Positions 1-33,153 of a stretch of DNA of 33,153 bases are shown here, piece after piece. The stretch comes from Candidatus Rokuibacteriota bacterium. Its GTDB lineage: Bacteria > Methylomirabilota > Methylomirabilia > Rokubacteriales > JACPHL01. Location: the NCBI GenBank assembly GCA_016188625.1, contig JACPHL010000115.1, positions 1 through 33,153 of the forward strand, in the 5' to 3' direction. Under the pieces are notes generated by a model that was not told where the DNA came from, ran no database searches, and was given only the letters and a program-made list of their open reading frames with translations. The position numbers and the translations under genes are program-made. Position 1 is the stretch's first letter; every line of letters begins with the position of its first letter.

Positions 1-101
1 CACCAACGGGTGGCGCGCGGGGCCGACAGGACGGCGTGCATCGCGTCCACGTCCTCGGCGCGGGCGGTGCGCAGCTTGAGACGGGGCGTGAGGATCTCCA
101 T
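1..101 (-). CDS. GNAT-family N-acetyltransferase, N-terminal fragment (cut by window edge)
   Basis: Reading the complement from an ATG at 101 gives 33 codons beginning MEILTPRLKLRTARAEDVDA and continuing to the window edge. The TPRLxLRxAxxEDxDAMHAVLS pattern is the usual beta1-alpha1 start of RimJ/RimL-type GNAT acetyltransferases, which transfer acetyl from acetyl-CoA to an amine; the substrate cannot be told. A GGAG lies about 7 nt upstream of the ATG. The gene is divergent from the carbamoylase, and the two start codons overlap by 14 nt. Only the N-terminus is present, so the family call rests on a short stretch. Confidence 0.55.
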   Translation of the reverse strand, partial: MEILTPRLKLRTARAEDVDAMHAVLSAPRATRW

Positions 102-1317
102 CGCCCGTCTCCGCGAGGACCTGGAGACCCTGGCCCGGATCGGCCGCTCTCCCTCCGGGGGGATCAGCCGGCCGGCCTGGAGCCCGGCCCACGAGGAGGC
201 CCGCGCCTGGCTCCTGGGGCGCCTCCGCGACGCCGGGCTGGAGGTCTCGGTGGACGCCGCCGGGAACATCGTCGGCCGGCTGGGGGACGGCGGCCCCGCG
301 GTCATGACCGGCTCCCACATCGATACCGTCCCGGACGGCGGCCCCTTCGACGGGGCGCTTGGGGTGCTGGCGGCCCTGGAGTGCCTCCGGACGATCCGGG
401 AGGCCGGGGTCCGGCCTCCCCGGCCGCTCGAGGTCGCGGCCTTCACCGACGAGGAGGGGCGCTACCACGGTTTCTTCGGCTCGCGGGCGATGACCGGCCA
501 GCTCGACCCGGCCCTGATCCCGCGCCTCGCCGACCCGACGGGAGACCGGCTCGAGGCGGCGATGACCCGGGCCGGCTTCGATCCCTCGAAGGCCGCCGGC
601 GCGGCGCGCGACCCTCGCGGGATCGCGGCCTACGTCGAGCTCCACATCGAGCAGGGGCCGTGGCTCGAGGCCGAGGGGATCCCCATCGGGGTCGTCGAGG
701 CGGTGGTGGGGATCCGCCGGCTGCGCCTGACCTTCGTGGGCTCCCCCGATCACGCCGGGACCACGCCCATGGACCGCCGCCGGGACAGCTTCTTCACCGC
801 CGCCGAGTACGCGGTGAAGACCCGCGATCTCGTCGTCAAGCGCGGCAGCGGGCGGAGCGTGACCACCATCGGCGTGGTGGAGGTCAGGCCCGGGGTCCCC
901 AACATCGTCCCCGCCCGGACCGCGCTGCTGCAGGAGTTCCGCGACGCCGACCCCACCGTGGTGGATCGCCTGGCGCGCGAGACGGTGGCCCTGGCCCGGC
1001 GGGTGGCCCGGCGCCGCGGGCTCGAGGTCGCCATCGAGGAGCTGTTCCGCGCCGAGCCGGTCCGCCTCTCCCCGCGCATCCAGGCCGCGGTGGAGGCCGC
1101 GGCGGCTGAGCTGGGGCTTCCGACCAAGCGCATGCCCTCGGGCGCGGGGCACGACGCCCAGATCCTGGCCACCGTCACCGAGGCCGGGATGCTCTTCATC
1201 CCCAGCCAGGGCGGCCGGAGCCACCGGCCCGACGAGTGGAGCGACTGGGGCGCCATCGAGCAGGGCGCCAACGTCCTCCTCCACACCCTGCTCCGCCTCG
1301 CCGGGGAGGGGCGGTGA
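88..1317 (+). CDS. Zn-dependent M20-family hydantoinase/carbamoylase (N-carbamoyl-L-amino-acid hydrolase or allantoate amidohydrolase)
   Basis: The 409-aa product matches the usual length of the AllC/HyuC branch of peptidase family M20. It carries the N-terminal SPSGGISRPAWSP segment, the metal-site motifs GSHIDTVPDGGPFDG and TDEEGxY, ELHIEQGP, the dimerisation-domain stretch HAGTTPMDRRRD, and the C-terminal SGAGHDAQ with SHRPDEWSD. These enzymes hydrolyse N-carbamoyl amino acids or allantoate and release ammonia and CO2, as part of hydantoin, pyrimidine or purine breakdown in the cytoplasm. The start was set at GTG 88 because the family begins near RLREDLETLARIGR; the open frame extends further upstream but would then overlap the divergent acetyltransferase heavily. 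The exact substrate cannot be decided from sequence. Confidence 0.85.
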   Translation: MRISIARLREDLETLARIGRSPSGGISRPAWSPAHEEARAWLLGRLRDAGLEVSVDAAGNIVGRLGDGGPAVMTGSHIDTVPDGGPFDGALGVLAALECLRTIREAGVRPPRPLEVAAFTDEEGRYHGFFGSRAMTGQLDPALIPRLADPTGDRLEAAMTRAGFDPSKAAGAARDPRGIAAYVELHIEQGPWLEAEGIPIGVVEAVVGIRRLRLTFVGSPDHAGTTPMDRRRDSFFTAAEYAVKTRDLVVKRGSGRSVTTIGVVEVRPGVPNIVPARTALLQEFRDADPTVVDRLARETVALARRVARRRGLEVAIEELFRAEPVRLSPRIQAAVEAAAAELGLPTKRMPSGAGHDAQILATVTEAGMLFIPSQGGRSHRPDEWSDWGAIEQGANVLLHTLLRLAGEGR

Positions 1318-1328
1318 GCCGGAAATCC

Positions 1329-1358
1329 TTCTCCGGGCCTCGGGGGTTACGATATAGT
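1329..1358 (+). promoter_or_regulatory. Candidate promoter of the sugar-nucleotide operon
   Basis: A TATAGT at 1353-1358 matches the sigma-70 -10 box in five of six positions and stands in an AT-richer pocket between the carbamoylase stop and ugd. The -35 side (TTCTCC, 1329-1334) is poor. The -10 is inside an imperfect dyad, TACGA-N5-TCGTA (1348-1362), which could be an operator. The gene ugd starts 43 nt downstream with GAGGTG at 1388-1393 as ribosome binding site. Confidence 0.4.
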
Positions 1359-1400
1359 CGTATCGCCGTCAAGGGGACAGATGGGTTCGAGGTGTAAGGC

Positions 1401-2711
1401 ATGAACATCTGCGTGGTGGGAGCCGGCTACGTCGGGCTCGTGACCGGGGCCGTCTTCGCGGACCTCGGCAACGACGTGATCTGCGTGGACAACGACGCCG
1501 CGAAGGTGGAGGCGCTGAAGCGGGGGGTCGTCCCGATCTACGAGCCGGGCCTCCAGGAGATGGTGGATCGCAACGCCGCCGACGGCCGGTTGGCCTTCGC
1601 CACCGACCTGGAGGAGGCGGTCCGGCGGTCGGAGATCGTCTTCATCGCCGTCAGCACCCCGGCCAAGTCCAACGGCGAGAGCGACCTCTCGGCGGTGGAG
1701 GAGGTGGCCCGGGGGATCGCCCGGGTCCTGGACCGCTACAAGGTCATCGTCAACAAGTCCACCGTCCCGGTCGGGACGGGGGATCTGGTCCGGCGGATCG
1801 TCGAGGCCCATCGCGCCCGGCCGGTGGAGTTCGACGTCGTCGCCAACCCCGAGTTCCTGCGCGAGGGCTCCGCCATCGAGGACACCCTCCGGCCGGACCG
1901 GATCGTCATCGGCGCCCCCAGCCAGTCGGTCGCCATGCTGCTCCTGGAGCTGTACGCCCCCCTCGGGCGCCCCATGATCATCACCGACGTCCAGTCGGCG
2001 GAGATGATCAAGTACGCCTCCAACGCCTTCCTGGCCACGAAGATCTCCTTCATCAACGCCATCGCCGACCTGTGCGAGCTGGCCTCCGCGGACGTGGGCC
2101 AGGTGGTGAAGGGGATGGGGCTCGACCCGCGGATCGGCCCGGCCTTCCTCCAGGCCGGGCTCGGCTACGGCGGCTCCTGCTTCCCCAAGGACACCGACAG
2201 CCTCATCCAGACCGCGGCCCAGCTGGGGTACGACTTCCGGCTCCTCCGGGCCGTGGCCGAGATCAACCGGGAGCGGACCGTCCGCTTCGTGGAGCTGATC
2301 GAGAAGGTGCTCTCGCCCCTCCCGGATCGGGTCATCGCGGTCCTCGGCCTGGCCTTCAAGCCCAACACCGACGACATGCGCGAGGCCCGCTCCATCGAGG
2401 TCGTCCGGCTCCTCCTGGAGCGCGGCGCCAGGATCCAGGCCTACGACCCGGTGGCCATGGCCAACGCCCAGCGGATCCTGCCGCCCGAGGTCCGCTACTG
2501 CCCGTCCTCCTACGAGGCCGCGGAAGGGGCCGACGCCCTGGCGGTGGTCACCGAGTGGAACGCGTTCAAGCTCCTGAACCTCGAGCGGATCCGCCGGGCG
2601 ATGCGCCGCCCCCTGGTCTTCGACGGCCGGAACCTCTACGAGCCGGAGCGGATGCGCCGGCTGGGGTTCGAGTACTATTCCATCGGCCGCAGGCCCGTTT
2701 CCCCGTCCTAG
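1401..2711 (+). CDS. ugd: UDP-glucose 6-dehydrogenase
   Basis: This 436-aa protein oxidises UDP-glucose to UDP-glucuronate with two NAD+. It begins with the dinucleotide-binding GAGYVGLVTG (residues 7-16), contains STPAKSNGESDLS, NKSTVPVGT and NPEFLREGSAIED, and has the catalytic cysteine in GYGGSCFPKD (Cys260). The C-terminal UDP-binding domain shows GLAFKPNTDDMREARS. Length and motif order are complete for the family. It is the first gene of a cluster whose next member decarboxylates UDP-glucuronate, so the two form a UDP-glucose to UDP-xylose route, which supplies sugars for polysaccharide or LPS glycans. A 186-nt gap with a structured repeat separates it from the next gene. Confidence 0.96.
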   Translation: MNICVVGAGYVGLVTGAVFADLGNDVICVDNDAAKVEALKRGVVPIYEPGLQEMVDRNAADGRLAFATDLEEAVRRSEIVFIAVSTPAKSNGESDLSAVEEVARGIARVLDRYKVIVNKSTVPVGTGDLVRRIVEAHRARPVEFDVVANPEFLREGSAIEDTLRPDRIVIGAPSQSVAMLLLELYAPLGRPMIITDVQSAEMIKYASNAFLATKISFINAIADLCELASADVGQVVKGMGLDPRIGPAFLQAGLGYGGSCFPKDTDSLIQTAAQLGYDFRLLRAVAEINRERTVRFVELIEKVLSPLPDRVIAVLGLAFKPNTDDMREARSIEVVRLLLERGARIQAYDPVAMANAQRILPPEVRYCPSSYEAAEGADALAVVTEWNAFKLLNLERIRRAMRRPLVFDGRNLYEPERMRRLGFEYYSIGRRPVSPS

Positions 2712-2796
2712 CACACGATCGCTCAGGTCCTGTGTTTCAGAACGAGGTACGGATAGAATTCGGCAACGCGAGGCCAAAGCGGTCCAGCCGGGTCTT

Positions 2797-2887
2797 GGGG
2801 GGAGGCAGGCCCCGAAGCCGGTCGCCGAAGGGCGACCGGACGGCTTCGCCGGGGGCCGTCGGAAGGGGGGCGGAGCCCCCCTCCGAG
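2797..2887 (+). repeat. Dispersed structured repeat, copy A
   Basis: This GC-rich 91-nt element is shared with 9243-9346 and 16656-16759. It starts GGGGGGAGGCAGGCCCCGAA and ends CCCCCCTCCGAG. It folds into a hairpin CCGGTCGCC (2818-2826) / GGCGACCGG (2831-2839) with a GAAG loop, inside an outer GGCCCCGAAGCC / GGCTTCGCCGGGGGCC pairing. A second hairpin follows: GGGGGGC (2865-2871) / GCCCCCC (2875-2881). It ends 10 nt before the next start codon. Confidence 0.85.
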
Positions 2888-2897
2888 ATGTAGCGTG

Positions 2898-3827
2898 ATG
2901 CGCGGCCTGGTCACGGGCGGGGCCGGCTTCATCGGTTCCCACCTCTCGGAGTTCCTCCTGGCCCGGGGGTGCGAGGTCGTCTGCCTCGACAACCTCCTGA
3001 CCGGGGCGATCGAGAACATCGACCCCCTCCGCTCCGAGCGCTTCACCTTCATCAAGCTCGACGTCACCACCTACATCTCCGTGGCGGGCCCCCTGGACTA
3101 CGTCCTCCACTTCGCGAGCCCGGCGAGCCCGGTGGACTACCTCGATCTCCCCATCCAGACCCTCAAGGTCGGGGCCCTGGGGACCCACAAGGCCCTGGGG
3201 CTCGCCAAGGAGAAGGGGGCGCGCTTCCTGCTGGCCTCGACCTCGGAGGTCTACGGGGACCCGCTGGTCCACCCCCAGCGCGAGGAGTACTGGGGGAACG
3301 TCAACCCGGTGGGCCCCCGCGGGGTCTACGACGAGGCCAAGCGCTTCGCCGAGGCCCTGACCATGGCCTACCACCGCGCCCACGGCCTGGACACCCGCAT
3401 CGTCCGCATCTTCAACAGCTTCGCCCCCCGGATGCGGATGCACGACGGCCGGGCCATCCCGACCTTCATCACCCAGGCCCTCCAGGGCCGGCCCCTCACC
3501 GTCAACGGCGACGGCACCCAGACCCGCTCGCTCATGTACATCCCAGACCTCATCGAGGGGATCTGCCGGCTGATGCAGGCCCCCGTCCACGACCCGGTCA
3601 ACCTCGGCAACCCGCAGGAGATGACCATCCTCGACCTGGCCAAGGCGATCCTCCGGCTCACCGGGAGCGCGAGCCCGATCGTCTTCCGGCCCGCGGGCGC
3701 CGACGACCCCAAGGTGCGGCAGCCCGACATCGGCCGGGCGCGCCAGCTCCTGGGCTGGGAGCCGCAGGTGGAGGTGGAGGAAGGGCTCCGGCGGACGATC
3801 GAGTGGTTCCGGGGGAGGCTCGGGTGA
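2898..3827 (+). CDS. uxs: UDP-glucuronate decarboxylase (UDP-xylose synthase), SDR family
   Basis: The 309-aa product is an extended short-chain dehydrogenase. It has the NAD-binding [11 protein letters not shown] at residues 6-16, the STSEVYGDP strand and the catalytic YDEAK (Tyr144, Lys148). The stretch [20 protein letters not shown] is the signature of UDP-glucuronate decarboxylases and distinguishes them from GalE or RmlB. The enzyme makes UDP-xylose from UDP-glucuronate, the product of the preceding ugd. ATG 2898 was preferred; a GTG lies immediately before it at 2895. Its stop overlaps the start of the next epimerase (GTGA, 3824-3827), which implies translational coupling. Confidence 0.9.
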
Positions 3828-4753
3828 GGCTCCTGGTCACGGGCGGGGCCGGCTTCATCGGTTCCCACCTCGTGGACCGCCTCGTGGCGGGGGGGCACGA
3901 GGTGGCGGTCGTGGACAACCTCGACACCGGCCGCGCCGAGCGCGTCCGGCCGCCGGCGCGCCTCCACCGGGTGGACCTCCGGAGCCCCCGGCTCGCCGAG
4001 GTGCTGGCGGCCGAGCGGCCGGAGGTGGTCTTCCATCAGGCGGCCCAGACCCAGCTCCGCCGCTCGGTGGACGACCCCGTCTTCGACGCCGGGGTCAACG
4101 TCGTGGGGAGCCTGAACCTCCTGGAGGCCTGCCGGCGGGTCGGCGTCCGGCGGGTCATCTTCGCCTCCTCCGGGGGCGCCATCTACGGGGACACCGAGGC
4201 CCTCCCCACCCCTGAGGACCACCTGCCCCGGCCGGCCTCGCCCTACGGCGTCGCCAAGCTGGCCGTGGAGCACTACCTGGCCTGCTGGCAGGGCCTCTAC
4301 GGGATCGGGATCGTGAGCCTCCGCTACGCCAACGTCTACGGCCCCCGGCAGGACCCGTTCGGGGAGGCGGGCGTGGTGGCGATCTTCGCCCACCGGATGC
4401 TCCGGGGCGAGCCGCCCCTGATCAACGGCGACGGCGAGCAGACGCGGGACTACGTCTACGTGGACGACGTGGTGGAGGCGAACCTCCGGGTCCTGGAGCA
4501 CCCCGAGGTGTCTGGCCCCCTCAACATCGGGACGGGCCTCGAGACCTCGGTGAACGCCCTCTTCCACCGGCTCCGCGAGCTGACCGCGGCCGCGGTCCCG
4601 GAGCGGCACGGCCCCCCCAAGGCGGGCGAGCAGCGGCGGAGCGGGCTCGACGTCTCGCTGGCCAAGCGGCTGCTCGGCTGGACGCCCCGGGTGGGCCTGG
4701 CCGAGGGGCTCGCCCGCACCGTGGAGCACTTCAGGAGGGAGCGCGATGCTTGA
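3824..4753 (+). CDS. galE: NAD-dependent epimerase, UDP-glucose 4-epimerase type
   Basis: The 309-aa extended SDR begins [16 protein letters not shown] (Rossmann loop, residues 7-13). It has the catalytic YGVAK (Tyr141, Lys145), [21 protein letters not shown], and the sugar-nucleotide-binding [16 protein letters not shown]. This is the short GalE-like form common in bacterial and archaeal polysaccharide clusters, which interconverts UDP-glucose and UDP-galactose or the GlcNAc/glucuronate equivalents; substrate choice cannot be read from sequence. The start is GTG 3824, overlapping the uxs stop. The first 40 nt of its Rossmann region are identical to those of uxs. The gene overlaps the next one by 8 nt. 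Confidence 0.85.
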
Positions 4754-4922
4754 CGAGGAGCTGAAGGCGATCCTGGCCTGTCCGGCGTGCAAGGGCGACC
4801 TCCGCTTCGAGGAGACCCGGATCATCTGCCCGGCCTGCCGGAAGGCCTACCCCATCCGCGACGGGATCCCGGTGATGCTCATCAGCGAAGCCGAGGAGTG
4901 GACCCCGCCCCCCGGCTCATGA
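4746..4922 (+). CDS. Trm112/YbaR-like zinc-binding small protein
   Basis: The 58-aa product has two CPAC knuckles (Cys12/15 and Cys29/32 region) followed by [12 protein letters not shown], the hallmark of the Trm112/UPF0434 family. Eukaryotic and archaeal Trm112 activates methyltransferases; bacterial relatives are often encoded in cell-envelope or sugar clusters, where their role is not established. The gene overlaps galE by 8 nt, and its stop shares ATGA (4919-4922) with the next gene, so it is firmly part of the operon. Confidence 0.85.
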
Positions 4923-5998
4923 AGGGGCTCCAGGCGGTCATCCTGGCAGGCGGGTTCGGGACCCGCCTGCGCCCGCTCACCCTTCACCGCCCCAAGCCCG
5001 TGGTTCCGCTCCTCAACCACCCCTTCCTCCACTACCAGCTCGCCCTCCTGGCCGCCCACGAGGTCCGGGACGTCATCCTCTCCGTCTCCCACCTCCCGGA
5101 GACGATCCGGGCGGTGATGGGCGACGGCTCCGCGCTGGGGGTCCGGCTCCGCTACGCGGTCGAGGACGAGCCGCTCGGGACCGCCGGGGGGGTCCGGAAC
5201 GCCGCCGACCTGGTCGAGGGGCGGGTGGTGGTCCTGAACGGCGACGTCCTCACCGACCTCGACCTCTCCCGGATGCTCGCCGCCCACGAGGCGCGGCGGG
5301 CCCGGGCGACGATCTACCTGACCCCCGTCGAGAACCCCACCGCCTACGGCCTGGTCGAGCTGGACCCGGAGGGGCGGGTGCGGCGGTTCCTGGAGAAGCC
5401 GGGGTGGGACGAGGTGACCGCCAACACCGTCAACGCCGGGGTCTACATCCTGGAGCGGGAGCTCCTGGAGCTGGTCCCCAAGGGGCGGCCCTACTCGATG
5501 GAGCGCGAGTTCTTCCCCGACCTCCTCGCGCGGGGCGTCCCCTTCTTCGGCCACGTCGATCCGGCGTACTGGCTCGACATCGGGACCACCGAGAAGTACC
5601 TCCAGGCCCACCGCGACCTCCTGGAGGGACGCCTCCGCTCCCCCCTCCGCCCCCGCGGCCGGGCGCTCGGGGAGGGGTGGGTCGAGCCGGGGACCTCCAT
5701 CGCCGAGAGCGCCCGGCTCGTCGGGCCGGTCGTGCTGGGGGCGGGCTGCCGGGTCGAGGCCGAGGCCCGCGTGGGCCCCGCGGTCGTCCTGGGCGCCGGG
5801 TGCGTCGTCGGGGCGGGCGCGCACCTCGAGGGGGCGGTTCTCTGGGAGTCGGTGAGCGTGGGGGCGGGCGCGCGCCTCAGCGGATGCCTCGTCGCGCGGG
5901 ACTGCCGGATCGGCGCCCACGCGCGCCTGACCCCCGGCGTGGTCCTGGGGGAGGGCTCGGTCGTCACCGAGCACTCCCGGGTCGCGCCCGGCCCATGA
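4919..5998 (+). CDS. NDP-sugar pyrophosphorylase (mannose-1-phosphate guanylyltransferase-like) with left-handed beta-helix tail
   Basis: This 359-aa nucleotidyltransferase begins [20 protein letters not shown], the GGxGTRLxPLT nucleotide-binding loop, followed by [11 protein letters not shown]. It has [18 protein letters not shown] with the metal-binding Asp, and [12 protein letters not shown]. From about residue 240 hexapeptide-type repeats with G-A-G-C turns form a left-handed beta helix. This architecture is that of GDP-mannose pyrophosphorylases and related NDP-hexose synthases, which join a sugar 1-phosphate to an NTP. With the downstream phosphohexomutase it would form the route from hexose 6-phosphate to NDP-hexose. 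The start was chosen at ATG 4919, which overlaps the Trm112-like stop; the frame extends upstream without a better start. Confidence 0.88.
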
Positions 5999-7419
5999 CC
6001 CTTCGCTTCGGGACCGACGGGTGGCGGGAGGTGATCGCCGAGGAGTTCACCCTGGCCAACGTGGCGGTGGTGGCCCAGGCGATCGCCGACGCCCTCCCCG
6101 GCGGCGCCCGGCCGGTGGTGGTCGGCTACGACACCCGCTTCGCCTCCCGGACGGCCGCGGAGCTGGCGGCCGAGGTGCTGGCGGCCAACGGCTTCGAGGT
6201 CCTCCTCGGGAGCGGCCCGGTCCCCACCCCGGCCGTCTCCTTCGCCGTCCGGGCCCACGGGGCGGTCGCCGGGGTGGTGGTCACGGCGAGCCACAACCCC
6301 TACTGGTTCAACGGGCTCAAGCTCAAGGCCGACTTCGGGGGCTCGGCCCCGCCCGAGCTGACGGCGAGGGTCGAGGCGGCGCTGGGGCGGACGCCGCCCC
6401 GGCGGCTCGGAGCGGCCAAGGCCGCGGCCCGCATCACGACGGTGGACCTCCTCCCCGCCTATCTCGAGGGCGTGGGGCGCCTCGTCGTCCGCGAGCCCCG
6501 CCCCGTCCGGCCGCTCACGGTGATCGCCGATCCCCTCTACGGGGCCGTGGACGGCCTGCTGGCGCGCCTGCTGCCGCCGGCCTGGGGGAGCGTCCGGGTG
6601 ATCCACGACCGGGCCGACCCCCTCTTCGGGGGCCTCCACCCCGAGCCGATCCCGCCGCACCTCGACCCCCTCGCGGCCGAGGTGCGCCGCGCCTCGGCCG
6701 ACCTCGGGCTGGCCACCGACTGCGACGGCGACCGGCTGGGCGTGATCGGGCCCGACGGGAGCTACGTCTCACCCCACCAGGTCCTGGCCCTCCTGCTCCT
6801 GCACCTCCACCGCCACCGGGGCTGGCGGGGGGAGGTGGTCAAGGGGTTCGCCGTCGGGGTCCAGACCGATCGGCTCTGCGAGCGTCTCGGCCTCGTCCTC
6901 CACGTGACCCCGATCGGGTTCAAGCACATCGCCCCCCTGATGCTCAGTCGTGATATCCTGATCGGTGGAGAGGAATCCGGCGGCGTCGGGTTCAAGGGGC
7001 ACCTCCCCGAGCGCGACGGTCTCCTCACGGCCCTCTTCCTCCTCGAGTGCCTGGTCATGGAGGGGAAGGGGCTCCCGGAGCTCGTCGCCGCCATGGAGGC
7101 CGAGGCCGGGCCCGCCGTCTACCAGCGCCGGGACTACCATCTCCCTCCCGAGGTCGGGCGGCGGCTCCTGGCGCGGCTGGACCAGGCCCCGCCGGCGCGG
7201 CTCGGGGGGGAGCGGGTCGTCCGGCGGGAGGATCTGGACGGCCGGAAGCTCTGGCTCGCCGACGGGGCGTGGGTCCTGATCCGGCCCTCGGGGACCGAGC
7301 CGGTCCTCAGGGTCTACATCGAGGCCCCCGAGGCGGGGGAGGTGGAGGCGCTCCACGCGGCCGCCGCCGACCTCGTCCGGTCGCTCGCGGGGGAGCGTGA
7401 GGGTCCGGCCTCGCTGTGA
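5995..7419 (+). CDS. Phosphohexomutase (phosphoglucomutase/phosphomannomutase)
   Basis: The 474-aa alpha-D-phosphohexomutase interconverts hexose 6-phosphate and hexose 1-phosphate. The catalytic phosphoserine loop is VVTASHNP (Ser99), the metal loop DCDGDR (Asp242, 244, 246), the sugar loop GGEESGG and the phosphate-binding loop RPSGTEP. Length is normal. It begins [11 protein letters not shown] at ATG 5995, four bases overlapping the pyrophosphorylase stop. Whether glucose or mannose is preferred cannot be stated; the pairing with a pyrophosphorylase suggests it supplies its hexose 1-phosphate substrate. The gene lepA follows immediately. Confidence 0.92.
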
Positions 7420-7421
7420 CC

Positions 7422-9212
7422 ATGAGCCTTGAACTGATCCGAACCTTCTCCATCATCGCCCACATCGACCACGGCAAATCGACCCTGGCCGATCGCCTGC
7501 TCGGGCTCTGCGGGGCCCTGGACCCGCGGAAGGCCGTGGACCAGGTCCTCGACTCCATGGACCTCGAGCGGGAGCGGGGGATCACCATCAAGGCCCACAC
7601 CGTCCGCCTCCTCTACCGGGCCCGCGACGGACGGGAGTACACCCTCAACCTCATCGACACCCCGGGCCACGTGGACTTCTCCTACGAGGTCTCCCGGAGC
7701 CTGGCGGCGTGCGAGGGGGCGATCCTGGTGGTGGACGCCGCGCAGGGGGTCGAGGCCCAAACCCTGGCCAACTACCACCTGGCCCTCGAGGCGGGCCTCG
7801 CCATCATCCCGGTCATCAACAAGATCGACCTCCCCCAGGCGGACGTGGAGGGGACGCGGGAGCAGCTCGCCGATATCCTCGGCCTCGACCCGGAGGAGGC
7901 GCTCCTCATCAGCGCCAAGGAGGGGACCGGGGTCCCCGAGGTCCTGGAGGCGATCGTCCGGCGGATCCCGCCGCCGCCCGGCGCCCCCCGGGGCCCCCTC
8001 AAGGCGCTGGTCTTCGACTCCTTCTACGACCCCTACCAGGGGGTCGTGGTCTACGTCCGCCTCCTGAACGGCCGGGTCCACCCCGGGATGAAGGTCCTCC
8101 TGATGTCCACGGCCAAGGTGTACGAGGTCCAGCAGGTGGGCGTCTTCACCCCGGCGCTCCGCCCGGTGGAGGAGCTGGCGGCCGGCCAGGTCGGCTACCT
8201 CACGGCGGGGATCAAGCGCGTGGCCGACTCCAAGGTCGGCGAGACCATCACCGACGCCCTCGTCCCCACGGCCGAGCCCTTCCCCGGCTACCGGGAGGCC
8301 AAGCCGATGGTCTTCTCCGGGCTCTACCCGGTGGAGGACACGGCCTACGGCGCCCTCCGGGACGCCCTGGAGAAGCTGCGCCTGAACGACTCGGCCTTCA
8401 CCTTCGAGCCCGAGAGCTCCAACGCCCTGGGCTTCGGCTTCCGCTGCGGGTTCCTGGGGATGCTCCACATGGAGATCATCCAGGAGCGCCTGGAGCGGGA
8501 GTTCGGCCTGACCCTGATCGCCACCGCCCCCAGCGTCCGCTACCGGGTGGTGGGCGCCGGGGGGGAGACCGTGGAGATCGACAACCCCTCGAAGCTCCCG
8601 CCCCCGGACAAGGTCGAGGTCATCGAGGAGCCCTACGTCCGCGGGGTCGTCTTCGTCCCCGTGGAGTTCATGGGGGCGGTCTACCGGCTGGCCCAGGAGA
8701 AGCGCGGCGAGCACCGCTCGGCGGACCACCTCGGCAAGCGGGTCCACCTCACCTTCGACTTCCCCCTGGCCGAGATCCTCGTGGACTTCTACGACCGGCT
8801 GAAGTCCCTCTCGCGGGGCTACGCCTCCTTCGACTACGACCTCCTGGAGTTCCGGCCCTCCCAGCTGGTCCGGCTCGACATCCTCCTCAACGGGGAGCCG
8901 GTGGACGCCCTCTCCCTGATCGTCCACCGCGACAAGGCCTACGAGCGGGGGAAGACCCTGGCGGAGCGGCTCAAGGGGGTGATCCCCCGCCAGCTCTTCG
9001 AGGTGGTCATCCAGGCGGCCATCGGGAGCCGGGTGATCGCCCGGGAGACCGTCCGGCCGCTCCGGAAGAACGTCACCGCCAAGTGCTACGGCGGCGACAT
9101 CACGCGGAAGCGCAAGCTCCTGGAGAAGCAGCGGGAGGGGAAGAAGCGGCTCAAGCAGCTGGGGCGCGTGGAGATCCCCCAGGAGGCCTTCCTCTCGGTC
9201 CTCAAGCCCTGA
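7422..9212 (+). CDS. lepA: Elongation factor 4 (LepA), back-translocating GTPase
   Basis: The product of about 596 aa has all GTPase boxes: AHIDHGKST, the [10 protein letters not shown] switch, [17 protein letters not shown] and SAKEG. It ends with the LepA-specific C-terminal domain ([20 protein letters not shown] and [19 protein letters not shown]). LepA is a translational GTPase of the ribosome that remodels elongating or initiating complexes. ATG 7422 gives [21 protein letters not shown]; an in-frame GTG at 7416 overlaps the mutase stop and is an alternative. The gene is followed by a 140-nt gap with a structured repeat before lepB; the lepA-lepB neighbourhood is common in bacteria. Confidence 0.97.
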
Positions 9213-9242
9213 GGCCTAGCTATGTGTTCGAGTAAAGTATCC

Positions 9243-9346
9243 GGGGGGAGGCAGGCCCCGAAGCCTTTCGCCAGCGGCGAAGCCGGCCTGGCGAAAGGTG
9301 GGCTTCGCCCAGGGCCGTCGGAAGGGGGGCAGAGCCCCCCTCCGAG
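9243..9346 (+). repeat. Dispersed structured repeat, copy B
   Basis: This 104-nt element is nearly identical to copy C (16656-16759) and homologous at both ends to copy A. The inner stem CCTTTCGCC (9264-9272) / GGCGAAAGG (9290-9298) encloses a 17-nt loop; the terminal hairpin is GGGGGGC / GCCCCCC. It ends 6 nt before the lepB ATG and has the same orientation relative to the downstream gene as the other copies. Confidence 0.85.
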
Positions 9347-9352
9347 TTAGAT

Positions 9353-10015
9353 ATGGATCCCGAGGTCAAGCCCGACCCTAAACCGGACGCCGACCCGGAC
9401 GCGACGCCCGCGCCCCGGGCCGCGGTGCGGCGGAAGTCCGTCCTCCGCGAGTACCTGGAGGCGATCCTCATCGCCGTCCTCCTGGCCCTCCTCATCCGCA
9501 CCTTCGTCGTCCAGGCCTTCAAGATCCCCTCCGGCTCCATGATCCCGAGCCTCCAGGTGGGGGACCACATCCTGGTCAACAAGTTCATCTACCGCTTCCG
9601 GGACCCCGGGCGCGGGGACGTCATCGTCTTCAAGTACCCGGTGGACGAATCCCGCGATTTCATCAAGCGGGTGATCGCGGTGGGTGGGGAGGACCTCTAC
9701 ATCAAAGGGCAGGAGGTCTACATCAACTGCCAGCCCCCCGAGACCGGCTGCCGCCCGCTGGAGGAGCCCTGGGCCTACTACGACGAGCGGCCGGTGGCCT
9801 CGGAGACCTTCGGCCCGGTCCACGTCCCCCCCGATGCCTACTTCGTCATGGGGGACAACCGGAACAACAGCCAGGACAGCCGCTTCTGGGGGTTCGTCCG
9901 GCGCGAGAAGGTGAAGGGGAAGGCCTTCATCATCTACTGGTCGTGGGATGGGGAGACGGGCAGTCCGCTCTGGGAGAAGGTCCGGTGGTCGCGGCTGGGG
10001 CGGCTGATCCCCTGA
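9353..10015 (+). CDS. lepB: Signal peptidase I
   Basis: The 220-aa membrane serine protease removes signal peptides from Sec- and Tat-exported proteins. A charged, proline- and aspartate-rich N-terminus (residues 1-30) precedes a single membrane segment (about 34-55). Then come box B with the nucleophile Ser62 in SGSMIPSL, box D with the general-base Lys105 in FIKRVIAVGG, and box E MGDNRNNSQDSR (about 166-177). This is the complete one-membrane-span form. ATG 9353 follows the repeat with no clear Shine-Dalgarno. The gene hemW starts inside its 3' end. Confidence 0.95.
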   Translation: MDPEVKPDPKPDADPDATPAPRAAVRRKSVLREYLEAILIAVLLALLIRTFVVQAFKIPSGSMIPSLQVGDHILVNKFIYRFRDPGRGDVIVFKYPVDESRDFIKRVIAVGGEDLYIKGQEVYINCQPPETGCRPLEEPWAYYDERPVASETFGPVHVPPDAYFVMGDNRNNSQDSRFWGFVRREKVKGKAFIIYWSWDGETGSPLWEKVRWSRLGRLIP

Positions 10016-11196
10016 GCGGGGCGGCGGGGCCGCTCGCCGCGGCGACCCGGGAGGGGCCGGCCGGGACCCCCGGGATCTACCTCCACTGCCTCTTCTGTCT
10101 CCGGCGCTGCCCGTACTGCGACTTCAACGTCGCCCTCTACCGCGAGGACCGGATCGCCCCCTTCCTCGACGCGCTCCACCGCGAGCTCGCCCTCTACGGC
10201 CGGGAGGCCTGGGCGTCCCGGACGGCGGTGGAGAGCCTCTTCTTCGGCGGCGGGACCCCGTCGCTCCTCGAGCCTGCCGCGATCGGGGGCCTGATCGAGG
10301 CCGTGGCGCGGACCTTCCCGGTCCAGCCCGGCGCCGAGATCACCCTGGAGGCGAACCCCGAGCGGCTCACCCGCGAGCGGCTCCTGGGCTACCGGGCCGC
10401 AGGCGTCACGCGCCTCTCCCTCGGCGTCCAGGCCCTGGACGACCGGGTCCTCGCCCGGCTGGGGCGCGGGCACACGGCCGAGGAGGCCCGCCGGGCCTTC
10501 GGGGCGGCGCGGGCAGCCGGCTTCGCCGCGGTGAGCGTGGACCTCCTCTACGCCTGCCCGGGCCAGGATCTCGCCGGATGGGGCCGGGGCCTCGCGGAGG
10601 TGGTCGGCTGGGGCCCGGAGCACCTGTCGTGCTACGCCCTGACCCTCGAGCCGGGGACCGCCTTCGCCCGGCGCCCCCTCCAGGACCTGCCCGACGAGGA
10701 GACCCAGCTCGCCCAGTACCGGGCCATGGTGGAGGGGCTCGGGGCGGCCGGCTACGAGCAGTACGAGATCTCCAACTTCGCCCGGCCCGGCCACCGCTCG
10801 GTCCACAACCAGCGCTACTGGCGCGGGGAGGAGTACCTGGGCCTGGGGCCGGGCGCCCATTCCTTCCTCGGGGCCGTCCGCTTCGCCAACCTCCGCTCCC
10901 AGCTCCGCTACCGCGCCCGGCTCGACGCCGGCCTCCTGCCCATCGAGTCGTGGGAGCGCCTGAGCCCGGCCCAGCGCCTCGGCGAGCGGATCGTCTTCGG
11001 GCTCCGGCTCGCCGAGGGGATCCCCCGGACGTGGCTCGCCGAGGGCTTCGCCGCCGCGCCCGCGACCCTCGAGCGGCTCCTCGCCCGCTACGGCGAGGCC
11101 GGCCTCCTCCTGGCCGAGGGGGAGCGGGTCCGCCTGACCGAGGCCGGGCGCCTCCTCGCCGACGCCATCGGCGCGGATCTCCTCCCCGCGGCTTGA
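9985..11196 (+). CDS. hemW: HemW-like radical SAM protein (coproporphyrinogen III oxidase-like)
   Basis: The product of about 403 aa contains the radical-SAM cluster motif CLRRCPYC (C-x3-C-x2-C) followed by DFN. It also has FFGGGTPSLLEP, EANPERLT, RLSLGVQALDD, and the HemW signature YEQYEISNFARPGHRSVHNQRYW. HemW binds heme and is thought to insert it into respiratory proteins; it is not a true coproporphyrinogen dehydrogenase. The usual HIPWC before the first cluster cysteine reads HCLFC here, giving an extra cysteine. GTG 9985 was chosen for its GGAGAAGG a few bases upstream; it overlaps lepB by 31 nt. The precise start is uncertain, as there is no ATG between lepB and the domain. Confidence 0.87.
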   Translation: MVAAGAADPLSGAAGPLAAATREGPAGTPGIYLHCLFCLRRCPYCDFNVALYREDRIAPFLDALHRELALYGREAWASRTAVESLFFGGGTPSLLEPAAIGGLIEAVARTFPVQPGAEITLEANPERLTRERLLGYRAAGVTRLSLGVQALDDRVLARLGRGHTAEEARRAFGAARAAGFAAVSVDLLYACPGQDLAGWGRGLAEVVGWGPEHLSCYALTLEPGTAFARRPLQDLPDEETQLAQYRAMVEGLGAAGYEQYEISNFARPGHRSVHNQRYWRGEEYLGLGPGAHSFLGAVRFANLRSQLRYRARLDAGLLPIESWERLSPAQRLGERIVFGLRLAEGIPRTWLAEGFAAAPATLERLLARYGEAGLLLAEGERVRLTEAGRLLADAIGADLLPAA

Positions 11197-11220
11197 CAAG
11201 CCCGCTCGGGGGTTGTTACT
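11193..11220 (+). promoter_or_regulatory. Promoter of the hrcA operon
   Basis: A perfect -35 box TTGACA at 11193-11198 overlaps the hemW stop and is followed after 16 nt by a weak -10, GTTACT, at 11215-11220. The CIRCE operator starts 7 nt further on, so it would lie at or just after the transcription start. Confidence 0.6.
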
Positions 11221-11227
11221 TTCTCCA

Positions 11228-11254
11228 TGAGCACTTCCCGTGGTGGAGTGCGAA
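11228..11254 (+). promoter_or_regulatory. CIRCE operator (HrcA binding site)
   Basis: TGAGCACTT - 9 nt - GAGTGCGAA matches the CIRCE consensus TTAGCACTC-N9-GAGTGCTAA in 15 of 18 positions with the exact 9-nt spacing. It lies between the promoter and the hrcA start at 11271, as expected for HrcA autoregulation. Confidence 0.9.
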
Positions 11255-11270
11255 CGGGGGAGGGATCGGC

Positions 11271-12317
11271 GTGGTCGAAGCCGAGCTGGGCGAGCGCAGC
11301 CGACAGGTCCTCGAGGCCGTCATCGTGGACTACACCCTGACGGCCGAGCCGGTGGGGTCCCGGGCGGTCTCCCGGAAGTACCACCCTGACCTCTCGCCGG
11401 CGACCATCCGGAACGCCATGGCCGACCTCGAGGAGCTGGGGTATCTCAGCCAGCCCCATCCCTCGGCCGGCCGGGTCCCGACCGACAAGGCCTACCGCTT
11501 CTACGTGGACCGCATGAAGGCCCAGCCCCTGAGCCGCACCGAAGCGACCCGTCTGAACCGGCAGGTGGGCGGGGCCCGGAGCGAGCTGGACGAGCTGATG
11601 GAGCACGCCTCGCTCCAGCTCTCCTCCCTCTCCCGCTACACCGGGGTCGTCCTCGCCCCGCCCCTCAGCCACACGCGCCTGGAGCGGGTGGACCTGCTCC
11701 CGGTGGGGGGGGAGCGGGCCCTGGCGGTCGTCGTGACCGAGACGGGGTGGGTCACCAGCCGGACCATCACCCTCGGCGAGCCGCTCCGGCAGCTCGAGCT
11801 CCGGGAGATCGCCCGGCTGATCACCGAGGGGTTCGGCGGGCTGACCTTCCAGGAGATCCAGGGGCGCCTGGACGACCCGGGGCCGCCCCCCGAGGAGCGG
11901 CTCGGGCGCCTGGCCCTGACCCTGGCCGAGAAGGTCTTCGCGCTCCTCCGCGACCGGAACCTCTACATCGGGGGCGCCATCAACATCCTCGATCAGCCAG
12001 AGTTCGCCGACCTCGACACCATGCGGATGCTCCTCAAGGCCTTCGAGGAGAAGCGCCGGCTCATCGAGCTGTTCTCCTCCCGCGCCGAGGCCGAGGGGGT
12101 CCGGGTCGTCATCGGGTCCGAGAACCCCTACGAGGAGATGCACGAGACGAGCGTCGTGACCGCCGTGTACAAGTACGGGAACCACATCCTCGGGAGCCTG
12201 GGGGTGGTGGGCCCGAGGCGGATGCGGTACGCGAAGGTCGTGGCCCTGGTGGACTACACCGCGAAGCTGGTCAGCCGCCGTCTCGACCGCCTCGCCAGGG
12301 CCGAGCCCTCCGCCTGA
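11271..12317 (+). CDS. hrcA: Heat-inducible transcription repressor HrcA
   Basis: The 348-aa repressor binds CIRCE and represses chaperone genes; its folding depends on GroEL in studied species. The N-terminal winged helix includes VDYTLTAEPVGSRAVSRKY and SPATIRNAMADLEELGYLSQPHPSAGRVPTDKAYRFYVD, the classic HrcA stretch, and the C-terminus has VIGSENPYEEM. GTG 11271 follows GGGGGAGGG at a 6-nt spacing. A CIRCE site is directly upstream, so the operon is probably self-repressed and heat induced. The gene grpE begins 2 nt after its stop. Confidence 0.96.
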   Translation: MVEAELGERSRQVLEAVIVDYTLTAEPVGSRAVSRKYHPDLSPATIRNAMADLEELGYLSQPHPSAGRVPTDKAYRFYVDRMKAQPLSRTEATRLNRQVGGARSELDELMEHASLQLSSLSRYTGVVLAPPLSHTRLERVDLLPVGGERALAVVVTETGWVTSRTITLGEPLRQLELREIARLITEGFGGLTFQEIQGRLDDPGPPPEERLGRLALTLAEKVFALLRDRNLYIGGAINILDQPEFADLDTMRMLLKAFEEKRRLIELFSSRAEAEGVRVVIGSENPYEEMHETSVVTAVYKYGNHILGSLGVVGPRRMRYAKVVALVDYTAKLVSRRLDRLARAEPSA

Positions 12318-12319
12318 TC

Positions 12320-12919
12320 ATGTCCGACGAGTCCCTCGAGGGGCGTCCCTCGGAGGAGGGCGCCTCGCCGGAGCCGCCTGTCCCCTCCCCGGAGGCGCCC
12401 GCGGAGGCGGATGCGCGGGAGCGGCTCCAGGCGGCCCTCGAGGCCAAGGGCCGGGAGGCCGCCGAGCACTACGACCGCTACCTCCGGGCCCTGGCGGACT
12501 TCGAGAACTACAGGCGCCGGGTCCAGCGGGAGCGGGAGGAGTGGACCCGGCTGGCCCAGGAGCGGCTCCTCCGCGATCTCCTCCCCGTCCTCGACAACTT
12601 CGACCGGGCCCTCCAGGTCGATCCGGATCCGGGGCAGCTCCAGGGGTTCGTGGCGGGGATCGAGCTGATCCGCCGCGAGCTCCTCAAGGTCCTGGAGCGG
12701 ATCGGCGTGATCCCCTTCAGCCCCGTGGGCGAGCCCTTCGACCCCCAGCGCCACGAGGCCGTGATGCGGGTGGAGACCACGGAGGTCCCGAGCCAGACGG
12801 TGGTGGAGGAGATCGAGCGGGGGTACCTGCTGGGCGACCGGGTCCTGCGGCCGGCCCGGGTCAAGGTCGCGGTGCATCCCGAGGAGAGCGCCTCGGGCCC
12901 GGGCGGCCCCGGGCCCTAG
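12320..12919 (+). CDS. grpE: Nucleotide exchange factor GrpE
   Basis: The 199-aa co-chaperone releases ADP from DnaK. An acidic, proline-rich N-terminal region of about 40 residues precedes the long helix (RYLRALADFENYRRRVQRE), then LLPVLDNFDRAL, the PVGEPFDPQRHEAV segment and the beta domain ending VLRPARVKVAV. ATG 12320 lies 2 nt after hrcA. The partner gene dnaK is not in this operon; dnaJ follows directly after 3 nt. Confidence 0.95.
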   Translation: MSDESLEGRPSEEGASPEPPVPSPEAPAEADARERLQAALEAKGREAAEHYDRYLRALADFENYRRRVQREREEWTRLAQERLLRDLLPVLDNFDRALQVDPDPGQLQGFVAGIELIRRELLKVLERIGVIPFSPVGEPFDPQRHEAVMRVETTEVPSQTVVEEIERGYLLGDRVLRPARVKVAVHPEESASGPGGPGP

Positions 12920-12922
12920 ACC

Positions 12923-14020
12923 ATGGCCGCCCCCCGCGACTACTACGAGATCCTGGGCGTCCCGCGCACCGCCGACGAGACGGCGCTCAAGAAGGCCTAC
13001 CGGCAGCTCGCCCTGAAGTACCACCCCGACCGGAACCCGGGGGACCGGCAGGCCGAGGAGCGCTTCAAGGAGGTCAGCGAGGCCTACGCCGTCCTCTCGG
13101 ACCCGGAGAAGCGCGCCCAGTACGACCGGTTCGGCCGGGTCGATCTCCCCCCGGGGGTGGACTTCGGCTTTCCCGGCTTCGGCGACCTCTTCGAGGACCT
13201 CTTCGAGGGCTTCCTCGGCGGCCCCCGCGATCGCCGGCCCCGGCCGCGGCGCGGCGCGGACCTCCGCTACGACCTGGAGATCTCCCTCGAGGAGGCGGCC
13301 GAGGGGTTGGAGACCCGGATCCAGATCCCCCGCGCCGAGCCCTGCGGGCGGTGCCGGGGATCGGGGCTCGAGCCGGGGACGCGGAAGGTCACCTGCGCCA
13401 CGTGCGCCGGGCGCGGCCAGATCCGCTACACCCAGGGGTTCCTCACCGTCGCCCGGACCTGCCCCCACTGCGGCGGCGAGGGCGAGCTGAACCGGAGCCC
13501 GTGCCCCGACTGTCGGGGCGAGGGGCGGGTCGGCCGGGAGCACCTGCTCCGGGTCAAGATCCCGGCGGGGATCGAGGACGGCTCCCAGCTTCGCCTCGCG
13601 GGCGAGGGGGAAGCCGGCGCGCGCGGCGGGCCGCCGGGGGATCTCTACGTCGTCGTCCACCTCCGGGAGCACCCCCTCTTCGCCCGGCGCGGCGCCGACC
13701 TCCTCTGCGACCTCCCCGCCACCTTCCCCCAGGCCGCCCTGGGGGCCGAGGTCGAGGTCCCCCTCCTCCGGGGCACGGCCACCCTCCCGATCCCCCCCGG
13801 GACCCAGAACGGCGAGATCCTGCGCCTGCGGGGGAAGGGGATGCCCCACCTGCGCGGGCGGGGGCGGGGCGACGCCTGCTTCCGGGTCCTGGTCGAGGTC
13901 CCCACCGAGCTCACCCCCCGCCAGCGCGAGCTCCTCGAGGAGTTCGAGCGGGCGGGCCAGGAGGGCGGCTCCATGGTCGCCCGCTTCCGCGAGCAGTGGA
14001 AGAAGCTCCTAGGCGGATGA
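12923..14020 (+). CDS. dnaJ: Chaperone DnaJ (type I Hsp40)
   Basis: The 365-aa protein has the complete type I architecture: a J domain with HPD at 34-36, a short G/F-rich linker (about 70-100), four CxxCxGxG zinc repeats (Cys141/144, 158/161, 180/183, 194/197), and the C-terminal substrate-binding domains with LRLRGKGMP. It delivers unfolded proteins to DnaK and stimulates its ATPase. ATG 12923 follows grpE by 3 nt. The gene order hrcA-grpE-dnaJ lacks dnaK, which is usually between grpE and dnaJ. Confidence 0.95.
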
Positions 14021-14074
14021 GCCACCCGCCTCTTCCTGTCGCCCCCCGCCCGCGGCCCCGGGCGGTGGGGGGGG

Positions 14075-14105
14075 TTGGGGGAGGAGCGACGCCGCTCCCC
14101 CCCAA
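14075..14105 (+). other. GC-rich stem-loop between dnaJ and prmA
   Basis: TTGGGGG (14075-14081), a bulged A, then GGAGCG pairs with CGCTCC followed by CCCCCAA (to 14105), with an ACGC loop: 13 base pairs with one bulge. There is no T-tract, so it is not a standard intrinsic terminator. It begins TTGGGGGAGG like the dispersed repeats and ends 9 nt before the prmA start; it may be a remnant of that family or an RNA processing or stability element. Confidence 0.6.
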
Positions 14106-14114
14106 GGTGGACTA

Positions 14115-14999
14115 GTGAGCGCGCCGACGTTCTGGGCGCTCCGCGTGAGCCTCGCGCCCGGGACCGTCGAGGGCGTGACCAACTTCCTCTGGGAGGCCGG
14201 GGCGAGCGGGGTCATCGAGGAGGCCCCGGGCCCGCTGGCCACGCTGGAGGCCCACTTCCCCCCGGGGACCGATCCCGCCCTGACCGAGACCCGGCTGCTC
14301 GCCTATCTCGACGCCCTCCGGGCCCTGGGGCTCCCCGTGGGGCCGGGCGCCGTCCATGCCCGGCTCGTCCCCGACGAGGCGTGGGCCGAGGCGTGGCGGG
14401 CCCACTTCGTCCCCCGCCGGGTGGGGGAGCGACTCTGGGTCTGCCCGCCTTGGGACCGCCCGCCCGCCGGCCCCGGGGAGGTCGTGGTCGAGATCGACCC
14501 CGGCCGGGCCTTCGGGACCGGCGCCCACGCCACGACCCTCGGGTGCCTCGAGCTCGCCGCCTCGCTCCTCGCCACCACCGCCGGCCCGGCGGTCCTCGAC
14601 GTCGGCACCGGGAGCGGGATCCTCGCCGTCGCCTGCGCCAAGCTCGGCGCGGCCTCCGTGCTGGCGATCGACCTGGATCCCGACGCCGTGCGCGCGGCCG
14701 AGGCCAACGCCCTCCGGAACGGCGTGGCCCGCCAGGTGACGGTCGCCCTCGCCACGCCGGAGGAGCTGGACGGGGTGCGGGTCCCGCTCATCCTGGCCAA
14801 CCTCCTGGCCCCCGCCATCGAGCGGCTGGCCCCCCAGTTCGCCCGTCTCGCCGGGCGCCCGGGCTGGCTCATCGCCGGGGGGGTGTTGACCACGGAGGTG
14901 GGCCCGGTCGAGACCGCCCTGGGGCGCGTCGGCTTTCGCCCCTGCCGGCGGCTCGACCGGGAGGGGTGGGCGACCCTGCTCCTCGCGCGGGACGGGTAG
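14115..14999 (+). CDS. prmA: Ribosomal protein L11 methyltransferase
   Basis: The 294-aa SAM-dependent methyltransferase trimethylates lysines of ribosomal protein L11. The N-terminal substrate domain (1-100) leads to the conserved FGTGAHATT, motif I DVGTGSGILAVACAKLGA, the acidic IDLDPDAVRAAEANA and the catalytic-site ANLLAPAI. Length is normal. GTG 14115 was chosen because it gives the standard WALRVSL start. It lies in the hrcA-grpE-dnaJ-prmA arrangement that is frequent in several phyla. Its stop codon is the left edge of a tandem duplication that includes the archease start. Confidence 0.92.
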   Translation: MSAPTFWALRVSLAPGTVEGVTNFLWEAGASGVIEEAPGPLATLEAHFPPGTDPALTETRLLAYLDALRALGLPVGPGAVHARLVPDEAWAEAWRAHFVPRRVGERLWVCPPWDRPPAGPGEVVVEIDPGRAFGTGAHATTLGCLELAASLLATTAGPAVLDVGTGSGILAVACAKLGAASVLAIDLDPDAVRAAEANALRNGVARQVTVALATPEELDGVRVPLILANLLAPAIERLAPQFARLAGRPGWLIAGGVLTTEVGPVETALGRVGFRPCRRLDREGWATLLLARDG

Positions 15000-15145
15000 G
15001 GGCCGTGGCCCAGGCGGATCCGGGGAGCGCCGGCTTCGAGTACTTCGAGGTCACGGCGGACGTCCCTCCGAGGGATCTAGGGGCCGTGGCCCAGGCGGAT
15101 CCGGGGAGCGTCGGCTTCGAGTACTTCGAGGTCACGGCGGACGTC
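14997..15145 (+). repeat. 68-bp tandem duplication across the prmA stop / archease start
   Basis: Positions 14997-15064 and 15078-15145 are identical except for one base (GCC versus GTC), separated by a 13-nt filler. The period is 81 nt, so the archease frame stays open. Each copy begins TAGGGGCCGTGGCCCAGGCG and contains a GTG start candidate (15005 and 15086). Confidence 0.95.
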
Positions 15146-15523
15146 GGGATCCGCGCCTGGGGGCCGGACGCCCGCGCCGCCTTCTGCCAGTGCGCCCTCG
15201 GGGTCTTCAACCTCATGGTGAGCCTGCCGGAGGTCGAGGCGCGCGAGGCCCGCGAGGTGCGGGCGAGCGGCGAGGGGTACGAGCCGCTCCTGGTGAACTG
15301 GATCAACGAGCTGCTCTACCTCCACGACACCGAGGGGTTCCTCGCGCGTCGCGTCGAGATCCCGGCCTTCGACGCCTCCGGGCTCCGCTCGCTCCTCCAC
15401 GGCGAGCCGCTGGATCCAGCCCGCCATCACCCGGGTCTCCAGGTCAAGGCGGCCACCTTTCACCAGTTGGCCGTGACCGAGGAGGCCGGGCGGTTCGTGG
15501 TCCGCCTCATCGTGGATGTCTGA
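15005..15523 (+). CDS. Archease family protein (RtcB activator) with duplicated N-terminal segment
   Basis: Archease accelerates guanylylation of the RNA ligase RtcB. From GTG 15086 the protein is 145 aa, the family's normal length: GFEYFEVTADVGIRAWG, WINELLYLHDTEGF, VKAATFHQLAV and a C-terminal VRLIVDV that carries the expected acidic metal ligand. The usual HTAD reads VTAD here. From GTG 15005, 5 nt after the prmA stop, it would have a 27-residue N-terminal extension that repeats its own first strand. Both starts have the same local sequence because of the duplication, so which is used is open. No rtcB is in the window. Confidence 0.85.
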   Translation: MAQADPGSAGFEYFEVTADVPPRDLGAVAQADPGSVGFEYFEVTADVGIRAWGPDARAAFCQCALGVFNLMVSLPEVEAREAREVRASGEGYEPLLVNWINELLYLHDTEGFLARRVEIPAFDASGLRSLLHGEPLDPARHHPGLQVKAATFHQLAVTEEAGRFVVRLIVDV

Positions 15524-15732
15524 TGTTTCCGATCAGTAGCGGCGGGCACAATTTACCGTTGCTTTTTTGAAACATTCCCACAGTTCTCCGGTCCTCTTAC
15601 GGGCGCTATAAGCCAAAAGAGACCATAAAATCGAATAGTTGACAAACTGGCGCCAGGCCGGGGCTTCTGGCATCCGGCTTGCTTGTCTCTGCGCTTGGTT
15701 TTCTCTGAGTTCCTTCGGCTGGCCGGGAGGCT
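15524..15732 (+). promoter_or_regulatory. AT-rich intergenic region upstream of lpxC, probable promoter
   Basis: This 209-nt gap is clearly AT-richer than its surroundings. It contains TTGACA at 15639-15644, TAAAAT at 15626-15631, TATAAG at 15607-15612 and a T6 run at 15563-15568. None of the -10-like and -35-like boxes form a well-spaced pair, so the exact promoter is not resolved. The T6 run lacks a convincing stem. GGGAGG just before ATG 15733 serves lpxC. Confidence 0.4.
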
Positions 15733-16647
15733 ATGGAGCTTCAATCGACGATTCGCAAGCAGGTCGGGTGCCAGGGGATCGGCCTTCACACCGGTGAGCC
15801 GGTCCACCTGACCCTTCAGCCGGCCCCGCCCGACAGCGGCGTCCTCTTCCGCCTCCTCCCCCCCGGGGTGGACATCCTGGTGGGCCCTGATGCGCTTCTG
15901 AACGGCCATTACGCCACGACCCTGGGGTGGGACGGGGTCCAGGTCCAGACCGTCGAGCACCTCCTGGCCGCGGTCGCGGCGCTCGGCATCGACAACCTGC
16001 GCGTGGAGGTCGAAGGGGTCGAGCTCCCGGCGATGGACGGGAGCGCCAAGCCGTACGTGGACCTCCTCTACGCGGCGGGGCGGGAGGGGCAGGCCGCTCC
16101 CCGCCGTCCCCTCTACGTGAAGGAGGAGATCCGCGTCGGGGACGACGCGCGCTGGATCCAGATCTCGCCGGCCACCGAGACCCGGATCAGCTACACCCTG
16201 GACCTGGACCACCCCGTGGTGGGGGTCCAGATCGCTTCGTTCGCCCCCACCGAGCGGGTCTTCGTGGAGGAGCTGGCCTCCGCCCGGACGTACGGGTTCC
16301 TCAAGGACGTCGAGCTGCTCCGCCAGCAGGGGCTGGCCCGGGGCGGGTCGCTGGAGAACGCCGTGGTGGTCGGCCAGGAGCGGGTCCTGAACGGCTCGCT
16401 CCGCTTCCGCGACGAGTTCGTCCGCCACAAGATCCTCGACGTGGTCGGGGACCTGGCCCTCCTGGGGCGGCCGGTGGTCGGGCATGTGGTGGCGCGCAAC
16501 GCCGGCCACGCCCTGAACCACCAGCTGGTCCGTGAGGTCCACCGGCGGGCCGCGGGGTGGGAGCGTGGCGTGGTCGCCGCCCTCCACCACCCGGTCGGCC
16601 GCTCCGAGGGCGAGCCGAGACTCCACCCCGGCCTGGCCGCCGTCTAG
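15733..16647 (+). CDS. lpxC: UDP-3-O-acyl-N-acetylglucosamine deacetylase
   Basis: The 304-aa zinc enzyme carries out the first committed step of lipid A synthesis. It has the start QSTIRKQVGCQGIGLHTG, zinc ligand motif VEHLLAAVAALGIDN, the catalytic ELPAMDGSAKPYVDLL, TYGFLKDVELLRQQGLARGGSLENAVV, and the second zinc site RHKILDVVGDLALLGRPV, ending in the NAGHALNHQLV stretch. Its presence means the organism makes a lipid A-type outer membrane. It is separated from the upstream operon by an AT-rich gap and followed within 9 nt by a structured repeat. Confidence 0.97.
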   Translation: MELQSTIRKQVGCQGIGLHTGEPVHLTLQPAPPDSGVLFRLLPPGVDILVGPDALLNGHYATTLGWDGVQVQTVEHLLAAVAALGIDNLRVEVEGVELPAMDGSAKPYVDLLYAAGREGQAAPRRPLYVKEEIRVGDDARWIQISPATETRISYTLDLDHPVVGVQIASFAPTERVFVEELASARTYGFLKDVELLRQQGLARGGSLENAVVVGQERVLNGSLRFRDEFVRHKILDVVGDLALLGRPVVGHVVARNAGHALNHQLVREVHRRAAGWERGVVAALHHPVGRSEGEPRLHPGLAAV

Positions 16648-16655
16648 CCGCCTCT

Positions 16656-16759
16656 TGGGGGAGGCAGGCCCCGAAGCCTTTCGCCAGCGGCGAAGCCGGA
16701 CTGGCGAAAGGTGGGCTTCGCCCAGGGCCGTCGGAAGGGGGGCGGAGCCCCCCTCCGAG
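16656..16759 (+). repeat. Dispersed structured repeat, copy C
   Basis: This 104-nt element is almost identical to 9243-9346. The inner stem is CCTTTCGCC (16677-16685) / GGCGAAAGG (16703-16711), and the terminal hairpin GGGGGGC / GCCCCCC precedes CTCCGAG. It begins 9 nt after the lpxC stop and ends about 50 nt before the DUF4390 gene; a pyrimidine-rich tract follows. Confidence 0.85.
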
Positions 16760-16796
16760 TTTCTCTTTCTCCTTCCTTCCCTTTCGTCGCCGGCGC

Positions 16797-16802
16797 TATA
16801 AT
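16797..16802 (+). promoter_or_regulatory. Perfect -10 box very close to the DUF4390 start codon
   Basis: TATAAT at 16797-16802 is a full sigma-70 -10 hexamer, but only 9 nt separate it from ATG 16812. Transcription would begin within a few bases of the start codon, giving a leaderless or near-leaderless mRNA. No good -35 is visible in the pyrimidine-rich stretch upstream. Confidence 0.5.
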
Positions 16803-16811
16803 GATTGATCC

Positions 16812-17405
16812 ATGTGTCGGCGCCGGTCGGACGCGTCCCTCTGGGTCGCCCTGGTTCTCGGGGTCCTGCTCCTCCTCGCCCCGGTGGGCGAGGCCGCGGA
16901 CCTCAAGATCTCGAACCTCGTGGTGACCAACTCGGACAAGAGCCTGATGGTCCAGGCCGTCCTCCTCGGCGCCCTCCCCGAGGGCCTGGTGGAGGGGCTC
17001 GAGACGGGGATCCCGGCGGTGGTCCGCTTCCAGGTGGAGCTCTGGCAGTACAACACCTTCTGGGTGGACCGACGGATCGCGGCCAAGGTCGTCGAGCGGC
17101 AGGTGCACTACGACATCCTCACCAAGGAGTACCGGGTGACGGCAGTGCAGGGGGAGAGCCGGGAGCCGTACGTGACGCGCGACCTCTGGGAGGCCAAGCG
17201 GGTGATCTCGGAGCTCCGGGCCCTGCACCTGGCCCCCATCGACCTCCTCAAGCTCGAGAACCTCTACTACGTCCGGCTCCGGGCCGAGATCCGACCGGCG
17301 ACCCCCGAGCCGTCCCTCACCAAGCTTCTCCCCCCCTTCCTCTCCTCGGGGGTGGAGACGTCCTGGGAGAAGTCCCCCCTCCTGACCATGAGCCGGCAGC
17401 GCTGA
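16812..17405 (+). CDS. DUF4390 family exported protein
   Basis: The 197-aa protein has an N-terminal signal peptide (positive RRR, then a leucine-rich core, cleavage likely after GEA at about residue 28). The mature part begins [22 protein letters not shown] and has [18 protein letters not shown] and the [10 protein letters not shown] strand, a pattern I associate with DUF4390. In other genomes this family is found directly upstream of an NtrY-like kinase, as here (16 nt spacing). That suggests a periplasmic role linked to the kinase, but the function is not known. ATG 16812 is the only start that preserves the signal peptide. Confidence 0.75.
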
Positions 17406-17421
17406 GCGGGAGGGCCGCGGG

Positions 17422-19647
17422 ATGGCGATGACCCCGGAGGAGCGCGAGAAGCGGTGGCGGAACCTGGTCCTCATCAGCGTGGGCCTCTTCCTCCTGGTGG
17501 CCATGACCGCCATCGAGGTGGGGATCAAGGGGCCCAAGCTCCCCATCGCCTCCAACGTCGTCGTCATCGCCCTGTTCAACCTGAACCTCATCGTCTTCCT
17601 CCTGCTCCTCGTCCTCCTCTTCCGCAACCTGGTCAAGCTCTCCTTCGAGCGCCGCCACAAGATCCTGGGCTTCAAGTTCAAGACCAAGCTGGTGGTGGCC
17701 TTCCTCAGCCTGGCCCTGATCCCCTCCCTCCTCATCTTCCTGGTCGCCTCGAACCTCATCAACACCTCCATCGAGGGGTGGTTCAAGCTCCAGGTGGAGC
17801 GACCCCTGGACGAGTCCATGATGGTGGCCCAGGCCTTCTACGAGCGGATGCAGGACTCGGCCCTCCGCCACGGCCAGCACATCGCGCGGGGCATCATGCG
17901 CGACCGCCTCCTGGAGGAGGAGCGGCGCGAGGCCCTCATCGACTTCCTGATGGACCAGCAGGAGCAGTACGGCCTGGCCGGGATCTCGGTCTTCACCGCG
18001 GGCGGCGACGAGCTGGTCCACGTCAAGGACCCCGTCCTCTCGCCCGCCATCGCCACGGAGGCGGTGAACACCGAGCAGGTCCGGATGGGCCTGGGGGGGC
18101 GGGAGCTGACCACTCGGAAGGAGATCGCCAACGGCGACCTGATCCAGGGGATGGTCCCCATCCTGGTCTCCTTCACGGATCGGCGGGTGACGGGGGTGGT
18201 GGTCGTTTCCCACCACGTCACCGAGCGGCTCGAGGCGCGGGTCCGCGGGATCTCCACCGCCTTCCAGGAGTACAAGCAGCTCAAGCTCCTGAAGCAGCCC
18301 ATCAAGGGGATCTACATCCTCCTCTTCCTCCTGATGACCCTGATCATCGTCTTCTCGGTCACATGGTTCGGCCTGTACCTGGCCAAGGGGATCACGGTCC
18401 CCATCCAGCTCCTGGCCGAGGGGACCCGCGAGGTGGCGGCGGGGAACCTCGACTACCGCGTCCAGGTCCGCGCCGACGACGAGGTGGGAATCCTGGTGGA
18501 CTCCTTCAACAAGATGACCGGGGACCTGGCCTCCTCCAAGACCAAGCTGGAGGCGGCCTACCTCGACCTCCAGGGCAAGGCGGGCGAGCTGGAGGCGCGC
18601 CGCCGCTACACCGAGACCGTGCTGGAGGCGGTGGCCACCGGGGTTGTCTCCCTCGACGCCGAGGGGCGCCTGACCACCCTGAACCGCGCCGCCGCGCGCA
18701 TGCTCGGGCTCGCCCCCTCGCTGGCCGTGGGCCGCCCCTGGGGCCAGGCCTTCGCGGCGCCCGAGTACGAGGACCTCCGGGCCCTCATCCAGCGGATGGA
18801 CCGCCTCCGCGACGGGAGCCTCGAGCGCGAGCTCCAGCTCCCCCGGGACGGCTCGCGCCTCACCCTGCTCGCGAGCCTCACCCCCCTCCCGGGGCCCGAG
18901 GGGGAGTACCTCGGCATGGTCCTGGTCTTCGACGACCTCACCGAGCTCTTCCAGGCCCAGCGCCTGGCCGCCTGGCGGGAGGTGGCCCAGCGGATCGCCC
19001 ACGAGATCAAGAACCCCCTCACCCCGATCCAGCTCTCGGTCCAGCGCCTCCGGCGCCGGCTGACGGGCCGGGTGCCCGAGGAGGAGGCCCTCCTCGAGGA
19101 GTGCACGGGGACCATCGTGGGGGAGGTGGAGGGGCTCCGGCGGCTCGTGGAGGAGTTCTCCCGCTTCGCCCGGATGCCGAGCCCGGACCCGCGGCCGACC
19201 GATCTCGCGCGGCTCGTGGACGGGGTGGTCGCCCTCTACGCCGAGACCCACCCGGGGGTCGCCCTCCGGACCGCCTTCGCCCCCGACCTCCCGCCGGCCG
19301 AGGTGGACGGCGACCAGCTGAAGCGCGCCCTCCTGAACCTCCTCGACAACGCCGTGGAGGCGGGGGCCGCCGAGGTGGAGCTCAAGACGGTGTGGCGGCC
19401 TGGCGAGCCGCGGGTCCGGGTGGAGGTCGCCGACGACGGATCGGGGATCCCGCCCGAGGCGCGCGAGAAGCTCTTCCACCCCTACTTCTCGACCAAGGCC
19501 GCGGGGATGGGCCTCGGCCTCCCCATCGTGCACCAGATCGTCACCGACCACGGCGGCCAGATCTGGGCCGAGGAGAACCGGCCGCGGGGGAGCCGGTTCG
19601 TCCTGGAGCTGCCGCTGTCCCGGGAGCGGGTCGAGGAGACCGCGTGA
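17422..19647 (+). CDS. NtrY-like membrane sensor histidine kinase
   Basis: The 741-aa kinase has membrane segments at about 14-34, 43-67 and 88-110, an extracytoplasmic sensor region (about 112-293) and another membrane segment (296-318). A HAMP domain (to about 372), a PAS domain (about 390-500) and the catalytic core follow. The H-box is RIAHEIKNPLTPIQ (His527), the N-box LLNLLDNAVEA, then DDGSGIP, the F-box PYFSTK and GMGLGLPIV. Such kinases phosphorylate a sigma-54-dependent regulator, and one is encoded 10 nt downstream. The signal sensed is unknown; nitrogen control is only one possibility. Confidence 0.9.
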   Translation: MAMTPEEREKRWRNLVLISVGLFLLVAMTAIEVGIKGPKLPIASNVVVIALFNLNLIVFLLLLVLLFRNLVKLSFERRHKILGFKFKTKLVVAFLSLALIPSLLIFLVASNLINTSIEGWFKLQVERPLDESMMVAQAFYERMQDSALRHGQHIARGIMRDRLLEEERREALIDFLMDQQEQYGLAGISVFTAGGDELVHVKDPVLSPAIATEAVNTEQVRMGLGGRELTTRKEIANGDLIQGMVPILVSFTDRRVTGVVVVSHHVTERLEARVRGISTAFQEYKQLKLLKQPIKGIYILLFLLMTLIIVFSVTWFGLYLAKGITVPIQLLAEGTREVAAGNLDYRVQVRADDEVGILVDSFNKMTGDLASSKTKLEAAYLDLQGKAGELEARRRYTETVLEAVATGVVSLDAEGRLTTLNRAAARMLGLAPSLAVGRPWGQAFAAPEYEDLRALIQRMDRLRDGSLERELQLPRDGSRLTLLASLTPLPGPEGEYLGMVLVFDDLTELFQAQRLAAWREVAQRIAHEIKNPLTPIQLSVQRLRRRLTGRVPEEEALLEECTGTIVGEVEGLRRLVEEFSRFARMPSPDPRPTDLARLVDGVVALYAETHPGVALRTAFAPDLPPAEVDGDQLKRALLNLLDNAVEAGAAEVELKTVWRPGEPRVRVEVADDGSGIPPEAREKLFHPYFSTKAAGMGLGLPIVHQIVTDHGGQIWAEENRPRGSRFVLELPLSRERVEETA

Positions 19648-19657
19648 GGGGGAGGCG

Positions 19658-21043
<1,386 letters not shown>

Positions 21044-21081
21044 GGCGCCTCCCCGCCCGGCGAGGCGCCGCGAGATCGGGC

Positions 21082-21109
21082 TTGACAAATCGCCGGGCGC
21101 GGGTATGTT
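21082..21109 (+). promoter_or_regulatory. Promoter of the pyr operon
   Basis: A perfect -35 TTGACA (21082-21087), 16 nt spacer, and -10 TATGTT (21104-21109; four of six) stand in the gap after the response regulator. The expected transcription start, near 21116, is just before the PyrR binding loop. Confidence 0.75.
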
Positions 21110-21120
21110 TGTGTTGATGG

Positions 21121-21786
<666 letters not shown>

Positions 21787-21814
21787 GTCGCGGGGCAGGG
21801 TAAGGAGGCGCGCC

Positions 21815-22753
21815 ATGGGGCTCAGGGGGAAGGACCTCATCGAGGTGCGGGGCCTCGAGCCGGCCGAGATCGAGCTGATCCTGGACACGGCCGAGTCGAT
21901 GAAGGAGATCGCCTCGCGGGCGATCAAGAAGGTCCCGACCCTCCGCGGCAAGACCGTGGTCAACCTGTTCCTCGAGCCCTCCACCCGCACCCGGACCTCC
22001 TTCGAGATCGCCGGGAAGTGGCTCTCGGCCGACGTCGTCAACGTCTCCGGCTCGGCCTCCAGCGTGGTCAAGGGCGAGACCCTCATGGACACCGCCAAGA
22101 ACCTCGAGGCGATGAGCCCGGACTGCGTGGTGATCCGCCACGCCATGGCCGGGGCCCCGCACATGCTCGCCCGCGCCCTCCGCGCCGCCATCATCAACGC
22201 CGGGGACGGGGCCCACGAGCACCCGACCCAGGCCCTCCTGGACCTCCTCACCATCCGGGAGAAGAAGGGGCACCTGGACGGGCTCAAGGCCGCCATCGTG
22301 GGGGACATCGCCCACAGCCGGGTGGCCCGCTCCAACATCTACGGGATGCGGAAGATGGGGATGACGGTGACCGTGGCCGGGCCGCCGACCCTGATCCCGC
22401 CGGGGGTGGAGGAGCTGGGGGTGAAGGTGGCCCACCGCCTCGAGGAGGCGATCCGTGACGTGGACGTCGTCATGATGCTCCGCCTCCAGCAGGAGCGGAT
22501 GCAGGCGGCCCTGATCCCCTCCCTCCGCGAGTACGCCCGGCTCTGGGGGCTGACCCTGGACAGGCTGGCCGCGGCGCGGGAGGACGTCCTCATCATGCAC
22601 CCGGGGCCGGTGAACCGGGGGGTCGAGCTGGCCCCGGAGGTGGCCGACAGCCGCTACTCGGTCATCCTGGACCAGGTGGCCAACGGCGTCGCGGTCCGGA
22701 TGGCGCTCCTCTACCTCCTCATCGGCGGCAAGCCCGCCGAGGCCGGCGCGTGA
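21815..22753 (+). CDS. pyrB: Aspartate carbamoyltransferase catalytic subunit
   Basis: The 312-aa enzyme condenses carbamoyl phosphate and aspartate, the second step of UMP synthesis. The carbamoyl-phosphate site is [11 protein letters not shown] (residues 54-64), the active-site loop [30 protein letters not shown] and [10 protein letters not shown]. No regulatory subunit gene pyrI is present; control therefore probably comes from PyrR and from the carbamoyl phosphate synthetase. It starts at ATG 21815, 28 nt after pyrR, with AAGGAGG upstream. Confidence 0.97.
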
Positions 22754-22763
22754 GGGGCGGGCC

Positions 22764-24065
22764 GTGGACCTGATCATCAAGGGCGGGCGGGTGGTCGATC
22801 CGGCCAACGGCCTGGACGGGGTCGCCGACGTCCTGATCCTGGACGGCCGGATCGCCCGGGTGGAACGGGGGCTCGAACCCCCCGAGGGGACCCCGGCCGT
22901 CGAGGCTGCCGGGAAGGTCGTCGCCCCCGGGTTCATCGACCTGCACGTCCACCTCCGCGAGCCCGGCGAGGAGTACAAGGAGACCGTGGCCACCGGCACC
23001 CGCGCCGCGGCCGCCGGCGGGTTCACCGCGGTCGTCGCCATGGCCAACACCCTCCCCGTGAACGACACCCGCGCCGTCACCGACTACATCCTGGCCCAGG
23101 CCCGGGCCGACGGGGTCGTCCGCGTCTACCCCGTCGGCGCGGTCTCCAAGGGGCTCCGGGGGGAGGAGCTCGCCGAGCTCGGGGAGCTGGCCGAGGCCGG
23201 GTGCGTCGCCTACTCCGACGACGGCCAGCCGGTCATGGACTCGGCCCTCCTCCGCCGGGCCCTCGAGTACGCCCAGGCCTTCGCCAAGCCGATCATCTCC
23301 CACGCCGAGGACGCCCACCTCGCGGCCGACGGGGTCATGCACGAGGGGTTCGTCTCCACCGACCTCGGCCTCAGGGGGATCCCGGCCGCGGCCGAGGAGG
23401 TCATGGTCGCCCGCGACATCGCCCTGGCGGAGCTGACCGGAACCCCGATCCACATCGCCCACGTCTCCACCGCCGGGGCCGTCCGGCTGATCCGGGACGC
23501 CAAGGGCCGCGGGGTCCCGGTGACCGCCGAGGTCACCCCGCACCACCTCCTCCTCACCGACGAGGCGGTCCGCGGCTTCGACCCCAACACCAAGATGAAG
23601 CCGCCCCTGCGGGGGAAGCGCGACGTCGAGGCGTTGCGCGAGGCCCTGGCCGACGGGACCCTGGACGCCATCGCCACCGACCACGCCCCCCACGCCCTGG
23701 CCGACAAGGAGGTGGAGTACGACCTGGCCGCCTTCGGGATCGTCGGCCTCGAGACGGCCGTCCCCCTCGGCCTCACCCACCTGGTCCGGGAGGGGGTCCT
23801 GGACCTCCCGGCCTTCATCGCCCGGCTCACCGTGGGGCCGGCGCGGATCCTGGACCTGCCGCTCGGGACCCTGAGCCCCGGCGCGCCCGGGGACGTCACC
23901 GTCCTGGACCTCGACCGGGAGCTGGTCATCGACCCCTCCCGCTTCTACTCCAGGAGCCGGAACACCCCCTTCGGGGGGTGGCGCTGCGTCGGGGCGCCCT
24001 GGATGACGATCGTCGGGGGACGGGTCGTGATGTGGGAGCGCGTGATCAAGGGGGGGACGAGGTGA
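22764..24065 (+). CDS. pyrC: Dihydroorotase (class I)
   Basis: The 433-aa zinc amidohydrolase closes carbamoyl aspartate to dihydroorotate, the third step of the pathway. Metal and catalytic motifs are in order: [10 protein letters not shown] (His61, His63), [30 protein letters not shown] and the catalytic Asp in ATDHAPHA. The intact metal site argues for an active enzyme rather than the inactive PyrC' partner of ATCase. GTG 22764 lies 10 nt after pyrB. The stop shares GTGA with the carA start. Confidence 0.96.
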
Positions 24066-25186
24066 GGGCGCTCCTGGCCCTGGCGGACGGGCGGCTCTTC
24101 GAGGGGGAGGCCTTCGGGGCCCCCGGCGAGACGGCGGGGGAGGTCGTCTTCAACACCGCCATGACCGGCTACCAGGAGATCCTGACCGACCCCTCCTACA
24201 GGGGGCAGCTCGTGGTTATGACCTCCCCCCACATCGGGAACACCGGGGTCAACCCCGAGGACGTGGAGTCCCATCGCCCCTGGGTGGAGGGGTTCATCGT
24301 GCGGGAGGCCTGCCCGGCCCCCTCGAGCTGGCGGGCGACGGCGAGCCTGGAGACCTATCTCCGGGAGCACGGGATCGTGGGGATCGAGGGGATCGACACC
24401 CGCGCCCTGACCCGCCACCTCCGCGACCAAGGGGCGCAGCAGGCGGTCCTCTCCACCGTGGACCTCGACCCCGAGAGCCTCCGGGCCAAGGCCCGGGCCC
24501 TCCCCAGCCTGGTCGGGCAGGACCTGGTGAAGGAGGTGACCTGCCAGGCCGCCTACGCCTGGAGGGAGGCGATCTGGGAGCTGGGCAGGGGATACCTCGC
24601 CCCGCCGGCCGCCCGGCACCGGGTGGTCGCGTACGACTGCGGGATCAAGCGGAACATCCTCCGCCAGCTCGCCGCCGTCGGGTGCGAGGTCACCGTGGTC
24701 CCCGCCTTCACCCCCGCCGCCGAGGTCCTGGCCCTCGCGCCCGACGGCGTCCTCCTCAGCAACGGCCCCGGGGACCCCGAGGCGGTCGGCTACCTCATCG
24801 AGGCGGTCCGCCAGCTCCTCGGGCGGCTCCCCATCTTCGGGATCTGCCTCGGCCACCAGATCCTGGGGCTCGCCTTCGGGGGGCGGACCTACAAGCTCCC
24901 GTTCGGTCACCACGGGGCGAACCACCCGGTCCGGGACCTGGCCACGGGACGGGTGGAGATCACCACCCAGAACCACGGCTTCGCGGTGGAGTCGGACTCG
25001 CTCGAGCGGCTGGGCCTCGATCTGACCCACGTCAACCTCAACGACGGGACCTGTGAGGGGATGCGCCACCGGGAGCTGCCGGTCTTCTCGGTCCAGTACC
25101 ACCCCGAGGCCTCCCCCGGCCCGCACGACTCGCACTATCTCTTCCCGCGGTTCGTCCAGCTCATGGACGCCGCGAAAGGCAGGTGA
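24062..25186 (+). CDS. carA: Carbamoyl-phosphate synthase small (glutaminase) subunit
   Basis: The 374-aa subunit hydrolyses glutamine and passes ammonia to CarB. The N-terminal domain shows [21 protein letters not shown]; the class I amidotransferase domain has [12 protein letters not shown], the nucleophile Cys262 in FGICLGHQ, and the His/Glu pair in [12 protein letters not shown]. The usual length is present. GTG 24062 overlaps the pyrC stop by 4 nt. It is separated from carB by an 89-aa unknown gene and an inserted module, whereas carA and carB are normally adjacent or close. Confidence 0.96.
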
Positions 25187-25190
25187 GCCG

Positions 25191-25460
25191 ATGCCCCGTT
25201 ACTTCATCTCGTACCGGAAGACCGAGGGGCTCGGGCAGAAGCCCGAGTGGGGGAGCTTCACCACCGAGTCGGACCTGGCCCTGGAGGCCCACGCCATCCG
25301 CGAGCGGGTGGAGCGGCGCCTCCAGGTCCTGGGCGAGCAGCTCGTCGGGGGCGGCGAGGTCTTCTGGCTCGGCCAGGGCCCGCTCGACGAGTTCTTCGTC
25401 CGGCGGGAGGAGGCCTCCCCGGAGGTCACCGTCGTCTACGGCCTCATCCAGGAGCGCTGA
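25191..25460 (+). CDS. Unknown 89-aa protein between carA and carB
   Basis: A small open frame from ATG 25191, 4 nt after the carA stop, has the same GC-rich codon use as the operon. The protein begins MPRYFISYRKTEGLGQKPEW, is charged, has no membrane segment or signal peptide, and includes a central helix-prone stretch (ALEAHAIRERVERRLQVLGEQL) and a C-terminal part with alternating hydrophobic residues (VTVVYGLIQER). I do not recognise a family. Its tight fit between carA and carB indicates co-translation, and therefore a possible role connected with pyrimidine synthesis. Confidence 0.6.
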   Translation: MPRYFISYRKTEGLGQKPEWGSFTTESDLALEAHAIRERVERRLQVLGEQLVGGGEVFWLGQGPLDEFFVRREEASPEVTVVYGLIQER

Positions 25461-25469
25461 CGGCGTCCC

Positions 25470-25586
25470 ATGCCTAAGCGCACGGACTTACGCAAGATCC
25501 TCATCATCGGCTCAGGGCCCATTGTGATCGGGCAGGCGTGCGAGTTCGACTACTCGGGGACCCGGGCGTACACGGCCGGCAAATGA
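25470..25586 (+). pseudogene. Truncated first copy of the carB 5' end
   Basis: ATG 25470 encodes 38 aa. The first 31 residues ([20 protein letters not shown], then [11 protein letters not shown]) are the same as the start of carB at 26155; then RAYTAGK and a TGA follow. Against the second copy, the first 54 nt differ at 11 positions that leave the protein unchanged apart from the ATG/GTG start, while the next 40 nt are identical. It is the severed original start, or a transferred one. Its TGA overlaps the ATG of the nucleotidyltransferase. Confidence 0.88.
25524..25563 (+). repeat. Direct repeat, left copy (carB codons)
   Basis: Forty nucleotides are identical to 26209-26248. Weaker identity continues for about 14 nt beyond the right end, as expected for homologous coding sequence. 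Confidence 0.95.
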
Positions 25587-25903
25587 CCCTGGAACAGCAG
25601 ATCGAGTGCATCGTCAGGCAGATCGTTGAGGGGTACCGACCTCTGAAGGTTATCCTCTTCGGCTCGCACGCCTACGGCGAACCCACAGAGGACAGCGACC
25701 TTGATCTTTTGATCGTGAAGGAGACGTCCGAGCGGTTCATCGACCGGTGGGTTGCGGTCCAGGAGTTGATCGCGGATCCCGAACGGCGGATCCCCGTGGA
25801 GTCGATCGTGGTGACTCCTGGCGAGCTGCAGCGGCATCTGACCCGCGGGGATCAGTTTTTCCAGGAGATCGTCGCCCGCGGGAAGCTCCTCTATGCCGCG
25901 TGA
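25583..25903 (+). CDS. Small nucleotidyltransferase (MNT-type, polymerase beta-like fold)
   Basis: The 106-aa protein from ATG 25583 has the minimal nucleotidyltransferase motif [21 protein letters not shown] (GS...SDxDL), with the two metal-binding aspartates, and a third acidic region around VESIVV. Such stand-alone domains frequently act as antitoxins of HEPN toxins by AMPylation, or occur as orphans. No HEPN partner is next to it; the following gene is a 67-aa unknown. The ATG overlaps the stop of the truncated carB (ATGA), which makes it coupled to the pyr operon. Base composition is lower in GC than the neighbours, consistent with acquisition. Confidence 0.82.
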
Positions 25904-25934
25904 GGAATCCCGCTATCCCGGGGATTGGCTGAGG

Positions 25935-25950
25935 AGGAGGTGATCACCTC
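25935..25950 (+). promoter_or_regulatory. Extended Shine-Dalgarno within a perfect palindrome
   Basis: AGGAGGTGATCA (25935-25946) is complementary over its whole length to the conserved 3' end of bacterial 16S rRNA. It overlaps a perfect 14-nt palindrome, GAGGTGATCACCTC (25937-25950), that stops immediately before the GTG at 25951. The site sets the start of the 67-aa gene. Confidence 0.75.
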
Positions 25951-26154
25951 GTGATCAGAGACGGCCACGACTTCCTGGAATGGCTCCACCGGATCAGGGA
26001 GGAGCACGCGCGCGAGCGTGAAAAGATGACGGACAAGGAGGTGATCGCGCAGATTCAAGCGGAGGCCAAGGGACTGCTGGACGAGGCAGGGTACACGCTC
26101 AAGCCCGCCCCGGATGGTCCGGGCAATCGGATCGTCAAGCGGGGGGAGGCCTGA
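25951..26154 (+). CDS. Unknown 67-aa protein of the inserted module
   Basis: GTG 25951, behind an unusually strong ribosome binding site, opens a 67-aa frame: MIRDGHDFLEWLHRIREEHA then REREKMTDKEVIAQIQAEAK and a basic tail. It is charged and mostly helical in appearance, without membrane segment. Short proteins with an R.EE...E.KGMT-like helix accompany small toxin-antitoxin-type genes, but I cannot assign a family. It follows the nucleotidyltransferase by 47 nt and its TGA abuts the GTG of carB, so it lies in the operon. Confidence 0.65.
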   Translation: MIRDGHDFLEWLHRIREEHAREREKMTDKEVIAQIQAEAKGLLDEAGYTLKPAPDGPGNRIVKRGEA

Positions 26155-29288
<3,134 letters not shown>

Positions 29289-29302
<14 letters not shown>

Positions 29303-30002
29303 GGCGCGCGACCGGCTCATCGTGGCCCTGGACGTGGATTCGCTCGCCCGGGCCGAGGAGTTGGTGACCGCCCTCGCGCCGCTGGTGACGACCTTCAAGG
29401 TGGGGGGGCCGCTCTTCACCGCGGCCGGGCCCGCGGCGGTCGAGCTGGTCCGAAAGCGCGGGGGGAAGGTCTTCCTCGACCTCAAGTACCACGACATCCC
29501 CGCCGCGGTGGCGGGCGCGGTGCGGGGGGCCGCGCGCCTCGGGGTGGCGATGCTCACCGTCCATGCCTCGGGGGGCTCGGCGATGCTCCGCGCCGCGGCG
29601 GAGGCCGCCGGCGAGAGCCGGGCCGAGGGGCGGCCGCTGGTCCTGGCCGTGACGCTCCTGACCAGCCTGGACCGGCGGGCCCTGCATCGCGAGCTCCGGA
29701 TCCCCGCCACCGAGGAGGCCCAGGTCCTCCACCTGGCCCAACTCGCGCGCGAGGCCGGCTGTGACGGGTGCGTGGCCTCTCCCCGCGAGCTCCAGCCGCT
29801 CCGTCGGCTCCTGGGCCGCGACTGGGTCGTCGTGACCCCGGGGATCCGACCGGAGGCGGTGGCCGGGGACGATCAGGCCCGCGTGGCCTCGCCCGAGGCC
29901 GCCATCGCCGCCGGGGCCGATTACCTGGTGGTTGGGCGGCCGATCACCGCGGCCCCGGACCCGGCGAAGGCCGCCGCCGGGATCCTGGAGGCGATCCGGT
30001 GA
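29289..30002 (+). CDS. pyrF: Orotidine 5'-phosphate decarboxylase
   Basis: The 237-aa TIM barrel makes UMP from OMP, the last step of the pathway. It has [22 protein letters not shown], the catalytic DLKYHDIP (usual form DLKFHDIP), [34 protein letters not shown] and the phosphate-binding [12 protein letters not shown]. The length is that of the bacterial short form. ATG 29289 overlaps the carB end by 14 nt; GTGA joins it to pyrE. Confidence 0.96.
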
Positions 30003-30583
30003 GGGACGAGCGGGCGCTCCTCGAGCTCTTCGAGGGCACGGGGGCCCTCCTCCGCGGTCACTTCCGCCTCACCTCGGGGCTCCACTCCGAGGTCTACCTC
30101 CAGTGCGCCCTCGTCCTCCAGCACCCGAGCTACGCGGGGGAGCTGGGGGCCCAGCTCGCCGACGCCTTCCGGGGGGCGGGGGCGGAGGCGGTGGTCGCCC
30201 CGGCGATCGGCGGGATCCTGGTCGCCCACGAGGTGGCCCGCGCTCTCGGCGTCCGCGGCCTCTTCACCGAGCGGGAGGACGGCCGGATGCGCCTGCGCCG
30301 GGGGTTCAGCCTCCGGGGCGGCGAGCGGGTCCTGGTCGTCGAGGACGTGATCACCACGGGCGGCTCGACCCGCGAGGTGATCCGGGCCGTGGAGGAGGCG
30401 GGGGCGAAGGTCGTCGGGGTGGGGGCCCTGGTGGATCGGAGCGGGGGGAAGGCCGAGTTCTCCGTCCCACGGACGGCCCTCCTCTCCCTGGCCCTCCCCA
30501 ACTACCCGCCGGAGAGCTGCCCCCTGTGCGCGAGAGGGCTCCCCGCGGTCAAGCTGGGGAGCCGCCCGGCGACGGAGGGGTGA
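29999..30583 (+). CDS. pyrE: Orotate phosphoribosyltransferase
   Basis: The 194-aa enzyme attaches PRPP-derived ribose phosphate to orotate. The PRPP loop is VLVVEDVITTGGSTREVI, with HFRLTSGLHSEVYLQ, APAIGGILVAHEVAR and LFTEREDGRMRLRRGF. The C-terminus ESCPLCARGLPAVKLGSRPA resembles the Thermus-type subfamily with its CPLC segment. GTG 29999 was chosen because it overlaps the pyrF stop as GTGA and gives the standard start; the frame is open further upstream. The order pyrF-pyrE completes the set of de novo genes except pyrD, which is not in the window. Confidence 0.95.
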   Translation: MRDERALLELFEGTGALLRGHFRLTSGLHSEVYLQCALVLQHPSYAGELGAQLADAFRGAGAEAVVAPAIGGILVAHEVARALGVRGLFTEREDGRMRLRRGFSLRGGERVLVVEDVITTGGSTREVIRAVEEAGAKVVGVGALVDRSGGKAEFSVPRTALLSLALPNYPPESCPLCARGLPAVKLGSRPATEG

Positions 30584-30587
30584 GCCG

Positions 30588-30944
30588 CTGAGCCGCGAGC
30601 AAGGGGTCAAGGCCGACGGGATCCCCTTCAACCACGCCAGCGAGCGGGAGTTCGCCGAGCTGCTCAGCTACTACGGGGTGGCCTGGCAGTACGAGCCCCA
30701 GACCTTCCCGCTGGAGTGGGACGAGGCCGGCCGGGTCACCGAGGCCTTCACTCCCGACTTCTACCTCCCCGAGGAGGACCTCTACATCGAGCTGACGACG
30801 AAGCAGCAGCGGCTCATCACCGAGAAGCACCGGAAGATCCGGAAGCTCCAGGCCCTCCACCCGGACGTCCGGATCAAGCTCCTCCGGCGCCAGGACTACC
30901 TGGCCCTGGCCCGGCGGTTCGGCTGGCGGCCCCCGGAGCCCTAG
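30588..30944 (+). CDS. Unknown protein with a restriction-endonuclease-like motif, probable CTG start
   Basis: An open frame runs from just after pyrE to 30944 (118 codons). It has no ATG, GTG or TTG before GTG 30678, but a CTG at 30588 sits 7 nt after GGAGGGG. The upstream part (FNHASEREFAELLSYYGVAW) reads on smoothly into the rest, which suggests that CTG is used. The region TPDFYLPEEDLYIELTTKQ resembles the D-xn-E-x-K active site of PD-(D/E)XK nucleases, with Thr where Lys is usual and Lys two residues later. I recall similar proteins next to hpt in other bacteria, but the function is not established. It ends 3 nt before a MITE-like element. Confidence 0.65.
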   Translation: MSREQGVKADGIPFNHASEREFAELLSYYGVAWQYEPQTFPLEWDEAGRVTEAFTPDFYLPEEDLYIELTTKQQRLITEKHRKIRKLQALHPDVRIKLLRRQDYLALARRFGWRPPEP

Positions 30945-30946
30945 GG

Positions 30947-31096
30947 GGGATTATTCGTGAACGGCTTCCCGCGAGGCGGACGGGTCCTGTCACGCCGGGC
31001 AGCCCCACTCGGCTCGCCACCCCCGCCCGGTGTTGGGGCGCCCCGCCCGGCGCGCCACCCGTCCGCCGTCCGCTGGCGGCGTTCACGAATAATCCC
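30947..31096 (+). mobile_element. MITE-like element with terminal inverted repeats
   Basis: Perfect 17-nt terminal inverted repeats, GGGATTATTCGTGAACG (30947-30963) and its complement (31080-31096), bound 150 nt without coding capacity. Beyond them GGCGGACGGG on the left matches the complement of CCCGTCCGCC on the right, so the arms extend imperfectly to about 38 nt. I see no clear target-site duplication and no transposase. The remaining stretch to hpt (31097-31248) holds only copy D of the structured repeat. Confidence 0.72.
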
Positions 31097-31176
31097 GGCT
31101 GGGATTCTGGCCGGATGACACCGAGGTGGCTCCGTGCTCTTGACCCTCGGCTCGCGGATGGACTGTTCCGTTTCGA

Positions 31177-31242
31177 GCGCCGGCTTCGCCGGCGCAACCT
31201 TGGGGGGAGGTTCGGAAGGGGGGCGTAAGCCCCCCTCCGAGG
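31177..31242 (+). repeat. Dispersed structured repeat, shortened variant D
   Basis: A perfect hairpin GCGCCGGC-TTC-GCCGGCGC (31177-31195) is followed by TTGGGGGGAGG (31201-31211). Then comes the terminal part shared with copies A-C, TTCGGAAGGGGGGCG, continuing to CCCCCCTCCGAG (31242). The central section of the other copies is missing. It ends 6 nt before hpt, and its GGAG (31241-31244) may serve as the ribosome binding site. Confidence 0.7.
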
Positions 31243-31248
31243 AGAAAG

Positions 31249-31788
31249 ATGCTGGACGACCTGGCCGAGATCCTGCTGACCCCCGAGGAGATCGCGACCG
31301 AGGTCGAGCGGCTCGCCGCCCGCCTCGTCCGGGACTACGAGGGGCAGACGCCGCTCCTGGTCGGCGTCCTCAAGGGCTCCGCCGTCTTCCTGGCCGACCT
31401 GGTCCGCGCCCTTCCCCTCCCCGTCGCCGTGGACTTCATCTCCGTGGCCGGCTACGGGGCCGAGCGCTCGACCTCGGGCGTGGTCCGGATCCGGAAGGAC
31501 CTGGACGAGAACATCGAGGGGCGGGATGTCCTCATCGTGGAGGGGATCATCGACACCGGGCTCACCCTCTCGTACCTCTTGCGGAACTTCAGGACCCGGC
31601 AGCCGCGCTCGCTCCGGGTCTGCGCCTTCCTCGACAAGCCCGCCCAGCGGATCATCGACCTCCAGGTGGACTACGTGGGGCGGCGGATTCCGGATCGCTT
31701 CGTGGTCGGCTACGGCCTCGACTACCGCGAGCGGTACCGGAACCTCCCCCTGATCGGCGTGCTGAAGGCGTCGGTCCTGGACCGCTGA
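31249..31788 (+). CDS. hpt: Hypoxanthine phosphoribosyltransferase
   Basis: The 179-aa purine salvage enzyme makes IMP (and GMP) from the base and PRPP. It has LLVGVLKGSAVFLADL, the flexible loop VDFISVAGYGAERSTSG, the PRPP loop VLIVEGIIDTGLTLSYL (residues 94-110), FLDKPAQR and VDYVGRRIPDRFVVGYGLDY. The PRPP loop normally reads VEDIIDTG; here Gly99 replaces the second acidic residue (codon GGG). Length and order are otherwise complete. ATG 31249 follows the structured repeat. Confidence 0.93.
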   Translation: MLDDLAEILLTPEEIATEVERLAARLVRDYEGQTPLLVGVLKGSAVFLADLVRALPLPVAVDFISVAGYGAERSTSGVVRIRKDLDENIEGRDVLIVEGIIDTGLTLSYLLRNFRTRQPRSLRVCAFLDKPAQRIIDLQVDYVGRRIPDRFVVGYGLDYRERYRNLPLIGVLKASVLDR

Positions 31789-31806
31789 GGGGACACGACG
31801 CTCAGC
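31784..31806. terminator. Weak hairpin between convergent hpt and the substrate-binding protein gene
   Basis: GCTGAG (31784-31789) and CTCAGC (31801-31806) can pair in the 22-nt gap between the convergent stop codons. There is no T-tract on either strand, so a terminator role is only suggested by position. Confidence 0.25.
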
Positions 31807-31810
31807 CGGG

Positions 31811-32890
31811 TCACCCCTCCGCCCCGTGCCGCTGCCGGGCCCTCCTGACGAAGACCATCTCCACGGCCGCCGCGTAGGGGGCGGGCGCCTTGATCGCGCG
31901 CGGGGACCAGACCCTCATCCCGTTCCAGTACGCCGCCTCGTCGATCTCGAGGCCCCAGTCGAAGATGGCCTTGTAGTAGCGGATGGCGCGGAGGACCGCG
32001 GCCCGCGGGAAGGCGTCCATGTACGGCCGGTGGAGCAGCTCGAGGATCTCCTCGTCGGAGGCCCGCCGGATCCACTGCTGGGCCCGATAGCAGGCGCTGA
32101 CGTAGCCCTGCACCGCCTCGGGCGAGCGCTCGACGGTCTCCCGGAGGGCATAGCCGACCGTGACCGGGATCGGCCCCCCGAAGACCCGCGCCCAGGCCCG
32201 CCCGTCGAGGACGTCGTAGATCGTCGCCCCGAACCCCTCGCCCTCGGCCACCCAGACCCCCTCCGGCGCCGCCATGATCGCGTCGAAGCGCCCGGCCTTG
32301 AGCCCCTCGAGCATGGCCGTCGCGTCCCCGCCGGCGACCCACTCCACCGAGGCGTTGAGGGGCCGGCCGTCGGCCCCCGCGACCCGCTCGAGGAGGTAGT
32401 GGCCGTAGACCCACGTGGGGGCGCCGATGGCCGTCACCGCGACCACCGCCCGGCACCCCACCAGCGCTTGGTCCGCCAGGCGCTCGAGGGTCCGGACCCC
32501 CTGGTCGTGGAGCGCCTTCCGGACCACGAGGTTGGCGTAGGGGCAGCGGGTGTCCGTGGCGAAGAGCATCACGGTGTCGCGGCCCGCCTCCGAGAGCTTC
32601 AGGGGGTGGATCGAGTCCCCGAGGGCGAACGTGGTCTGCCCCGCCGCCAGGGCCCGGACGACCTCGGCGCCGCTCCCGGGCACGAAGAGCCGGTCCAGCG
32701 CCACCCCTTCGTCCTCGAAGAAGCGCTGCTCCTTCGCCACCAGGTGCTGGCCGTAGACGAAGGTCGAGACGCTGTGGGCCGCGGCGATGGGCCAGCGGGC
32801 CCAGGCCGGCCCCGGGCCCCGCGCCCCCGTCAGGGCGGCCATGAGCCCTGCCGTCCGGAGGAATGCTCGCCGGGTGACTCCGTTCCCCAT
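31811..32890 (-). CDS. ABC transporter substrate-binding protein, NMT1/THI5-like (SsuA-type), Tat-exported
   Basis: The 359-aa protein starts MGNGVTRRAFLRTAGLMAAL, a twin-arginine signal with cleavage near AWA (about residue 31). The mature part has the pattern of NMT1/SsuA periplasmic proteins: FVYGQHLVAKEQRFFEDEGV, GSGAEVVRALAAGQTTFALGD, LKAGRFDAIMAAPEGVWVAEGEG and a C-terminal helical domain. Such proteins bind small organic molecules such as sulfonates, nitrate or thiamine precursors and deliver them to an ABC permease; no permease or ATPase is beside it here. The ligand cannot be told. It is transcribed from a strong divergent promoter. Confidence 0.85.
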   Translation of the reverse strand: MGNGVTRRAFLRTAGLMAALTGARGPGPAWARWPIAAAHSVSTFVYGQHLVAKEQRFFEDEGVALDRLFVPGSGAEVVRALAAGQTTFALGDSIHPLKLSEAGRDTVMLFATDTRCPYANLVVRKALHDQGVRTLERLADQALVGCRAVVAVTAIGAPTWVYGHYLLERVAGADGRPLNASVEWVAGGDATAMLEGLKAGRFDAIMAAPEGVWVAEGEGFGATIYDVLDGRAWARVFGGPIPVTVGYALRETVERSPEAVQGYVSACYRAQQWIRRASDEEILELLHRPYMDAFPRAAVLRAIRYYKAIFDWGLEIDEAAYWNGMRVWSPRAIKAPAPYAAAVEMVFVRRARQRHGAEG

Positions 32891-32940
32891 GGTGTCTCTC
32901 GGCCCGTCGGCCCCGAGGCCCTCGGCCGAGGGCTGCGGGG

Positions 32941-32970
32941 ACTATAAACGGCCGGCGGGAATCCTGTCAA
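32941..32970 (-). promoter_or_regulatory. Promoter of the substrate-binding protein gene
   Basis: On the minus strand TTGACA (32970-32965), an 18-nt spacer and TATAGT (32946-32941) form a near-consensus sigma-70 promoter about 45 nt upstream of the ATG at 32890. Confidence 0.8.
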
Positions 32971-32997
32971 CGCCGGGCGCGCCGGGGCCCCCGCGCG

Positions 32998-33026
32998 TTG
33001 ACAGCCGAGGGGAGATCGACTAGGAT
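32998..33026 (+). promoter_or_regulatory. Promoter of yicC
   Basis: TTGACA (32998-33003), a 17-nt spacer and TAGGAT (33021-33026; four of six) are placed back to back with the minus-strand promoter; the two -35 boxes are 27 nt apart. The coding start is 34 nt after the -10. Confidence 0.75.
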
Positions 33027-33060
33027 GAAGAGGGTTTTTTTGCCTCTCCCTCGAGCCAGG

Positions 33061-33153
33061 ATGCCAGCGATCGCGAGCATGACCGGGTACGGTCGGGCGG
33101 AGGTGCGGGGGGAGAGGTTGGCCGTCACCGCCGAGGCCCGCTCCCTGAACCAC
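33061..33153 (+). CDS. yicC: YicC/YloC family endoribonuclease, N-terminal fragment (cut by window edge)
   Basis: ATG 33061 opens a frame MPAIASMTGYGRAEVRGERL, then AVTAEARSLNH, to the window end. SMTGYGRAE followed by a strand ending in SxNH is the invariant start of YicC-type proteins, which act as endoribonucleases in E. coli and Bacillus. The start is 34 nt after a good -10 box, with AGGA only a few bases before the ATG. Only 31 residues are visible; gmk and rpoZ often follow in other genomes, but that lies outside the window. Confidence 0.85.
   Translation, partial: MPAIASMTGYGRAEVRGERLAVTAEARSLNH

Follow-up and report, generated by a model that had tools for sequence, protein, structure and literature searches.

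Dispersed hairpin repeats with paired stems in Rokubacteria, a family probably spread by insertion

The window analysed here is a stretch of 33,153 nt, contig 240 of a draft genome of an uncultured bacterium, Candidatus Rokuibacteriota (order Rokubacteria; 2.60 Mb in 344 contigs, 84% complete). Three dispersed copies of a structured repeat (A, B and C) were found in it where an earlier note had placed them, together with a fourth copy and a 68-bp duplication around a repeat remnant, both of which that note had overlooked. The features are as follows, with flanking genes named from Pfam matches:

2797-2887, + strand: copy A, branched subtype with a short arm, ending CTCCGAG
2808-2813/2852-2857: outer stem of copy A
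2818-2826/2831-2839: helix 1 of copy A
2841-2844/2848-2851: helix 2 of copy A
2865-2871/2875-2881: 3' hairpin of copy A
7416-9212: lepA, flanking copy B
9244-9346, + strand: copy B, branched subtype with a long arm (helix 1 at 9264-9274/9288-9298)
9353-10015: signal peptidase gene, flanking copy B
14997-15064, + strand: left copy of the 68-bp duplication, starting at the TAG stop of prmA
15065-15077, + strand: CCTCCGAGGGATC, made up of the final 8 repeat nucleotides and 5 nt more
15078-15145, + strand: right copy of the 68-bp duplication, containing the start of the archease gene
15733-16647: lpxC, flanking copy C
16657-16759, + strand: copy C, branched subtype with a long arm (helix 1 at 16677-16687/16701-16711)
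16812-17405: DUF4390 gene, flanking copy C
31172-31241, + strand: fourth copy, two-hairpin subtype, ending CTCCGAG
31177-31184/31188-31195: left hairpin of the fourth copy
31218-31224/31229-31235: 3' hairpin of the fourth copy
31249: ATG of a phosphoribosyltransferase gene, 7 nt beyond the fourth copy

Three matches to the common ends of A, B and C were reached in none of 100 shuffles. B and C share 98% identity over 105 nt; A has about 80% identity to both, with an inner arm 13 nt shorter. The change of two G-C pairs into T-A pairs described in the earlier note is present between the stem of A (CCGGTCGCC/GGCGACCGG) and that of B and C (CCTTTCGCCAG/CTGGCGAAAGG), but it does not stand alone: B and C also have 13 nt more in the terminal arm, two additional base pairs in helix 1 and a different second small helix (TGGGC/GCCCA, against ACGGC/GCCGG in A). 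Because arm length, extra pairs and second helix differ too, A represents one subfamily and B/C another, and they are not near-identical copies. Compared with 200 dinucleotide shuffles, each of the three folds better (z from -3.2 to -4.0). At minimum energy, A and B do not adopt the branched model: their two ends pair with each other (GGGGGGAGGC with GCCCCCCTCC). For C, and in the centroid of B, the hairpins are separate; thus, more than one fold is possible. The fourth copy escaped the ungapped search pattern owing to its 4-nt loop. Directly upstream of it, at 30946-31097, two inverted arms of about 17 nt (GGGATTATTCGTGAACG) lie 116 nt apart; this inverted repeat is unlike the family.

The 3' hairpin GGGGGGCNNNGCCCCCCTCCGAG has 165 matches in the host genome at up to 3 mismatches, versus 4 for a reversed-pattern control. 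Copies were typed in about 0.79 Mb of this genome, on contigs picked for holding the hairpin; the 112 typed copies comprise 55 of the two-hairpin subtype, 20 branched and 12 with a left module of about 210 nt, the rest being mixed. The two-hairpin core, mostly 67-75 nt long, reads in order TYCGAG, the hairpin GCGCSGGC-TTN-GCCSGCGC, a GGGGGGAGG linker, TCGGAA, the hairpin GGGGGGC-NNN-GCCCCCC and TCCGAG. In the branched subtype, the helix-1 arm and the small helix 2 lie within a GGCCCC/GGGGCC stem, followed by the same 3' hairpin. To the left of TYCGAG, conservation in the CSP1-6 genus is limited to a weak 8-nt motif, and in the host genome about 40 nt further are conserved. The 3' end of the repeat (hairpin plus CTCCGAG) is fixed, and the 5' part is modular and ragged. 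A longer repeat, about 210 nt in length, bounded by GGGGAGGCGTCGG and CGACGCCTCCC and frequently fused to the family's 3' hairpin, occurs at loci L103, L138, L140, L151 and L166 and is probably a separate repeat family.

At one mismatch or fewer, 48 of 60 genomes within the order contain the 3' hairpin and none of 35 genomes from elsewhere in the class does, and among the matches listed for an exact 29-nt hairpin query there were only records labelled Candidatus Rokubacteria or Rokuibacteriota. As far as sampled, the family is confined to the Rokubacteria order. Copy number in the order ranges from 0 to 103 per genome, differs within a single genus (77, 9, 1, 0 and 0 copies) and is zero in several complete relatives; the high-copy genomes are G000, G025, G026, G037 (JACPSW01), G039, G033 (CSP1-6 LDXP01) and G019 (JACPCF01). 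The branched subtype, the kind first seen in the window, has 20 matches in the host and fewer in 5 of 39 relatives. Searches for carriage of the repeat by plasmids and phages gave no match, and viral contigs gave no exact match. Among the papers searched, none on these repeats was found, and Rfam gave no match at the gathering score. In a relaxed search, copy B reached 26 bits (E 0.00017-0.00027) with the DUF3800-XI RNA (RF02975), versus a gathering score of 37.8 bits; this candidate was rejected, as the model helix pairs other bases and the other copies do not reach E 0.05. A DUF3800 gene was not found in the host and is present in 7 of 40 genomes.

In the genome-wide set of copies the stem positions co-vary; the independent variation that the earlier note named as refuting its reading was not seen. 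Helix 1 occurs in at least five different pairings (CCTTTCGCCAG, CCGGTCGCC, CCGGTCGCT, CCCGTCGGC and CGTTCGCC, each with its complement), the CCCCGAGC types forming only a weaker short stem, and helix 2 occurs as TGGGC/GCCCA, CCGGC/GCCGG, TCGGC/GCCGA and GCGGC/GCCGC. Of 125 two-hairpin copies, 60 have G-C, 53 C-G and 8 a mismatch at the fourth left pair; the 57 double changes there compare with a shuffle maximum of 33 (a descriptive figure, as the shuffles ignore relatedness), and the same flip within the host genome alone gives 24 versus 17. Three copies have T-A as the first right pair. The earlier view that structure is maintained is borne out to the extent that the stems co-vary, but paired changes alone are no proof of action at the RNA level. 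Hairpin-templated repair can likewise keep palindromes perfect. The G.T mismatches in the two stems are in modest excess over A.C (21 versus 11), a bias not clear enough to indicate that the repeat functions as RNA. Among five orthologous copies found in more than one genome, 12 substitutions fall in 354 core positions, versus 311 in 2870 flank positions (p = 1.3e-6); in alignments read by eye, 11 of the 12 fall in loops or linkers and the twelfth gives a G.T pair. These shared sites were located via the 3' hairpin, whose conservation is thus partly ascertained; the left hairpin was not used for finding them. Such slow evolution could reflect a host function acquired after insertion.

A home-made coding model supplied the gene calls, and single starts may be wrong. 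Of the genes beyond the 3' end of the repeat, 43 are co-directional with it and 54 opposed (13 versus 6 for the branched subtype), so the fixed orientation to the downstream gene reported earlier does not hold genome-wide; the three window copies share one orientation because the window has nearly all its genes on a single strand. Roughly half of the copies are antisense to the adjoining gene, just past its stop codon, and for this reason the suggestion of a 5' leader fails. For opposed genes, the stop codon lies exactly 4 nt from the repeat end in 27 of 53, and it is TAA or TAG in 42 of 51, versus 286 of 720 over all called genes. Convergent regions are enriched among occupied intergenic regions (16 of 78, versus 29 of 613 unoccupied; p = 7e-6), and divergent regions show a non-significant deficit (3 of 78 versus 52 of 613). 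In a genome of 72% GC, TA-rich words concentrate at stop and start codons; a preference for TA-rich targets, combined with avoidance of coding sequence, could therefore account for the placement without a role in termination. At L094, L153 and L001, just after CTCCGAG, TATAAT words lie about 6-10 nt before the start codon adjoining the repeat end and resemble the -10 box of leaderless promoters. At L208 (position 707), a copy inserted at the 3' end of a gene has apparently eliminated its stop codon, the frame continuing into the repeat; the relative L226 retains the stop.

Comparison of related genomes (about 74-98% flank identity) yielded 34 pairings of orthologs, several being redundant; in about one third both partners hold the hairpin, and in the others one partner is empty. 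In the empty-site alignments, the repeat sits at gene junctions. Seven copies are clearly flanked by direct duplications (49, 50, 30, 38, 30, 27 and 17 bp), versus 0.1 expected at that score; two of the seven are orthologous, leaving six independent events. The right copy of the duplication begins 2-7 nt after CTCCGAG and the left copy ends 13-24 nt before TYCGAG, the filler on this left side being unconserved. A scan of 440 CCTCCGAG words gave 12 duplications, including the 68-bp one of the window and about 3 that are doubtful or nested, versus 0-2 at ten control words, the largest control match being the 68-bp locus of the window on the opposite strand. About 90% of copies have no recognisable duplication. 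At the prmA-archease junction of the window, the two 68-bp copies are identical at 67 of 68 positions, and the repeat is represented between them by its last 8 nt alone. This CCTCCGAGGGATC locus is probably a 5'-truncated insertion or a remnant; the former explains this one case most simply, and internal deletion is the alternative. Two further candidates were set aside: the apparent target duplication at L289, judged by eye to be probably the natural likeness of two tRNA genes, and a duplication of 44 bp at L139 that abuts the motif directly and is probably an unrelated one in coding sequence. The insertion signature, a fixed 3' end, a ragged 5' end and long variable duplications, is the unusual part of this family and is seen in fewer than 10 clear cases. 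To our knowledge, long variable duplications are not usually left by bacterial repeats.

The size of the family, its paired stems, its presence or absence between relatives and the long duplications in a minority of copies are supported directly. We infer that it spread by insertion of the repeat itself with the hairpin as substrate, and we consider it likely (a probability of roughly 0.7) that it is a non-autonomous, intergenic, REP/MITE-like family of mobile hairpins that serve as the substrate of an insertion machinery. The repeat would insert a few nucleotides from A+T-rich sites, mostly TAA or TAG stop codons and start codons in tight operons, and some insertions would duplicate 17-68 bp of target, thereby leaving the genes on both sides intact. 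The hairpins would be recognised by the copying machinery as single-stranded DNA or RNA, and may be kept paired because they are this substrate.

REP-like repeats are common in bacteria, and those with a known mover depend on a RAYT. The REP-like nature proposed in the earlier note stands insofar as the repeats are dispersed, structured and similar to REPs, but no RAYT was found in the host genome with two models: Y1_Tnp (PF01797) and REP_Tyr_transpos (NF047646) have no match in the 84%-complete draft, nor in the high-copy genomes G025, G026, G039 and G033. A classical REP/REPIN moved by a RAYT (a Y1 HUH tyrosine transposase) absent from the draft or too divergent to be recognised is accordingly improbable, even though size, GC-rich palindrome, intergenic placement and copy number suit REPs, Y1 proteins occur in 8 of 40 relatives and the CTCGGAG-hairpin of the reverse strand loosely resembles some Pseudomonas REPs (PMC2817692). 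Among the 40 genomes, PF01797 (in 8) and REP_Tyr_transpos (in 6) do not track copy number, and four Y1 loci of relatives have no family hairpin nearby. As far as is known, long target duplications, seen here in some copies, are not typical of REPs, and the fixed 3' end with a ragged 5' end is a further difference. Like the REP/BIME/REPIN elements associated with RAYTs, the family consists of short GC-rich imperfect palindromes in intergenic regions, with more than 100 copies per genome and composite arrangements, but the GT(A/G)G head that defines REPs at the 5' foot of the palindrome (PMC2817692) is missing, the two strands having TCGGAA and CTCGGAG at the foot. The repeat is thus neither a 5' leader nor, by the tests run, a classical REP. 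Bacterial MITEs are likewise short, non-coding, non-autonomous, intergenic and present or absent between relatives; here, however, no terminal inverted repeats were seen, the ends TYCGAG and CTCCGAG being in direct orientation, and the duplications are variable (17-68 bp) and lacking from most copies, whereas those of MITEs are short and constant. The family acts like REPs and MITEs but fails tested defining features of both. In about one third of the host genome and the loci examined, neither a gene between the modules of the repeat (an autonomous copy) nor a parent transposon with the same ends was found. A SINE-like element, in which a structured RNA or single-stranded DNA with a hairpin 3' end is copied into a nicked target by a polymerase or nuclease unlike the tested transposases and reverse transcriptases, is unlikely, though slightly less so than the RAYT route. 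Such copying would leave the 3' end constant, shorten 5' ends and create target duplications that are long and variable, and the family shares with SINE-like or target-primed retroelements, in a few cases, its fixed 3' stem-loop end, its variable 5' end, its duplications and one apparent 5'-truncated copy. Unlike in those elements, the RNA intermediate is hypothetical here, and the reverse transcriptase domain RVT_1 was not found in the host, in three CSP1-6-genus genomes (G019, G033 and G037) or in G025; it is present in 16 of 40 genomes and does not track copy number.

Enrichment between convergent genes and near stop codons, strong RNA folds and shared-site substitutions mostly in loops and linkers would suit a functional RNA element (a terminator, a stabiliser of mRNA ends or a leader) with structure selected at the RNA level. 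This explanation is as improbable as the RAYT one: copies lie in both orientations beside genes, in the copies read neither strand has a T-run after the hairpin, the bias of G.T over A.C is not clear, and the repeat is present or absent at the same gene pair between relatives and lacking from several complete ones. Capture during repair, in which hairpin-copied repeat pieces would be joined into staggered breaks by Ku-type end joining without a dedicated transposase, is also unlikely, marginally more so than SINE-like copying. End joining would give both filler and long duplications, in keeping with the unconserved 13-24 nt at the left junction, and Ku is encoded by the host and by 32 of 40 genomes, with 0-15 copies in Ku-less genomes and up to 103 in Ku-bearing ones (one-sided p = 0.035, phylogeny not corrected). 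From random capture, however, neither a 3' end that is fixed and near-exact nor a high copy number would be expected, and many Ku-bearing genomes have few or no copies; the Ku association is a lead for a repair-assisted route, no more. Finally, the paired changes could be mutational, with hairpin-templated strand switching perfecting imperfect palindromes in passive repeats. We regard this as doubtful but more plausible than the preceding alternatives, given the G-C/C-G flip almost without intermediates and stems that are almost perfect palindromes. It would account for perfect stems but not for spread, fixed ends or duplications, and several subfamilies keep the branched layout despite differing stem sequences. 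Strand switching is compatible with the mobile hairpin family favoured here, as a contributing process.

The abundance of the repeat differs between related genomes, yet neither RAYT nor reverse transcriptase explains its distribution. The mover, once found, would reveal a further route by which bacterial genomes acquire dispersed repeats, and the occupied and empty gene pairs are natural experiments on how a hairpin between operon genes affects expression.
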